DNA of 64,000 bases, taken from contig NZ_JAFIDN010000002.1 in NCBI RefSeq assembly GCF_017921895.1, positions 186,001-250,000 of the forward strand, in the 5' to 3' direction. Numbering within the stretch: the stretch's first letter is position 1; the number at the start of each line of letters is the position of its first letter. The notes under the pieces were generated by a model. That model had not been told where the DNA came from. It was given only the letters and a program-made list of their open reading frames with translations, and searched no databases. This document shows positions 1 through 64,000 of the stretch, piece after piece. Made by a program: the position numbers and the translations under genes. This stretch comes from Natronogracilivirga saccharolytica (GTDB taxonomy: Bacteria; Bacteroidota; Rhodothermia; Balneolales; Natronogracilivirgulaceae).

Positions 1-1532
1 AAATGGGCTATGAAACGCCCTCGAAAATCCAGGCTGAAGCTATTCCCAAAATAAGAACCGGTGTCGATCTTGCCGGACAGGCACAAACAGGTACCGGCAA
101 AACGGCTGCTTTTGGCATACCGCTGCTGGAAAAAATCGATCTTTCATCCGGGGATGTGCAGGCCATAATTATGTGTCCGACCAGGGAGCTTGCCGTGCAG
201 GTGACCGGCGAAATCATCAAACTCGCAAAGTACATGGACGGTCTGCGGGCGACTCCGGTTTACGGGGGGCAGCCCATCCAGCGGCAAATCAAACAGATCC
301 GGAGCGGGTCGCAGATTGTCGTTGGAACTCCGGGCCGGGTCATTGATCATCTCAAAAGGGGAACGCTTTCCCTCTCCTCATTGAAAACGGTCGTTCTTGA
401 TGAAGCCGATGAAATGCTGAATATGGGTTTCCGCGAAGATATCGAGGAGATACTGGGTTTTGCAGAAAAGGACGTTCCCAGGCAGACGGTCATGTTTTCG
501 GCGACCATGTCAGGTGAAATCAAATCCATCATGAAACGATGGTTCAACAATCCGGAAATGCTGCGTGTGGAAGGAAAAGCAGCATCTGCGGACGGCATCC
601 GGCAGTTTGTTGTTGAAGCGCGCGATTCCATGAGGACGGAAGGAATCAGCCGCCTGATCGATTTGCACAATTACAACCGGACGCTGGTATTTTGCAATAC
701 CAAACGTACCTGTGATACACTCATCGCCGAAATGCAGTCCCGCGGGTTTTCCGCTGATGCGCTGCACGGTGATATGAATCAACCGGTGCGGGACAAGGTG
801 ATGAACAAATTCCGGCAGGGCCGGATTGATCTGCTTGTGGCAACGGATGTTGCCGCACGCGGACTGGACGTTGACGATGTGGATGCGGTTTTCAACTATG
901 ATATTCCCCAGGATCCGGAGTATTATGTCCACCGCATTGGCCGGACGGGGCGGGCCGGGAAAACCGGCGTGGCGTATACCTTTTCCTCCGGACGAAAGAG
1001 CAGAAGCATCCGGTTTATTGAAAACAAGCTCAAACTTAAGCTGGAGACCATTCCCCTGCCGTCCATTAGTGCGGTAGGCAGGTCAAAAATGGATGCCTTA
1101 ATGGCAGAAGTGAAAGAAACCATGGAATCGGGAGGGTTGCGTCCGTACATCGAACAGATTGAGGCGGCAATTCCGGACGGATTCACACCGATAGAAGTTG
1201 CAGCGGCGTTGCTGAAAATCAAGGAGCAATCGGGAGCCGGATCCAGGTATTCTGGCTATACCTCCGAATCACCGGAGTCTGAGCCGGAATCCGGGGACGG
1301 AGAATCATCCCGTAAGGGAAAGGGTTTCCGGGGGCGGCCGGACAAAAAAAGGAAATCCACGGTACGCGGTGAAGGAAAAAAGAAAAGAAAAAAGGACCCG
1401 GACTTTACCGCCGGGAAATCAAAAAAGAAGAAGAAAAAGAAAAAGCCTGAGCCGGAGCCTTTTTATGCTCCTTTTCTGAAAAAAGGCAAAGGAAAAGGTG
1501 AGCCCGGCCGCCGGAAGAAACCCAGCTCATGA
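1..1532 (+). CDS. deaD: DEAD-box ATP-dependent RNA helicase, 5' end outside window
   Basis: ATP-dependent RNA unwinding, probably in ribosome assembly or RNA turnover. The reading frame is open to base 1 and begins inside the Q motif (GYETPSKIQ), so a short N-terminal piece lies before the window. Visible in order are motif I (AQTGTGKT), PTRELA, the DEAD box (VLDEADEML), SAT (FSATMS), and helicase C-terminal motifs ending in HRIGRTGRAG. After the two RecA domains comes a segment (about residues 360-405, ending EVAAALLKI) like the dimerization region of DeaD/CsdA proteins. The last 90 or so residues are a low-complexity, very basic tail with runs of lysine, typical of RNA-binding tails in this family. 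The paralog name (DeaD rather than RhlE or DbpA) is an inference; membership in the DEAD-box family is certain. Confidence 0.93.
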   Translation, partial: MGYETPSKIQAEAIPKIRTGVDLAGQAQTGTGKTAAFGIPLLEKIDLSSGDVQAIIMCPTRELAVQVTGEIIKLAKYMDGLRATPVYGGQPIQRQIKQIRSGSQIVVGTPGRVIDHLKRGTLSLSSLKTVVLDEADEMLNMGFREDIEEILGFAEKDVPRQTVMFSATMSGEIKSIMKRWFNNPEMLRVEGKAASADGIRQFVVEARDSMRTEGISRLIDLHNYNRTLVFCNTKRTCDTLIAEMQSRGFSADALHGDMNQPVRDKVMNKFRQGRIDLLVATDVAARGLDVDDVDAVFNYDIPQDPEYYVHRIGRTGRAGKTGVAYTFSSGRKSRSIRFIENKLKLKLETIPLPSISAVGRSKMDALMAEVKETMESGGLRPYIEQIEAAIPDGFTPIEVAAALLKIKEQSGAGSRYSGYTSESPESEPESGDGESSRKGKGFRGRPDKKRKSTVRGEGKKKRKKDPDFTAGKSKKKKKKKKPEPEPFYAPFLKKGKGKGEPGRRKKPSS

Positions 1533-1568
1533 TGGCCGTTACTATCTGAACGGATCAGGAAAAGCACG

Positions 1569-1595
1569 TCAGGCCGCCGGAAAAACGGCCTGACA
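1569..1595. terminator. Hairpin between convergent genes
   Basis: A perfect 9-bp stem (GTCAGGCCG with CGGCCTGAC) and a 9-nt A-rich loop sit between the helicase stop and the end of the convergent M28 peptidase gene. The T-tract on the plus side is weak. It probably ends transcription from both directions. Confidence 0.6.
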
Positions 1596-1623
1596 TGCCG
1601 TTTTGTTGGCAATTTCATGGCAT

Positions 1624-3081
1624 TTACCAGGGCAGACGCTGCGGCATATCGGCGACGACAAACGCCATAACGGCCACAGTGGCAACACATTCGGCCAGCT
1701 CATCGGCATCCAGCTTGTCCACGGTGTCTTTTGCCGAGTGGTGGTACCAGAAATATTCTTCGGTATCGACATCCAGACCCATGATCGGAACGCCTTCTCT
1801 GTGCAGCGGACCGATATCCACGGTTCCATAGGCTCCCTCGCGCAGATGCATGTCGCGCATCGGGTCCATGAGTCCGGCTATCGGTTCAAGCATCTCAAAA
1901 GCCTCTTCAGATCCGCGGAAGCCGTATCCGAGGGGTTTAAAAACGCCGAAATCAACTTCGAATGCGAGCTGGTGCTTTTCAATTTCGTTGCTTTCCCTGA
2001 CCTTGTCCCGGTAGGCGCGGCCTCCCATCACACCGTTTTCCTCATTCGTCCAGAGAACCAGCCGGATTGTACGTTTGGGCTGCAGATCCATTTCGTGAAT
2101 GAGGCGGAGAGCTTCCCATGTCACTATGACACCGCCGGCATCATCTGATGCACCGTGTCCGACATCCCACGAGTCAATATGTCCGCCTATAACCACCACT
2201 TCTTCAGGTTTTTCGCTGCCGGGAATTTCTGCTATAACATTCCTGGACAATGCCGGCTCGTCTTTCATTTCCGCCTCCATATACAGCGTGACCGTAGCCG
2301 GGTCATCACGCATATCAAAGCGGTGCAGCAGTTTTGCATCCTCTGCACTTATAGCGGCAATTGGTATTTCGGGAACATCTCCGGAGTATCGGATATTGCC
2401 GGTGTGGGGATGTCCCATGGACTTCGGCGATACGGACCGCAGCAGCACGCCAATGGCTCCATGCTCCGATGCGCGGTCGGCGCCGTGCACCCGGTACTGA
2501 ACAGACGTTCCGTAATCCTCAAAGGGCTGGTTGTAAACGACAATATTACCCTCAATTTCATCACTGCGCTCTTCGAGCTCATCAAAACTCTCAACGACCA
2601 CGGTCCGGGCGGTCAGCTCCTCACCATCCGTATTCACGCTTCCGCCAAGACCCAGCATGGGCATCTCCTTTTCATAGGGTGATACAATTTTTGCAAACTC
2701 ATCACCTCTTACCCAATGCGGCACTTCAATATCCTGAGTACGCACCTCCGGGATGCCATCCTCCCGGAGTTTTTTAACCGCCCAGTCGATGGCATCTTCC
2801 AGCATATCCGATCCGCTGAGGCGATGTGGAAAATAATCGGCCAGATAGGCCACCCTGTCGAAGGCACGGTGTGTTGATGTGGCCTGATCAATGATTTCGC
2901 CGGCCGTTTCTGCATATTGCTCTTCTATGTTTACAGAAAGATTCCCGGATGAAGTTTCGGATGATGCTTCACGGGGTTCTGCAGAGTATCCGCTGTAAAA
3001 AGCGCCGGAAATAAGTATGATAAGTGCTCCGATGACACAGAACCGAGCCCTTGCGGGCAGGATGGCAAATTGTTTTATCAT
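1624..3081 (-). CDS. Exported M28-family metallopeptidase with PA domain
   Basis: Zinc aminopeptidase/carboxypeptidase acting outside the cytoplasm, similar in layout to carboxypeptidase Q-type M28 enzymes. The start is placed at the ATG at 3081, giving 485 residues, because it is followed at once by a signal-anchor-like segment (charged start, then VIGALIILISGAFYSG). A longer frame to 3204 adds residues without family character. A protease-associated (PA) domain covers about residues 110-240. The M28 core shows GGHIDSWDVGHGASDDAGG (first zinc ligands), NEENGVMGG (catalytic Glu pair) and a C-terminal YHHSAKDT with the last His ligand. It is convergent with the helicase and divergent from the lycopene cyclase. 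Substrate is not predictable. Confidence 0.9.
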   Translation of the reverse strand: MIKQFAILPARARFCVIGALIILISGAFYSGYSAEPREASSETSSGNLSVNIEEQYAETAGEIIDQATSTHRAFDRVAYLADYFPHRLSGSDMLEDAIDWAVKKLREDGIPEVRTQDIEVPHWVRGDEFAKIVSPYEKEMPMLGLGGSVNTDGEELTARTVVVESFDELEERSDEIEGNIVVYNQPFEDYGTSVQYRVHGADRASEHGAIGVLLRSVSPKSMGHPHTGNIRYSGDVPEIPIAAISAEDAKLLHRFDMRDDPATVTLYMEAEMKDEPALSRNVIAEIPGSEKPEEVVVIGGHIDSWDVGHGASDDAGGVIVTWEALRLIHEMDLQPKRTIRLVLWTNEENGVMGGRAYRDKVRESNEIEKHQLAFEVDFGVFKPLGYGFRGSEEAFEMLEPIAGLMDPMRDMHLREGAYGTVDIGPLHREGVPIMGLDVDTEEYFWYHHSAKDTVDKLDADELAECVATVAVMAFVVADMPQRLPW

Positions 3082-3271
3082 GATTCTATTGTTGGTGAAA
3101 AAGTGCGTTATGCAAACAGTTGCCCAAATTATTAAAAAGAAATCAAGGTAATAAGACCATGGCTTGCATGACCACTTAAAATACAATGGTTGGATAAAAA
3201 ACAAAGGCCGGAACCTTTACTGATCAGTTTTTCTTATACTCTATTGTAAGTATAACCGGATGGAGTCTAAC

Positions 3272-3351
3272 CGGACTTCCGGAGTCAGCTCCATACTCAC
3301 CGGTGTGTCAGAAATCACAACAGTCTGCAACGGACCCGGAGCTGAAGTCCG
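3272..3351. other. Long imperfect stem-loop upstream of crtY
   Basis: The right arm GGAGCTGAAGTCCG (3338-3351) is complementary to CGGACTTC (3272-3279) plus CAGCTCC (3286-3292). The left arm carries a 6-nt insertion and the loop is about 45 nt. It lies between the divergent M28 peptidase and lycopene cyclase genes, about 40 bp before the cyclase start. It could be a transcript structure or a relic of a repeat; no function can be assigned. Confidence 0.4.
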
Positions 3352-3388
3352 TTGTTTCGGCACTCCGGAAATCATAATCTAAAGTATA

Positions 3389-4570
3389 ATGGAGAGTCGG
3401 TCTTTTGATATTATTATTGCTGGTGCAGGTGCCTCAGGGCTAAGCCTTCTCTGGTATCTTCTGCATTCGGAAGACAGGGCATTGAGAAATAAACAAATTC
3501 TGCTTGCAGACCGTCAGCTGTCGGTAATCCGCGATAAAACATGGTGTTTCTGGGATGGCAGATTCCTTCCGTTTGAGGATCTGATCCATCACAGCTGGAA
3601 GTCACTTGAGGTTCGTGCTTTCGGGAATACATTCACCGGAACATTATCAGACTACAGCTACCATTGTGTGAAGAGTGATGATTACACTGCCAGAATATTT
3701 CAACTGGCACGGGAAGCCGGTAATGTGACTCTGCTTGAAGCAGATATTCTGGGTTTTGCCGATGCTGGCGGGAAAGCTGAAATGGAGACATCAAAGGGGA
3801 CTTTTACGGCAGAAATGATTTTTCAAAGCGCGCTGAAACCACCCGGACTCAGCACAATGAAGCTCGATATTTCACTTAAGCAGCACTTTGCGGGGTGGCA
3901 CATCACCTCGGAAAAACCCGTGTTCGACCCGGAAATATCCACATTGATGGATTTTGACGTGCCGCAACAAAGCGGCGTGAGCTTTGTGTATGTGCTGCCC
4001 TTCAGCCGCCATGATGCCCTGGTTGAGTACACCATATTTTCTGAGGAACTGATATCCGACGAAGGTTACGCGCATGGCATTGAAAGTTATATCCGTGAAC
4101 GTCTTGAGCTGGACTCATCACAATACAAAACCATTTATACGGAAAAAGGCACCATTCCGATGGAGGATCGCAGCTATCCTGCCCGCTATTGTGATAATGT
4201 GTGGAATATCGGAACAATGGGCGGCCTCACCAAGCCTTCAACGGGCTACACCTTCACCCGGATCCACAGGCGGAACGCTGAAATTGCAGCAGCACTTGAA
4301 GCAGGCAAACAGCCGCCTGATGCAGCCGCATCCCCCTACCGCTTCCGGGTGTATGACATGATGCTGCTGTATAACCTCCACCACCATCCGGAAATCTCTG
4401 TCACTATTTTTCATGAACTGTTCAGGAAAAATAGTTTTGACAACATTCTTGGATTTCTGGAAGAGAAAACAAAATTTCCTCAGGAGCTCAAAATCTTTTC
4501 CTCGCTGCCCTGGAAACCTTTCTTCAAATCTATTTATGCTCTGAAGCACCGGATCGCCACAGGCGCCTGA
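3389..4570 (+). CDS. crtY: Lycopene cyclase, FAD-dependent CrtY/CrtL type
   Basis: Cyclizes the ends of lycopene in carotenoid synthesis at the membrane. The 393-residue protein begins with a dinucleotide-binding fold (IIIAGAGASGLS, residues 9-20). It then shows the family's DKTWCFWD segment (near residue 51) and a conserved FVYVLPFS region, followed by a GGLTKPSTGYTF motif near residue 280 typical of lycopene beta-cyclases. Length fits the family. No other carotenoid gene (crtB, crtI) is in the window. dxs, which feeds the same isoprenoid route, is 16 kb away and not co-transcribed. Confidence 0.9.
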   Translation: MESRSFDIIIAGAGASGLSLLWYLLHSEDRALRNKQILLADRQLSVIRDKTWCFWDGRFLPFEDLIHHSWKSLEVRAFGNTFTGTLSDYSYHCVKSDDYTARIFQLAREAGNVTLLEADILGFADAGGKAEMETSKGTFTAEMIFQSALKPPGLSTMKLDISLKQHFAGWHITSEKPVFDPEISTLMDFDVPQQSGVSFVYVLPFSRHDALVEYTIFSEELISDEGYAHGIESYIRERLELDSSQYKTIYTEKGTIPMEDRSYPARYCDNVWNIGTMGGLTKPSTGYTFTRIHRRNAEIAAALEAGKQPPDAAASPYRFRVYDMMLLYNLHHHPEISVTIFHELFRKNSFDNILGFLEEKTKFPQELKIFSSLPWKPFFKSIYALKHRIATGA

Positions 4571-4768
4571 AAAAAACAGGAAAGATTATTATTATAAATC
4601 CTTAATACTTATATTGACAACAATCTGGTATACGCTGCAGAGTGCAGAACTATTTTCTTCATGAGAGTTACAAGCGCTTGTTTAACTGACATCATTAGAA
4701 TCGATACAGCACTTTGACAAGTAGTGTGTGCCGGACGGATTGGGAAAATTAATAAAAGGTATCACCTG

Positions 4769-7700
4769 ATGCATTTCGGGTTTGAAATCGTAACGGTTGC
4801 AGGAAGATATTGCAGCATCCTGACTTTTCCTGTATTTCTGGCCATTGTACTATCCGGAACACTGGCCCCTGAGAACGTATGTGCAAAAGAGCAGATAGTT
4901 AAGCCGGAGATGAGATTTGAGAGTATCCCTCACCGGATGACTAGCAACCACGTATCAAATATTCATGAAGATTCCCGCGGGTTTTTGTGGATGGGCGGCA
5001 GCAGCGGTTTGAACCGGTATGACGGAGTGGGTTTCCGGATGTATGAAAGCGGGTCGGATCCGCATTCTCTGGCCGACAACATCGTGGGAGATATCTACGA
5101 GGACAGCAGCGGTGAACTGTGGGTAGCCGGACGCGATCTGATGAGCAAATACTGCTATAAAACGGACCGTTTCGCCAGATACCAGCTGCCTGCCAACGAC
5201 GAGGGGTCTGCCAGCCGCAGACTGAGGAGAATTACCGAAGACAGCAGCGGCACCCTATGGGTTTCGGGTGGCAGCCATGGCCTGTACTATTTTGATGCCG
5301 AACAGGATACGTTCATGCAGTATCAGCCTCTGAAGACTCATGACATCAACACTGTTTTCATTACCGAAGACAATATAATCTGGGCCACAACAGAAGATCA
5401 CGGTCTGCAGAAAATTGATCCGTCAACCGGTGATATCACATCCTGGAAACACGATCCGGATGATCCTCACTCCCTTTCCTCCAACAACCTGAATCATGTT
5501 GTGAAAGACTCGCAGGGAACATTCTGGGTCGGATCACGCAACAGAGGTGTGAACCGCATGATTACTCATGATGACGGTTCTCTTTCATTTAAGGGATATT
5601 ACAATCAGCCCGGCAAGCCGGATGTGCTTTTCAATAACTACGTTTACAATATGTATGTCGGCCGCGACGGAACACTGTGGCTGGCCAATGACAACGGCGG
5701 AATTCACCGGTATGACCCGGAACATGATATGTTTCATCATTACACAAGCGATCCCGACGACCCCTTCAGCCTGTCTCACGAATCCGTTTCATCTGTCTAT
5801 CAGGACAGCAGCGGCAGGATCTGGGTTGGTACTGCGATGGCTGGTGTGAATGTTCATGACCCGTTTGCTTTCAAGTTTCGTAATTACCATACGGCATCCC
5901 AGTTCACCAACCGGTTGAGCAGCAACGTTATCAGAGACTTCCAGGAAAGCATTGACGGTAACCTTTGGGTGGCGACAGATGGTGGCGGATTGAATTTCAT
6001 GGACCTCCAAAATGAGGCGTTTCATTCATACAGGCACGATCCCGGGTCCGGGCAGTCCATTCAGTCCGATGCCGTTCTTGGCCTGGAGCGTGATCACAAG
6101 GACAGGTTGTGGGTCAGCACTTATAATGGCGGACTTGACGTACTTGAGGATAAAGAGGAGGAAACGTTCTCGACTTTTGAAGACAAGTACGGTCTGGATG
6201 AAAAAGTAATCAACAACTCTTTCGGTGTTCATTTTGACGAAGAGCATCCCTATATCTGGATTGCAGAGTTCCGGGTCGGTGTAATCCGGTATCATCTGGA
6301 AACAGGTGAATTGGATGTGTTTCAGCCGGACAGCGATAATTCCGGCAGCCTGTCATCCGCCCACATATTGTATATTTTCGAAGACAGCAGTAACAATATC
6401 TGGTTTGGCAGCTTGCGGGGTTTGAGCAAAATCGCTTCTGAAGACAAAAAGGAAGGGGTGTTTCGCACCTTTCTGCCGGATGATGAAAATTCCCAAAGCA
6501 TACCCGGGGCCAATGTCTGGCAGATTGCCGAAGATCACGAAGGGAGTATCTGGGCAGCAACAGAAAAAGGTTTGGTGAAATATCTGCCTGATTCAGATAG
6601 TTTCCTGGTTTACAATAAGGAGGACGGATTTCCCTCGAACGAAATCCGATCTGTGACAGTGGATAACAATGGTGATTTATGGGTAGGAAGTATTGAAGGC
6701 CTGACTCATTTTCAACCGGAAACAGGAGCAGTTGTCAACTATTCGGAAAAGGATGGTTTGCAGGGGTATGAATTTTCCAGGTATGCTGCAGAAAAACTAT
6801 CTGACGGACAGCTGGCATTTGGTGGCGCAAATGGAATGAACCTGTTTTACCCCGACAGCATTAAAACCAATCCGTATATTCCACCAGTGTATATCACTGA
6901 TTTCAAGTTATTCAATGAACCGGTAGGTGTTGACCGGCCGGACTCTCCGCTCGACCGTCATGTGATGACCACCGATACCATCACCCTGTCGCACCGTGAC
7001 AATGTCATGACGTTCGAATTCATCGCACTTAATTATACCAGGCCGGAGCAAAACAGCTATGCCTATATGCTGGAAGGGTTTGACTCCGACTGGAACTATA
7101 TTGGCAATCAGCGTAGTGCGACTTATACCAATCTGGACCCGGGCTCTTACACCTTCAGGGTGAAAGCATCCAACAATGACAATATCTGGAATGAAGACGG
7201 AGCTTATGTAGAGCTTGTCATCGTGCCGCCGTTCTGGCAGACAGCATGGTTTTACAGTGCTTCTGTTGTGACGATGATCATTGTTGTCATCGCCGGTTTC
7301 CGCATCAAGGTTAACAGAATCAGGAAGCGAAATGCCGAACTGGAGAGGCAGGTTTCAGAACGTACAAGTGAACTTCAAAAAAGCAATGAGTTGCTGAACG
7401 CTGAGATTGCTGAAAAAAACAAAGTTTACTCCATTCTGGCACATGATTTGCGGAATCCCTTTATGTCCATCATCGGCTATGCCGAATATCTGCATGAAAA
7501 GTTTGAGAAGGACAAAGATAAGGAAAATCGTCAGATCAGCACTGTGATTTTGAAAGCAGCTGAAAATGTATATCGTCTTCTTGAAAATCTGTTCGAATGG
7601 GCCAGCTCGCGTGATCAGACTACACGTATTGTCAAAGAACCGTTTGATGTCACACAAGTCATTGATGAATGCATTGAAACTGCCAGGCTGTCAGCGGACC

Positions 7701-8137
7701 TGAAAAAGATCAGACTGAAAAAAAGCGTACAGCCGGGGCTGAATGCGCTGGCCGACAGAAACATGATCCAAACGGTTTTGCGCAATCTGGTGACAAACGC
7801 GATCAAGTTTTCCAATAAGGAATCGGTAGTTACAGTTGAGGCTGCAGATGAGGGGGATGAAATCATTTTCAAGGTAATTGATAATGGTATTGGAATGAGC
7901 GGGGAAGAGAAAGGCAAAATTTTCTCCGCTGCTTCCGGATACAGGAAAAACGGGACAAACGGTGAAAAAGGATCCGGGTTTGGCTTGATGGTATGCAAAG
8001 ATTTTATTGAACAAAACGGCGGATCCATATCGGTTCAAAGCCAAAAAGGCGAAGGAAGTACATTTATTTTTACATTAAGCAAAGCGGATTCGGGGACAAG
8101 AAAAGCGGGCAGGAAAAATATTGAATCTGCCGGCTGA
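4769..8137 (+). CDS. Propeller-type sensor histidine kinase (first of tandem pair)
   Basis: Membrane sensor kinase of the two-component propeller class, 1122 residues from the ATG at 4769. That ATG has AAAAGG 8-14 bases upstream and opens a signal-like segment; a GTG at 4724 in frame is less likely. Order: N-terminal export segment; about 14 seven-residue-signature propeller repeats (LWVAG, IWVGT and similar, residues 45-735); a Y_Y_Y domain (SYAYMLEGFD); one membrane helix near residues 825-845; a coiled linker; HisKA with phospho-acceptor His892 in HDLRNPF; HATPase_c with NAIKFS, DNGIGM and a G-rich lid. It has no receiver or AraC DNA-binding part, unlike the hybrid one-protein systems of gut Bacteroides, so a separate response regulator is needed; none is adjacent. 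Ligand unknown. Confidence 0.93.
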   Translation: MHFGFEIVTVAGRYCSILTFPVFLAIVLSGTLAPENVCAKEQIVKPEMRFESIPHRMTSNHVSNIHEDSRGFLWMGGSSGLNRYDGVGFRMYESGSDPHSLADNIVGDIYEDSSGELWVAGRDLMSKYCYKTDRFARYQLPANDEGSASRRLRRITEDSSGTLWVSGGSHGLYYFDAEQDTFMQYQPLKTHDINTVFITEDNIIWATTEDHGLQKIDPSTGDITSWKHDPDDPHSLSSNNLNHVVKDSQGTFWVGSRNRGVNRMITHDDGSLSFKGYYNQPGKPDVLFNNYVYNMYVGRDGTLWLANDNGGIHRYDPEHDMFHHYTSDPDDPFSLSHESVSSVYQDSSGRIWVGTAMAGVNVHDPFAFKFRNYHTASQFTNRLSSNVIRDFQESIDGNLWVATDGGGLNFMDLQNEAFHSYRHDPGSGQSIQSDAVLGLERDHKDRLWVSTYNGGLDVLEDKEEETFSTFEDKYGLDEKVINNSFGVHFDEEHPYIWIAEFRVGVIRYHLETGELDVFQPDSDNSGSLSSAHILYIFEDSSNNIWFGSLRGLSKIASEDKKEGVFRTFLPDDENSQSIPGANVWQIAEDHEGSIWAATEKGLVKYLPDSDSFLVYNKEDGFPSNEIRSVTVDNNGDLWVGSIEGLTHFQPETGAVVNYSEKDGLQGYEFSRYAAEKLSDGQLAFGGANGMNLFYPDSIKTNPYIPPVYITDFKLFNEPVGVDRPDSPLDRHVMTTDTITLSHRDNVMTFEFIALNYTRPEQNSYAYMLEGFDSDWNYIGNQRSATYTNLDPGSYTFRVKASNNDNIWNEDGAYVELVIVPPFWQTAWFYSASVVTMIIVVIAGFRIKVNRIRKRNAELERQVSERTSELQKSNELLNAEIAEKNKVYSILAHDLRNPFMSIIGYAEYLHEKFEKDKDKENRQISTVILKAAENVYRLLENLFEWASSRDQTTRIVKEPFDVTQVIDECIETARLSADLKKIRLKKSVQPGLNALADRNMIQTVLRNLVTNAIKFSNKESVVTVEAADEGDEIIFKVIDNGIGMSGEEKGKIFSAASGYRKNGTNGEKGSGFGLMVCKDFIEQNGGSISVQSQKGEGSTFIFTLSKADSGTRKAGRKNIESAG

Positions 8138-8176
8138 GTTTTTGATCGCTTTGTGAAAAGTTTCGGGAAAAAGCCT

Positions 8177-11100
8177 ATGAATATTTCCGGGGAGCATGCG
8201 CCAGTAACGCATCGGGGCCAGTGGCTGGTGGTACCGGTATTGGTCATGTTGATATTTCTGACAGACCCGGGCGGGGTATTTGCCGTGCATCACATCCAAG
8301 GTAAACCGGATCTACGGTTTGAAGAGGTTCCCCATGAAATGGCTGCAAGTCAGATATCAGCAATTGAACAGGACTCCTACGGCTTTATCTGGGTGGGTAC
8401 AAACAGTGGCCTGAGCAGATTTGACGGTGTCAGTGTCAGACACTATAAAGAAACCGGTGAGCCCAACTCGCTGCCCTCCGACAATATTGGCTCCGTATAC
8501 GAAGACCAGAACAAAAACATCTGGATTGGCGGCTACGGAGCCGTTGCCCGGTATCGGTGGGAAACCGATGATTTTGATCATTATGTACTTCCGGACACGC
8601 TTTCCAGACTGTCCACCCTTATTCAATCGATTGAAGAAGATGATGACGGTACCATCTGGATCTCAGGTGGCAGCAACGGACTTTACTATTATGATCCGTT
8701 TAAGGATGAAATTGTTGCATGGGAAGAACTTGAGACCACTGCAGTTAATACCATTATGCCGGAAGGTGACGGAATAATCTGGATGACAACCAGAGGTGAA
8801 GGTTTGCATCGACTGGATACCCGGACCGGCGAAATAACAGTCTACCGTCACGATGAAGAAGATTCCAACAGCCTGGCATCCGATATGACCAGCTCCATCG
8901 TGCGTGACTGTGAAGGTGACTACTGGATCGGGTCACGTGAGGGTGGTATTACACGATTGACACTTGAGAGCGGCAATCCGGAAGCCGCGCATTTCAAACG
9001 TTATTTTAATGAACCCGGGTCCCCCGGGGTTTTGAGTAATAACTATGTTTATACACTTTACGTAGACCGGGAAGGAGATTTGTGGGCAGGCAACGAAAAC
9101 GGCGGCATACACTTATATGACAGGGAAAAAGACGCGTTCCACCATTACGGAAGCGACCCGGACGATCCCTACAGTCTTTCACACAACTCCGTTTTGTCAC
9201 TTTTTCAAGACAAAAACGGCAGGTTGTGGATAGGAGCGGCTCTGTCAGGACTCAATATTCTTGATCCCTATGCCATCAAGTTTTATCACCACCACACCCG
9301 ATCCCGTTTTCGGGACCGATTATCCAACAATGTTATCAGGAATTTTGAGGAAGACAAGGACGGCAATCTATGGATTGCCACTGATGGCGGCGGACTCAAC
9401 TATTTTGACCGGAGCACCGGTCTGTTTACAACCTTTCAGCACGATCCGGATGATCCCAGCTCCATTTCGTCCGATGCCGTCATCAGTCTGCGAAGGGATC
9501 CGGACGGAACACTCTGGGTGGGCACATATAAAGGTGGACTTGAGTTGCTGACCGATGAATCTTCCGGCACGTTTGTGAGCGCGAGAGATTCCCTGAACCT
9601 TCCGGACGATCTTCTCAATACCGCCTTTGATGTCCATTTTGACCCCGATAATAATTTTGTCTGGATTGCCGAGACAGGCCAGGGCGTTTTCAGGATAAAC
9701 ACGGATACGGGGGAGCTTGAAACATTTCAGCCGGTGATGGGCGATGATCAAACCATCTCATCAAGTTATGTATTACGCATTTTTGAGGACAGCAAAGAGA
9801 ATCTCTGGTTTGCCTCATTAAACGGACTGAGCAAGTTAACAGAAGAGAACCGTGCTGATGCTCTGTTCAAAACCTTCATCCATGACGAGGAGGATCCCGA
9901 AAGCTTGTCATCCAACAGGGTTCAGCAAGTATATGAGGACAGCAGAGGCATAATATGGGTGGCTACCGATGGTGGCCTGTCCCGGTATGAACCGGACGGC
10001 AAACGGTTTATAAACTATGGAGTGTCCGACGGGCTGCTGACAAATGATCTGCGTTCCATTGCCGAAGATGAGAACGGGGATTTATGGATAGGAAGTACTG
10101 ACGGCCTGTCCCGGTTTGATCCGCGCAGCGACGAGATTCAGAACTTCACACATGAAGACGGTCTGCAGCGGCTGGAGTTTTCCAGATATGCCGCGACCCG
10201 GTTGTCATCCGGAGAGATGGTTTTCGGCGGGCTGGACGGGTTCAACCTGTTCCACCCGGAGCACATCAGAACGAATCCCCACGTGCCGGAGGTCTATATT
10301 ACAGGTCTGTGGTTATTCAACGAGCAGGTTACCCCGCATGCACCGGACTCGCCCCTTGACAAGAGCATGATCCTTACTGATACGCTCCGGTTGTCCCATA
10401 ACGAAAATGTATTCACATTCGACTTTGTTGCCCTGAACTATACCCGGGCGGAGCAGAACAAGTATGCGTATAAAATGGAAGGTTTTGATACGGAGTGGAA
10501 TTACAGCGGGAATTTTCAGAGTGCTACCTATACAAACCTGGATCCGGGAACTTATCGGTTTCGTGTGAAAGCTTCGAACAATGACGGGGTATGGAATGAG
10601 GAAGGGGCATATATTACAGTAGTCATTGTGCCGCCGTTCTGGCAAACCTCCTGGTTTTACGCACTTGTCATCTTTTTGACGGTTGTAACGGTAACGGCAG
10701 CAGTTCGTTTAAAAATGAGCAGCATCCGGAAAAGACAGAAAGAGCTTGAAGAAGTTGTTGATAAACGAACGGCAGAACTCCGCAATAGCAATGAAGAACT
10801 GAATCAGATGATTGCCGAAAGCAACAGGGTTTACTCGGTTCTTGGTCACGATCTCCGGAATCCATTCATGTCGATCATCGGCTACTCGGAATATCTCAGT
10901 GAAAAGTTTGAACAGGACACCGACGAGGAGAACCGAGAAATCATGGGTATCATCCTGCAGGCGGCAAGAAATACATTCAACCTGCTTGAAAACCTTCTGA
11001 GGTGGGCCGGATCAAAAGGACAGGCCACAAAAGTTATACCCGGGAAGGTGACCCTGAATGATGTGGCTGAAGAGGTCAAGTCAACGGTCGGGGTACAGGC

Positions 11101-11518
11101 AAAGATGAAGAACATTGTCATTGAAAACAACATTGAACCGGAAATGGCTGCGTATGCAGACAATGACATGATACAAACCGTACTCAGAAACCTTGTATCC
11201 AACGCCATCAAGTTCTCACCCGAAGACAGCCGTGTGATCATCGGGGCTGAGGAGAAGGAAGATCAGCTGCTGGTTTTTGTGCAGGATTTTGGAGTCGGAA
11301 TGAGTAATGATGAAGCACAAAATGTGTTCACCGTGGTGTCCGGAAAAAGGAAGAAAGGTACAAAAGGTGAAAAAGGAACAGGACTTGGTCTGCTGCTAAG
11401 CAAAGATTTTGTACAAAAAAACGGTGGAAGTATCTGGGTAAAAAGCGAGAAGGAGAAAGGCAGCACTTTCTGTTTCACGGTAAAAAAGCACACCGGGGCA
11501 AAGGCCAGGGTATCGTGA
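8177..11518 (+). CDS. Propeller-type sensor histidine kinase (second of tandem pair)
   Basis: Paralog of the preceding gene, same orientation, 39 bp after its stop. Taken from the ATG at 8177 it has 1113 residues; an in-frame GTG at 8153 is an alternative. Same architecture: export segment (VVPVLVMLIFLT), about 14 propeller blades with IWVGT-type signatures, Y_Y_Y domain (KYAYKMEGFD), one membrane helix, HisKA with His891 in HDLRNPF, HATPase_c with NAIKFS and a GEKGTGLGL lid. The Y_Y_Y and kinase parts are much more alike between the two proteins than the first propeller blades. This fits a tandem duplication followed by change in ligand preference. No receiver domain or response regulator gene is next to it. 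Confidence 0.93.
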   Translation: MNISGEHAPVTHRGQWLVVPVLVMLIFLTDPGGVFAVHHIQGKPDLRFEEVPHEMAASQISAIEQDSYGFIWVGTNSGLSRFDGVSVRHYKETGEPNSLPSDNIGSVYEDQNKNIWIGGYGAVARYRWETDDFDHYVLPDTLSRLSTLIQSIEEDDDGTIWISGGSNGLYYYDPFKDEIVAWEELETTAVNTIMPEGDGIIWMTTRGEGLHRLDTRTGEITVYRHDEEDSNSLASDMTSSIVRDCEGDYWIGSREGGITRLTLESGNPEAAHFKRYFNEPGSPGVLSNNYVYTLYVDREGDLWAGNENGGIHLYDREKDAFHHYGSDPDDPYSLSHNSVLSLFQDKNGRLWIGAALSGLNILDPYAIKFYHHHTRSRFRDRLSNNVIRNFEEDKDGNLWIATDGGGLNYFDRSTGLFTTFQHDPDDPSSISSDAVISLRRDPDGTLWVGTYKGGLELLTDESSGTFVSARDSLNLPDDLLNTAFDVHFDPDNNFVWIAETGQGVFRINTDTGELETFQPVMGDDQTISSSYVLRIFEDSKENLWFASLNGLSKLTEENRADALFKTFIHDEEDPESLSSNRVQQVYEDSRGIIWVATDGGLSRYEPDGKRFINYGVSDGLLTNDLRSIAEDENGDLWIGSTDGLSRFDPRSDEIQNFTHEDGLQRLEFSRYAATRLSSGEMVFGGLDGFNLFHPEHIRTNPHVPEVYITGLWLFNEQVTPHAPDSPLDKSMILTDTLRLSHNENVFTFDFVALNYTRAEQNKYAYKMEGFDTEWNYSGNFQSATYTNLDPGTYRFRVKASNNDGVWNEEGAYITVVIVPPFWQTSWFYALVIFLTVVTVTAAVRLKMSSIRKRQKELEEVVDKRTAELRNSNEELNQMIAESNRVYSVLGHDLRNPFMSIIGYSEYLSEKFEQDTDEENREIMGIILQAARNTFNLLENLLRWAGSKGQATKVIPGKVTLNDVAEEVKSTVGVQAKMKNIVIENNIEPEMAAYADNDMIQTVLRNLVSNAIKFSPEDSRVIIGAEEKEDQLLVFVQDFGVGMSNDEAQNVFTVVSGKRKKGTKGEKGTGLGLLLSKDFVQKNGGSIWVKSEKEKGSTFCFTVKKHTGAKARVS

Positions 11519-11568
11519 GACAGGATGTTCTGAGCACGGTCCCTTTCCTGGGTTTTGACGTGCTGCAG

Positions 11569-12654
11569 CTACTCTCCGAAAAGTGTCAGCTGAATCCCTT
11601 CTGAAGCGGCATCATCCCCTTCACGGATGAAGCCGGAAACGGTGACCCCGGCAAGACGCACTTTTCGCTTCCCGGCTTCGGTTTCTTCAAGAAGGCGAAC
11701 GGCCAGCCCGGAAATCTCTTCAGCTCCTGCAACAGGATGGCCCGGCGTGATGCTGCGCGTGACACTTTCAAAGTTATCGTATCGTACTTTCAGTGTCACC
11801 GTTTTGGCAACAGCCTGTTCGCGCGCCAGCCGTCCGGCCACCTTCTCACTGATTTTTTGCAGGAATCCGGCAAGCCATTCCACGGAATCAATATCCTCCG
11901 TAAACGTTTTCTCATTCCCGATCGATTTGGGAATCCATTCGGTACGCACCGGCCGTTCATCAATGGCGCGCGCAATGTTGTAATAAAAGGCACCGGCTTT
12001 GCCGAAATGCTTGTCCAGTTCCCACCGGTCACGCTCCCTCAGGTCGGCTCCGGTCTTGATTCCCAGGCGGTGCATCTTTGCCTCGGTGGCCTTGCCGATT
12101 CCGTGAAATTTCCCGATGGGCAGATCCGAAATAAAGTCCAGTGCCTGCCCGGGTGGTATCAGGGCGAGTCCGTCCGGTTTTTTCAGGTCGGATGCGATTT
12201 TCGCCAGAAACTTGTTGATAGAGATTCCGGCAGATGCGGTCAGGCCGGTACGCTCCCGGACCTTTTTCTTTATTTCCTTTGCAATGAGTGTTGCCGACGG
12301 GTTATTCACTTTATTTTCGGTCACATCCAGATAGGCTTCATCAAGAGAGAGCGGCTCGACCAGGTCGGTGTATTCATAAAAGATCTCCCGGATTTGCAGG
12401 GATACACTCTTGTAAACATCAAAGCGGGGCCGGATAAATATCAGCTCGGGATACAGCCTGGAGGCCCGGGCTGCGGGCATGGCGGAGCGGATGCCGTATT
12501 TTCTTGCCTCATAACTGGCAGCTGCAACAACACCGCGCCCCTGAGGTGAACCGCCCACAACAACAGGCTTTCCCTTCAGCGATGGATCGTCCCGCTGCTC
12601 AACAGAAGCATAAAACGCATCCATATCAATGTGAATAATTTTCCTCATGGCCAT
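11569..12654 (-). CDS. dinB: DNA polymerase IV, Y-family translesion polymerase
   Basis: Error-prone lesion bypass synthesis. The 361-residue protein opens with the palm motif HIDMDAFYASVEQ. It carries the second metal-binding motif SLDEAYLD near residue 103, the helix-hairpin-helix region (FHGIGKATEAKMHRLGI) and a little-finger domain. An ATG two codons downstream (12648) is an equally good start. The C-terminus ends in QLTLFGE, which resembles the beta-clamp binding peptide seen at the end of many DinB proteins. It faces the preceding kinase gene across a 50-bp gap. Confidence 0.96.
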   Translation of the reverse strand: MAMRKIIHIDMDAFYASVEQRDDPSLKGKPVVVGGSPQGRGVVAAASYEARKYGIRSAMPAARASRLYPELIFIRPRFDVYKSVSLQIREIFYEYTDLVEPLSLDEAYLDVTENKVNNPSATLIAKEIKKKVRERTGLTASAGISINKFLAKIASDLKKPDGLALIPPGQALDFISDLPIGKFHGIGKATEAKMHRLGIKTGADLRERDRWELDKHFGKAGAFYYNIARAIDERPVRTEWIPKSIGNEKTFTEDIDSVEWLAGFLQKISEKVAGRLAREQAVAKTVTLKVRYDNFESVTRSITPGHPVAGAEEISGLAVRLLEETEAGKRKVRLAGVTVSGFIREGDDAASEGIQLTLFGE

Positions 12655-12733
12655 ACTGCCGCACTGAAAGAAAAATGTGTATCTTGGACGGGCAACGACA
12701 TCATCATGTAAATTACATATAATATAACGAATT

Positions 12734-12979
12734 ATGGTGGGTACATTTGTTACTTTGGTGTTTATCGGGATTGTGGTCGGGTGGATTTACCAGGGCCTGG
12801 TGGGCGTTTCCGGCCCCTCGCTGACCGTCTGTATGGCCTTTGCCGTTCTGGGATCACTGGCAGGGGGACTGATATTTTTGTTCACAGGACTCGGGGGGGA
12901 GCTTGCCGCCGGACTGCTGGCTTCTTTTCTTGTTCTCATAGCGGCAGATGTTTTGAGCAGGGAAGTGGCACACGAATAG
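12734..12979 (+). CDS. Small GlsB/YeaQ-like membrane protein
   Basis: An 81-residue protein made almost entirely of three hydrophobic stretches (residues 3-20, 29-52, 57-75) with glycine-rich turns (GGLIFLFTGLGGELAAG). Size and glycine pattern resemble GlsB/YeaQ/YmgE stress-response membrane proteins. The short sequence makes the family call tentative, and the function of that family is unclear. It is divergent from dinB with a 79-bp gap. Codon use looks like that of its neighbours. Confidence 0.65.
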   Translation: MVGTFVTLVFIGIVVGWIYQGLVGVSGPSLTVCMAFAVLGSLAGGLIFLFTGLGGELAAGLLASFLVLIAADVLSREVAHE

Positions 12980-13226
12980 CCGGATAACGCCCTGAATCGT
13001 CCGTACCTGCAGGATTAATCCGGCTCAGACCAGTTTTTTGCCAATGGGGATCGTCCCTGATAGCTTTGGCTATGCCGTGTATGGCCAATGCACATTGCCG
13101 GTGTCCCGGAAAGCGGCCGGCATGGGGTGGGATCCAGCAAGGCTTTGCGGCATGATTTGCTTTTGCAATTATATATCTATATTTTTATATATGAAAACAG
13201 CGTACTAACCTAAGCGAGATTATTTT

Positions 13227-14198
13227 ATGGAAGATATTGCAGGAAAAACACTGGATGTGATTATCGTCGGCAGCGGTCCTGCCGGACTTACCGCGGCATT
13301 ATATGCAGCCCGGGCGGATCTGAAGCCGCTGGTCTTTGAAGGTCCGGAACCCGGCGGTCAATTGACAACAACCACCGATGTTGAAAATTATCCGGGTTAT
13401 CCGGATGGCGTGCTCGGTCCAAAGATGATGGAGGATTTCCGGAAGCAGGCGACACGCTTTGGCGCCGATTGCCGCTGGGGAACCGTGTCCGGCATTGATT
13501 TTGACAAGCGCCCCTATAAAGTTACGGTGGATGAAAAAACAGAAGTTTATGCCAGGTCGCTGATAGTATCGACAGGTGCGTCGGCTAAATGGCTTGGGCT
13601 GGAAAGCGAGCAGCGCCTTCGCGGGCACGGGGTGTCGGCATGTGCGACGTGCGACGGGGCTTTTTTCCGGGATCAGCATGTGGTGATTATTGGCGGCGGT
13701 GATACGGCCATGGAAGAGGCGCAGTTTCTGACCAAATTTGCAAGCAAGGTGACACTGCTCCACCGTCGTGATGAGCTTCGGGCTTCAAAGATCATGCAGA
13801 AGCGGACACTTGATAATCCGAAGGTGGAAGTAATGTGGAACTCGGTTCTTGAGGAAGTTCTTGGCGATAAGGTGGTTGAGGGTGTCAAGGTGAGAAATGT
13901 CAAAACAGATGAGGTAAGTACTCTGGATGATGTTACCGGTGTATTTCTCGCCATAGGTCACAAACCCAACACGGATCTGTTCAAGGGCGTGCTGGATATG
14001 GATGAAACCGGTTATATTCTGACCGAACCGAAGAGCACCTATACCAATATGCCGGGGATTTTTGCATGCGGAGATGCACAGGACAAGGATTATCGTCAGG
14101 CGGTAACTGCAGCAGGAACCGGATGTATGGCCGCAATTGACGCCGAGCGCTGGCTTGCTGAACAGGAAGTGGCGGAACAGGAGAAAGAAGAAGCTTGA
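13227..14198 (+). CDS. trxB: Thioredoxin-disulfide reductase
   Basis: NADPH-dependent reduction of thioredoxin in the cytoplasm. 323 residues, usual length. FAD-binding GSGPAGLTAA near the N-terminus, redox-active CATC (in SACATCDGAFF, residues 138-141), NADPH-binding GGGDTAMEEA, and the C-terminal FAD motif FACGDAQDKDYRQ. The last residues are an acidic/basic charged tail. The upstream 247 bp are AT-rich just before the start and contain no gene. Confidence 0.96.
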   Translation: MEDIAGKTLDVIIVGSGPAGLTAALYAARADLKPLVFEGPEPGGQLTTTTDVENYPGYPDGVLGPKMMEDFRKQATRFGADCRWGTVSGIDFDKRPYKVTVDEKTEVYARSLIVSTGASAKWLGLESEQRLRGHGVSACATCDGAFFRDQHVVIIGGGDTAMEEAQFLTKFASKVTLLHRRDELRASKIMQKRTLDNPKVEVMWNSVLEEVLGDKVVEGVKVRNVKTDEVSTLDDVTGVFLAIGHKPNTDLFKGVLDMDETGYILTEPKSTYTNMPGIFACGDAQDKDYRQAVTAAGTGCMAAIDAERWLAEQEVAEQEKEEA

Positions 14199-14225
14199 GG
14201 AGCCGCCGGGGCGGACCGGCAAATT

Positions 14226-14618
14226 CTAATCCAGAACTTCAAAATCAACATCTATTTCATATGGGTCGCGGCCGCTGGCTGAAGACCGGGTATGATGTGT
14301 GTTCGCCTTGCCCTGGTCCTGATGCGAGGAAAGACCATTGTTGAGATTGCTGTTGCCGGCATCCCGGGAGCGCTCGACCAGTATTCGGGTATCATTCACA
14401 AATAGAGCATAAGCCGCAACCGATGAAAGAATCGGGGCAAGGGCAAATGCCCCGCCTACTCCGGCAACTCCCAGCGCAAGCGGCAATTCGAACACGACTT
14501 CATCTTTGTTGTTTATAATGACCAGTCGCCGGATGCTTCCCTCACGTACAAGGTTTCTGACTTTGTCGACCAGTTCGGCTCCCGAAACCCGGATTTCTTC
14601 AACAATGTCATGTCTCAT
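14226..14618 (-). CDS. DUF4342 domain protein
   Basis: 130 residues. The first 85 match the DUF4342 pattern: a short helical part with LVDKVRNLVREG, a beta segment (RRLVIINNKDEVVFELPL) and a hydrophobic glycine-alanine segment (GVAGVGGAFALAPILSSVAAYAL). The rest is a polar, low-complexity tail. Function unknown for the family; the hydrophobic part may associate with the membrane. It is convergent with trxB across 27 bp that include a small GC-rich inverted repeat. Confidence 0.75.
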   Translation of the reverse strand: MRHDIVEEIRVSGAELVDKVRNLVREGSIRRLVIINNKDEVVFELPLALGVAGVGGAFALAPILSSVAAYALFVNDTRILVERSRDAGNSNLNNGLSSHQDQGKANTHHTRSSASGRDPYEIDVDFEVLD

Positions 14619-14707
14619 GGCTTGCTCTGGTTTTACCTTATTTGTGCCTGCGCTGTAAGGACGCAGCTGTTATGGTATCTGATACGTAAAAACCGGAGGA
14701 AAGATAC

Positions 14708-16243
14708 ATGCTGGCGCATGCATTCTGCGCAACTACATTCGGAGTGGATGCGCATCTGATTGATGTGGAGACAAATGCGGTAAACGGGCTGCCACAGTAT
14801 TTTCTGGTTGGCCTGCCTGACAGGGCGATAAGCGAGTCACGCGACCGGATTGAAGCTGCAATCCGGAACAGTGGCTTTGAAATGCCAAGGGGGCGGATTA
14901 CCGTTAACCTGGCTCCTGCCAACCTGCCGAAAGAGGGCAGCTCCTTTGACCTTCCGATAGCCCTGGGGCTGCTGGCCATGTCATCTCAGATCGACAAAGA
15001 TAAGCTCAGAGATGTTTTGGTACTGGGCGAACTGGCCCTTGACGGTGCTTTGCGCCCGGTAAAGGGCGTATTACCGGTCACGGTAGAAGCAAGAAAACGC
15101 GGGCTTGCCAAAATTGTAGTACCGAAAGTTAATGCACGGGAAGCGGCCGTGGTAAAAGGAATCGATGTATTCGGATTTGAGCACCTTGCAGAAGTAACGG
15201 ACTGGTTGACAGGCCGCTCAGAAAAAGAGCCTTTTCACGTTGATGTTGATGCTTTATTCGGTCAAAACCCGGATATCAGCACACTGGATTATTGTGACGT
15301 AAAAGGGCAGGAAAATGTTAAAAGGTCCGTAGAAGTAGCAGCGGCTGGTGGTCATAATGTTCTGATGGTAGGTCCGCCCGGATCCGGAAAAACCATGATT
15401 GCCAGAAGAATTTCAACAATTCTCCCACCGCTTACACTTGAGGAGTCCCTTGAAACGACGCGGATCAACTCTGTTGCCGGAATGCTCACCAACGGAACCT
15501 CGCTTGTTGTCACAAGACCGTTCCGGGCTCCACATCACACCATATCTGATGTTGCACTGGCTGGCGGTGGTTCGGTACCCAGACCGGGTGAAATTTCGCT
15601 GGCTCATAACGGGGTACTCTTCCTTGATGAGCTTCCGGAGTTCAGGCGTACGGCGTTGGAAGTACTGAGGCAGCCGCTTGAAGACGGAATGGTGACCCTT
15701 TCGCGTTCCCGTTTTACCGTCAGCTATCCGTCACGGTTTATGCTGGTCGCATCAATGAATCCCTCCCCGGATGGCGACTGGTACGATCCTGATGACCCCG
15801 GATCTGCACGCCCTGAACAAATACAGAACTATTTCAGCAGAGTCAGTGGTCCGCTTATGGACCGAATCGATATTCATGTTGAAGTCAGGAAAGTGAACTA
15901 CGAGGATGTAGCGCAAACAGCTCCTGCAGAACGTTCGGAGACGATCAGGGAGCGGGTAATTGATGCCCGTGAGCGCCAGAAAAGGAGGTTCAAAAAAGCG
16001 TCAAATGTGTTTTGCAATGCACAGATGAACACGCGCCTGGTGAGAGTGGTGTGTAAAATTGATGAGGCGGGATCGCATCTGCTGAAAAAAGCCATGCATC
16101 ATCTGGGACTTTCAGCAAGGGCGTATGACCGGATTCTGAAGGTCTCGCGGACAATTGCAGACCTGGAAAAAAGCGAGCAAATTAAAGCGCATCATATAGC
16201 CGAAGCCGTGCAGTACCGTTCACTGGACCGGAAAATTGTGTAA
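14708..16243 (+). CDS. comM: YifB/ComM-type AAA+ ATPase (Mg-chelatase-like)
   Basis: Hexameric helicase-like ATPase that helps branch migration during natural transformation in other bacteria. 511 residues with the three expected parts: an N-terminal Lon-protease-like domain (residues 1-170), an AAA+ core with Walker A GPPGSGKTMIARR and Walker B VLFLDELPEF, and a C-terminal Mg-chelatase-type domain (LGLSARAYDRILKVSRTIADL). A clear ribosome-binding site GGAGGA lies 8-13 bases before the ATG. It is divergent from the DUF4342 gene. Whether this organism is transformable cannot be seen here. Confidence 0.93.
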   Translation: MLAHAFCATTFGVDAHLIDVETNAVNGLPQYFLVGLPDRAISESRDRIEAAIRNSGFEMPRGRITVNLAPANLPKEGSSFDLPIALGLLAMSSQIDKDKLRDVLVLGELALDGALRPVKGVLPVTVEARKRGLAKIVVPKVNAREAAVVKGIDVFGFEHLAEVTDWLTGRSEKEPFHVDVDALFGQNPDISTLDYCDVKGQENVKRSVEVAAAGGHNVLMVGPPGSGKTMIARRISTILPPLTLEESLETTRINSVAGMLTNGTSLVVTRPFRAPHHTISDVALAGGGSVPRPGEISLAHNGVLFLDELPEFRRTALEVLRQPLEDGMVTLSRSRFTVSYPSRFMLVASMNPSPDGDWYDPDDPGSARPEQIQNYFSRVSGPLMDRIDIHVEVRKVNYEDVAQTAPAERSETIRERVIDARERQKRRFKKASNVFCNAQMNTRLVRVVCKIDEAGSHLLKKAMHHLGLSARAYDRILKVSRTIADLEKSEQIKAHHIAEAVQYRSLDRKIV

Positions 16244-16267
16244 TTCAAATCCGGTAGGGATTGAATT
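16242..16267. terminator. Hairpin between convergent comM and queA
   Basis: AATTCAAATCC pairs with GGATTGAATT (one bulged A, 5-nt loop). It begins at the last base of the comM stop codon and lies before the end of convergent queA. A likely bidirectional terminator with AT-rich stem base. Confidence 0.5.
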
Positions 16268-16294
16268 GCCGGTATTCGATAATCAGATGAAGGG

Positions 16295-17353
16295 CTACAG
16301 AACCAGCATCGCATCACCAAAGGAATAAAACCGGTATTGATTGTCGATGGCGTGCTTGTATATGCGATGCATTTCAGGGAGTCCGGTAAAAGCTGCGATC
16401 ATCATGAGCAAAGTACTCTTGGGCAGATGAAAGTTGGTCAGCAGAGCATCAACGGCACGGAACTGGTAGCCCGGAGTAATAAATATATTTGTTTCTCCCC
16501 GGGTTTCTGTGAAGTAGCGAAAAGGAAGGTCATGTTGCAGTGTCACTCCGGTAGTATCGTGGCTGCCGGATGCGATGGATTCAAGAACACGGGCACTGGT
16601 TGTACCCACGGCCGTAATATGGGATGAAGTCCTGAGTTTTTCTGCAGCGCCTTTCGGAATGTGATACCACTCGGAGTGCATTTTGTGATCGGAGATCTGT
16701 TCCGTTTTCACGGGTGCGAAGGTGCCCATCCCGACATGTAATGTGATTTCAACCTGATGTATGGATTTTTTTTTCAGTTCAGCAAAGGTGCGGTCGGTGA
16801 AATGGAGTCCGGCGGTAGGTGCAGCCTTGCTTCCGGCGTCACGTGCATATACGGTTTGATATCTTTCAGAAAGATTTTCATCAGGACTGATATATGGCGG
16901 GAAAGGTGTCCTGCGCCAGGGATCAAATACCGGATCATCAACAGGGTGGTTGAACCTGAGGATTCTGAGACCGTCTTCTGTGATTTCAAGTACATCGGCA
17001 CTGATCGGGTGATTTGTGTCATCGGACAAGGTTACCGTTTTTCCGGTTTTGAAAGCTTTGCCAGGGCGGATCATGGCCTCAACTGTATGAGAGTCAATAA
17101 CGCGCGTAACAAACACCTCCCTGTTTCCGAAGAGGAGTCTGGATTTTTCAACGCGGGAGTTGTTCACAACAAGCGCAGACCCGTGCGGAAGATAGGAGGC
17201 AATATTGTAGAAAAAATCATCGGTAATTGATTTTTCATCCCTTCGGTATACCAGCAGTCTTGAATGATCCCTGGGCTCGGCAGGCTTCTGAGCAATAAGG
17301 GACTCCGGAAGGTTGTAATCAAAATCTGAAAGAGTAATTTTTTGATCTGGCAT
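16295..17353 (-). CDS. queA: S-adenosylmethionine:tRNA ribosyltransferase-isomerase
   Basis: Transfers and isomerizes the ribosyl part of SAM to 7-aminomethyl-deazaguanine in tRNA, a late step of queuosine synthesis. 352 residues. Family segments seen: the N-terminal FDYNLPESLIAQKP, then PAEPRDHSRLLV, the central GSKAAPTAGLHFT, the HVGMGTFAPV region and the C-terminal NFHLPKSTLLMMIAAF. Other queuosine genes are not in the window. Confidence 0.96.
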   Translation of the reverse strand: MPDQKITLSDFDYNLPESLIAQKPAEPRDHSRLLVYRRDEKSITDDFFYNIASYLPHGSALVVNNSRVEKSRLLFGNREVFVTRVIDSHTVEAMIRPGKAFKTGKTVTLSDDTNHPISADVLEITEDGLRILRFNHPVDDPVFDPWRRTPFPPYISPDENLSERYQTVYARDAGSKAAPTAGLHFTDRTFAELKKKSIHQVEITLHVGMGTFAPVKTEQISDHKMHSEWYHIPKGAAEKLRTSSHITAVGTTSARVLESIASGSHDTTGVTLQHDLPFRYFTETRGETNIFITPGYQFRAVDALLTNFHLPKSTLLMMIAAFTGLPEMHRIYKHAIDNQYRFYSFGDAMLVL

Positions 17354-17467
17354 TTGTTATTATTGAATGATTTTTAACCGGCCGCCTATATTGTCGCTGT
17401 AAAAAACCCATTACGAATACGTGTCCGGTTAAAAAACGGAATCAACTGTTAAACAAAAAAGAAAAAA

Positions 17468-17773
17468 ATGATATTGCACTCAGTATTTTTTTATCTGAAG
17501 AAGGATGCTCCGGAAAACACAGCCGAAGAGATGCAGAAAGATATTAAAGAGAAACTGTCGAAAATAGATTCGGTTAAAACAATCTGGGCCGGTCCTCCGG
17601 AAGGAATAGACCGTGACGTTGTAGACAATGATTATACTATGAGCCTGCATGCGCAATTTGAAGATCTTGCTGCTCTGCAAAGATACCAGTCCGACCCTCT
17701 GCACGTAGCCTTTGTCGAGAAATACAAGCCCGCCTTTCAGGAAATCCGGGTATTTGACACCAGAATTTCCTGA
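17468..17773 (+). CDS. Dabb-family (stress-responsive A/B barrel) protein
   Basis: 101 residues, one ferredoxin-like alpha/beta barrel domain. It starts with the typical ILHSVFFYLK strand (His at residue 4). Next come a charged helix and the later HAQFEDLAALQRYQSDPLHVAFVEKY segment (in pieces DLAALQRY, DPLHVAFV). Cytoplasmic dimer in known relatives; biochemical role not known. An A-rich leader precedes the ATG. Confidence 0.8.
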   Translation: MILHSVFFYLKKDAPENTAEEMQKDIKEKLSKIDSVKTIWAGPPEGIDRDVVDNDYTMSLHAQFEDLAALQRYQSDPLHVAFVEKYKPAFQEIRVFDTRIS

Positions 17774-17787
17774 AAGAGCTCAGTGAG

Positions 17788-17810
17788 CGGCAATCACTGA
17801 GAGATTGCCG
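17788..17810. terminator. Hairpin terminator, bidirectional
   Basis: Perfect 8-bp stem CGGCAATC/GATTGCCG with a 7-nt loop, between the Dabb gene stop and the end of the convergent MFS gene. Confidence 0.65.
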
Positions 17811-17834
17811 CCTTTATGGCATAAAGTCTCCGGA

Positions 17835-19610
17835 TCAGGAGGCTGCCTGGGCATCATCAGGTTCGTCAACATCATCCACAAACAGGGTGACAATTGCGGC
17901 CACAATCCATGTCGCAGCGCCAAGCATCAGTGCAAAGATGGCCTGTCCGGAAAAGACATTGGCAACAATAAAGCCGAGTATGGCAGCAGCAAGCATCTGG
18001 GGCAGTACGATAAAGAAGTTAAATATCCCCATATAAATACCCATTTTCTTGGCGGGCAGTGATCCGGCAAGGATGGCATATGGCATTGCAAGAATACTGG
18101 CCCATGCAAATCCCACTCCCACCATGGAAGCGAGAATCCAGGTCGGATCCGGGACAAAGTAGACGGAGACAAGTCCCACAGCACCAAGAACCAGCGCAAG
18201 GGCATGGGTATACCTTCGGTTGGAAAATCTGGCAATGACAGGCAGGGCGAAGGCGATCAGAGCTGCAAAACCATTATACACGGCAAAAGCGATACCTACC
18301 CAGTCGGCGCCGGTGTTATATTCCTGCTGGATGTGCAGCAGCTTATCCCGAATATCCGGACTCATGTCAACTTCGTGCCCCTGTCCGAGAAAGAAATTGA
18401 CGACACGCATCGTGGCGGTTACCTCTTCCTCGCCCTCATCAATGGCCTCCTGAAGCCGGTCAAGGTCACGGGTGACGCGTGGAAGCCGGCTGTGCCAGTC
18501 CGCTTCCGTGTAAGCCTCCATCTCATCAGCCATGGAAACAAGAGCGGCAACTTCGGGCTGATTGAGCTTCATGTCATAGTGATGGCTGGTGACACCGGAG
18601 GTGGTGTAGATCCACATTGAAAAGAGTGCAAACCAGGAAAAAAACTGAACTACAGCAAGCTGTTTCATGGTTTTGGGCATGCTGTAAAGGTCATCCATAA
18701 TAACGACCACTCCGAGATCGGTTCGTCCGCGATCCTGAAAAAAAGAGGCTAAGATCAGCAGCAATCCAAGTGCAACAAAACCGAATGTCACAATGTAGAG
18801 CTCTTCGGCCCAGCTTTGCCAGTAAACAAGCAGAGAAAGCAGGGCTCCGGCAATGAAAAACAGGGGTCCATGTCTCTTTTTCCGCTGGGCGCGCTCGGCC
18901 AGGGACTGCTCCTCCCTTTCCTTTTGAACTTCATAGGCGTCGGATCCTTCGGGCGGCTCGGCATCCTCAAATGACTCAAGCTCTTCGGGACTGTATTCTT
19001 TTGTTCGGATCACGGTCCACAAAATGGTCAGGATAAATACAGCGGCACCGATGTAGAAGGACCACTTGACGGAGTCGGGAATCACACCTTCCGGGGCGAT
19101 ATTGGAAACACCCAGCCAGTTGGTCAGGGCATACGGAAGACCTGATGCAATGACAGCACCGGTACCGATAAAAAAGCTCTGCATTGCAAATCCCTTGGTG
19201 CGCTGTTCGGAGGGGAGCATATCACCGACGAAAGCGCGGAAAGGCTCCATGGAAATGTTGATGGAAGCATCCAGGATCCAGAGCATGCCGGCCGCAACCC
19301 ACAGGAAAGGCGAGTTGGGCATGATGATAAGGGCAGCAGAAGCAAAAATGGCACCTATCAGAAAATACGGACGTCTGCGCCCCATGCGGTTCCAGGTATT
19401 GTCACTGAGATATCCGACAATAGGCTGGACGATCAGACCGGTCACCGGTGCGGCTATCCAGAGAATGGGAATGGTTTCAACATCTGCTCCAAGAGTCTCG
19501 AAAATCCGGCTGACATTGGCATTCTGAAGTGCAAATCCGAACTGAATTCCAAGAAAACCAAAACTCATGTTCCAGATTTGCCAAAATGATAGACGGGGCT
19601 TTTTATTCAT
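17835..19610 (-). CDS. MFS transporter, SLC45/GPH-like sugar carrier with large inserts
   Basis: Polytopic inner-membrane carrier, probably a proton- or sodium-coupled sugar symporter. It has 591 residues, about 100-140 longer than usual. The N-terminal WNMSFGFLGIQFGFALQN and the loop 2-3 motif GYLSDNTWNRMGRRRPY match the SLC45/maltose carrier group. About 12 membrane helices. There are two hydrophilic inserts: an acidic cytoplasmic one (about residues 205-250) and a charged one of about 80 residues between later helices (about 360-440). The start codon is the last triplet of a leader-repeat array (19611-19949), which supplies its whole upstream region. No sugar hydrolase is adjacent, so the substrate is open. 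Confidence 0.88.
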   Translation of the reverse strand: MNKKPRLSFWQIWNMSFGFLGIQFGFALQNANVSRIFETLGADVETIPILWIAAPVTGLIVQPIVGYLSDNTWNRMGRRRPYFLIGAIFASAALIIMPNSPFLWVAAGMLWILDASINISMEPFRAFVGDMLPSEQRTKGFAMQSFFIGTGAVIASGLPYALTNWLGVSNIAPEGVIPDSVKWSFYIGAAVFILTILWTVIRTKEYSPEELESFEDAEPPEGSDAYEVQKEREEQSLAERAQRKKRHGPLFFIAGALLSLLVYWQSWAEELYIVTFGFVALGLLLILASFFQDRGRTDLGVVVIMDDLYSMPKTMKQLAVVQFFSWFALFSMWIYTTSGVTSHHYDMKLNQPEVAALVSMADEMEAYTEADWHSRLPRVTRDLDRLQEAIDEGEEEVTATMRVVNFFLGQGHEVDMSPDIRDKLLHIQQEYNTGADWVGIAFAVYNGFAALIAFALPVIARFSNRRYTHALALVLGAVGLVSVYFVPDPTWILASMVGVGFAWASILAMPYAILAGSLPAKKMGIYMGIFNFFIVLPQMLAAAILGFIVANVFSGQAIFALMLGAATWIVAAIVTLFVDDVDEPDDAQAAS

Positions 19611-19949
19611 CTGTTTAATATTTTAGATTCATATGGTCAGATGTAATTCCATGACCGTGTTTAATCATGCTCATGTGTGTCCGGATTTCAGCCGGTCATG
19701 ATCATAGCGCTTCGCGACCTTCGGTTCATCTGTTTAAAATTTTGGATTTATACAGTCAGATGTAATTCCATGACCGTGTTTAATCATGATCCTGTGTGCC
19801 CGGGCACCGGCCCGGTCATGATCATTTCATGTGTATATAATTTTTGATTCTAACGTCTCATGAACCGAAGGTCACGAAGCGAGATACCGTGACCGTATGT
19901 AATCATGTGTCTGTGTGTCCGGATACAGGCCGGGTTACGGTGATGCCAT
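19611..19949 (-). repeat. Three tandem leader-repeat units ending at the MFS start codon
   Basis: Read on the minus strand, the array has three ATG-to-ATG units: 19949-19831 (119 bp, most diverged), 19830-19730 (101 bp) and 19729-19611 (119 bp). Shared blocks are ATGATCATGACCGG, a CCGG-flanked loop, GGACACACATGAGCATGATT, ACACGGTCATGGAATTACAT and a terminal AT-rich block ending TTTAAACAGATGAA. The final ATGAA is the start of the MFS gene. The outer ATCATG/CATGAT and inner CCGG/CCGG arms can form hairpins. The block GAACCGAAGGTC in one unit is inverted as GACCTTCGGTTC in another. The rest of this gap (19950-20152) holds no gene. Confidence 0.8.
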
Positions 19950-20152
19950 AATCTGAAATTAATAATTACGGAAAAACATGGCGGCGAATGCAGTCATGTA
20001 AGGGCTTTCATTGGTTCGGACGGGAAAGGTAGCAAAGTCTGTTTTGAAAATAAACAGCATCAAAAGATGAAAGTTACTTACATTTTCTTGTAAGAATGAT
20101 ATGAGATCCGGCCAAGGTCAGAGTCAGAATGGGAAGTCAGAAAACGGCGTAC

Positions 20153-22078
20153 TCAGAGGCGCGAGGTCTGTTTTTCCATCAGCAATTTTGCCTGCTCAAC
20201 AATGCCCTGAGCATCCAGGCCGAGTTCGCGGTGCAGCTCTTTCTGGGTACCATGTTCTACCACACGGTCTTCCACGCCCATAATTACCTGAACAGGCCGA
20301 TCCTCTTTGTCCGAGTAATACTCCGCAACTGCCGAGCCGAACCCGCCGAACCTGGCAGCATCTTCTATCGTAATGATGTGCCGGTACTTTCGGGAAATAT
20401 CATCAAGAAGTTCGGTATCGAGAGGCTTGGCAAAACGCATATCATAGAGTCCGGCAGAAATGCCTGCAATCTTCAACTCATCAAGCGCCTCCGCGGCGTA
20501 GTTTCCGATTGTTCCGAAGCTGAGTATGGCTATATCCTCTCCTTCTGCAATCGTTCTTCCTTTTCCGGGTGTGATATATTCAAATTCGGGAGAGACCTTC
20601 ATGCCGGTAGCCGCACCACGCGGATACCTGATGGAAAACGGGCCTTCCCCGTAGCGGGAAGCGGTATACATCAGATTGCGCAAGTCCTGCTCATCCATTG
20701 GTGCAGATACTACCACATTGGGCAGGCAGCGCATATAGGAGACATCAAACAGTCCGTGATGGGTCGGACCGTCAGCACCGGCAACTCCGGCACGGTCCAT
20801 GCAGAAGACGACGGGCAGATTCTGGATCGCGACATCGTGGACCACCTGATCGTACCCTCGCTGCAGAAACGTGGAATAAATCGCAACAAAAGGTTTTAAA
20901 CCCTGCGTGGCAAGTCCGGCAGCAAAAGTGACGGCATGCTGCTCGGCAATTCCGACGTCAAAAGCGCGATCGGGAATCTCCTCCATCATTTTCAGCATGC
21001 TGGTGCCGCTTGGCATCGCAGCGGTAATGCCCGTGATGAGTTCATTTTTCTTTGCCAGTTCAATGAGACTGTCTGCAAAGACATCCTGGTACTTCGGAAC
21101 AGGCTTGTCATTGGATTTTTTCGCAAGTGAATTGCCGGTTACCTTGTCAAACGGGCTTCCGGAAGCGTGCCACTTAACCTGATCTCTTTCAGCCGGAGCA
21201 AAGCCTTTGCCCTTTACGGTAACGACATGCAGCAGTTTCGGGCCGCTGACTTTTTTCAGGTCGTGAAGCTGGCGGGCGAGGTTTTTGACGTTGTGACCGT
21301 CCACCGGACCATAATACTTGAATCCCAGCGAGCGGAAAAGAGAACCCGGGGTGAGCGCGGTTGTCAATGCAGCCTCCATGCGGGATGCCATTTTGCGCAT
21401 TTTTTCACCGGCACCCTTGAAATATCCGAGCATATTGTACAGATCATCCCGCATTTTATTGAATGTCTGCGTTGTGGTGATATCTGCGAGATACTCGTTC
21501 AGTGCTCCGACGTTCGGGTCGATAGACATCCTGTTGTCATTCAGGATGACAAGAAGATCGCTGTTTTGAACCCCGGCGTTGTTCATGGCCTCAAATGCCA
21601 TTCCGGCCGTCATTGCGCCGTCACCGATCACTGCCACAACCTCATTATTCTTTTGCAGCAGGTCGCGGGCAACGGACATGCCCAGTCCGGCTGATATTGA
21701 GGTACTGGAATGGCCGACACCAAAAGTATCGTAGGGGCTTTCGGTTCGCTTCGGAAAACCGGACAATCCGAGGTATTTTCGGTTTGTATGAAAATCATCA
21801 CGGCGCCCGGTCAGAATTTTATGACCGTATGCCTGATGGCCCACATCCCAGACGAGCTGGTCTTCCGGGGTATCATACACATAATGAAGAGCTGTAGTCA
21901 GTTCAACTACGCCAAGACTTGCGCCAAAATGACCACCATGAACAGAAACAGTGTCAATAATGAAATCACGAAGTTCCTGACAGACCTGGGGGAGCTGGTC
22001 TGCTGATACTTTTTTCAGATCATCAGGGCTGTTGATGGTGGAAAGGAGTGGACCCGGAACCGCCTTGTAATTATTCAT
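20153..22078 (-). CDS. dxs: 1-deoxy-D-xylulose-5-phosphate synthase
   Basis: Thiamin-diphosphate enzyme joining pyruvate and glyceraldehyde 3-phosphate, first step of the MEP isoprenoid pathway. 641 residues, normal length. N-terminal GGHFGASLGVVELT and the TPP-binding GDGAMTAGMAFEAMNN. The transketolase-like middle domain has DRAGVAGADGPTHHG and the catalytic GIAEQHAVTFAAG. Its first bases overlap the end of xseB by 8 nt, so the two are translated from one message. It would supply precursors for the carotenoid implied by crtY. Confidence 0.97.
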   Translation of the reverse strand: MNNYKAVPGPLLSTINSPDDLKKVSADQLPQVCQELRDFIIDTVSVHGGHFGASLGVVELTTALHYVYDTPEDQLVWDVGHQAYGHKILTGRRDDFHTNRKYLGLSGFPKRTESPYDTFGVGHSSTSISAGLGMSVARDLLQKNNEVVAVIGDGAMTAGMAFEAMNNAGVQNSDLLVILNDNRMSIDPNVGALNEYLADITTTQTFNKMRDDLYNMLGYFKGAGEKMRKMASRMEAALTTALTPGSLFRSLGFKYYGPVDGHNVKNLARQLHDLKKVSGPKLLHVVTVKGKGFAPAERDQVKWHASGSPFDKVTGNSLAKKSNDKPVPKYQDVFADSLIELAKKNELITGITAAMPSGTSMLKMMEEIPDRAFDVGIAEQHAVTFAAGLATQGLKPFVAIYSTFLQRGYDQVVHDVAIQNLPVVFCMDRAGVAGADGPTHHGLFDVSYMRCLPNVVVSAPMDEQDLRNLMYTASRYGEGPFSIRYPRGAATGMKVSPEFEYITPGKGRTIAEGEDIAILSFGTIGNYAAEALDELKIAGISAGLYDMRFAKPLDTELLDDISRKYRHIITIEDAARFGGFGSAVAEYYSDKEDRPVQVIMGVEDRVVEHGTQKELHRELGLDAQGIVEQAKLLMEKQTSRL

Positions 22079-22292
22079 GCTGTTTTTTTTGGTTGTTAGC
22101 GACCTGCTCTATGCGAAGCTCGGCTTCCTCAAGTTTGCCGGAACACAGCTTTGACAACTTCATACCTTCTTCGTACAGAGCAATGGCCTTATCCAGGGGT
22201 ACATCGTCAGACTCCAGTTCTTTAAGCACCTCGGATAATCTCTCTAAAGCCTGTTCAAAATCGAATCGTTCCTTTTTTTCGGATTTGGTCAT
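22071..22292 (-). CDS. xseB: Exodeoxyribonuclease VII small subunit
   Basis: 73-residue helical protein taken from the ATG at 22292; a TTG at 22304 in frame is less likely. The XseB signature is clear: FEQALERLSEVLKELE, then PLDKAIALYEEGMKLSKLC. It forms exonuclease VII with XseA, which is not in the window. The xseB-dxs pairing is common in bacteria. Confidence 0.93.
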   Translation of the reverse strand: MTKSEKKERFDFEQALERLSEVLKELESDDVPLDKAIALYEEGMKLSKLCSGKLEEAELRIEQVANNQKKQHE

Positions 22293-22497
22293 GGCGTTGT
22301 ACAATAATTTTGGGAAAACTCTAAAATAACCAAATTCAAAATGATTTTAAAAAAACAGGTGCGGATGGAAATGTGCAGGTGATTGCTGTTTTTGTTATTA
22401 TACATGGCTGGCAAGTGGTATGAATAGTCGTACATGTCATAAATGGTCATTGCTTTATTATACACTGACCGGCTGCAGAATAAACTCTGAGAAATAA

Positions 22498-23178
22498 TTG
22501 TTACATCAACATATTTTACATTTTATCCGGGACTGGAAAAAAACCGGAGCAGTTATGCCCAGTTCGCGGTATCTGGCCAGGGATGCGGTAAAAATGGTGG
22601 TGGAAAATCTGCGCATTCCTGGACGTGATCCCGTATCTGTTCTTGAACTCGGTCCCGGAACCGGCACATTCACAGAGCATATACTTCCGCATTTAAAAAA
22701 GGAAGACTCATTTGATGCCGTTGAGCTGAATGATTATTTCTTTAAGATTCTTCGCAGAAAGTTTCGGGTTAACAGCCGGGTTTCACTTCACCACAAGGAT
22801 TTCCTGAAGTTCACAACCGACAACCGGTATGACTTTGTCGTTTCCAGTCTTCCATATGAAAGAATACCCAAGCGCATTACCCGTGATTTGTGGGAGCACA
22901 AGCTGGAACTATGCAAGCCGGATTCCTATATCATCTATTATAAGTATGTGAACTTCAACCATTTCCGCAACCGTTTCGAAAAGCAGCTGGTGAAAAACTA
23001 TACATACGATGAGAAAATCGTATTTCTGAACATGCCGCCTGCCAGGCTGATTACCTTGAAAATTGATGATCCCGGGAATGGCATCGAGCTGATGAACAAC
23101 AGCATCAAGGGTAGAAAGAAAAGAAAGCGGTCCAGGCCGTCAGGTTCCATTGTCAACGGGACCGGACCCTCAAAATGA
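22498..23178 (+). CDS. Class I SAM methyltransferase, phospholipid N-methyltransferase-like
   Basis: 226 residues with a SAM-binding motif VLELGPGTGTFTEHIL near residue 45, the acidic end of strand 2 (DAVELNDYF) and a later SSLPYERI motif. This is the pattern of PmtA-type phospholipid N-methyltransferases and the related rRNA dimethylases. The start must be the TTG at 22498, since the segment FIRDWKKTGAVMPSSR before the first in-frame ATG is conserved in the family. The C-terminal 30 residues are basic (KGRKKRKR). Substrate (phosphatidylethanolamine or rRNA) is not settled. Confidence 0.75.
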   Translation: MLHQHILHFIRDWKKTGAVMPSSRYLARDAVKMVVENLRIPGRDPVSVLELGPGTGTFTEHILPHLKKEDSFDAVELNDYFFKILRRKFRVNSRVSLHHKDFLKFTTDNRYDFVVSSLPYERIPKRITRDLWEHKLELCKPDSYIIYYKYVNFNHFRNRFEKQLVKNYTYDEKIVFLNMPPARLITLKIDDPGNGIELMNNSIKGRKKRKRSRPSGSIVNGTGPSK

Positions 23179-23236
23179 CCCTGTACCTGTACCGGTTGAA
23201 ACTCCGGCATCGGTTATCGGACCCGCCAGGAAGTCC

Positions 23237-23983
23237 CTATATATCATTGAAGATGATGTCCGAGTGCTCCCGGATCCATGATTTGGCCTGATCAACACCG
23301 GGATAATAATCCCTGACAGTTTTCCAGAAGGCTTTGCTGTGATTAAAGTGCTTCAAGTGGCATAGCTCATGGATAATGATATAGTCACGGATAGTAGCGG
23401 GACATTTGATCAGGCGCCAGTTGAGTGAAATGGTGCCACGGGATGAGCAGCTGCCCCACTTGGTTTTTTGATTTCGGATGGTGAGTCCGCCAGGCCGGAA
23501 TGGCAGACGGTCCGCATGCCGGTAAAATGCCTCCTGCAATTCATTCCTGGCCAGTTTGCGATAAAATGCAAACACCGTATCGGAGTCGGGATAAAGAAGA
23601 TCAGATGATGCCGCCGCAGCCGGGTATTGGTAAACCACCGCCCGGTCATGTTCGACCAGTGAGGGTTTGCGAAGATTGCGGACCGGAAACGGGTTGACCG
23701 GCTTCCGCTCTCCCCGAAGCAGCAAAGTACCCCTGGCTGCTTCCTTCAGTTTGGCAAGATGGTCTGACTTTTGCCGGTTCTTTCTGCAAACCTTTTTAAT
23801 CCAGTCAGATTTATTCCGCACAAAGTCAGCAACTCTGGAAAAAGGCACGCCGGATGGAGCGGAAACCAAAATGCCGTCATCTTTAATCCGGATTCTGATC
23901 GTCCGCTGATGTTTTCTGCGGATGACCTTGAGCGGCGGGGCTTCGGCCGGCAGTACTTTTTCCAGAAGATGCGGTTCTGTCAT
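23237..23983 (-). CDS. YgjP-like zinc metallopeptidase (DUF45)
   Basis: 248-residue cytoplasmic protein with the zinc motif HELCHLKHFNHSKAFW (HExxH-like HELCH, third ligand His further on). WGSCSSRGTISLNWRLI stands before it, which together define the YgjP/DUF45 group. The N-terminal half is basic (RRKHQRTIRIRI). Known relatives are thought to be metalloproteases acting on unfolded or DNA-linked proteins; no substrate is visible. It lies 14 bp after the start of the following divergent-strand gene's end, in the same minus-strand series as the TPR protein. Confidence 0.85.
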   Translation of the reverse strand: MTEPHLLEKVLPAEAPPLKVIRRKHQRTIRIRIKDDGILVSAPSGVPFSRVADFVRNKSDWIKKVCRKNRQKSDHLAKLKEAARGTLLLRGERKPVNPFPVRNLRKPSLVEHDRAVVYQYPAAAASSDLLYPDSDTVFAFYRKLARNELQEAFYRHADRLPFRPGGLTIRNQKTKWGSCSSRGTISLNWRLIKCPATIRDYIIIHELCHLKHFNHSKAFWKTVRDYYPGVDQAKSWIREHSDIIFNDI

Positions 23984-23997
23984 GAGGTATAGGAAAT

Positions 23998-25251
23998 CTA
24001 TTTTAAATTGTATCTGTTCAATGCCTTGCGCGACTCTTTGGAATGCATGTGACCGGTATCGGGAGTCGCTGCCCGGCTGAAATAGAACCGGGCCATTTCC
24101 CGGTCACCGGACCGCACTGCCAGCTCCCCGAGATAGTACAGGGCCGTCAGAAGATTGCCGCGTTTAGCAAATGGCTGCAGCTTCTCCGATTCAGCCAGTG
24201 CCTTCTTGAGGTCTTCCTCCGCTGCAGCATAGTCAAAATAATAATAGTGTATTCTGCCTCTGGTCAAATACATTTCTTCTCGGAGCACACTCATTTCACT
24301 GTTTTGAACATCCCCGGCAAATGCCAGGCTTTCCCGGATGGCTTCAAGAGCATCATCCTTCATATTGGTCCGGAAAAGAGAGCGCACATAAAGCCGGCGG
24401 TAGTAAGTGTTTCGGGGATACTGCTCATAAAGATGTTCAAGATAGCTCAGTGCGGTGTCAGGCTTGTCTTCAAAGTGCAGATTGATGTGGCCAAGAAAAA
24501 AAATAGCCTCAGGCCCGAGGAATATGCTGTTTTGTGATGCCTTTTCGAGCATTTGCAGCCCCTCCTCCCGGTCGCCGCTTGGCAGCATCCATCGCAGTGC
24601 CCTTGCCAGTGAATATTCCTCGACGAGGAAAGCAGAAAAATAACGGTACATGCCGATCCCGAAGTTCAGATCCGGGATATCCGGATGGGTTTCTTCGATG
24701 TGGAAAAAGTCCCTCAGTGCCCTTCTGCCGTTCCGGAAGCTGCGGTACCAGCGTTCGCGATTAGAATAATACCGGGCAATCTGGCCATACATAACCGACC
24801 GGACAATCCGCGCATCCAGATAATCTTCATCCTCATCCAGAAGCGTATCACAATAATCTACAACCTTCTGGGCAGCATCAAAAAAGTCGTCGTCATGTGA
24901 TTTGTTTTCAAGATCAATCAGCACCGGCCACCAGGCATCCATTGCTTCCCACATTGGCCAGACGGGATGATCGGGATACCGCTCCTTCCATGATGAGAGC
25001 AGCGCCATGGAAGCGTCGAAGCGGCGGTTGTACAAAGAGTCGATTGCTTGGCGGGCATCTGAGATAAACGCATCATCAAGGAGCAGGGATCCGGTAGTTC
25101 CGGCGCCTGATGACACCCCGCGGCCTGGTTCCGCGGAAGCCCGGACAGAAAGTGACAGGCAGACTGACAGGATTATGGCAGCAGCAAGGGATTTGCCGGT
25201 GGCCCCGTTACTCCCGGCGGCAAATGTTGTTGAAAACAGTGTGCCATTCAT
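23998..25251 (-). CDS. Exported TPR-like protein of unknown role
   Basis: Start placed at the ATG at 25251 (417 residues), just before a signal sequence (SLAAAIILSVCLSLSVRASA). An in-frame TTG at 25263 is less likely. The mature part is helical and repeat-like, with aromatic-rich helices (YSNRERWYRSFRNGRRAL) and three or more TPR-like units towards the C-terminus (TALSYLEHLYEQYPRN, YFDYAAAEEDLKKAL, NLLTALYYLGELA). This suggests a periplasmic scaffold that counts as tetratricopeptide. It is co-oriented with the YgjP-like gene 14 bp downstream and the pseudouridine synthase upstream. No enzyme motif is seen. Confidence 0.75.
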   Translation of the reverse strand: MNGTLFSTTFAAGSNGATGKSLAAAIILSVCLSLSVRASAEPGRGVSSGAGTTGSLLLDDAFISDARQAIDSLYNRRFDASMALLSSWKERYPDHPVWPMWEAMDAWWPVLIDLENKSHDDDFFDAAQKVVDYCDTLLDEDEDYLDARIVRSVMYGQIARYYSNRERWYRSFRNGRRALRDFFHIEETHPDIPDLNFGIGMYRYFSAFLVEEYSLARALRWMLPSGDREEGLQMLEKASQNSIFLGPEAIFFLGHINLHFEDKPDTALSYLEHLYEQYPRNTYYRRLYVRSLFRTNMKDDALEAIRESLAFAGDVQNSEMSVLREEMYLTRGRIHYYYFDYAAAEEDLKKALAESEKLQPFAKRGNLLTALYYLGELAVRSGDREMARFYFSRAATPDTGHMHSKESRKALNRYNLK

Positions 25252-25280
25252 TGGTTCAGGCAAGCGAGCTTGTTTAAGCG

Positions 25281-26210
25281 TCAGGATCGCTCCAGGTGTT
25301 CAAGAGGCAGCAGCCTCACCATTTTGCGCAGCTCGTTGATCTCCTTTTTTTTCAGATTGCGCCACCTGCCGGTGCGCACCCCTTTTTTCTGAATCGGACC
25401 GTATCCGACCCGGTCAAGTGACAAAACTTCTGCGCCAAGGGATTCTATCATTCTGCGCACCATTCTGTTGCGACCTTCATGCATCCTGAGGGTAACGACA
25501 TTGATATATTCCGGATGCCGGGAAACACGGAAGGCTTTGGCAGGACCATCATCCAGCTCCACCCCCGTCCGCAGCATGGACAACTCGTCGTCCGTCAGCT
25601 CACGATTGGTCTCCACTTCATACACTTTGGGGACCTTATAGCTCGGATGCATAAGCCGGTTGGCAAGATCGCCATCGTTTGTCAGAATGATGATGCCGGT
25701 AGTATTCCGGTCCAGCCGCCCCACAGGATACAATCTCATGCCCGTGGCATCTTCGACCAGATCCATGACGGTTCTGCGCCCTTTCTCATCACTGGTTGTG
25801 GTGATGGTGTCACGGGGCTTGTTCATGACGATGTAGACAAAGGGTTCGGGCTCAATTTTCTGGCCTTCAACCGTGACGCGGTCGTCGGGACTGATCTGCT
25901 TGCCCAGCTCGGTGCAAACGGCACCGTTAACTCTTACTTTGCCCTCGGAAATGTACGTGTCAGCATCCCGCCGCGAGCAAATACCGGCATGGGCAATGTA
26001 TTTGTTGAGCCGGATTTTCTCCTTATCCGGTGACGATCCTGACGGCGACGAGGGTGCCATTGAAGAGGGCCTCGTTGACGAAGGTGCTCTTTTGGAGTCA
26101 GCCCGTGACCCGGCTTGCCGCGCGCCCCTGTTGTCGTGACCGCCCTTTTTGAAGGACCGCGATGGTTTTCCCCGCTTTCCGGGCTCTTTTTTTGATCTGC
26201 GTTCTTTCAC
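25281..26210 (-). CDS. rluB: RluB/RsuA-type 23S rRNA pseudouridine synthase
   Basis: Converts a uridine in rRNA to pseudouridine. 309 residues from a GTG start at 26210. The first 65 residues are a basic, serine/proline-rich extension; an S4 RNA-binding domain follows (IRLNKYIAHAGICSRRDAD). The catalytic domain has PVGRLDRNTTGIIILTNDGD, with the catalytic Asp in GRLDRNT, and ends in EGRNRMVRRM. RluB, RluE, RluF and RsuA are hard to tell apart by eye. The S4 domain and neighbouring scpB, a frequent partner of RluB, favour RluB. Confidence 0.88.
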   Translation of the reverse strand: MKERRSKKEPGKRGKPSRSFKKGGHDNRGARQAGSRADSKRAPSSTRPSSMAPSSPSGSSPDKEKIRLNKYIAHAGICSRRDADTYISEGKVRVNGAVCTELGKQISPDDRVTVEGQKIEPEPFVYIVMNKPRDTITTTSDEKGRRTVMDLVEDATGMRLYPVGRLDRNTTGIIILTNDGDLANRLMHPSYKVPKVYEVETNRELTDDELSMLRTGVELDDGPAKAFRVSRHPEYINVVTLRMHEGRNRMVRRMIESLGAEVLSLDRVGYGPIQKKGVRTGRWRNLKKKEINELRKMVRLLPLEHLERS

Positions 26211-26282
26211 AATATGATTATTATTCGATTTCTGTTTTCTGCAGGATGTGCACGATGGCGATAATCAGTACGCATCGATACG

Positions 26283-27035
26283 TTACTCATCCTTTGCATC
26301 CGGATTTTCCTGATCGCCTGAGTCACCATTTTCAGAACCATTTTCCGGCGGATCCTGCGAACCGTCTTCTTCCGGGAACGCACTCTCATCCGTCTCATTT
26401 TCCGGAGGCCGCAGCTCGGATTTCAGTTCAAGCATAAGCTGCCTGTGTTCAGCCATATCATCATCCTTGAGAATTTCCTCAATTTCACGTGGCTTAGGCA
26501 GCTCATCAATTGAATTAATTCCAAAATGCTGCAAAAAAATGGTAGTGGTCCGGTACAACAGCGCCCTGCCGGGACCCTCGTAACGGCCGGCGACCTCTAT
26601 CAATTGCTTTTCAAGAAGCTGGCGCACGATATATCCGGAATCCACACCACGTATGTGATCAATTTCGGGCTTGGTGATCGGCTGCCGGTAGGCAATGATT
26701 GCCAGGGTTTCGACTGCAGAGGGCGAAATCTTGCGTTTGGCATTCTGATGCTGGAAATGTTCGAGCCAGGTATGAAATTTGGGTTGCGTCGCAAAGGTAT
26801 ACCCGCCTCCCTTTACCTGTATGGTAAATGCACGCCCCTGTTCTTCCAGCTCTGAATTGATTTCATTGATCACATCGGCGACTTCATCCTCTCCTATGGG
26901 AGGAGCCAGCTCCGTGCCGGTGATAATCCGGGCAATTTCATCGGCCGTCAGAGGTTTTTCTGCAGCAAAAATAATGGCCTCGATGATCGCTCCGAACCGC
27001 TGGCCGTTGATTTCCGTATCTTTGAGCACTGTCAT
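26283..27035 (-). CDS. scpB: Segregation and condensation protein B
   Basis: Winged-helix partner of SMC-ScpA in chromosome condensation. 250 residues: two winged-helix domains (AIIFAAEKPLTADEIARII near residue 17; ETLAIIAYRQPITKPEIDHIRG near residue 108) with FGINSIDELP closing the second. The last 70 residues are acidic and low-complexity (many Glu/Asp/Pro), longer than in E. coli-type ScpB. The rluB gene follows 72 bp downstream. scpA is not in the window. Confidence 0.94.
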   Translation of the reverse strand: MTVLKDTEINGQRFGAIIEAIIFAAEKPLTADEIARIITGTELAPPIGEDEVADVINEINSELEEQGRAFTIQVKGGGYTFATQPKFHTWLEHFQHQNAKRKISPSAVETLAIIAYRQPITKPEIDHIRGVDSGYIVRQLLEKQLIEVAGRYEGPGRALLYRTTTIFLQHFGINSIDELPKPREIEEILKDDDMAEHRQLMLELKSELRPPENETDESAFPEEDGSQDPPENGSENGDSGDQENPDAKDE

Positions 27036-27164
27036 GGAATGGAAATACCTGTTTTTTTTCCTTTATCCGTTTTTAAATAACGAAACGGAACTAAACAGCA
27101 ATATTACTAATAAATCGATCCATTTTATAATGCCATTGCATCCGGCGGCAAAGCGAGATGCCGG

Positions 27165-29633
27165 TCAGTGCATGGTATCCACATTTACCGTGATGCGCAC
27201 CTTGCCGGAAGAAGCGGGCTTCTCTTTGTCATATGCTTCAAATGCCCGGTCAAAAACCCGCTCAATAAACTGACCGCCCTTTTCGGGATGTAGTTTGATG
27301 TGGGCCTCCCAGGAGTAGATGTTGTTCATTCGCTCAATGGCGGACGGCGAAGGCCCCATCACAGTGCCATTATGAAGCAGGCCGGCCAGAATACCGGTAA
27401 ACGTTTCGGCGACGCGCGCCACCATTTGCGGATCAGCTGACCGGAAGAATACTTTTGCAAGCCGTGAGTAGGGCGGATAATCAAGGTTTTTCCGGCTCAT
27501 CATTTCCTGTCGTGCGAATCCGGGGAAGTCGTGACTGCGGGCAAAACGAAGGGCACTGTGATCCGGCATCAGTGTCTGCAGAAAAACCTTTCCGGGCTTG
27601 CTGCCCCGCCCGGACCGTCCGGCCACCTGGCTCAGCAGCTGGTACATCCGCTCTGCGGACCGGTAGGATGGAAACGCAAGTTCCGTATCCGAGTTGATCA
27701 CTCCGACCACGGTGACATTGGGAAAATCAAGTCCCTTGGCAACGATCTGGGTTCCCATGAGGATGTCCGCATCCCCCCGTCCGAACTTCTGAAGAATGTT
27801 GTCGTGGGCGTTTTTTCCGGAGGTGGTGTCCTGGTCCATGCGAAGGATGCGGGCGTCCGGCAGCACTTCACGAAGTTCGTCCTCTACCCGTTGCGTCCCC
27901 ATTCCCAGCTCACCGATCGATTCGCTGTCGCAAGATGGGCACTGGCGGGGCATCAGCCGGCTGTATCCGCAGTAATGGCAGCGCAGGTGCCGTCGGGAGC
28001 GGTGATGTGTCAGGGATACCGAGCAATGCGGGCACTCCAGCACCTGGCCGCAGTCTTCGCATTGAATGAAGGTTGAAAAACCGCGCCGGTTGTGCAGCAG
28101 AATGATCTGCTCCTTTTTTGCAAGCGCCTCTTCCACGGCAAGAAACAACGGAACGGCAAGCGGGCCCCTCATGGCGCTGCGGTACTGCTTCAAATCCAGA
28201 ACGGTTACATCGGGCAGTTCGGCAAGTGCATGGCGGCTTTCCAGTTTCAGCATGCGGCACTTGTCGGTGGCTGCTGCGTTCAGGCTGACCAGGCTGGGGG
28301 TGGCCGAACCGGTCATTATGACAGCATCGTTGAATCGTGCTCTCATGATCGCCGTTTCGCGGGCATGGTATCGCGGAGCGGGATCCTCCTGTTTGTAGGA
28401 GGAGTCGTGCTCCTCATCGATGATGATGAGGCCGGGGTTTCGGACGGGTGCAAAAACGGCTGAACGGGCACCGATGGCGATGGTCTTTTCCCCCTTCTGG
28501 AGTGACGACCAGGCATCAAACCGCTCGCGCTCGCTCAGGCGGCTGTGCAGGACGGCAATTTGGTCACCGAAAATCCGGTAGAAACGCCGCACTGTCTGGG
28601 GAGTCAGGGCAATTTCCGGGACCAGTATGAGTCCGCCGCGCCCGCGGGCAAGGGTATCCCGCAGGGCGTGAATGTAAATTTCGGTTTTTCCGCTTCCCGT
28701 CACACCATAAAGCAGAAAGCGTTTGTACTCTTCTGCCTCGATGGCTTCACGTACCGGCTCGTATACAGAGGCCTGTTCCTCATTTAATGAGCTGATGGAA
28801 TCCGGTTCATGGGGAAGTGCCGAAGCTGCCTGATCGGACGGAACTTCCTTTGATGTTACATAACCGGAATCACGGATCCGCTTCCACACATACGGGGTTA
28901 TTCCGGGCTGAGCGAGGATTTCGACGCGTGTGGCAGGAAGGGGAAGTTCGGCAAGGACTTGCAGCCCCCTGATCCACTTTGGCGGACTGGATGATTCCAG
29001 CTCCTTTATTTCTTCCGGAGCCACTTTCCAAGACCAGACCGTCTCCATTTGCGGCTTCATGCGTACTTTGGGTATCTGCCAGATTTCGATCAGTCCTTTT
29101 TTGGCAAGACGGTCGATGGCGCGCTCGCCCTTTTTTTGCCACTGGCGCGATATTTCGTTCAACGAAATATCGGTATCTCCGGACAGGTCGTTCAGGAAGT
29201 CAAATATTTCGCGTTCGATGCCCCTGGAGGGCGGTTTGTGAACATTCGGCGCCATCCGCACCCGCGGTTCTGCAATAAAATTCATGCCGGCGGGAAGCGC
29301 AGCCTGAATGGCTTCACCCAGACTGGAATAGTAGAACCGGTGCACCCATTCGGCAAGTTTAAGAAGCTCATCAGACAGGACAGGCCGGGAATCCAGCGTC
29401 CGGATAATGTCTTTGGTTTCAAAATCCGGCGTTTCCTGATGCGTGCGGACAACCATCCCTATGGCCATCTGGTTTTTCAGCGGGACCCAGACGCGCATGC
29501 CGGGACGTACCGAACCGGCGGAAACGGAAATTTCGCTGCTGTCATCCATGCCGCACTTAAGCTGATCGGGAATGCGATACGTGAAACAGCGCCTCACGGC
29601 TGTCGGAAATGCGATGTCGGCAAAACTGGGCAT
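27165..29633 (-). CDS. priA: Primosomal protein N' (replication restart helicase)
   Basis: Reloads the replisome at stalled forks. 822 residues from the ATG at 29633; an in-frame GTG at 29657 is possible, but family proteins begin close to ADIAFPTAVRRCFTYRIP. N-terminal 3'-end-binding domain, then the helicase core with GVTGSGKTEIYI, DEEHDSSYKQED and TGSATPSLVSL. A zinc-binding region with eight cysteines (CEDCGQVLECPHC, CHYCGYSRLMPRQCPSC) interrupts the second helicase lobe as expected. C-terminal motif VAGRSGRG is present. Confidence 0.95.
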   Translation of the reverse strand: MPSFADIAFPTAVRRCFTYRIPDQLKCGMDDSSEISVSAGSVRPGMRVWVPLKNQMAIGMVVRTHQETPDFETKDIIRTLDSRPVLSDELLKLAEWVHRFYYSSLGEAIQAALPAGMNFIAEPRVRMAPNVHKPPSRGIEREIFDFLNDLSGDTDISLNEISRQWQKKGERAIDRLAKKGLIEIWQIPKVRMKPQMETVWSWKVAPEEIKELESSSPPKWIRGLQVLAELPLPATRVEILAQPGITPYVWKRIRDSGYVTSKEVPSDQAASALPHEPDSISSLNEEQASVYEPVREAIEAEEYKRFLLYGVTGSGKTEIYIHALRDTLARGRGGLILVPEIALTPQTVRRFYRIFGDQIAVLHSRLSERERFDAWSSLQKGEKTIAIGARSAVFAPVRNPGLIIIDEEHDSSYKQEDPAPRYHARETAIMRARFNDAVIMTGSATPSLVSLNAAATDKCRMLKLESRHALAELPDVTVLDLKQYRSAMRGPLAVPLFLAVEEALAKKEQIILLHNRRGFSTFIQCEDCGQVLECPHCSVSLTHHRSRRHLRCHYCGYSRLMPRQCPSCDSESIGELGMGTQRVEDELREVLPDARILRMDQDTTSGKNAHDNILQKFGRGDADILMGTQIVAKGLDFPNVTVVGVINSDTELAFPSYRSAERMYQLLSQVAGRSGRGSKPGKVFLQTLMPDHSALRFARSHDFPGFARQEMMSRKNLDYPPYSRLAKVFFRSADPQMVARVAETFTGILAGLLHNGTVMGPSPSAIERMNNIYSWEAHIKLHPEKGGQFIERVFDRAFEAYDKEKPASSGKVRITVNVDTMH

Positions 29634-29687
29634 GGACGGTTGTATAATGGATGACACAAATTGGCCGGGTTGTGATTTTCCGGCTTG

Positions 29688-29706
29688 CCGGGATTGATCA
29701 TCCCGG
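29688..29706. other. Short palindrome upstream of priA
   Basis: CCGGGAT and ATCCCGG flank a 5-nt loop in the gap between divergent priA and the tRNA genes. It could be an operator-like dyad or part of a decayed leader repeat; the evidence is thin. Confidence 0.3.
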
Positions 29707-29844
29707 GACGATCGCGATCATCGAATTAAGATCGTGACCGGACTCCAAAGTTACCATTTCTCACTGAACTCTGAGAACAGCAGAACAAATAATTAGCGTG
29801 CAGGTGCGTAGTAAAAGTTGTATATTTAAGACTGTTTTTCTGAC

Positions 29845-29918
29845 GCGCCCGTAGCTCAACCGGACAGAGCGTTAGGTTCCGGTCCTAAAGGCTGGGGGTT
29901 CGAGTCCTCCCGGGCGTA
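29845..29918 (+). tRNA. tRNA-Arg (anticodon CCG)
   Basis: 74-nt cloverleaf: acceptor stem GCGCCCG/CGGGCGT, D arm GCTC...GAGC, anticodon stem TTAGG/CCTAA with loop TTCCGGT (anticodon CCG, reads CGG), T arm GGGGG TTCGAGT CCTCC, discriminator A. The 3' CCA is not encoded (next bases are CAG). Confidence 0.95.
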
Positions 29919-29953
29919 CAGAGAATGAATGTGGTGATATGAAAGCGTAACCT

Positions 29954-30027
29954 GCGCCCGTAGCTCAATCGGATAGAGCGTCTGACTTCGGATCAGAAGG
30001 TTGGGGGTTCGAATCCTCCCGGGCGTA
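29954..30027 (+). tRNA. tRNA-Arg (anticodon TCG)
   Basis: 74-nt cloverleaf nearly identical to the preceding one in acceptor and T arms. Anticodon stem TCTGA/TCAGA with loop CTTCGGA (anticodon TCG, reads CGA). CCA not encoded. 35 bp separate the two genes, so they are probably one transcript. Confidence 0.95.
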
Positions 30028-30036
30028 CTCCAATCC

Positions 30037-30087
30037 AATGCCTTGTGTTGCAGCGAAATACTGTGGCGCAAGGCATTTTTTATTTTT
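30037..30087 (+). terminator. Strong rho-independent terminator of the tRNA-Arg pair
   Basis: AATGCCTTGTGTTGCAG pairs along its whole length with CTGTGGCGCAAGGCATT (17 bp counting G-T pairs, 7-nt loop) and is followed by TTTTATTTTT. It starts 10 bases after the second tRNA. Confidence 0.9.
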
Positions 30088-30306
30088 GGCCTCGGGTATT
30101 ATATCATTACAGATATTTAAAAATAAGAGTATAGGGATATAATGCTGTTTTATCTTGTAATATTCGTTGGATTATTGTTGCATTTGATTTCACTGCTCAT
30201 TAGGATTGCATTTTTACCAAAAGCCTGATTTATGAAATCCGGAGTCTTTTTCCATACAAAGCGAAATAGCCCCTTTGACAAACATTCATCAACCTCAAGG
30301 TTTTCT

Positions 30307-31146
30307 ATGAGTATCTGGAATAGCAACAACACTGATTTCTGCAGGAAAAAACTATCGTTTGCAACAGTTTTCATACTTACGGTGACCCTGGCATCATGTG
30401 ATGTTTCCGACAGTACCGGAGATGATGAGCCCGGTGATGGAATCAGTGACGAAATACGGGAATTTGTGGATGACGGAACCCTTGCTCTGTTTGAGGATAG
30501 TTTGGATGTGCCCGTATACCGCGGTAACAGCCCACCGGATATCGAAGCGATTCTGAGCAGCGGAAATCAGGATTTCGGGTCCATGGATATTCAGTTGGAT
30601 GAAGGCATGGACGGGGTGGCTGTCGTGATGAGTCCGTATGAACTGGATGAGACTTTGGTTCCCAATGACGGTCATGAAGATTTCGATACTTTTGATGATT
30701 TATATATACGGTTTTACGACCAGGATATGGATGAACTCGAAATATCCATGGATATGATGCATGCGGATGAAAATGTGTTTGAAGGTGCAGAAGGGTATAT
30801 CACAGGCGATGAAGAGGGATTTTCCATTTTTGTCGAGCAGGAGTTTGAGCGCAACGGACATACGCAGGTTTATGTAACGCTGTTTTCCGGCCAGGCAACC
30901 CCGGATGGCATTGAAGAACCCCATGACTCCTATATTATTTCTGATGACGGAGGAGCGGATGACGGACCTCCGGAAGGAACCGGACGTTCCTATATTGACG
31001 CCAACAATTTAGCTGAAACAGAAGAATGGCCGGAGATCAGTGAAGAGCTTCATCAGACCTTTCAGTCAAAAACCCCTGGAGATACCGCTCAGAAAATCGA
31101 TGAGCTTAATCTGCGGTTTGCGCTGCCGGAGCTGTATGAGCGTTAA
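30307..31146 (+). CDS. Acidic lipoprotein of unknown function
   Basis: 279 residues from the ATG at 30307, which has AAGG 6 bases upstream and opens directly on a lipoprotein signal (KKLSFATVFILTVTLASC, lipobox LASC). A longer frame from 30232 would place 25 polar residues before the signal. The mature protein is strongly acidic: almost every tenth residue run contains several Asp/Glu, with a Met/Asp/Glu-rich centre. The C-terminal helix ends LNLRFALPELYER. I do not recognise a family. The acidity fits a surface protein in a salty habitat. No neighbour suggests a role. Confidence 0.7.
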   Translation: MSIWNSNNTDFCRKKLSFATVFILTVTLASCDVSDSTGDDEPGDGISDEIREFVDDGTLALFEDSLDVPVYRGNSPPDIEAILSSGNQDFGSMDIQLDEGMDGVAVVMSPYELDETLVPNDGHEDFDTFDDLYIRFYDQDMDELEISMDMMHADENVFEGAEGYITGDEEGFSIFVEQEFERNGHTQVYVTLFSGQATPDGIEEPHDSYIISDDGGADDGPPEGTGRSYIDANNLAETEEWPEISEELHQTFQSKTPGDTAQKIDELNLRFALPELYER

Positions 31147-31174
31147 GGCCTTGCACGCTTATACTTGTAGGCTT

Positions 31175-31573
31175 TTAACCTGCTCTGGTTTCATTGGCAA
31201 GACGATTCAGAACTTCCCTCATCAAAGCGGCGTACCTGGAATGTTGTTTATAGATTTTATTGGCAATTTCCTCCAGATACGAGTGCGATAAGAGATTGCG
31301 GTCATCTATCATTTGAAGAGCGGTTTCTGCCTCCGGGTTACTTAAAAAACCGTTAGAAACAGCTTCACGAATACATTTTTTGGGTGATGCACAATCGACT
31401 CCTTCGCGGATCAAAAGCCATGTTTTCAGGGTTTTCCAGAACAATTCAACCGTATATTCAAAGCGCTGCAGGGTGGCATCTCTCAATATGACCGAGTACT
31501 CCTCTTTCTGCAAAGCTTCCAGGCTTTGAAGTGCTTTTTCAAAATTTTTCAGGTTTCTCGTCAGTTTTTCCAA
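31175..31573 (-). CDS. HEPN-type protein, HI0074-like partner of a minimal nucleotidyltransferase
   Basis: 132 residues, all helical, matching the HI0074/nucleotidyltransferase-substrate-binding group of HEPN proteins. Segments include RFEYTVELFWKTLKTWL and the HEPN R-x4-H motif in DDRNLLSHSY. The first 13 bases overlap the 3' end of the nucleotidyltransferase gene before it. In related HepT/MntA pairs the HEPN protein is an RNase toxin silenced by AMPylation. In HI0074-type pairs toxicity is not established, so toxin action here is only an inference. Confidence 0.85.
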   Translation of the reverse strand: MEKLTRNLKNFEKALQSLEALQKEEYSVILRDATLQRFEYTVELFWKTLKTWLLIREGVDCASPKKCIREAVSNGFLSNPEAETALQMIDDRNLLSHSYLEEIANKIYKQHSRYAALMREVLNRLANETRAG

Positions 31574-31866
31574 AGCAGGATCCCCTCGTTTGTGGCTTTT
31601 TCAAGCAGCGATTCCGGCGCATCTTTGTACCAAACGACATCAACATTACGGGTAATGTTAGATTCTTCCAGTTCCTCCCGGAACAGGCTGATACGTGTTC
31701 GTTCATCATGATCGGATATAATCAGAAGATCAATATCGGATGACGCTCTCAGTTCATTTTCAACAGCGGATCCAAACAGGTAGCAGCGTACTCCTCCAGC
31801 TGTAAAATGCCTTTCAAGAAGTTTTCGAATTGCGCTTTTTTCCTTTTTGGTTAATCGGGTACTCAT
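31561..31866 (-). CDS. Minimal nucleotidyltransferase (MNT), likely antitoxin-type partner
   Basis: 101 residues. The catalytic pattern of pol-beta-type minimal nucleotidyltransferases is complete: FGSAVENELRASSDIDLLI gives G-S-x10-D-x-D. The third acidic residue is expected further on (VDVVWYKD). It is the first gene of a two-gene operon, overlapping the HEPN gene by 13 bases. In characterized pairs the MNT protein AMPylates the HEPN partner. Confidence 0.87.
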   Translation of the reverse strand: MSTRLTKKEKSAIRKLLERHFTAGGVRCYLFGSAVENELRASSDIDLLIISDHDERTRISLFREELEESNITRNVDVVWYKDAPESLLEKATNEGILLWKN

Positions 31867-32088
31867 TTCGGGCTATTAGCATGAACGTCAGTTACAACCC
31901 CAATAAATCGCTCTAAAGATCAATATAAGAAATATCCATGTGCGGGTATACACCCGGACACAGCAATTCAGGTTATGAGTTGGCCATAACGAATGCGGTT
32001 ACTGTAAACCGTAAATATTGAAAAAATAATGGCACGCAAGTTTGATAATCCAAACAAGCCGAAAATGACGGATAAACCGTTAAGGCCG

Positions 32089-32574
32089 TTAACGAACCAA
32101 AGAGACAGCAAGAAATACGATCACTAAACCGAGTAGTAAATTTATTCTTCCGGCCCATTTTGAAGCGGATCGAAGCCTTTTTGTGCGGGGGTGATCGGGA
32201 GCGTCATCCATCAGTCTGGCGGCTGCCGGACCGAGCCAGAAGTCGTGTATCCCGCTGACGATCAAAACGAAAGCAAACAGCACGATTTTTTTTCCGATGA
32301 GCATTCCGTAACCGGACAGCCAGAACCCGGCCTCCAGAAGGTGAGGAAGCTGGTAGCCCCGGCCCAGCAGGGCCAGGACGCCGGTCAGCAGCAACAGCGG
32401 GAACAGCACCCAGCTTAACCGGCTGAAGCGCGTCCCCAGTTCGGTGAACAGAAGGCCTTTTTGGGAGGCCAGACGCCGCCGGGTGGCGGGTACCAGCACG
32501 GCAACCGTGAAGAGCATCCCGCCGATCCAGAACATGGCGATGAGCACATGAAAGAAGACAGCCCACTGATACAT
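32089..32574 (-). CDS. CopD-like four-helix membrane protein
   Basis: 161 residues from the ATG at 32574; a TTG at 32583 in frame is less likely. Four membrane helices: FFHVLIAMFWIGGMLFTVAVL (residues about 8-28), then LFPLLLLTGVLALLG, GKKIVLFAFVLIVSGIHDFWL and LLGLVIVFLAVSLV. Conserved His in the first helix and His-Asp in the third fit the CopD/DUF4149-type copper or heme-binding membrane family. It lies 170 bp from the end of ric, same strand. A role in copper handling for NosZ is possible but unproven. Confidence 0.65.
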   Translation of the reverse strand: MYQWAVFFHVLIAMFWIGGMLFTVAVLVPATRRRLASQKGLLFTELGTRFSRLSWVLFPLLLLTGVLALLGRGYQLPHLLEAGFWLSGYGMLIGKKIVLFAFVLIVSGIHDFWLGPAAARLMDDAPDHPRTKRLRSASKWAGRINLLLGLVIVFLAVSLVR

Positions 32575-32615
32575 GGCTTCCAAAATTTATGGAATTGAGA
32601 TCGATTTATGAATTA

Positions 32616-32710
32616 TCCATGACCGTGTGACAATGAACAGGGCTACAGTGTGACAGTGACCAGGACTGCAGTGAACACTATCAAGCCAGACTGCTGCCAC
32701 ACTGATCACT
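32616..32710 (-). repeat. Possible decayed leader-repeat copy upstream of the CopD-like gene
   Basis: On the minus strand ACACGGTCATGGA (13 bases, 32628-32616) matches exactly the block found in the units at 19.6-19.8 kb. An AT-rich stretch follows, up to the CopD-like start. Further upstream the match is weak and the region is full of CACTGT/ACAGTG-like short inverted repeats. Confidence 0.35.
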
Positions 32711-32752
32711 GACACACCGTACACTGTAAACTGATAAAACTTATAAGTATGA

Positions 32753-33481
32753 TCATCCCTGTGCAAGAAGGGCTTCGGCTTTCCGGAAGAGAATATTGTT
32801 TTCCAGATGCACATGCTTGTGCAGATCTTCTTCAAAACCGGCCAGGTTTTGATAAAGTACCTGATAGGTGGTGCAGGCATCCGCAGGCGGTGTGAAATCG
32901 CTGCTTAATTCACGGATTTTTGCGATGGCCTCTCCGGCACCGTCATGATCCGACTCCATTTTTTCCAGCTCGGAGCGGAGGGAGACGGCAAGGTCCGGAT
33001 CGACCGGTTTGCCGCTATCACGAAGTTCGGCCACTTGTTTGATCAGCGGGAAAACAGTTTTTTCTTCGGCCTCCAGGTGGTCCAGTAGTTCGCGGGCCAG
33101 ATCGACGAAAGTGTGGAATATGGTTATATTCCAGGGATGGCGTTCGCCATGAACTTGCGCCACTTTCTGGGCATAGGCCCCGATTTCATGTACTTTGGTC
33201 CGGACAAAACGGTGGTGGGTATTTTCGATGTAATCGATCAGAAAACCCGGGCTCCATTCGCTGTAGTTGTCACCGCCGGAGGGGGCGGATTCGGCCAGCT
33301 GCCGTAGTTGCAGTGTCACTTTTTCCGGTTCGATTCCCTTCTTTTCACACGCTTCCTGTACCGAAATCCCGCCTCCGCAACAGAAATCAATGCCGTGTTC
33401 CCGGAAAACACCAGCAGCGTGATAGTTTTGGGTGACAATGTCACCTACTTTTTGTTCGGATAGTTGTTCAAGTTGTAACAT
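32753..33481 (-). CDS. ric: Iron-sulfur cluster repair di-iron protein
   Basis: Ric/YtfE/ScdA protein, repairs iron-sulfur clusters damaged by NO or oxidants. 242 residues: N-terminal DUF542 domain with the cysteine motif FCCGGGISVQEAC near residue 33, then a hemerythrin-like domain. Its spaced His/Glu iron ligands are in IENTHHRFV, GERHPWN, HLEAEEKTVFP, ESDHDGAGE and HKHVHLENNILF. A dyad also found before the Rrf2 and cytochrome c genes lies 33-52 bases upstream. This places it in the same regulon as the nos genes. Confidence 0.95.
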   Translation of the reverse strand: MLQLEQLSEQKVGDIVTQNYHAAGVFREHGIDFCCGGGISVQEACEKKGIEPEKVTLQLRQLAESAPSGGDNYSEWSPGFLIDYIENTHHRFVRTKVHEIGAYAQKVAQVHGERHPWNITIFHTFVDLARELLDHLEAEEKTVFPLIKQVAELRDSGKPVDPDLAVSLRSELEKMESDHDGAGEAIAKIRELSSDFTPPADACTTYQVLYQNLAGFEEDLHKHVHLENNILFRKAEALLAQG

Positions 33482-33513
33482 GGGATGTGTAATTATGAGT
33501 GAAATATTATGAT

Positions 33514-33533
33514 TTAAGAGTATGTTATCTTCT
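33514..33533 (-). promoter_or_regulatory. Predicted operator upstream of ric
   Basis: On the minus strand AGAAGATAACATACTCTTAA, matching the two sites at 34543 and 35028 at 15 common positions of 20 and sharing the following AT. It is an imperfect dyad (TTAAGA-N8-TCTTAA consensus), 32 bases before the ric ATG. Confidence 0.7.
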
Positions 33534-33607
33534 AAAGAAGTGTTACGATATTCGCTGTGTTTGGAATGTTGCTGAATTTTTGAACTACTGCTGAGTTATT
33601 GCTGAAA

Positions 33608-34252
33608 TCAGTTATCTGGACGATCAATGTGATAAGAGCAGGAGTAATCCCCGTCGGGGATATAGGAAGTCCGTGTGACCTCTCCATCGAACAATTTCCT
33701 GTAAAATTCAATTTCCAGTTCACACGGGAGCTGTGTTTCTCCGATAACTGACTGGAACGGGCAATTGCACTCCTTTATGACATAGGCTCCCTGCTGTTTG
33801 TCATCCATGCATTCCGGCATGAAGCCTTCTTGCTCCAACACGCTGCAAAGAGCGGAAAGCTGCTTGTCCGGGGAGCCTCCGTTTTCTGTTGCGGCCTCAT
33901 TCATACGTTGCCGGGCCCTATCAACCCGTTTGCTCCAGAACCGCCTGAAAAAGGAACGCAGCAGTTCCTCCTGGTCTTCCGATTTCAGAAAGTGCAGAAG
34001 ATCACCCAGCAGCTCCCGCTCTTCGGAGGGAAACCGGCGATGTCCGGCAAGGGTCAGCCCATAACGAAGTCCCGGACGACCCGGACCTGCCCGGCGGTAT
34101 TCCCTTTCGACCAGGCCGTCGCGTTCCAGCTGCGTTAAATGTTCACGCAATGTCGTTTTGGCCAAACCGGTCTCATCGACCAGCCGGTTGAGCCCGATAC
34201 AGCCTTTCCGCTTGATGGTTTCCAGAATATGTAATTTGGAGTTGTTTTCCAT
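33608..34252 (-). CDS. SufR-like winged-helix regulator with C-terminal cysteine cluster
   Basis: 214 residues. N-terminal winged helix (CIGLNRLVDETGLAKTTLRE, wing RRAGPGRPGLRYGLT), then a long helical middle. The C-terminal cysteine set has CNCPFQS, LPCELE and YSCSYHI, with another Cys before (PECMDD). This NCPF...C...C-x-Y pattern is that of SufR and related iron-sulfur-cluster regulators. It points to a redox- or NO-sensing cluster. It is divergent from the nos block and lies next to ric, 126 bp beyond its start. Targets are not evident; the ric/Rrf2/nos dyad is absent from its own upstream region. Confidence 0.8.
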   Translation of the reverse strand: MENNSKLHILETIKRKGCIGLNRLVDETGLAKTTLREHLTQLERDGLVEREYRRAGPGRPGLRYGLTLAGHRRFPSEERELLGDLLHFLKSEDQEELLRSFFRRFWSKRVDRARQRMNEAATENGGSPDKQLSALCSVLEQEGFMPECMDDKQQGAYVIKECNCPFQSVIGETQLPCELEIEFYRKLFDGEVTRTSYIPDGDYSCSYHIDRPDN

Positions 34253-34350
34253 GATGGGGGAATAATAACCATTCCGGAGTTTATAGTCAATAAAAACGGT
34301 GTAAACCGATTATATTATGTAATAAGGATGCGCTATCGCCGATATTGACC

Positions 34351-34443
34351 ATGCGTATAGAGCCGCTTGTGATCTTGCTGATCTGTTGGTTCGGTGTCAA
34401 CTATCTGCTTTCGGCCCAGGAAAGTGTGGATATCTACTCGTGA
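34351..34443 (+). CDS. 30-residue exported peptide or truncated secreted-protein remnant
   Basis: An ATG opens a signal-peptide-like sequence (PLVILLICWFGVNYLLSA then QES) that ends after 30 residues with TGA. This is exactly a signal peptide with a plausible cleavage site (LSA-QE) and 8 more residues. It sits in the 320-bp space between two divergent regulators. A decayed 5' end of a secreted-protein gene is more likely than a functional peptide. Confidence 0.35.
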   Translation: MRIEPLVILLICWFGVNYLLSAQESVDIYS

Positions 34444-34514
34444 AGATTGAATTGTAATCTGTCGGATGATACTCATCATACTTCCGATGATGTCCAAAAA
34501 AAACAATATTTTTC

Positions 34515-34543
34515 TTGACTAGTGGCTCGGAAGATCTTATAAT
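34515..34543 (+). promoter_or_regulatory. Sigma-70-like promoter of the Rrf2 regulator gene
   Basis: TTGACT (34515-34520), a 17-bp spacer and TATAAT (34538-34543). The start of transcription would fall near 34550, inside the operator dyad, giving a leader of only about 22 bases. Confidence 0.65.
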
Positions 34544-34562
34544 TAAGATAAAATACTCCTAA
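34543..34562 (+). promoter_or_regulatory. Predicted operator upstream of the Rrf2 gene
   Basis: TTAAGATAAAATACTCCTAA, an imperfect dyad (TTAAGA...TCCTAA). It starts at the last base of the -10 box, so a bound protein would block transcription. A second inverted repeat, ATCTTA-TAAT-TAAGAT (34534-34549), overlaps the -10 box itself. Confidence 0.7.
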
Positions 34563-34571
34563 ATACGATAT

Positions 34572-35036
34572 ATGCACTTTTCGAAGGCCAGTACATACGG
34601 AATCCGGTCGGTTGCTTATATAGCGGCCCACAAAGAGAAGGATGTGGTTTCCATTCGTGAGTTGAGCGAACAGTTGGACATTCCGGCCGCTTTCCTCACC
34701 AAGGTTATGCAGCGACTGGCTTCCGGCTATATTGTCAAAACCATGCGTGGCCATGGTGGAGGCGTATCGCTGGACAAGCCGTCTTCGGAAATTACCCTGA
34801 AGGAAATTATTACAGCAATCGACGGGGAGGAGGCTTTTGACCGTTTCTGGCTGGGTCTTTCGGAGAAGCACATGGAGCTTGTTCCTGAATTTCGTGCCAA
34901 ATGGCAAAATCTGAATAATAATATTAGCGATTTTTTTTCTAATACCCGGCTTACCGAATTGTATCCATCAGAGGAAAAATCAGAGCATAAGCCAATTGAC
35001 TTACCAGCGTCTTTTTTTAATCCCTATTTAAGATAA
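34572..35036 (+). CDS. Rrf2-family transcriptional regulator without cysteines
   Basis: 154 residues. Winged-helix domain with the Rrf2 signature ASTYGIRSVAYIA, the recognition region (DIPAAFLTKVMQRL) and a wing GHGGGVSLDKP. Family members that sense NO or iron-sulfur status (NsrR, IscR) hold a cluster on three cysteines after the wing. This protein has no cysteine at all: that stretch reads DGEEAFDRFWLGLSEKH. The gene is the first of the nos block, 22 bp before the cytochrome c gene, and both carry the same dyad. It is probably autoregulated and controls nos and ric; the signal it senses is open. Confidence 0.88.
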   Translation: MHFSKASTYGIRSVAYIAAHKEKDVVSIRELSEQLDIPAAFLTKVMQRLASGYIVKTMRGHGGGVSLDKPSSEITLKEIITAIDGEEAFDRFWLGLSEKHMELVPEFRAKWQNLNNNISDFFSNTRLTELYPSEEKSEHKPIDLPASFFNPYLR

Positions 35037-35047
35037 AATACACTTAA
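35028..35047 (+). promoter_or_regulatory. Predicted operator upstream of the cytochrome c-nosZ operon
   Basis: TTAAGATAAAATACACTTAA overlaps the Rrf2 stop codon (35034-35036) and ends 11 bases before the cytochrome c ATG. A TTGACT lies at 34996-35001, but no good -10 box is at standard spacing. Confidence 0.7.
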
Positions 35048-35058
35048 ATCCTATTATA

Positions 35059-35532
35059 ATGAAACGAGTATTGATTCTGGCAGCATTACTACTGTTTTCT
35101 ACGGCGTGCGGAAATGGAGATGAGACGGCGGAAAGAGCCGGTGATGACGCCGCGGCTGAGCTGACCGATTTTGAATTGCAGCACGGTATTGGCCCGATTG
35201 ATGAACCCCTGGATCTCGGCGAAGTTCAGATTGAACGGGCACGGGCCGGGGCTGAATATTTTGACAGCCGGTGCGCCTCCTGTCACCGGATGGAGCAGCG
35301 GTTTGTAGGTCCGGCGTTGGGGCGTGTAGCGGAAAACCGGTCTCATGAATTTGTGATCAACTTCATCCTCAATCCGGAAGAGATGACGCAGCGGCACCCG
35401 GTGGGACAGGCGCTTCTTCAGGAGTATATGACGACCATGCCATACCAGAATGTGACCGAAGAGCAGGCTGCTGAAATACTTGATTTCCTGCGTCACTACG
35501 CGGATACGGGAGAGGACCTTCGCGAGCAATAG
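35059..35532 (+). CDS. Monoheme cytochrome c lipoprotein of the nos operon
   Basis: 157 residues: lipoprotein signal (ILAALLLFSTACG), an acidic linker, then a cytochrome c domain with the heme motif CASCH and a likely axial Met in TTMPYQN. It is attached to the membrane outside the cytoplasm. It lies 51 bp before nosZ. In clade II nos clusters such small cytochromes (NosC-type) pass electrons to NosZ, which is the likely role here. Confidence 0.9.
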   Translation: MKRVLILAALLLFSTACGNGDETAERAGDDAAAELTDFELQHGIGPIDEPLDLGEVQIERARAGAEYFDSRCASCHRMEQRFVGPALGRVAENRSHEFVINFILNPEEMTQRHPVGQALLQEYMTTMPYQNVTEEQAAEILDFLRHYADTGEDLREQ

Positions 35533-35583
35533 CAACGGGAAAAGTAATATCAAACAACCATTAATCACTTCCTAATAGGAAAC

Positions 35584-37566
35584 ATGGAGAACAATATGAT
35601 ACAAAAAACAACAATATGGAAGGTGTCGACGGTTTTACTGGGCATCGGCCTGGTGTCGGTTCTGATGTACGGGTGTCCGTCACAGACCGAGATGCTGGAT
35701 ACGGGGGATGCCGCCCAGCGTGTATATGTCGCACCCGGAGAGTATGATGAGTATTATGCGTTCCTGTCCGGCGGGTACAGCGGACAATTGAGTGTGTGGG
35801 GGCTTCCATCCGGACGTATGTTCCGGAACATACCGGTCTTTTCTCAGGATCCGGAGTCGGGTTACGGCTACTCGGAAGAGACCAAGCCACTGCTGATGAC
35901 CAGTTACGGCTTTATTCCCTGGGACGATTCCCATCATCCCGAATTGTCGCTGACCAACAGTATGCCGGATGGAAGATGGATGTTTATCAATGCCAACAAC
36001 ACCCCTCGGGTGGCACGGATTGATCTTACTTCTTTCGAAACCGTGGAAACCCTGGAACTGCCGAATACCGGCGGTAACCACGCTTCAACATTTGCTACCG
36101 AAAACACCGAATATATTATCGGTGCTACCCGGTTCAGTATCCCCTATGATATGGACATGGATGTGCCGATCGATACCTATAGCGAGAATTTTGACGGCTC
36201 GCTCAGTTTTATCGGGGTGGATGATGAGACGGGCGAAATGAGTATGGATTTCCAGATTCTTATGCCTCCTTATCACTATGATCTGGGTCGTGCCGGCAAG
36301 GGCCCATCGGCCGATTGGGTGTTCTTTACCACCTACAACACCGAAGAGGCGCATACACTGCTGGAGATCAACGCTTCGGAATTTGACAAGGATTACATTG
36401 TTGCGGTGAATTGGAAAATGGCCGAAGAGTATGTCCGGGAAGGTCGGGCAGAGACTGTCCCGGCTGAATACTATCACAATATGAAAGACGAAAATACCAG
36501 TGTAGCGGTATCCAATGTGCATGATGAGGTGCTGCTCCTGGATCCCCGCGATGCTCCGGATATGATCTATTTTCTGCCGACCCCCAAATCGCCGCACGGT
36601 GTGGATATCGATCCGACCGGCGAGTATATCGTAGGTGGCGGAAAACTGGCGACGGTTATTCCGGTGCATTCGTTCAGTCGGATGTTGGACGCGATCGATA
36701 ATGACGCGTTTGAAGAGATCATTAACGGTATTCCGGTTCTGGAATATGAGTCCACGATTGTAGGTGAGGTGGAAAATCCGGGATTGGGGCCCCTGCATAC
36801 CGAATTTGACGGTGACGGTCACGCCTATACGTCGGTCTATATCTCTTCCGAAATTGTAAAATGGTCGCTGGAGACGTTTGAAGTGGTGGATCGCATCGAC
36901 TCCTACTACTCCATCGGTCACCTGATGATCACCGGTGGTGATACCCCGAATCCCGACAAGCGATATATGCTGGGACTGACCAAGACCAGTCGCGATCGTT
37001 TTCTTCCAACCGGACCCAAACAGTTGCACCCCGCCCAGCTTTATGATATCTCGGGCGATAGGATGGAAATGCTGCTCGATTTCCCGACGATAGGCGAACC
37101 TCATTATGCCCAGGCGATTCCGGCTGATCAGATTCGTGATAATGTCAAACAGATCTATGATCTGGACGCGAATAACCATCCCCATGCTGTCAAACGGACT
37201 GCTGATGCTCGTGTGGAACGGGACGGAGATGTCGTTCGGGTCTATATGACCAATATCCGAAGCCATTTCACCCCGGATAATATTGAGGGAATTCGTGTTG
37301 GCGACGAAGTCCATTTCCACCTGACCAATATCGAGCAGGACTGGGATATGGTACACGGATTTGCCATCAAGGGGTCAAATAGTGCCGAAGTGCTGATTGC
37401 ACCGGGTGAGACCAAGACCATTGTATGGCATCCGCAACGTACCGGAATTTTTCCATTCTACTGCACAGCCTTTTGCTCCGCGCTTCATCAGGAGATGCAG
37501 GGTTATGTGCGTGTCTCACCGGCCGATACCGATGTTCCTCTGACCTGGAGAACCGGTGAGGATTGA
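35584..37566 (+). CDS. nosZ: Nitrous oxide reductase, clade II (Sec-type)
   Basis: Reduces N2O to N2 outside the cytoplasm. 660 residues. The N-terminus is a Sec-type signal (KVSTVLLGIGLVSVLMYGC) without a twin-arginine motif, the mark of clade II. The Cys at 31 could also be a lipid site, although the lipobox is weak. A seven-bladed propeller carries CuZ histidines (DDSHHPEL at 117-118, GGNHAST, SPHGVD, GPLHTEFD, GEPHYAQ). The C-terminal cupredoxin domain has the CuA motif CTAFCSALHQEM (Cys627, Cys631, His635, Met638). All expected copper ligands appear present, so the enzyme should be active. Second gene of the operon. Confidence 0.96.
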   Translation: MENNMIQKTTIWKVSTVLLGIGLVSVLMYGCPSQTEMLDTGDAAQRVYVAPGEYDEYYAFLSGGYSGQLSVWGLPSGRMFRNIPVFSQDPESGYGYSEETKPLLMTSYGFIPWDDSHHPELSLTNSMPDGRWMFINANNTPRVARIDLTSFETVETLELPNTGGNHASTFATENTEYIIGATRFSIPYDMDMDVPIDTYSENFDGSLSFIGVDDETGEMSMDFQILMPPYHYDLGRAGKGPSADWVFFTTYNTEEAHTLLEINASEFDKDYIVAVNWKMAEEYVREGRAETVPAEYYHNMKDENTSVAVSNVHDEVLLLDPRDAPDMIYFLPTPKSPHGVDIDPTGEYIVGGGKLATVIPVHSFSRMLDAIDNDAFEEIINGIPVLEYESTIVGEVENPGLGPLHTEFDGDGHAYTSVYISSEIVKWSLETFEVVDRIDSYYSIGHLMITGGDTPNPDKRYMLGLTKTSRDRFLPTGPKQLHPAQLYDISGDRMEMLLDFPTIGEPHYAQAIPADQIRDNVKQIYDLDANNHPHAVKRTADARVERDGDVVRVYMTNIRSHFTPDNIEGIRVGDEVHFHLTNIEQDWDMVHGFAIKGSNSAEVLIAPGETKTIVWHPQRTGIFPFYCTAFCSALHQEMQGYVRVSPADTDVPLTWRTGED

Positions 37567-37598
37567 TTTTTCGCTATTCGAAATACGGCGTAAACCGT

Positions 37599-37624
37599 GG
37601 ACAGGACTGTGACAAGTCCTGTCC
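37599..37624 (+). other. Perfect hairpin after nosZ
   Basis: GGACAGGACT and AGTCCTGTCC form a 10-bp stem with a 6-nt loop, 33 bases after the nosZ stop. There is no T-tract, and the nos genes continue 80 bp on. It fits an mRNA 3'-end stabilizer or partial terminator that would raise nosZ message over the maturation genes. Confidence 0.6.
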
Positions 37625-37703
37625 TGCTAACTAAAGTTGATAAATGGCTTAGGCATATTTAACGGCCGCAATTGATTACGTATCACAATCAAATAACTAT
37701 CCC

Positions 37704-38288
37704 ATGAACAGGACCTCCCGTCTCGGATTATTTCTTGCAGCGTTGTTGCTGATTCCGGTTTTTTTCACTCCGATATGGAGCATAACCCTGACCGCCCCGC
37801 AGTATCCGGACGGCATCGGGATGTATATCTGGGTGAATGATATTACGGGTCACGAGCGACACGATATTCAGAATATCAATATTCTGAATCACTATGTCGG
37901 AATGCAGGAAATAGACCCCGATCAAGTACCGACCCTGGATATTATACCATGGGTTATTGCCGGTCTGATAGCACTGGCTGCCGCTGCAGCCGCCACAGGT
38001 TCCCGGTGGCTGGCATGGATCTGGGTTGCCCTGTTTATCATTTCCGGGGTGGCGGGAATGTACGATTTCTACATGTGGGGATACGAGTACGGACATAACC
38101 TTGACCCGCGGGCGGCCATCAAAGTGCCGGATATGACGTATCAGCCTCCGGTAATAGGCCGGGAAACGTTGCTGAATATTACGGCACATTCCTGGCCCTA
38201 TTGGGGCACACTTTGGGTCACACTTTCATTGTTAACAGGCACCGGTGGTCTGTTTTGGGACCGGATTGCCAAAAAGAAAGGTAGATGA
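37704..38288 (+). CDS. nos-cluster membrane protein of unknown function
   Basis: 194 residues with four membrane helices: LFLAALLLIPVFFTPIW near the start, WVIAGLIALAAAAAATG, WIWVALFIISGVAGMY and WGTLWVTLSLLTGTGGLFW. Between them are exposed segments rich in Tyr, His and Trp (DFYMWGYEYGHNLDP). It lies between nosZ and the NosL-type genes and ends 1 bp before the next gene. I know similar proteins only as unnamed members of nos clusters. Copper delivery or electron transfer to NosZ is inferred from position alone. Confidence 0.75.
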   Translation: MNRTSRLGLFLAALLLIPVFFTPIWSITLTAPQYPDGIGMYIWVNDITGHERHDIQNINILNHYVGMQEIDPDQVPTLDIIPWVIAGLIALAAAAAATGSRWLAWIWVALFIISGVAGMYDFYMWGYEYGHNLDPRAAIKVPDMTYQPPVIGRETLLNITAHSWPYWGTLWVTLSLLTGTGGLFWDRIAKKKGR

Positions 38289-38289
38289 T

Positions 38290-38922
38290 ATGAATGAAAA
38301 GAATGTTGTATGTCAAATTTCAGCATATCTGCCGGTACATCTGCTGGTCATAGTTATGATCATCGGTGTGACCGGATGCGGGAATGCCGATAATGACCGT
38401 TCAGATTTTGCGCAAAGCCAACGTTCCGGTGGTGATTCCGCCGAAACCGCGGAGGGTTCTGTTCCGGCATTGTTATCAGAGGTATCGTTGACGACAGACC
38501 GCAGCAGTACCCATCATTTCGGAGAGAAAGCGATCACGCTCTTTGGAGAACAGTGTGAATATAGTGGCCGGGAAATCCGCAGTAAACGGTATGGCGCTGT
38601 GACCGTGGATGAAGATGGCCGGGTACAGAGATATCGTTCTGTGGAAAGCCTGGTATGGCATATGGCCGAACAGGATCGTGAACCGGAGACCTATCCGTTT
38701 GTGGGCATTGTGGATTTTGTTTCAGCGGAACAGATTATGCCGCCGGATGAGTTGATGTATCATCACAGCAAGCTGTTGCCGAGTCCGGGTGGTTCCTGGG
38801 TGAGCGCCATGGACCCGGATGCCGATGAAGATTTGCTCTTCAACATCGGAGAAGCTTATCCGGGCACCCGTTACACCTGGGAGGAAATCCGGGAAGTGTT
38901 GCGGGATGAAAAACACTTATAG
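38290..38922 (+). CDS. NosL-like lipoprotein with degenerate metal motif
   Basis: 210 residues from the ATG at 38290, 1 bp after the preceding gene. Lipoprotein signal (VIMIIGVTGCG). The body aligns with the nosL product that follows. FGEQCEYSGREI stands where NosL has IGEQECDHCRMMI, and a later VDFVSAEQIMPP...YHHSKLLPSP parallels VPDFERPGEWL...YYLQSDELRSP. Only one of the motif cysteines is kept and the methionines are lost, so the copper site is changed or gone. It carries extra histidines (YHHSK). Likely an old duplicate with a new or accessory role in NosZ maturation. Confidence 0.7.
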   Translation: MNEKNVVCQISAYLPVHLLVIVMIIGVTGCGNADNDRSDFAQSQRSGGDSAETAEGSVPALLSEVSLTTDRSSTHHFGEKAITLFGEQCEYSGREIRSKRYGAVTVDEDGRVQRYRSVESLVWHMAEQDREPETYPFVGIVDFVSAEQIMPPDELMYHHSKLLPSPGGSWVSAMDPDADEDLLFNIGEAYPGTRYTWEEIREVLRDEKHL

Positions 38923-38949
38923 CAGGCGGGTATGTAAAGGTTACAGTTT

Positions 38950-39456
38950 ATGATTGCAATGATGAAAATGAAAAATATACGAGAAATGGAAAAATACGGC
39001 CGGTATATATGGACGATAGGAATCGTAATGGTGTTAGCGGCATGTGACCCCGGTCCGCAGGATATTCGAATCGGAGAACAGGAGTGTGACCATTGCCGCA
39101 TGATGATCAGCGATGAGCGTTTTGCGTCGCAGCTGGTGACCGAACAGGGCCGGCAGTACGCGTTTGACGCCATAGAATGTATGGTGGCTTTTGTGGATGG
39201 CGGAGAAGGGCAAAGTCTTGATATCCACAGCCTGTGGGTTCCTGATTTTGAACGGCCCGGTGAGTGGCTTGCGGCTGAGGAGGCGTACTATCTGCAAAGT
39301 GATGAGTTGCGCAGTCCGATGGCTCTGAATTTCTCTGCTTATGGGACAAGGGACGAAGCAGAACAGCAAAAAAACCGGTTTTCAGGTTCGGTGATGGAGT
39401 GGCACGAATTGGGCGGAAAGGTGCGCGAGGCCTGGTCAAACGGACATCAACATTAA
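38950..39456 (+). CDS. nosL: NosL copper chaperone lipoprotein
   Basis: Delivers Cu(I) to NosZ during CuZ assembly. 168 residues: lipoprotein signal (WTIGIVMVLAAC), then the NosL copper motif ECDHCRMMI, a beta-rich body and SPMALNFSAYG near the end. Several ATGs lie close together (38950, 38959, 38962, 38968), so the exact start is uncertain. Four bases separate it from nosD. Confidence 0.9.
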   Translation: MIAMMKMKNIREMEKYGRYIWTIGIVMVLAACDPGPQDIRIGEQECDHCRMMISDERFASQLVTEQGRQYAFDAIECMVAFVDGGEGQSLDIHSLWVPDFERPGEWLAAEEAYYLQSDELRSPMALNFSAYGTRDEAEQQKNRFSGSVMEWHELGGKVREAWSNGHQH

Positions 39457-39460
39457 TTTC

Positions 39461-40759
39461 ATGATGAAGCTCAGAGCTATAAACGGATGGATTGTAATTC
39501 TGCTTGTCGTTGTGGGCACGATGACGGCTGCAGTCCGGTATCCGGTTACGGCATCGGTGCCGACTCCCGGTCATACGAATCGTGTATTTGATGTTGGCGA
39601 GGGAGAGGAATATTCACGGATATCCGATGCCCTGGAGCAGGTCTCGGACCATGACACCATCAGGATTCATCCGGGGGTATATACTGAGCACCAATTGATT
39701 GTTGAGCAAACGGTAGTCATTGTCGGAATAGACCGGCCCGTGATCGACGCCGGTCACCAGGGAGAGGGATTCCGGATTGTTGCCGACAGTGTGCATATAG
39801 AGGGACTGGAGATACGAAATGTTCCCACCAGTCACAGTCGCGATCATGCGGCAATACGATTCGACCGCGTATCCGGCGGCAAGATAATTGACAACCGGTT
39901 TGACGATACGTTTTTCGGAATATATCTGGCCCGCTCACACGGTGTTGAGATCCGTGATAATCAACTGCGGGCTTATCAAACCAGAGAAGCTGTTTCAGCG
40001 AACGGGATCCATCTGTGGAACTCGAATCATGCTGTAATAGCAGACAATATCATCAACGGGCACCGTGACGGCATCTACCTGGAATATGTGGAGAATAGTG
40101 AAATTTACGACAATCATGCCGTGAACAATATCCGGTACGGTCTCCATTTTATGTTCTCGGACGATTGTATCTATCATCGCAACCGGTTTGAAGATAATGG
40201 GGCCGGTGTCGCCGTCATGTACAGCAAGCGAGTAATGATGGAAGAAAATGAGTTTGTACAGAACTGGGGAGCTTCATCCTACGGATTACTGTTGAAAGAG
40301 ATCACCGACAGTGAAATCAAGCACAACAATTTTTCAGGTAATACGACCGGAATTCGTGCCGAAGGAAGCGATCGCGTCAAAATTCACTACAACCGGTTTC
40401 AGCAGAACGGCTGGGCGATCCGCATCACGGCAAGCAGTATGGATAATATGATCACACATAACAACTTTATTGATAACGCGTTTGATGTTTCCACCAACAG
40501 CAGGCAGAACAACAGCACTTTTGAAGCCAACTACTGGGACAAGTACAGTGGTTACGATCTGAAAGGCGACGGGTATGGGGATGTCCCCTACCGGCCGGTG
40601 AGGCTCTTCTCATTGATCGTGGAACGCAACCCGATGGCTCTGATGCTGCTTCGCAGTATGTTCGTGCAGATTCTGGATCTGACCGAGCGCATCATGCCGA
40701 CTATCACTCCGGAAACACTGGTGGATGAAAAGCCGCTTATGAGCGAGGTATCCTTATGA
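39461..40759 (+). CDS. nosD: NosD periplasmic copper-maturation protein
   Basis: 432 residues, exported (signal ending near residue 27), then a right-handed beta-helix of CASH repeats. Examples are GIYLARSHGVEIRDNQL, GIHLWNSNHAVIADNII, GIYLEYVENSEIYDN and GLHFMFSDDCIYHRN. It ends with the NosD-type NYWDKYSGYDLKGDGYGD followed by a membrane-proximal segment. NosD works with NosF and NosY in assembling the sulfide-bridged CuZ site. The stop overlaps nosF by 4 bases (ATGA), showing translational coupling. Confidence 0.94.
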   Translation: MMKLRAINGWIVILLVVVGTMTAAVRYPVTASVPTPGHTNRVFDVGEGEEYSRISDALEQVSDHDTIRIHPGVYTEHQLIVEQTVVIVGIDRPVIDAGHQGEGFRIVADSVHIEGLEIRNVPTSHSRDHAAIRFDRVSGGKIIDNRFDDTFFGIYLARSHGVEIRDNQLRAYQTREAVSANGIHLWNSNHAVIADNIINGHRDGIYLEYVENSEIYDNHAVNNIRYGLHFMFSDDCIYHRNRFEDNGAGVAVMYSKRVMMEENEFVQNWGASSYGLLLKEITDSEIKHNNFSGNTTGIRAEGSDRVKIHYNRFQQNGWAIRITASSMDNMITHNNFIDNAFDVSTNSRQNNSTFEANYWDKYSGYDLKGDGYGDVPYRPVRLFSLIVERNPMALMLLRSMFVQILDLTERIMPTITPETLVDEKPLMSEVSL

Positions 40760-41544
40760 TCACAATTACAGAGCTTGATAAACACTATGGCGCACTTCAC
40801 GCACTGAAGTCCGTGGAAGTGGATATCGCCCCTGGCAAGATAACCGCGGTATTGGGTCCGAACGGCGCCGGTAAGACGACACTTATAAAAAGCGTACTCG
40901 GACTTGTGAAGCCTGATTCCGGGACCATCACCGTGGATGGTACGGCTGTCAACGGTGACAGTGACTATCGCCGGAAAATCGGCTATATGCCGCAGATAGC
41001 CCGCTATCCGGAAAACCTGACGCTGCAGGAGATCGTGGATATGATCAAGGATATCCGGGGCTACAGCGGAGACTCCGGGACATCGAAGGATTCTTCCGGA
41101 GATCTTGATATGGAGCTGTGGGACCGGTTTGATCTGGATACCGAAAAGGACAAGCCGTTCCGGACATTGTCAGGCGGCAACCGCCAAAAAGTGAGTGCGG
41201 TTCTGGCATTTCTGTTCCGGCCGAAGGTGCTGTTTCTCGATGAGCCGTCCACGGGGCTCGATCCGGTTTCCAGCAGTATTCTGAAAGACAAGATACTGGC
41301 TGAAATAAAGCGCGGCACCACCATCATCCTCACTTCCCATATCATGAGCGAAGTGCAAGAGCTGGCCGATCAGGTGGTCTATCTGCTGGAAGGGCGAATC
41401 TATTTTGAACTGAGCGTGTCCGATCTGCTTGCCGATACCGGACAACAAACCCTGGAGCGTGCCATTGCGTGGAAAATCGGTCAGAATGGAGCGGTCGCGT
41501 CACGGAATGGAATGACAGAAGGCTATGAGCCGGCAGATGGGTAG
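40756..41544 (+). CDS. nosF: NosF ABC transporter ATPase
   Basis: 262 residues. Walker A GPNGAGKTTLIKS, signature LSGGNRQKVSA, Walker B VLFLDEPSTGLDP and the switch His in LTSHIMSEV. Energizes the NosDFY complex. Starts within the ATGA shared with nosD. It is 65 bp before nosY, a gap without another gene. Confidence 0.95.
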   Translation: MITITELDKHYGALHALKSVEVDIAPGKITAVLGPNGAGKTTLIKSVLGLVKPDSGTITVDGTAVNGDSDYRRKIGYMPQIARYPENLTLQEIVDMIKDIRGYSGDSGTSKDSSGDLDMELWDRFDLDTEKDKPFRTLSGGNRQKVSAVLAFLFRPKVLFLDEPSTGLDPVSSSILKDKILAEIKRGTTIILTSHIMSEVQELADQVVYLLEGRIYFELSVSDLLADTGQQTLERAIAWKIGQNGAVASRNGMTEGYEPADG

Positions 41545-41609
41545 AGCAAGCCGGTACATGACCATTATACAGAGCGGGAACAGACATTTGTAACAGAAGG
41601 AGGGGCGTC

Positions 41610-42392
41610 ATGATTGCAAAGATCCTGAAATATCAGCTCAGAGATGTGATTCGCAGCAGATGGATCATTGCTTATGCGCTGTTTTTTCTGGGGCTGACGG
41701 ATATCCTTTTCCGTTTTGGAGGCGATGGAGTGCGGGTGGCCACCAGTATGATGAATGTTGTTTTGATCGTGATTCCGCTGGCATCCATTATCCTCGGGGC
41801 ATTCTACCTCTACAATACGCGGGAGTATATCGAAATGCTTCTGTGTCACCCTGTAAAACGCCACCAGTTGTTCTGGGGGATGTTTCTGGGCCTTGGCCTG
41901 CCGTTGGTACTGGCATTTACCGGTGGCGTGATGGTACCTTTCATATATCACGGTGCCGGTCCGGAAGCATGGACCGCCGCAGGGATGCTGACCTTTACCG
42001 GTTCCATGCTGACGGTTATTTTTGTCGGTATCGCCTATTATCTTGCTCTTCGCTTTGATGATCGGATCAAAGGACTCGGACTCGCACTGGTTATCTGCCT
42101 CTTTTTCACGGTAATATATGATGGGATCATACTCCTGGTGATTTATATGTTTGCAAACTACCCGCTGGAGAAGCCGGTGCTGGCATTATCACTGTTCAAC
42201 CCCATTGACCTCGGACGGATACTGCTGTTGCTGCAGTTTGATATATCCGCCCTTATGGGACTTACCGGTGCCGTTTTCCGGGATTTCTTCGGCACGGTGC
42301 TCGGAATGGCGATTGCCCTCGGCAGCTTGCTGCTCTGGCTGTTCGTCCCGGTATATGGTGGATTCCGGCGTTTTCTGTATAAAGATTTCTGA
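41610..42392 (+). CDS. nosY: NosY ABC transporter permease
   Basis: 260 residues with six membrane helices and the typical N-terminus (ILKYQLRDVIRSRWIIAYALFF). The family segment EYIEMLLCHPVKRHQLFWG follows the second helix, and FNPIDLGRILLLLQFD lies before the last two helices. An unusually good ribosome-binding site, GAAGGAGGGG, lies 6-15 bases before the ATG. Membrane part of the NosDFY complex. Confidence 0.94.
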   Translation: MIAKILKYQLRDVIRSRWIIAYALFFLGLTDILFRFGGDGVRVATSMMNVVLIVIPLASIILGAFYLYNTREYIEMLLCHPVKRHQLFWGMFLGLGLPLVLAFTGGVMVPFIYHGAGPEAWTAAGMLTFTGSMLTVIFVGIAYYLALRFDDRIKGLGLALVICLFFTVIYDGIILLVIYMFANYPLEKPVLALSLFNPIDLGRILLLLQFDISALMGLTGAVFRDFFGTVLGMAIALGSLLLWLFVPVYGGFRRFLYKDF

Positions 42393-42415
42393 TTAACACA
42401 AACAAGGTATTTACA

Positions 42416-42739
42416 ATGGCTCATGATATTGATATGAACGAACACTTTGCCCGGACCAAACCGGACCGGGGGATACTGAGTGAAACCCTTTTCAAAAATG
42501 AACACACTTCCCTGGTGGTGATGCATCTGGCACCGGGTGAGGAGCTGAATGAACACACTTCAAAGTTTCCGGTATGGATACAGACCATCGAAGGTGACGG
42601 AAAACTCAAGACGCCGGAGGAAGAGTACGAAATGACCCCCGGCGGATGGATCTATCTTGAACCTGCCGAAGAGCATGCGGTTTTTCCCACCTCGGATGCC
42701 GTGCTTCGCTTTGCCCTGATAATCATGAAGAAGCAGTAA
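42416..42739 (+). CDS. Small cupin protein
   Basis: 107 residues, a single beta-barrel cupin: GEELNEHTSKFPVWIQTIEG carries the His/Glu region and EEHAVFPTSDAVLRFALI the second motif. His and Glu residues suitable for one metal ion are present. It is 23 bp after nosY, so it is probably in the nos operon. A sensor of, or binder for, metal or heme is conceivable; no enzyme activity can be named. Confidence 0.8.
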   Translation: MAHDIDMNEHFARTKPDRGILSETLFKNEHTSLVVMHLAPGEELNEHTSKFPVWIQTIEGDGKLKTPEEEYEMTPGGWIYLEPAEEHAVFPTSDAVLRFALIIMKKQ

Positions 42740-42765
42740 CAACTTACAGGACCGGCCATTAAGCG

Positions 42766-44049
42766 ATGATTCGGAAATGGTACTATATACCGGCCCTGTT
42801 GTTTCTGGCTCTGACCCTTGTCAGCGGTATTTGGCTCCGTTTGCAGTGGGCCTGGCCCCAGTGGATGCTGTTTCGCGCCGATTACCTGATACACGGACAC
42901 TCTCATGTTGCATTGCTGGGATGGGCCTTTTTAGGAATGATGGGACTGGTACTGGAAGCGGGAACAATCCGGCGTACACTTCCGCGACGCAGTGTCACCG
43001 GTCTGGGGACATTGACCGTCCTGGTCACTTTTCTTTTGTTTGTTGCTTTTGTACGTGAAGGTTATGCCCCGCTTTCCATCGCTTTGTCTACTGTTCATAT
43101 GCTTTTGGGCTATGGGCTGGCATGGATTTTTTTCCGAAATGCCGTCGGGGATGGTCATCCGGGCTCTCAATATTTCCTGGAAGGCGCTGTGTTCTGGATG
43201 GTGATGGCTACAGCAGGTATATGGCTGCTGGCTGTTGGCCGTGGGTTACCACCCTTCTGGGTGGATGCGTCTGTACAATTTTACCTGCACATACTTTTCA
43301 ATGGCTGGTTTCTTTTTGCCCTATGCGGACTTGCTTTCCGTTATTTCATTGACCCGCAATACCGGCACATGACCTGGCCTTTCTGGCTCATGATGGTCGG
43401 GTTGGTTCCGGCTTTGATTCCGCAACTTCCACTACAGGAACCCTCTTATGCGGTAGTTTTGTCCGGATTAGCCGGTTCACTTCTGTTTGCAGCCGGAGGA
43501 TTGGCCGTACTGGGCTCTACACTTCGGTCCCTCACCGGTCGCTGGTCCTATGCCAATAAGGCATGTTTTCATGGCACAGGCCATCAAACTCGTTGGATAT
43601 GCAAGGAACTGTTATGGTCGGGTCTAATTGGGGCCGGACCTGTCTTCTTGCTTCCGGTCGCCATGGCCTGGCCCCCCTTTCGGGAAATATGGCTGCATTC
43701 CGATTTTTTGGTAATAGGCTATATCCATTTACATCTACTGGTGGTGGTATCCACTCTGCTACTCTTTGGGATACTGCAACGATTATTTAAACTACAGCAG
43801 ACGGATAGGGTCCTGAAAACGCTTCATGCCGGAGCATGGCTCTATCTCACCGGAAGCATCACCATGGTAATCCTTCTGTTTCTTACCGGCATCATACAGG
43901 TCACCGGAAAAACTGTTTTTTTCCCCGTACAGAAATCACTCTTCTACACCGGGGTCATATCATTAACCGGAATTTTAATTATTGCAGGCTTGCTTATAGG
44001 GATCAATATAGAACGGTTTTACCATGGGAGTGTTAAAAGGAAAGAATGA
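42766..44049 (+). CDS. Polytopic membrane protein with heme-copper-oxidase-like histidines
   Basis: 427 residues and about 12 membrane helices. Histidine clusters in helices: LIHGHSHVALLGWAFLGM near residue 45, LSTVHMLLGYGLAW, YLHILFNGWFLFALCG and YIHLHLLVVVSTLL. This spacing recalls the subunit I fold of heme-copper oxidases, NO reductase, and NnrS-type proteins. The usual full set of six ligands and the Tyr-His motif is not clear. Last gene of the nos series, 26 bp after the cupin. Position suggests a role in NO handling; a heme- or copper-binding membrane protein is the safest description. Confidence 0.65.
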   Translation: MIRKWYYIPALLFLALTLVSGIWLRLQWAWPQWMLFRADYLIHGHSHVALLGWAFLGMMGLVLEAGTIRRTLPRRSVTGLGTLTVLVTFLLFVAFVREGYAPLSIALSTVHMLLGYGLAWIFFRNAVGDGHPGSQYFLEGAVFWMVMATAGIWLLAVGRGLPPFWVDASVQFYLHILFNGWFLFALCGLAFRYFIDPQYRHMTWPFWLMMVGLVPALIPQLPLQEPSYAVVLSGLAGSLLFAAGGLAVLGSTLRSLTGRWSYANKACFHGTGHQTRWICKELLWSGLIGAGPVFLLPVAMAWPPFREIWLHSDFLVIGYIHLHLLVVVSTLLLFGILQRLFKLQQTDRVLKTLHAGAWLYLTGSITMVILLFLTGIIQVTGKTVFFPVQKSLFYTGVISLTGILIIAGLLIGINIERFYHGSVKRKE

Positions 44050-44105
44050 TGAACACGACACATCGTCCAGCGCAAATCCCATTTCAACCGCCTTTTGTAA
44101 ATTTC

Positions 44106-45944
44106 TCAGGATGTCAGCTTTTCGGGAAACCACGCTTCGACTTTTAGTCCTCCCTCAGGAGGAGAAGAAATCGTAAGCTCAGCGCGCAGCTGTCCGGCCA
44201 GGCCGTGGATGATGGTGTACCCAAAACTTTCAGGAAACTGGAGTTTGTCAGGATCCGATACGCCAACCCCGTCATCCTGGACCACCAGGAGGAACCCCTC
44301 TTCTTGCGAAATGAGAGAGAGGTCGATATGTCCAGTCCGGCGATCCGTAAAAGCGTGCTTCAAAGCATTAGTCAGCAACTCAGAAACAAGAAGGGTCAGC
44401 GGCACCGAGTTATTCATGTCCAGCATGATGTCTTCCGAGTGAACCTGCATGGAGATCTCCTTGCCTTCGATCTGGTAGCTATTTTTCAGATAGTCTGCCA
44501 GCCGTTTCATCAGCTTTTCGGATGGTATTTGGTCAAAATTGCTGCTTTCATAGACCAGTTCATGGACCCAGGACATGGACATGATGCGGGTTTGAAGATC
44601 CCCAAGCAGTTCATCAGAACCTTTTTTCAGATCGCCAAATTCAGACTGAAGGGTAATCATGCTGGATATGACTGCCATATTGTTCTTCACGCGGTGATGA
44701 ATTTCCGAAAGCAGGACATCTTTTTCCTTCAGAGATCTCTTTAGGGCTTCCTCGGTTCGCTTGCGCTCGGTGATGTCTCGATAGTACCAGATCCTGCCAT
44801 AATATTCATTATTTGGACCAAACATGGGTGAAGAATAGCGATCAAGAACTTTTCCGTCAGTTAAGGCAATTTCATCGTAACTCTTCTTCTGTTTGTTTTC
44901 ATATAAATCATAAATCCGCTGAGCAAATTCACCCGGGTTAGTTAGTTTAGGAAGGACATACTCCAATGCCTCTTCTCCTGACTGCAAGAACATAATACTA
45001 TCCGGTATCTCCCAAATATCGGCAAAACGCTGATTGAAAGATGTGATTTTACCATTCTCATCTACAATAAGAATACCGTCCAGTGAAACTTCCAACTGAG
45101 TTTTCATTAAGACATTTTGAAATAATAACTCTTTCTCTGCTTTTTTACGCTGGGTGATGTCCAGGAGAGAAGCCACACTTTTATCCGTTCCCGGGATCAT
45201 GTCTATGTATAAGTGAATATCTTTGATATTGTGATTCCTGTCGATAAAACTGAATTCATATTCATTCAGTGCTTCTTCTTTATTTTGGCGCCACAACTCA
45301 TGTTGTTCACGCATTCTCTCGAGATCTTCCTTAAAGACAAAATCCATCCAGGTTTTTTTATTTTCAATTTCTTCAATAGCATAACCTGCCAAATCAGCAA
45401 ATTTGGCATTGACCCAGGAGAGGGTTCCGTCTGTTTCAGTAATGCACATGGCCGTACCGGTGTTTTTAAAAGCCACCCTGTACTTTTCTTCACTTTCCTG
45501 TAGCGCCTTTTTGGCTTTCTCTCGTTCGGCCAACTCTTTACTCATTCTTTTTTTTGTTTCAAAATGCCGCAAAACCATTTTGAAATACGAATTTACTTCT
45601 GCCATACTGCTTTTGCTCGTCACGAAACCGTAAGAGGTTATGTTCTCAACTTTTTCCAGGGTTTCCGGTTCCGGACTGCTTAATATAAATACAAGCGGCA
45701 GATCATGTTTTTGCAGAATTTGCTCAGCAGCATGCACCCCGTTAATGTTGCCGCCGGGTTCAATATCCATAAGGATGAGATCAATGCCCCGGTTTTTCCC
45801 GGCCAACTCGATGGCACATTCACCGGAATTTACTCTTATTACGGCATATCCCATGTTCTCAAGGTCTTTCCTCCAGCTCACAGAAACAACGGCATCGTTT
45901 TCAATAAGAAGAATTGTTTTTTGATTTTCTCCGCCCAAGAGCAT
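44106..45944 (-). CDS. Receiver-PAS-PAS-HisKA_2 sensor histidine kinase
   Basis: 612 residues, no membrane helix, so cytoplasmic. N-terminal receiver domain ([12 protein letters not shown], phospho-acceptor Asp in LILMDIEPG, Lys in SKSS), a coiled linker, and two PAS domains (from about residue 150 and about 275). The HisKA_2-type kinase has the phospho-acceptor His in [15 protein letters not shown], and an HATPase core ([17 protein letters not shown]). HisKA_2 kinases often phosphorylate separate receivers or act in general stress control. It is convergent with the nos series across 56 bp. Confidence 0.9.
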
Positions 45945-46461
45945 CCCTCATTTATTACGATACTTTGATTATTGACACGAATCCCCGGAACTATTGAAAA
46001 ACCAATCACGAAGGAAAGGCACACAAACGCTTATAATCCACTCTTTTACTCACGAAATGAAGCTCTATAATAATAACATAATGATTTTCTGATTTAATAT
46101 CCCAAAAGCCACAATCTGAAGAGCGCGGCTCTTTGTTGGTGGTTGCTACGACTGTCATGTGATCAGGATGATTTCGCCGGTGAACAAACCTGACCGGTCC
46201 TTGCCGCCGTTGATGAGCAGGTAATCTGGCCAGGTAAAGACCGGAGAATTATTGCGGGTTCTCAGAGCATTTCAGGCAGTTTCACCCAGATCAAAACAAC
46301 ACCTGTTTTTTATTTTGAATAAAAGTCACTAAGGTGCTGTGGATAATCAATTTGCAGAATGGTAGCGGGTGTGGTTAAATATCAGTTTAAGGACAATGTT
46401 TTCGGAAGGAAAAGAGGCATTTTGCGTTTTGAGGCAGTAACTACTAAATGGAGATATTCCA
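45945..46461. other. 517-bp gap with one possible gene remnant
   Basis: No gene is apparent. On the minus strand, 46271-46155, an open stretch of 38 codons without a start (SPVFTWPDYLLINGG, then GLFTGEIILIT and stop) has codon choice like real genes here. It may be the C-terminal end of a lost secreted protein. The 70 bp before the PIG-L gene hold its ribosome-binding site GGAG but no clear promoter. Confidence 0.3.
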
Positions 46462-47301
46462 ATGAAGATTATTTTATATGATAATTTGTGGCCCGGTTTC
46501 TATATAGCAGTAAGTGCTTTGGCGCTGATGCTTTCAATCACACTCTCCGCATTTGCTCATGAATCGCTTGCAACGGGCAAAGACACAGTAGCTGTTTCCG
46601 ATGAACCGGGAACTATTCTGGCCATAGGTGCCCATGCCGGTGATATGGAGGTTTCTTGCGGAGCGGTTCTGGCCAAACATGCGAAAATGGGCAATCGCGT
46701 TATTATGCTTCATCTGACACTCGGTGAGCGCGGACACCCGGAGATGTCTCCCGATGCGTATGCTGATCAGAAGAAACAAGAGGCTGAAAATGCGGCAGAA
46801 ATTCTTGGGTCGGAAGTAATTTTCGGCCCGTACAGCGATGCCGAAATTCCTGACAATGACGAGGCCCGAAACTATGTAAGCGAGATCATTCGCAAAACGA
46901 AACCCACACATGTTATTACTCACTGGAAGAACAGTATCCACAAAGATCACTCTGCAACGCATTCCATCGTGACCGATGCAGTGCTGCTGGCATCACTTGA
47001 GGGCATTGAAAGCGATCATCCGCGGCATCGTGGTGTCCGTGGAATCTATTTCACTGAAAACTGGGAGGACATGGAGGGCTTTGAACCGTATATTTTCGTG
47101 GATGTTTCTGGGTCTTTTCAGTTGTGGAAAGAAGCTGTCGCAGAGTACGAGTTTATTGTTGGAGATATCTCAACTTTTCCCTATTTCGAATATTATTCAT
47201 CGCTTGCCACAGTCAGAGGAGCATTGGCCCGATCTGATTATGCCGTGACATTTGATATAGATCCATTCGGCAAGCGGCAAACATTGGATTACTTTCCGTA
47301 A
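46462..47301 (+). CDS. Exported PIG-L/LmbE-family deacetylase
   Basis: 279 residues with an N-terminal signal-like helix (YIAVSALALMLSITLSAFA). The PIG-L fold follows: ILAIGAHAGDMEVSCGAVL, LTLGERGHPE, and the third zinc ligand region WKNSIHKDHSATH. The first metal motif is HAGD rather than the usual HPDD, so the general-base Asp position is changed while the His and one Asp stay. Members remove N-acetyl groups from sugars such as GlcNAc derivatives. An exported version near a GH20 hexosaminidase gene (49.4-52.0 kb) fits amino-sugar use, but activity with HAGD is uncertain. Confidence 0.85.
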   Translation: MKIILYDNLWPGFYIAVSALALMLSITLSAFAHESLATGKDTVAVSDEPGTILAIGAHAGDMEVSCGAVLAKHAKMGNRVIMLHLTLGERGHPEMSPDAYADQKKQEAENAAEILGSEVIFGPYSDAEIPDNDEARNYVSEIIRKTKPTHVITHWKNSIHKDHSATHSIVTDAVLLASLEGIESDHPRHRGVRGIYFTENWEDMEGFEPYIFVDVSGSFQLWKEAVAEYEFIVGDISTFPYFEYYSSLATVRGALARSDYAVTFDIDPFGKRQTLDYFP

Positions 47302-47377
47302 CATGTATCGATTTATACTTGTAATAATGGATTTATACGGATTTTTGATATTAATGTATTGCTAATAATCCAGGCCT

Positions 47378-49333
47378 ATGCCTCTCAGTCCGGCCAATCA
47401 TCATAAAACAAGAAAAGAGATCCGCACGTATCTTGAAAATATCGAGAGTGGAGAGACACCCGACCCTGAACGTTTGCGTGATCACCTGAAGAGATGGGAT
47501 GCTCAGCTTGAACAGCAGGACAAGTACCGAAACGAAAACCTGTTTCATCTTCAAGAAAGGGTGAAAGAGCTTAGTATGCTTTATGAGGTGATTCAGTGTC
47601 TTCAGACACCGCGTCCGGATCTGAATCTTGAGCATGTTATCAAAGAGGTGCTCAGGGTAATTCCTGATGGTTTTCGTTTACCGGAAAATACAGCTGCTGT
47701 ATTGAAGCTGAATGACAAAGTATATCAAACAGGCGCATTTCACCCTTCAGACAATGATCTCGTTAGTCGTAAAACCCTTACCAGTGGCCATGAGCTGGAA
47801 CTTCGAATCTCAATAGCTGCACCAGATGACGCTCTGTATTTTCTGAAAGAGGAAAGGGTCTTGCTGGATCGCATTGCATGGCTCGTCGCAAGATTTTACA
47901 ATCACTATTTAACGGTCTTGAATTTGTCCGAACGTGAGGAGCTTTACCGGACGACTCTTTACAGTGTAGGTGATGCCGTAATTACTACTGATATATTCGG
48001 ATTGATTCAGCAGGTGAATCCTGTTGCCGCGGAATTGACCGGATGGAAGGAGGAAGAGGCCATTGGAAGACAAATTGAAGAAGTCTTTTGCATTATAAAT
48101 GAAGATACCAGAGAGAAAATTGAAAATCCTGTTGGCAAGGTTTTGCAGCATGGAAGAATTGTTGCTCTTGCCAATCACACGTTGCTTGTATCCAGGAAGG
48201 GTCGTGAGATCCCGATAGCCGATACCGGTGCTCCGATAAAAAAAGAAAACGGGGAAATTACAGGTGTTGTGCTGGTGTTCCATGACCAGCTCAAGGAAAG
48301 AGCCCTTCTTAACAGACTGGAAGAAAGCGAAGAGCAGTTCCGGTCGATGGTGGAGCTGGCGCCGGAGCCTATATTTATTCAGACCGACCATAAGTTTGCC
48401 TATCTTAATCCGGCAGCCGTAAAACTTTACGGTGCAGAGTCGGAGCATGAGCTGCTGGGTACACCGGTCTTTGATCATTTTCATCCGGACTATCATGATG
48501 TGATCAGAAACAGGATTATGAGGTTGAATGTGAAAAGGGAGAAAGTAGAAGAGTTGTCACGTCAGGTGCACATCAGACGCGACGGCTCTCATGTCTGGGT
48601 AGAGACCGTAGGCACACCGATATATTATGAGGGAAAAGAAGGAGCACTGGTCCTGCTCAGAGATGTCAGTGAACAGGTACGGCATGAACAGGCGGCCAGG
48701 GAAAACCTGAAGGAAAAGGAGGTGCTTCTGGCAGAGGTGCACCACAGGGTCAAAAACAATATGGCGGTGATTTCGGGTCTTCTGGAACTGGAGGCCGAGA
48801 TGAGTGATACTCCTGAAATGAAAGAAGTTCTGAAAAAGGCCGAAAGCCGGATCCGGTCAATGGCGCTTATTCATGAAAAACTCTACAAGTCGGATTCATT
48901 TGCCGAGATAGACTTTGGAGCCTATATCATTGAGCTGGCCGGATTCATACAGGAACATTATTCCTCAGACAAAAAAAGGATTCACATGTCCTTTGATCTC
49001 GACAAGGTGTATCTGGATATTACAAGGGCGGTTCCATGCGGTATCATTCTTAACGAGCTGATTACCAATGGTATGAAATATGCCTTTAAAAACCGAAGTG
49101 AAGGTACGGTTACTATCGGTCTGACGAGGAAAGACAAAGAGGCTGTGCTGGAGTACAAGGATGACGGAACCGGTTTCGGGCAGCAGGTCGTAGAGGATAT
49201 AAATTCAGGCAACATTCGCTCACTGGGCATGCAGCTTATAGCCGGCCTGACGAGCCAGCTCAAAGGCAAAATGGAAATAGGCAATGCACAGGGAGCACGT
49301 GTTGAAATCCGTTTCCCTGTAAATAACAGCTAA
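47378..49333 (+). CDS. PAS-PAS-HisKA_2 sensor histidine kinase
   Basis: 651 residues, soluble. N-terminal helical region (residues 1-75), a GAF-like segment (about 80-180), and two PAS domains (YRTTLYSVGDAVITTDIFG at about 190; FRSMVELAPEPIFIQTD at about 325). HisKA_2 has the phospho-acceptor His in [15 protein letters not shown], and the HATPase core has NELITNGMKYAF and DDGTGFG. The kinase half closely resembles that of the gene at 44.1-45.9 kb (both [12 protein letters not shown]). It is 76 bp after PIG-L, without evident coupling. No response regulator is adjacent. Confidence 0.9.
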   Translation: MPLSPANHHKTRKEIRTYLENIESGETPDPERLRDHLKRWDAQLEQQDKYRNENLFHLQERVKELSMLYEVIQCLQTPRPDLNLEHVIKEVLRVIPDGFRLPENTAAVLKLNDKVYQTGAFHPSDNDLVSRKTLTSGHELELRISIAAPDDALYFLKEERVLLDRIAWLVARFYNHYLTVLNLSEREELYRTTLYSVGDAVITTDIFGLIQQVNPVAAELTGWKEEEAIGRQIEEVFCIINEDTREKIENPVGKVLQHGRIVALANHTLLVSRKGREIPIADTGAPIKKENGEITGVVLVFHDQLKERALLNRLEESEEQFRSMVELAPEPIFIQTDHKFAYLNPAAVKLYGAESEHELLGTPVFDHFHPDYHDVIRNRIMRLNVKREKVEELSRQVHIRRDGSHVWVETVGTPIYYEGKEGALVLLRDVSEQVRHEQAARENLKEKEVLLAEVHHRVKNNMAVISGLLELEAEMSDTPEMKEVLKKAESRIRSMALIHEKLYKSDSFAEIDFGAYIIELAGFIQEHYSSDKKRIHMSFDLDKVYLDITRAVPCGIILNELITNGMKYAFKNRSEGTVTIGLTRKDKEAVLEYKDDGTGFGQQVVEDINSGNIRSLGMQLIAGLTSQLKGKMEIGNAQGARVEIRFPVNNS

Positions 49334-49366
49334 AACTTATGGCCGGAATCAATGTAACTGTCAGAA

Positions 49367-52039
49367 CTACCGTTCAACCATATCCGGAATGCTTGAAGTC
49401 CGGCTGCTTCTGCCCTGCTGATCGAAGGTGCGCAGCCTGATCTCCGTTTCACTGTCAACAGGGACCGGTGATTCATACAGATTTGACTGCTCATCAGGTT
49501 CACTGCCATCGAGCGTATATCGTATCTCCAGTCCAGGATAGGCCACATTGGCTTCAAGTGTACCATCCTGTACACGGGCACCCGGGGGCGGGACCCTGTA
49601 GCCATATCCGCCATTCAGGTGATCCAGTCTTGGCAGTTCCCGCTGACCCAGGCGGTTTGCAAATTCATTCCATGCATGTGACAGGGCATCCAGACGCTCC
49701 TCCCTGGATTCTATCTCCATCCACTCCTCTTCCGGAACCCATGCCCGCTCCGCAAGTGAAATGAGCCGGGGCAGAGCCATGTATTCCACACGATCGGGCG
49801 TCCGGAAGGTTTCTCCCCACAGCTGTGCCTGAAGACCCAGGATGTGCTCTCTTCCCTCCTCCGTGAGCCGGGGGAAGTCGTCATACCGGTCTTCCGGCAT
49901 GGGATTGCCGAGGTAATCAGTTACACCACTCTTGTAAAGTTCAAACGGGATAAAAGAAAACGGATCCGGAGTATCAACGAATCCCGCCCAGTAAAGACCG
50001 CTTTCTTCAGGGTGTTTCTGATAGGACAAGTCGAAGTAAAAGTTGGAAGCGTGGCTCATAACGATGTCATAACCGGCATTGGCCAGCTGATAGGAATACG
50101 ACTCAGTTCCGGTGCCCCAGATGTTCGACCATACATAAGGAACAGATTCCCCTGCAAACAGCGGATTAGGAGCTGTTTCTCCGGTTTCGGGATCAGGGAT
50201 CAGTGAAAACTCCTCCCAGGCCGACATGGTAAGTCCGCGATCTTCGAGATCTGCCCTGGTCCGTTTGAAGAAATAATCCATAAGATCATCCGTCCCATAT
50301 AAATCCGCCTCCCTGGAAACAAGGTCATGACAGACTGGCGATCCTTCCCAGACACCGGAGGGTACTTCGTCACCGCCGACGTGAATGGTTGCAAGCGGAG
50401 CATTCGCCTCCCGGTGCATGTCAATGATTTCATCATATACCTCGCGGAGGAACCGGTAAGTCGACTCCTGGCAAACATTGATGACATTGTCGGTCCAGCG
50501 CTGAATGGACCGGTATTCGGAGGTGTCGGCCGGATCGTGAATCCGGAATGCTTCGGCTTCATCATCCCTTCCTTCATCCATAAGCCGTTCATGGCGATTT
50601 TTCATAGCCACCTTGGCGGCCCTGGCGTGCCCGGGCACATCCACTTCCGGGATCACCTTGATGTGTCGATCCGTTGCATAGCGGAGGATATCCACATATT
50701 CTTCACGGCTGTACCATCCGCTGCCTTTGGATGCCTGAACATCCGGGTCTGGGCCTGATCCGTAAGATGGAAGCAGGTGGTCTTTTTCGTCATGTGTGTG
50801 GCCGCGACGCCCGCCGATTTCCGTCAGTTCCGGAAACGCATCAACAGCCAGGCGCCACCCCTCATCATCGGTCAGGTGAAAATGAAAGCGGTTCAGCTTG
50901 TAGAAGGACATTACATCGAGAAGCCGCTTTACCTGCTCTGCAGAGTGAAAATTCCGTGACACATCCAGGTGAAGGCCACGGTATTCAAAGCCCGGGGCAT
51001 CTGCAACCGACATTGCGTCAATTGTGATGGAAGCAGCATTGTCATCGTCGCCGTCTGTCGGCAGCGACGCCCATGTTTCAACAGGAATCACTGCTTTCAG
51101 TGTCTGAATCCCATAAAAAACACCGGCTTCGTCCGTTCCGGTAATGGAGACTCCGGAGTCGCTGATTTCAAGAAGATAGGCCTCATCCCCGTATGTTTTG
51201 GGATTGTCGCCGACCTTCAGATCGGAAATGATGAGCTCTATAGCTTTTTCGTCCGGCGCCGGTGGTCTCTCCTTGCGGCTCAGTTCAGTGCCAAGCAGCG
51301 GCTCCAGGGTTTCAGCAAGCAGGCGTGCTTCGGTTTCAAGGTCATTCTGAAAATGAATGCCGGTATTTCCGGTGATGGTGAATGCACCGTCACGACGGGA
51401 CAGATGAGATGGTGTCGGGACAACAGGTGATAGCTCGTCCTCCGGCAACAGTGAAAGGTTTTCACTCTTTTCGAACAGATTTTCAGCTGTGGCAAGCGGT
51501 ACGGCATCGTCCTGTGAGCGGTGGACCTGCTCTTTTCGAGTGAACGGTTCGATGCTGATCTCAACCGGAACGACTTCTCCGCCGGCTTGCTCGATATAGG
51601 CACCGTCCGGACCGTCGATTTTCAGAACAGCAGATCCCTGTGATACGAAAGTAAACCGTGCTTCTTCCCCGGGTTCCAGGGAGGGAAACCTTTCATCGGG
51701 CTGAAGGCGGTAAAAATCACCGTTAATGTGTGTGATGGCAGCATGGTCGGATACAGCGGCTCCTTCGGGGGTTGCAGCGTCTTCAATCAGACGCATGAAA
51801 TTGAAATAGAGGGTCCAGCCGGTATTTAGAGTTTCATCACCCTCATTCAGGAGCGTCATTTCATGAATCGCCTGATTCTCCTTTTCAAAATTGCTTTTTA
51901 CGGTCCAGTGCAGACGAAGATTGTGATTATCGCTGACTGCCTCCTCATTTCTTTCAGCAGGTTCACATCCGTTGAAAATAATGATGAGAGAAAGTGCGGT
52001 TATGACTAAAAAAATGGCTTGTCCCTGTAATAGATTCAT
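49367..52039 (-). CDS. GH20 beta-N-acetylhexosaminidase lipoprotein
   Basis: Cleaves terminal GlcNAc/GalNAc from chitin, peptidoglycan or glycoprotein chains at the cell surface. 890 residues. Lipoprotein signal (ALSLIIIFNGC). An N-terminal carbohydrate-binding CHB_HEX domain (about residues 40-170) and a GH20b domain precede the catalytic barrel. The barrel has the catalytic pair Asp557-Glu558 in IHVGGDEVPSGVW and VIPEVDVPGHARA upstream. A C-terminal chitobiase-like beta-sandwich ends the protein. Multidomain chitobiase layout is complete. It is convergent with the kinase before it. Confidence 0.95.
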   Translation of the reverse strand: MNLLQGQAIFLVITALSLIIIFNGCEPAERNEEAVSDNHNLRLHWTVKSNFEKENQAIHEMTLLNEGDETLNTGWTLYFNFMRLIEDAATPEGAAVSDHAAITHINGDFYRLQPDERFPSLEPGEEARFTFVSQGSAVLKIDGPDGAYIEQAGGEVVPVEISIEPFTRKEQVHRSQDDAVPLATAENLFEKSENLSLLPEDELSPVVPTPSHLSRRDGAFTITGNTGIHFQNDLETEARLLAETLEPLLGTELSRKERPPAPDEKAIELIISDLKVGDNPKTYGDEAYLLEISDSGVSITGTDEAGVFYGIQTLKAVIPVETWASLPTDGDDDNAASITIDAMSVADAPGFEYRGLHLDVSRNFHSAEQVKRLLDVMSFYKLNRFHFHLTDDEGWRLAVDAFPELTEIGGRRGHTHDEKDHLLPSYGSGPDPDVQASKGSGWYSREEYVDILRYATDRHIKVIPEVDVPGHARAAKVAMKNRHERLMDEGRDDEAEAFRIHDPADTSEYRSIQRWTDNVINVCQESTYRFLREVYDEIIDMHREANAPLATIHVGGDEVPSGVWEGSPVCHDLVSREADLYGTDDLMDYFFKRTRADLEDRGLTMSAWEEFSLIPDPETGETAPNPLFAGESVPYVWSNIWGTGTESYSYQLANAGYDIVMSHASNFYFDLSYQKHPEESGLYWAGFVDTPDPFSFIPFELYKSGVTDYLGNPMPEDRYDDFPRLTEEGREHILGLQAQLWGETFRTPDRVEYMALPRLISLAERAWVPEEEWMEIESREERLDALSHAWNEFANRLGQRELPRLDHLNGGYGYRVPPPGARVQDGTLEANVAYPGLEIRYTLDGSEPDEQSNLYESPVPVDSETEIRLRTFDQQGRSSRTSSIPDMVER

Positions 52040-52173
52040 GGCAGATCAGTATTTCAGATTGACGGGGGAATCAGTAACATAAAAAGTAACAGTGTCCGGC
52101 CGCAGGAAAAAAATGATATCGGCCAATGTGGTCGCTGCCAACGTGATACCAATATGTTACAGAATACAGATTA

Positions 52174-52863
52174 ATGAAACCATCCGAAACACACAACAAC
52201 CGCAGGCCACACAACTGGCTGCTCTATGACCAGGTAGACCATATGCTTGTCCGGTACGCAGGATATATCTCAGGGGTTGTATATGATCTGGGCTGCGGGG
52301 AAAGGCCGTTTGAGTCGTACTTCCTGCGGCATGGAAGCTCATATGTGGGAGTGGACTGGGCGTCGTCACAGCATGACAGCAAAGCGGATGTTGTTGCCGA
52401 CCTGAATGAACCGGTTCCGGTTGGTGACCAGGTTGCAGATACGGTGATTTCAATATCGGTTCTGGAGCATCTGCACTCACCACTGGTCATGCTGAAAGAA
52501 GCTCACAGAATCCTGAGGCCCGGGGGGACACTGCTCCTGCAGGTACCGTTTATGTGGCATATTCACGAAGAACCGCATGACTATTTTCGGTACACAAGGT
52601 ACGGACTGGAGCATTTACTCGGTCAGGCCGGATTCAGGGACATTGAAATTCATGCAACCAGCGGATTCTGGTCGACCTGGTTTATCAAGCTTAACTACCA
52701 GCTGATCCGTCTGATCCGGGGCCCGCGGCTGATCAGGAGACTGTCCGGGGCGGTTTTATATCCTTTTTTTCATCTGAACCAGTTGCTGGGGCGCGGACTG
52801 GACCGGATTTGGTTTGACGGATCCAAGGAGACGCAGGGTTATTTTGTAAAGGCCGTTCGCTGA
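52174..52863 (+). CDS. Class I SAM-dependent methyltransferase
   Basis: 229 residues. Motif I VYDLGCGERPFESYF, motif II GVDWASS, motif III VISISVLEHLHSPLVML, and the post-motif RILRPGGTLLLQVPF. The pattern EEPHDYFRYTRYGLEHLL is that of methyltransferases often found in cell-surface polysaccharide clusters. No such cluster is nearby, so the substrate is unknown. The C-terminus contains a basic/hydrophobic stretch that may touch the membrane. Confidence 0.85.
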   Translation: MKPSETHNNRRPHNWLLYDQVDHMLVRYAGYISGVVYDLGCGERPFESYFLRHGSSYVGVDWASSQHDSKADVVADLNEPVPVGDQVADTVISISVLEHLHSPLVMLKEAHRILRPGGTLLLQVPFMWHIHEEPHDYFRYTRYGLEHLLGQAGFRDIEIHATSGFWSTWFIKLNYQLIRLIRGPRLIRRLSGAVLYPFFHLNQLLGRGLDRIWFDGSKETQGYFVKAVR

Positions 52864-53360
52864 GATAGTGCCCAAAAGCAGACATCACGTATTTCCGGTC
52901 TGTATGCCCGTCATTTTATGCATGAAAAAATTGAAAACACTAATTATTTCAGATGGAACGGTTATACACGAAAAATTTAACTTTTAGCAGACATATCTAT
53001 AGTTATACTAATAATGATTTTGTTATTAGATGGCAGCCGTAAACCTGCTTTACAGCAACGACAAAAAGTGCATTTCCCGTTGCAACTTGTTATTACTTTT
53101 GGTATGTCTTATTTTATTATTAATACAGATTGTTAATTCAGGAAAGGGTTGAAAAATACCGTGTTGATTGTGTTTCTGAAGGTGCAATCAGAAAGAATCA
53201 TTTAGTATTTTTGTTGATTTATTTTGTTGATTTTATCGGAACAAGAATACATCAACATGGTATAAATGCTCATAACACATAATAAGCTCTGACGCACAGT
53301 AGTTTGAGTTTTACATTGTCATTGCATTACAAGTGACGTCAGATTTCAAAAAAAATAGTC
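52864..53360. other. AT-rich gap before the leader repeat
   Basis: About 500 bp of AT-rich sequence without a credible gene or RNA. The last 35 bases (GTGACGTCAGATTT, then an A-rich run and CATGAAA) match the end of a leader-repeat unit, so a partial upstream unit lies at about 53325-53360. Confidence 0.5.
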
Positions 53361-53473
53361 ATGAAATACCGATGGCGGCTCACTGTCAAACTGAAGCATG
53401 ATTACAGCCAACATGGGTATTTCACACCGTTACCTTCGGTTCATGTAATGTTAGAGTCATAAACTGTAAACAG
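53361..53473 (+). repeat. Leader-repeat unit ending at the start of the 84-residue gene
   Basis: 113 bp from ATGAAATACC to the next ATGAAA. Its first 66 bases match the unit at 60613 at about 57 positions (GATGGCGGCT, GCATGATTACAGCCAACATGGGT). Its end (ACCTTCGGTTCATGT...TAAACTGTAAACAGATGAAA) shares blocks with the array at 19.6-19.9 kb. ACCGATG and CATGGGT can form a stem with one mismatch. Confidence 0.75.
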
Positions 53474-53728
53474 ATGAAAGTAAATATCAGTAAAAGCAGA
53501 GATTTTATAATGGTCTGGGCAAAGGGTAATGTAGACCTTTACCTCAAGCCCTCCGGCAATTACGAAACAGCGTATCATGATCTCAGGGATGAGGACCTTC
53601 GCATTCTGAAGGGGCTTTGGAATCACCTCCAGTCCAAAAAAAGGAATATGGAATACGCTGCCCTGGAGAAGGGAATTGAAGAAGTGATAAAGGCACTCGA
53701 CAAAATTATTGAAGAGAGAAAAAACTGA
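53474..53728 (+). CDS. Small orphan protein, 84 residues
   Basis: A short N-terminal beta-rich part (FIMVWAKGNVDLYLKP) and a charged helical C-terminal half (ALEKGIEEVIKALDKII). No family recognised, no signal sequence, no cysteine. The start codon is supplied by the end of a leader repeat, as for the MFS carrier and mnhE. This supports the chosen start. Codon use is like the neighbours, so it is probably real. It stands alone between a methyltransferase and convergent proline dehydrogenase. Confidence 0.55.
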   Translation: MKVNISKSRDFIMVWAKGNVDLYLKPSGNYETAYHDLRDEDLRILKGLWNHLQSKKRNMEYAALEKGIEEVIKALDKIIEERKN

Positions 53729-53822
53729 CCGTTATATTTATCTGCAGGCCGGACTTCATCATGCATGCGGGGAGCGGGTCATGCCATGTATGAAATATCG
53801 GTGGAGATTTGATGAGACCGCC

Positions 53823-54674
53823 TTATTTTTTGAACATCGTTGACAAAATGAACCAGATGTTCTCTTTTCTTTCCCGCAGCCTGCGCGTAAAGTAGGGCAC
53901 CCACATTGTGCCGTAAGGGACATATACCCGCACATTATATCCTTCTTCCACAAGTGCTTCGCAGGTATTCAGCCGCAGTCCGTAGAGCATTTGAAACTCA
54001 AATCTGTCTTTTGGGATATCGTTTTCACGTGCATAGGATTTTGTCCAGTCGATGAGCAGGTCATCATGTGTTGCAATGCGGGTGTAATCTGTCTTCTTGA
54101 GTAATTCAGCCGTGTACTCCTTGAAAACGGCGCGAATATCCGGCATGTTCTGAAGTGCGATGGAAGGAGGCTCTTTATAAGCTCCTTTGCAGATTCTTAC
54201 GTCCGCATTCTCATCAGCAAGCTGTGCTATGTCATCCCGTGTCCGGTGCAGGTAAGCCTGAATGACAATGCCTACGTGCCTGCCATACTTGCTTCTGGCA
54301 TCCCGGTATATATCGAGTGTGCGCTGGACATAGTCGGAACCCTCCATGTCAATGCGGACGAACTGATCCAGTTCTTTTGCTTTATCAAGTAAAACAAAAA
54401 GGTTTTTACGGCAGAAATGGTCATCAATATCCAGCCCCATCATGGTCAGTTTGATAGAGATGGTGGCGTTTAATTTCCGGTCACGAATTCCCTCAAGAAG
54501 ATCACAATACTCCCTGGTTGTTTCTTCAGCGATGGCTTTGTCTTTGACATTTTCGCCGAGCAGATCAAGTGTTGCCGCAATGCCCTTGTTATTAAGTGCA
54601 GTTACTTCGGGAGCCGCTTGTGAAAAGCTTTCGCCTGCAACAAATCGCCGCGCAAAAAAAAATGGTAATCGCAT
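53823..54674 (-). CDS. Proline dehydrogenase
   Basis: Oxidizes proline to pyrroline-5-carboxylate with FAD, at the membrane. 283 residues from the ATG at 54674, where RRFVAGES matches the family N-terminus. A longer frame to 54770 adds a hydrophobic stretch not typical of the enzyme. TIM-barrel motifs: GIAATLDLLGENV, ISIKLTMMGLDID, FVRIDMEGSDY, VRICKGAYKEP, RIATHDD, FEFQMLYGLR, and the C-terminal VYVPYGTMWVPYFTRRLRERKEN. This is the stand-alone PutB-type enzyme; the partner P5C dehydrogenase is not in the window. Divergent from the Mrp genes. Confidence 0.94.
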   Translation of the reverse strand: MRLPFFFARRFVAGESFSQAAPEVTALNNKGIAATLDLLGENVKDKAIAEETTREYCDLLEGIRDRKLNATISIKLTMMGLDIDDHFCRKNLFVLLDKAKELDQFVRIDMEGSDYVQRTLDIYRDARSKYGRHVGIVIQAYLHRTRDDIAQLADENADVRICKGAYKEPPSIALQNMPDIRAVFKEYTAELLKKTDYTRIATHDDLLIDWTKSYARENDIPKDRFEFQMLYGLRLNTCEALVEEGYNVRVYVPYGTMWVPYFTRRLRERKENIWFILSTMFKK

Positions 54675-54970
54675 ACTATAAATCTGAATAGATGGATGCA
54701 GCCGGAGCCAGTACTGTTCCTGAAAGAATATCAATATCGTTATTGCAACATTATACAATTTTTTAGTCATATTCCATATAAAGAGAGCGGGTATCGGTAA
54801 ATCAGTTTTTGCACGGGGACGGGATGAATCAGAGCATAATCAGGCCATCCGGAACTTTCTTGTAGCATATTTACGGGATTCTTATATTAAGGCCTTCCAA
54901 ACAGACCGGAGTACACGGCATTTTCCTTATTTGCTTCGACCGTGCTCTGCGTAACAAGACTTAGAGATTC

Positions 54971-55264
54971 ATGGACTTTTTTTCACTGGCAATTACCATT
55001 GTTTACGTATTGCTGAGTATATCGCTGCTGGTTTCGCTGATTCGCGTTATCATCGGGCCTACTCTGCCGGATCGCGTGGTGGCACTGGACCTGGTTGCTT
55101 TTGTCGTCATCAGCATGATTGCAACGTATGCCATCTCATCCGGACACCCGGTGTATCTGGATGTCGCTATTGTACTGGCGCTCATTGCATTTCTGGGGAC
55201 CATAGCTTTTGCCAGGTATGTTTTCCAGAGAGCCGAAAGAGAACGGAGGAGCGGACATGCTTGA
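54971..55264 (+). CDS. mnhF: Na+/H+ antiporter subunit F
   Basis: 97 residues, three membrane helices, with the MrpF/MnhF segments RVIIGPTLPDRVVALDLV and YLDVAIVLALIAFLGTIAFARY. First gene of the antiporter series. It overlaps the next gene by 8 bases. Confidence 0.92.
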   Translation: MDFFSLAITIVYVLLSISLLVSLIRVIIGPTLPDRVVALDLVAFVVISMIATYAISSGHPVYLDVAIVLALIAFLGTIAFARYVFQRAERERRSGHA

Positions 55265-55631
55265 AATTATTGCCGGAATTCTGCTGATCACGGGGGGCTT
55301 TTTTGTTCTGGTTGCATCGGTAGGCATCCTCAGACTGCCTGATATTCTGATGCGGATGCACGCATCCACAAAGGCCGGTACGCTTGGCGCAGGTCTTATA
55401 CTGCTGGCCGTCGCATTTACCTATGCTGAAATCGGAATTATTTCCAGAGCTGTTGCAACCATCATATTTATCCTGATGACCGCTCCCGTTGCGGCGCATA
55501 CCATAGGACGTGCCGCCTATCAACACGGAATTACCTTCTGGGAAGGCACCGTCGTTGATGACCTGAAAGATTACTACGAAAAAAACCGCAAGACCCCTCC
55601 GGCAAATGTCAAAGTCCCGGATGAGGATTAG
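55257..55631 (+). CDS. mnhG: Na+/H+ antiporter subunit G
   Basis: 124 residues from the ATG at 55257, which has GGAGG 7-11 bases upstream. The frame is open further but lacks family sequence. Three membrane helices and the MnhG motif VGILRLPDILMRMHASTKAGTLG. The C-terminal tail is polar. It is followed by a 148-bp gap before mnhA. Confidence 0.92.
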   Translation: MLEIIAGILLITGGFFVLVASVGILRLPDILMRMHASTKAGTLGAGLILLAVAFTYAEIGIISRAVATIIFILMTAPVAAHTIGRAAYQHGITFWEGTVVDDLKDYYEKNRKTPPANVKVPDED

Positions 55632-55767
55632 CATCCGGCATGCGTCATGGCCGTCTTTCCCGGGGAATCGGATTTCCGTTTCGATAACTGCTCAAAACTG
55701 TTTTTATGACCGTTTTTATTTCTCATCAGATGTTTAACGGACTTGATATCCTGCCTTGCAGGTCAGG

Positions 55768-55775
55768 AAGGAGGT
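55768..55775 (+). promoter_or_regulatory. Strong ribosome-binding site of mnhA
   Basis: AAGGAGGT, full complement to the 16S 3' end, 4 bases before the ATG at 55780. It decides the start over an in-frame TTG at 55756. Confidence 0.8.
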
Positions 55776-55779
55776 CCCC

Positions 55780-58101
55780 ATGCTGATCAACCTCCTTTTG
55801 ATTTTCGGGATCGCCCTGCTGGCGCCCTGGATTTACAATCTGTTCAAAGAACGGGCGGGCTGGGTGCTTGCGCTGCTTCCACTGGGCAGCTTTATCTATC
55901 TGCTGACCTGGCTGCCACACATCGCGTCCGGTGGCACCGTCACACAGTCCACCACCTGGGTCAGCATGGCTTATTTCAATGTCGACCTGTCGTTTTACCT
56001 GGACGGGCTGAGCCTGATGTTCGGACTGATCATTACCGGCATCGGAACCTTTATTGTACTTTACGGCGGCGGATACCTCGGCGGAAGTACCTATTTGCCG
56101 AGATTTTATTCAGCGATTCTTCTGTTCATGGGATCCATGCTTGGTGTGGTTCTGGCGGATAACCTCATCAGCATCTTCGTTTTTTGGGAGCTGACCAGCT
56201 TTACCTCATTCCTGCTCATAGGGTTCTCGCATGAACAGGAAAATTCCCGGAAGGCGGCGCTCCAGGCATTGCTGGTGACCGGTATCGGGGGACTGGCACT
56301 GCTGGCAGGGCTTGTACTTATGGGATTTGCTTCCGGACACTGGGAAGTATCCACGCTGCTGAATGAAGGCGACATCATACGTAATCACGGTCTGTATCTG
56401 CCCATTCTACTGCTGGTTCTTGCCGGAGCATTTACCAAATCGGCCCAGTTCCCGTTCCATTTCTGGTTGCCCGGTGCCATGGCTGCACCCACACCGGTCA
56501 GCGCCTACCTCCACTCCGCAACCATGGTCAAGGCAGGCGTCTATCTTCTTGCCCGGATGCATCCGGTACTTGGATTTACCGAAACCTGGATGATACTTGT
56601 GGGCGGATTTGGACTTGCCACTCTGCTTATCAGTGCCTGGCTGTCCCTAAGTTTTACCGATTTGAAGCAAATTCTTGCCTATTCCACCGTAATGGCTCTG
56701 GGTACCATGATGATGCTCATCGGCCTGGGAACCGAACTGGCCATGAAGGGTCTTGCCGTTTACATCTTTTCGCACGCCATGTACAAAGGGGCGCTCTTTA
56801 TGGTGGCGGGTGCCGTTGACCATGAGGCCGGTACCCGCGATGTGCTTAAGCTTGGCGGATTGCGATCCCTTATGCCCATTTCGATGGTTGCAGCGGCGCT
56901 TGCAGCCATCTCAATGGCAGGAATACCGCCGATGTTCGGATTTATTGCCAAAGAAATTGTCTATGAGGCAGCTCTCGGGGCTTCGGCATGGCCGGTTGTG
57001 TTTATATCACTCGCGGTACTGGCGAATATCGCTATCGTTGCGGCCTCGGCCATTGTGGTGCTGCGTCCGTTTTTCGGTCAGCCCGTTGAAACACCCAAAA
57101 AGGCGCACGAGGCTCCCCTTTCCATGTGGATCGGCCCGGCAGTGCTGGCAGGGATGAGTGTCATATTCGGAATACTCCCCTTTCTGATCGACAAAACGCT
57201 TATGCTTCCGGCCGCCAGCGGTGTATGGGGCGAGCCTATGGACTTCTACCTTTCGTTGTGGCACGGAATTAACCTGCCGCTGATTTTGAGTGTAGCAACC
57301 CTTGCCGGCGGTGTTATCGTTTACCACTTCTGGGATCCGCTCAGAGAATCGGCGGCAATGAAAGCCTATCAGGGCGGTTTTGCTGATCTGCCGCGAATCG
57401 GATATGAAAAACTTGTCGACGGAATGCTGGCGCTTGCGGGATGGCAGACTCGTGTGCTGCAGAACGGTCTGATGTCCAACTACCTGACCACCATCCTTGT
57501 CGCCGCGCTTGTCGGAATCGGATACACCTTTCTGAGCCGGTCCGGGATTGTTATGACGCCAACCTTTGAAGAGGTCAGGGTGTTTGAGTGGGCCCTCTTT
57601 ATAGCTGTGTTAACCTCACTTGGCATCATGCTGGCATTTGGCCATTCCCGCCTGACCATGATCGTGGGTGCCGGGATTGTGGGCTTCAGTCTGGCCCTGA
57701 TTTACCTGATGCATGGTGCGGCAGATCTTGCCATGACTCAGATTCTGGTGGAAACACTTACGGTTATCCTGGTTGCACTGGTACTGATACATGTCCCCAA
57801 GCTGACCGAAAGCCGTAGTGCCGCCTCCCGGACAAAGGACGGTGTTATAGCTGTTTCGGCCGGCCTGCTGATGACACTGCTCATTTTTGCAGCTACGGCA
57901 GCACCCTTTGATGCATTTATTTCTGAATTCTACGCAGAGGCAAGCTATCCGATGGCTCATGGCCGGAACATTGTAAACGTCATTCTTGTCGATTTCCGGG
58001 CTCTTGATACCATGGGTGAGGTCGTGGTTGTGGCCATTGCCGGACTTGCCGTCTACGCCCTGGTCAAAATGACCCGTCACGGAGCCTCTAAAAAAGCTTA
58101 A
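55780..58101 (+). CDS. mnhA: Na+/H+ antiporter subunit A
   Basis: Large NuoL-like subunit of the Mrp antiporter, 773 residues, about 20 membrane helices. The NuoL-type core has [15 protein letters not shown], the channel Lys region [21 protein letters not shown] (in two parts), and [19 protein letters not shown]. After about residue 580 come the MrpA C-terminal helices resembling the MnhB-associated part ([40 protein letters not shown]). Proton and sodium translocation in the complex occurs through this subunit and D. Confidence 0.95.
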
Positions 58102-58106
58102 TTATC

Positions 58107-58553
58107 ATGAACAGCTTGATTTTACATACTGCAACACGCCTCCTGATCGGAGTTATGGTTTTGTTTTCGCTCTTTTTGTTTTTCCGGGGGCACGATGAAC
58201 CGGGCGGAGGATTCATAGGCGGGCTCGTAGGTGCGGGAGCTTTTACGCTGTATGCCATCGCTTTCGGAACGGAGGCGGCCCGACGCGTACTGCGTATTCA
58301 TCCAATTACGCTGATTGCATACGGACTCCTTGCTCTGGTCATCAGCGGAATCATCCCCATGTTCACAGCAGATCCGTTTCTGACCGGAAAGTGGCTCTTC
58401 ATCGAATGGGGGGGCGTGGAAGCCAAACTCAGCACGCCTCTCATTTTCGACATCGGCGTGTACCTGTGTGTCGTTGGCTTTATCGTCGCGGTGATTTTTG
58501 CCCTTGAAGAGGAAAAAGTGCCCGGACTCAGCAACCGGTCATCCAACAAATGA
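58107..58553 (+). CDS. mnhB: Na+/H+ antiporter subunit B
   Basis: 148 residues, four membrane helices. MnhB motifs: [20 protein letters not shown] near residue 25 and [20 protein letters not shown]. It starts 5 bp after mnhA and ends 14 bp before mnhC. Confidence 0.95.
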
Positions 58554-58567
58554 ATATCTGAATTACC

Positions 58568-58969
58568 ATGGATACAATTTTACCCATCCTGGCTGGAGCC
58601 ATTTTTGCAACAGGGATCTACCTGCTGCTCAGGCGAAGTCTTATACTTACCATCATCGGCATTATCCTGATCAGCAACTCGGTGAACCTTGCCCTTTTTT
58701 CACTGGGAAGGCTGAACATTGAAAATCCGCCGCTTATTGCCGCCGGGAGTGTCGTGCCCGAAGCACCTTTCGCCAACCCGCTTCCGCAGGCACTTATACT
58801 TACTGCAATTGTGATCGGCTTCGGCCTGCTGGCCTTTGCGCTTGCACTTGCCTACCGCAGCTACAAAGAGCTTGGCACGGTGGATCAGGACAGCATGCTC
58901 GAAGATCCCGAAGACACCTCGGCAGCCATAGTCAACGAATCTGAAAACCGGGAGGAGAAAGAAGGATGA
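58568..58969 (+). CDS. mnhC: Na+/H+ antiporter subunit C
   Basis: 133 residues, NuoK-like with three membrane helices: GIYLLLRRSLILTIIGIILI, NPLPQALILTAIVIGFGLLAF. The C-terminal 30 residues are acidic and polar. The last 4 bases (ATGA) are shared with mnhD. Confidence 0.94.
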   Translation: MDTILPILAGAIFATGIYLLLRRSLILTIIGIILISNSVNLALFSLGRLNIENPPLIAAGSVVPEAPFANPLPQALILTAIVIGFGLLAFALALAYRSYKELGTVDQDSMLEDPEDTSAAIVNESENREEKEG

Positions 58970-60477
58970 ATACGTTACTTGTACTGCCTGTTGCAATTCC
59001 TCTGATTACGGCGACGATAGCGTTGCTCTTCCGGAACCATGCGTCCCTCCAGCGATGGGTCGGGGTGCTTGGGATGGTTGTGCTGCTGGGTTCGGTCATG
59101 GTGCTTTTCCGGGATGTGTATGTTGACGGAATTCAGGTGCTGCAGCTCGGAGACTGGGAAGCACCGTTCGGCATCACCCTGGTGGCGGACATGCTGTCCA
59201 TGCTGATGCTGGGAATTTCCGCTATAATGGGCCTGGTAATCGCGGTCTACTCACTTTACGATATCGACAAGGAGCGTGAGCGTTTCGGGTACTACCCCCT
59301 GCTGCACGTCTTGCTCATGGGTGTCAACGGCAGCTTTCTGACCGGTGATATTTTCAACCTCTACGTATGGTTTGAAGTGATGCTGATTGCCAGCTTTATT
59401 CTGCTGGCACTGGGCAACAGCAAAAACCAGCTGCAGGGGGCACTGAAGTACGTGGTCATCAACCTGTTCTCATCCCTGATCTTCCTGTTCGGCGTTGCCA
59501 TGCTTTACGGCATGACCGGCACGCTCAACATGGCCGATCTTGCGGTGCGCCTGCCCGAAGTTGAAAATGTCGGGCTGGTAACTACCGTTGCCATGATTTT
59601 CATGCTCTCCTTTGGCATCAAAGCAGCTATATTCCCGCTGTTTTTCTGGCTGCCGGCCTCCTATCACACTCCGCCGGTAGCCATATCGGCCGTTTTCGGC
59701 GGGCTGCTGACCAAAGTCGGGGTCTACGCGCTGATTCGTGTGTTCACCCTGCTGTTTACCCAGGATATCGGATATACGCATGATATCCTGCTCTGGGTGG
59801 CCGGATTCACCATGGTGACCGGGGTACTTGGCGCGGCCTCCCATTACGAATTTCGCAAAATCCTGTCCTTCCACATTGTCAGCCAGATCGGGTACATGAT
59901 CATGGGACTGGCATTCAATACGGCACTGGGACTGATGGGAGCCATTTTTTACGTACTTCACAACATCCTGGCAAAATCGAATCTGTTTCTGATCAGTGGA
60001 ATTTCGCAACGGCTCCTCGGCACATTTGAATTAAAGCAAATGGGCGGATTGTACCGGCATTACCCCTTCCTGGCGGTTCTGTTTCTGGTATCGGCATTTG
60101 CCCTTGCCGGATTTCCGCCGCTGTCCGGCTTCTGGGCCAAGCTGAGCCTGGTCAAGGCGGGACTTTCCATCGAAATGTACCTGATTACTGCAGTGGCCAT
60201 TCTCGTCGATCTGCTGACGCTGTTTTCCATGATAAAAATCTGGATGACTGCTTTTTGGGGAACCGTACCTGAAGAAGGCGTGCCGGAACACTTCGGTAAA
60301 ATGCCGCTTTTCGGCGCCGGCAGTCTTTATATCATGGTGCTCCCGGTGATGGCCGTGGCAGGATTGATCCTTCTGGTCGGACTTTATGCGCAGCCACTCC
60401 TTGAAGTCTGTCTGATGGCTGCCGAGCAGCTCCTGGATCCGAATGTATACATCGAAGCCGTAATGGGTCCGCAATAA
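58966..60477 (+). CDS. mnhD: Na+/H+ antiporter subunit D
   Basis: 503 residues, about 14 membrane helices, NuoN/NuoM-like. Key segments: FNLYVWFEVMLIASFILLAL, FGIKAAIFPLFFWLPASYHT, GGLLTKVGVYALIRVF, HIVSQIGYMIMGLAF and FPPLSGFWAKLSLVKAGL. Translation is coupled to mnhC. mnhE follows only after a 229-bp gap filled with leader-repeat units. Confidence 0.95.
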   Translation: MNTLLVLPVAIPLITATIALLFRNHASLQRWVGVLGMVVLLGSVMVLFRDVYVDGIQVLQLGDWEAPFGITLVADMLSMLMLGISAIMGLVIAVYSLYDIDKERERFGYYPLLHVLLMGVNGSFLTGDIFNLYVWFEVMLIASFILLALGNSKNQLQGALKYVVINLFSSLIFLFGVAMLYGMTGTLNMADLAVRLPEVENVGLVTTVAMIFMLSFGIKAAIFPLFFWLPASYHTPPVAISAVFGGLLTKVGVYALIRVFTLLFTQDIGYTHDILLWVAGFTMVTGVLGAASHYEFRKILSFHIVSQIGYMIMGLAFNTALGLMGAIFYVLHNILAKSNLFLISGISQRLLGTFELKQMGGLYRHYPFLAVLFLVSAFALAGFPPLSGFWAKLSLVKAGLSIEMYLITAVAILVDLLTLFSMIKIWMTAFWGTVPEEGVPEHFGKMPLFGAGSLYIMVLPVMAVAGLILLVGLYAQPLLEVCLMAAEQLLDPNVYIEAVMGPQ

Positions 60478-60512
60478 TCGTTAACCGAACGAATCGTAAT
60501 ATTTTATATCAC

Positions 60513-60706
60513 ATGAAATGATCATGACCGGCTGAAATCCGGACACACATGAGCATGATTAAAAACGGTCATGTCATTCTATCTGACATTATAAATCAAA
60601 AATTTTAAACACATGAAATACCCATGGCGGCTTACCGTCACACAGGAGCATGATTATAGCCAACATGGGTACTACATGTGACTTCAGAATCATAAATTAT
60701 AAACAC
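60513..60706 (+). repeat. Two tandem leader-repeat units ending at the mnhE start codon
   Basis: Unit one 60513-60612 (100 bp) is nearly identical to the 19.6-19.7 kb unit in the opposite orientation (ATGATCATGACCGG, GGACACACATGAGCATGATT, TTTTAAACACATGAAA). Unit two 60613-60706 (94 bp) belongs with the 53361 unit (GATTATAGCCAACATGGGT, ACCCATG/CATGGGT stem). Both end ATAAACACATGAAA-like, and the last ATGAAA begins mnhE. A weak earlier unit end lies just before 60513. Confidence 0.8.
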
Positions 60707-61183
60707 ATGAAAATAGTCCTGTTTCATATCATACTCGCACTTATCTGGACTGCTGTGACGGCAACGTTTTCTTTCGGGAATTTGCTTATCGGACTTGTTC
60801 TGGCCTACCTTGTTCTTCTCGTGGTTGGTCCGGCCATTGATAACAGCAACTACACGCGCAGAGTCTGGAAAGCCTTCACATTGTTGCTGCTGTTTATCAA
60901 GGAACTATTCCTTTCCAGCATACGCGTTGCCATTGATGTCATGCGTCCCGGCTTCCGGATGAAATCAGGCGTCGTGGATATTCCGCTCGATGTTGAATCG
61001 GATCTTGAGATAACGCTGTTTGCAAATATGATTTCATTGACGCCGGGTACACTGAGCCTGGAAGTTTCGGACGATCGCAAAGAGCTTTTCATCCATGCCA
61101 TGTATGTGGATGAAGGTGTTGATCAGGTCCGCAAAGAGATCAAGGAGAAGATGGAACAGCATATCTTGCAGGTGACCCGGTGA
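60707..61183 (+). CDS. mnhE: Na+/H+ antiporter subunit E
   Basis: 158 residues from the ATG at 60707. The open frame runs back into the repeat, but MnhE proteins begin as here (FHIILALIWTAVTATFSFGN). Two or three membrane helices, then the cytoplasmic domain with GVVDIPLDVESDLEITLFAN and MISLTPGTLSLEVSDDRKEL (split: ISLTPGTLSLEVS). Normally E lies inside or ahead of the operon. Here it is last, and its leader is made of repeat units, so it may have its own promoter. Confidence 0.92.
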   Translation: MKIVLFHIILALIWTAVTATFSFGNLLIGLVLAYLVLLVVGPAIDNSNYTRRVWKAFTLLLLFIKELFLSSIRVAIDVMRPGFRMKSGVVDIPLDVESDLEITLFANMISLTPGTLSLEVSDDRKELFIHAMYVDEGVDQVRKEIKEKMEQHILQVTR

Positions 61184-61246
61184 CGGAACCGAATACCTGA
61201 TGCGGGCGTTGTCTATGTTGCAAGATTCCGTGTATTTTAAATAGCC

Positions 61247-64000
61247 ATGTCCGAATCCAAAATCCAGGTTGAAACCGAACCATCCAGATCTCTGTCCCCC
61301 ATCATTATAAAGGGTGCACGGGTACACAACCTCAAAAATGTAGATGTAACGCTCCCGCGCAACAAGATGACGGTGGTCACCGGTGTGAGCGGCTCCGGCA
61401 AATCAAGCCTGGCTTTTGACACGATCTACGCCGAGGGACAGCGCCGCTATGTGGAAAGTTTGTCCAGTTATGCCCGGCAGTTTCTGGAACGCATGGACAA
61501 GCCCGATGTGGACTTCATGCAGGGCATTTCGCCGGCCATGGCCATCCAGCAGAAAAACACGACTTACAACCCCCGTTCAACGGTCGGAACCACTACCGAG
61601 ATTTACGACTACATGCGGCTGCTGTTTGCGCGCGTGGGAAAAACCATCTCACCGGTTTCTGGCGAGCCGGTGAAAAAGGACACCCCGCAGACGGTTGTTG
61701 CAGACATGCTGGATCGGTACGAGGAGAAGCAGCGGTTTTATGTGCTGTTTCCGGTCAGCATGGAGAAAAACAAGAAAATGCGCGAGGAGGTCGCCATATT
61801 TCAGCAAAAAGGCTTTAATCGCATCCTCCTTCCTGAAGAGCAGATGGTAGACCTGGGCCGGGATGAGGTCAACCTGAAGAAATATCACCCCGGAGAAGTC
61901 CGCATGGTGGTGGACCGGCTGGCGATCAAAAAGGACGATGACGAGTTCCGCAGCCGGATGGTCGATTCGGTTGAAACGGCGCTCCTTGAAGGCAACGGCC
62001 GGTGCTACATCAAGTTGCACAAAGGCGAAGAGCTGATGTTCAGCGAACGGTTCGAGCGGGATGGCATCGATTTTACCGAGCCCACTCCGCAAATGTTCTC
62101 ATTCAACAATCCGTTCGGCGCCTGCCGCAGCTGCGAGGGTTTCGGACGCGTGCAGGGAATTGATGAGGATAAAGTAGTGCCCGACCCGGAGCTGTCCATC
62201 AGGGGAGGTGCCATCGCCCCGTTCAATTCGCCGAAATTCAACCACAATCTAAAGCTGCTGGTCAAGGTTGCCGCGCGCTACAGCCTGCCCATTGATGAAC
62301 CCTATCACAGCCTTTCGAAGGATGTGAAAAATATTTTGTGGTACGGCAAAGATGAGTACCCCGGGATCCACAGTGTCTTTCAGCAGGTGCGCAGTGAATT
62401 CTACAAAGTCCACATGCGGGTGTTTTATTCGCGCTATCGCGGCTACTCACGGTGTCCGGAATGTGACGGCTACCGCGTCCGCAAAGATGCATTGTATGTG
62501 AAAATTGCGGACATGCACATCGGACAGATATCGGAAATGACAATCGGCCATGCGCGCAAGTTTTTCGATGATCTGGAGCTTACCGAGTATGAGATGGATG
62601 TCGGCGGGCAGATTCTTTATGAAATCCGCAAGCGGTTAAGGTATCTGGATGAGGTTGGGCTGCATTATATTACCCTGAACCGGCTCACAAATACTCTAAG
62701 CGGCGGAGAGGCGCAGCGCATCAATCTGGCCAATGCACTGGGCAGCTCGCTGATCGGAAGTCTTTATGTGCTGGATGAGCCCACAATCGGCCTCCATCCG
62801 CGTGATAATGACCGGCTCATCCGGATACTCAAATCACTTCGGGATATTGGCAATACCGTGCTGGTGGTTGAGCATGACCCGGAGATGATCCGGTCGGCAG
62901 ATCATGTCGTGGACATTGGCCCGTTTGCCGGAAATCACGGCGGAGAGGTCAGTTTCTCGGGAAGCTATGAGGATTTGCTCGGATCCAAAACGCTGACGGG
63001 AAAATATCTCAGCGGCAGAAAATCGATCCCTGTGCCCGAAAAGCGCCGGAAAGGCAGAGGCAAGGAAATCCTGCTTGAGGGAGCATCCGAACACAATCTG
63101 AAAAATGTGAATATCCGGATGCCGCTTGGCAAGCTGGTTTGCGTCACCGGGGTGAGCGGATCGGGCAAGTCGACCCTGATTCACCGCACGCTTTACGCCG
63201 CCATAATGAAAGAGCTGGGCGTGTATAACGAGAAAGTCGGGCGGTACCGCTCGATGAAAGGGCTGCAGCATATCGATGGTGCCGAAATGGTCGATCAGAC
63301 GCCGATCGGAAGGTCGAGCCGGTCCAATCCCGCCACCTATACCAAGTCATTCGACGGCATCCGCGACCTGTTTTCCAAAACCAGGGAGTCACGCATCATG
63401 GGGTACACATCCGGACACTTTTCATTCAATGTGCCGGGCGGACGCTGTGAAACCTGTCAGGGAGAAGGCGTGCAAACCATTGAAATGCAGTTTCTTGCCG
63501 ATATCGAGCTCCCCTGCGAGGCCTGCGGCGGAACACGCTATCGCAAAGATCTTCTCAGTGTGCGCTATCGGGGGAAGAATATTCACGACGTTCTGGAGAT
63601 GTCGGTATCCGAAGCCCTGGAGTTTTTTGTGGATGAGAAGCAGATCGTAAACAGACTCCAGGTACTGGAGGATGTGGGTTTGGGTTATCTCAAGCTGGGA
63701 CAAAGCGGGACCACCCTGTCCGGGGGCGAGGCCCAGCGGGTAAAACTTGCTCGCTATCTGTCGCGAACGGAAAAGGATCATATGCTCTATTTCTTCGATG
63801 AACCTACAACCGGACTGCACTTTGAGGACATTGCCCGGCTGCTGGATTCCTTCAATCGCCTGATAGACCGCGGCCATTCGGTGATTATTATCGAGCACAA
63901 TCTGGATGTGATCAAGTCGGCTGACTGGGTCATAGACATCGGTCCGGAAGGGGGATTTGGCGGCGGGACTATCGTATGCGAAGGCACACCCGAAGAGGTG
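61247..64000 (+). CDS. uvrA: UvrABC excision nuclease subunit A, 3' end outside window
   Basis: Damage-recognition ATPase of nucleotide excision repair. 918 codons are visible, open to the last base; about 20-50 residues are missing compared with the family. First ATP site [14 protein letters not shown] near residue 46. Zinc region with CRSCEGFG and CPECDGYR. First signature [12 protein letters not shown] and Walker [11 protein letters not shown]. Second ATP site [14 protein letters not shown], second zinc region CETCQGEG and CEACGGTRY. Second signature [12 protein letters not shown]. No defect seen. Confidence 0.97.

Follow-up and report, generated by a model that had tools for sequence, protein, structure and literature searches.

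In one Balneolales clade of Rrf2 regulators, which includes the protein encoded at the Natronogracilivirga saccharolytica nos locus, other residues have taken the place of the entire Fe-S module, namely C92, C99, C105, H108 and the N-terminal C7. Both the winged-helix domain and the predicted dimerisation helix are nonetheless conserved, as are two predicted nos operators. The gene was analyzed in a 64,000-nucleotide stretch of the N. saccharolytica genome, referred to below as the window, together with its orthologs and with other Rrf2 genes at nosZ loci.

The Rrf2 gene and the nos locus

The rrf2 gene ends 22 bp before a cytochrome c gene, which is followed by a clade II (Sec-type) nosZ. The genes of the locus are listed below.

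34572..35036, + strand: Cys-less Rrf2 nos regulator, 154 aa, ATG start, zero Cys (PF02082, E 1.8e-25)
35059..35532, + strand: c-type cytochrome, first gene 3' of rrf2 (PF00034, 1.5e-8)
35584..37566, + strand: nosZ, clade II Sec-dependent nitrous-oxide reductase (TIGR04246, 884.7 bits, cut-off 625)
37704..38288, + strand: nos-operon membrane protein, function not assigned (no Pfam/NCBIfam match)
38950..39456, + strand: nosL (PF05573, 5.5e-11)
39461..40759, + strand: nosD (TIGR04247, 422.7 bits)
40756..41544, + strand: nosF-like ABC ATPase (by position and sequence only)
41610..42392, + strand: nosY-like membrane permease (by position and sequence only)
32753..33481, − strand: RIC (YtfE/ScdA/DnrN) di-iron Fe-S repair protein (TIGR03652, 232.5 bits), with operator 3 upstream
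33608..34252, − strand: SufR-like HTH regulator with C-terminal cysteines, paired with RIC (TIGR02702, 80.6 bits, below the 178.8 cut-off)

The Rrf2 protein scores above the cut-offs of PF02082 (90.1 bits; cut-off 30) and TIGR00738 (NCBIfam rrf2_super; 94.5 bits, cut-off 73.3, E 4.7e-27). These scores, together with the winged HTH and long dimerisation helix found in the AF2 model and its PDB matches, place it in the Rrf2 superfamily. The initial annotation had described a protein of 154 residues without any cysteine, and the translation confirms this. The NsrR equivalog model NF008240 aligns with residues 5–84 only and gives 43.9 bits against a cut-off of 182, although this model is narrow and a score below its cut-off is by itself weak evidence against NsrR. 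The scores against the CymR equivalog NF047409 (50.0 vs. 195 bits) and IscR (57.1 vs. 207.55 bits) also fall below the cut-offs, and the absence of cysteine and the linkage to nos genes further separate the protein from IscR. An Rrf2 fold without Fe-S ligands is shared with CymR. None of the nine orthologs described below carries any of the three NsrR cysteines, and the predicted dyad sites before nosZ, nirK, RIC, cupin and DUF2249 genes are those expected of an NsrR regulon.

A protein resembling, by eye, the product of 37704..38288 also precedes a Cys-bearing rrf2 elsewhere in the same genome (G000 C2:396k; compared with L002 831-1394). The 3' side of the nos cluster is occupied by a 427-aa membrane protein without a Pfam match (42766–44049, + strand). 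A HepT-like/NTase substrate-binding gene (31175–31866, − strand) adjoins a nucleotidyltransferase gene, and the two are likely a HEPN-MNT toxin-antitoxin pair.

Clade-wide loss of the cluster ligands

A family-wide search retrieved nine orthologs of the Cys-less Rrf2, including that of the window, from five genera (g1, g3, g4, g8 and g9) of one family. All nine are located directly upstream of cytochrome c-nosZ. They were compared, column by column in an alignment, with 40 nosZ-linked Rrf2 proteins of other families. The orthologs have F or I at position 92 (Cys 0/9 vs. 40/40) and E, K, R or D at position 99 (Cys 0/9 vs. 38/40); position 105, which is Cys in 39 of the 40, is P in all nine. The motif histidine H108, present in 39/40, is likewise replaced in the clade. 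Position 7 is Ser in 9/9 orthologs; it is Cys in 30 of the 40 other-family proteins and in all 13 Cys-bearing Rrf2 paralogs of the family itself. In Streptomyces coelicolor NsrR, Asp8 is the fourth cluster ligand and is donated by the other subunit (PMC5411485). Because C7 adjoins this position, it may by analogy serve as a cluster ligand in the Cys-bearing relatives, which we offer as a lead.

By a looser pattern, C-x(5-8)-C-x(3-6)-C, the cysteines are kept in 55 of the 57 Rrf2 proteins at nosZ loci outside the clade. The initial annotation had allowed that relatives in the same position might carry the three cysteines, in which case the loss would be peculiar to one strain. The first part holds outside the clade but fails among the close relatives, all nine of which lack the cysteines, and the loss is therefore specific to the clade. 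In the same family, G006 and G009, of another genus, possess nosZ with a divergent Rrf2 that retains Cys in the ligand columns. The two exceptions to the looser pattern, L077 (G235) and L102 (G215), have a partial cysteine set and are possibly intermediate states.

Cysteine is missing from the entire protein only in the window's genome (G000), G003 and G002, and the other six orthologs have a single C-terminal Cys (126 or 131). The sound statement for the clade is that the ligand set is lost, not that cysteine is absent altogether. The earlier view that a canonical cluster cannot be held applies to the whole clade, with the cluster-ligand Cys gone in 9/9 orthologs.

Heme, or non-heme iron bound by His/Asp/Glu, had been put forward as another means of sensing. 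Position 99 is acidic in 7/9 orthologs, and E87 and E129 are invariant, as could suit a cofactor held on other residues. However, a per-column search for replacement ligands found no invariant His or Cys across the nine orthologs, a result that speaks against both heme and a conserved metal site. The former ligand columns hold F/I, E/K/R/D and P, and the window protein itself has K99. We consider such a cofactor very unlikely.

Selection, phylogeny and structure

The Cys-less orthologs are under strong purifying selection, with pairwise dN/dS of 0.04–0.17. In four close pairs, constraint on the former sensor part (residues 81–132) equals or exceeds that on the DNA-binding part (pN 0.008–0.032 vs. 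0.027–0.047). The departure from an otherwise nearly invariant motif might suggest a decaying gene or a sequencing or assembly error. This explanation is scarcely credible, as the loss occurs in nine separate assemblies with these dN/dS values and with a conserved promoter and operators. The same observations rule out a pseudogene and a strain-specific loss.

The Cys-less clade is monophyletic with 100/100 support and has a long stem. Its grouping with the Cys-bearing paralogs of the family has a p-AU of 0.10. As the clade is not firmly placed by the tree, it is gene position and operators, and not phylogeny, that lead us to infer a nosZ-linked Cys-bearing ancestor.

An AF2 model of the window Rrf2, based on an alignment of 31 sequences, has a pLDDT of 84 and is better than the nine-sequence model, which is poor in the former cluster loop. 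In the 31-sequence model, a short helix (98–103) is predicted to replace the cluster loop and the long helix would begin at P105. The closest PDB folds are those of CymR, RsrR and apo-IscR, with DNA-bound holo-NsrR ranking lower, and the best PDB sequence matches of the clade profile are the apo-IscR entries (4HF0–4HF2). In the DNA-binding half, T43, K44, Q47, R59 and the GG wing are kept, whereas the start of the recognition helix is altered (P38, A/P39 and A40; position 40 is mostly His in relatives). The C-terminal invariants of the clade are F89, P105, F107, K110, W111, L114, I118, F121, F122, T125, E129, L130 and P132.

The strong constraint on residues 85–132 may indicate that, rather than being a constitutive repressor, the protein has an unrecognised site for a ligand or partner. 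The region left free by the cluster could have become a different sensor of a small molecule, of copper or of a partner protein, as in Bacillus subtilis CymR with CysK. The clade-wide invariants of the strongly conserved C-terminal region and the position of CymR as closest fold are consistent with this, but no partner gene was found that is conserved in this clade alone, the SufR-like/RIC pair also occurs with cysteine-bearing nosZ-linked Rrf2, and dimerisation alone could account for part of the constraint. We regard a replacement sensor as a doubtful possibility, though one of some weight.

Predicted promoter, operators and regulon

A promoter and three putative operators were predicted around rrf2 and RIC.

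34515..34543, + strand: sigma-70-like rrf2 promoter, TTGACT-17-TATAAT (11/12 consensus match)
34543..34566, + strand: predicted operator 1, TTAAGATAAAATACTCCTAAATAC, in 9/9 orthologs; begins at the last −10 base and ends 5 nt before the start codon
35028..35051, + strand: predicted operator 2, TTAAGATAAAATACACTTAAATCC, in 9/9 orthologs; between rrf2 and cytochrome c-nosZ, overlapping the rrf2 3' end
33510..33533, − strand: predicted operator 3, AGAAGATAACATACTCTTAAATCA, upstream of RIC; 2 mismatches, PWM score 21.3, the third highest in the window

These are the three operator matches predicted in the window, against 0.02 expected. The −35/−10 region of rrf2 is mostly conserved among orthologs, and the stretch from the −10 box to the start codon is near-identical in 9/9. 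An operator that starts at the −10 box is in the usual place for a repressor. The operators are near-palindromic, and their dyad type is also found upstream of Cys-bearing rrf2 genes at nosZ loci in 28 of 46 distinct other-family regions (0.6 expected), and 16 have one such element just 3' of rrf2. The clearest operator in a relative, TTTAAGACAAAATTGTCTTAAA, is a 10-2-10 palindrome. The dyad center is ambiguous from the 18 nos sites alone and becomes clear once Cys-bearing relatives are added. Because Cys-bearing Rrf2 regions of other families share this element type, the two-operator layout predates the sensor loss, and the clade retained this DNA wiring. The core of operator 2, ACACTTA, is clade-specific: the nosZ-side site reads ACACTT in 9/9 orthologs vs. 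mostly ACTCTT in other families, alongside the Ala at position 40.

The nos-type motif also precedes nirK-like genes in G002, G003, G010 and G013, as well as two RIC genes in G000 and others in G002, G008, G010 and G013. It is further found before one cupin and one DUF2249-type gene of G000 and before hemN of G009; the last three names, for genes outside the window, were read from sequence. In Escherichia coli and Neisseria, NsrR represses RIC (PMC9268430); in Thermus, a cupin and a RIC-like protein occur together with NsrR (PMC5748679). Together with the sites at its own promoter and before cytochrome c-nosZ, this predicted regulon agrees with the initial annotation, which had the protein likely wired as an NsrR-type nos regulator.

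Several of these target regions have further features. In G000 (C2:410271-411400, L182), the second RIC gene diverges from the cupin gene and both have a nos-type operator. A paralogous cupin gene in the window (42416–42739) is without one. The NirK-like copper proteins with an upstream nos-type operator (G010 C382, G013 C153, G003 C165 and G002 C131) are approximately 570–585 aa in length and have an N-terminal CDWCN segment; a protein of this kind was not found in G000.

The cysteine-bearing paralog and the SufR-like neighbor

Only two good Rrf2 genes are present in the window's genome. The second, at C2:396540 and approximately 176 kb from the first, encodes a three-cysteine Rrf2 with CLLGLPGCGNEEPCPVH. 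A three-cysteine Rrf2 is also present in each of the nine genomes that hold the Cys-less form. The Cys-less Rrf2 tracks nosZ: in G007, which is 98% complete, the Cys-bearing Rrf2 is kept and nosZ, RIC and the Cys-less Rrf2 are all absent. Same-class operators occur near several Cys-bearing rrf2 genes, so the two paralogs may read overlapping sites.

The idea that sensing and operator binding are split with the SufR-like neighbor has become weak. The SufR-like gene is conserved beside RIC and tracks RIC and nosZ within the family. It was rejected as a compensating sensor, being also present where the nosZ-linked Rrf2 kept its Cys, both in other members of the order and in two genomes of the same family. 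Judged by this distribution, its product is a predicted general denitrification partner, and the three-Cys Rrf2 at C2:396540 is a better candidate for the missing sensing.

In a more intimate arrangement, the two Rrf2 proteins would form a heterodimer, with DNA binding given by the Cys-less protein and the cluster by the three-cysteine one. The co-occurrence of both forms in 9/9 genomes, the same-class operators near Cys-bearing rrf2 genes and the ligand Asp8 that the S. coelicolor NsrR cluster draws from the other subunit (PMC5411485) are compatible with such a dimer. Against this, the Cys-less protein no longer has C7 as a possible trans ligand, the Cys-bearing gene is distant, and an Rrf2 heterodimer was not found in the literature searched. 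We therefore rate the heterodimer as unlikely.

The window also contains an ORF (30232–31146, + strand) whose last ~40 aa match the C-terminus of the Cys-bearing Rrf2. From this tail onward, the DNA is 95% identical to G003 C37, the site of a full Cys-bearing rrf2. The tail seems to be a 3' relic of a rearrangement, the full copy being at C2:396540.

Proposed role of the Cys-less Rrf2

The explanation we favor, and to which we give about an even chance, is that the Cys-less protein descends from an NsrR-like, Cys-bearing regulator and now works as a cluster-free Rrf2 repressor, with the nos operon and its own gene as dedicated targets. It is predicted to bind the operator at the rrf2 −10 box and that before cytochrome c-nosZ with no need of a cluster, in the manner of CymR or apo-IscR. 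It would thereby set a cluster-independent level of repression, limited through autorepression, which NO would not relieve via this protein. NO or redox input might, with less certainty, enter via the three-cysteine paralog, the two proteins either competing for operators of one class or occupying them together.

Loss of the cluster could equally disable DNA binding, because the apo form of S. coelicolor NsrR does not bind DNA and its triple-Ala form is sterically unable to (PMC9338935). In that case only the Cys-bearing paralog would act at the nos operators, and the role of the Cys-less protein would be a different one. The changed start of the recognition helix fits this explanation, but the strong constraint on the winged-helix half, with its conserved T43, K44, Q47, R59 and GG wing, and the operator at the gene's own promoter in 9/9 orthologs make a loss of useful DNA binding quite improbable.

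A further possibility is a two-protein circuit, in which the nos-dedicated, permanently cluster-free Rrf2 and the cluster-bearing Rrf2 would act on the same operators by competition or as a mixed dimer. We put this forward tentatively, as having a modest chance of being right. If true, NO sensing and fixed repression of N2O respiration would be divided between paralogs, and the ACACTT core would adapt the nosZ-side operator to the cluster-free protein.

Comparison with known systems

Organisms with clade II nosZ are a biological sink of N2O, and to our knowledge the control of nosZ in them is little studied outside Proteobacteria. The Cys-less clade is a natural experiment in which evolution removed the Fe-S sensor and kept the operators and the predicted regulon. 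It thus offers a direct test of NsrR-like repression without a cluster, and of the timing of nosZ expression under a local regulator that would be blind to NO.

Rrf2 regulators have been reported to be enriched on clade II nosZ scaffolds (PMC6264515), where we found no mention of their cysteines. The window Rrf2 occupies the same position as these genes, but in the relatives sampled here the cysteines are nearly always present. The literature searched contained no precedent for a cysteine-free Rrf2 beside nosZ or for a heme Rrf2. Cluster-free Rrf2 proteins such as CymR were already known. For a clade-wide sensor loss in a nos regulator of the NsrR type with retained operators, no equivalent was found in the literature searched.

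Like NsrR of S. coelicolor, E. coli and Thermus, the window protein combines an Rrf2 fold with an AT-rich near-palindromic operator and a predicted nitrogen-oxide regulon that includes RIC. Unlike NsrR, it has neither the three cluster cysteines nor the motif histidine and N-terminal Cys, and no canonical Fe-S cluster is possible. CymR regulates cysteine metabolism with CysK, and that of Staphylococcus aureus uses a reactive Cys. The window protein resembles CymR of B. subtilis and S. aureus, its best structural match, which is an Rrf2 repressor without an Fe-S cluster (PMC9338935). It differs from CymR in its nos locus, its lack of any Cys, its predicted nitrogen-oxide targets and a sequence identity of only ~19%. 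With apo-IscR (4HF0–4HF2) it would share cluster-free DNA binding. IscR has cysteines in vivo, and loss of its cluster switches its specificity, whereas in the Cys-less clade the loss of the cluster is permanent.
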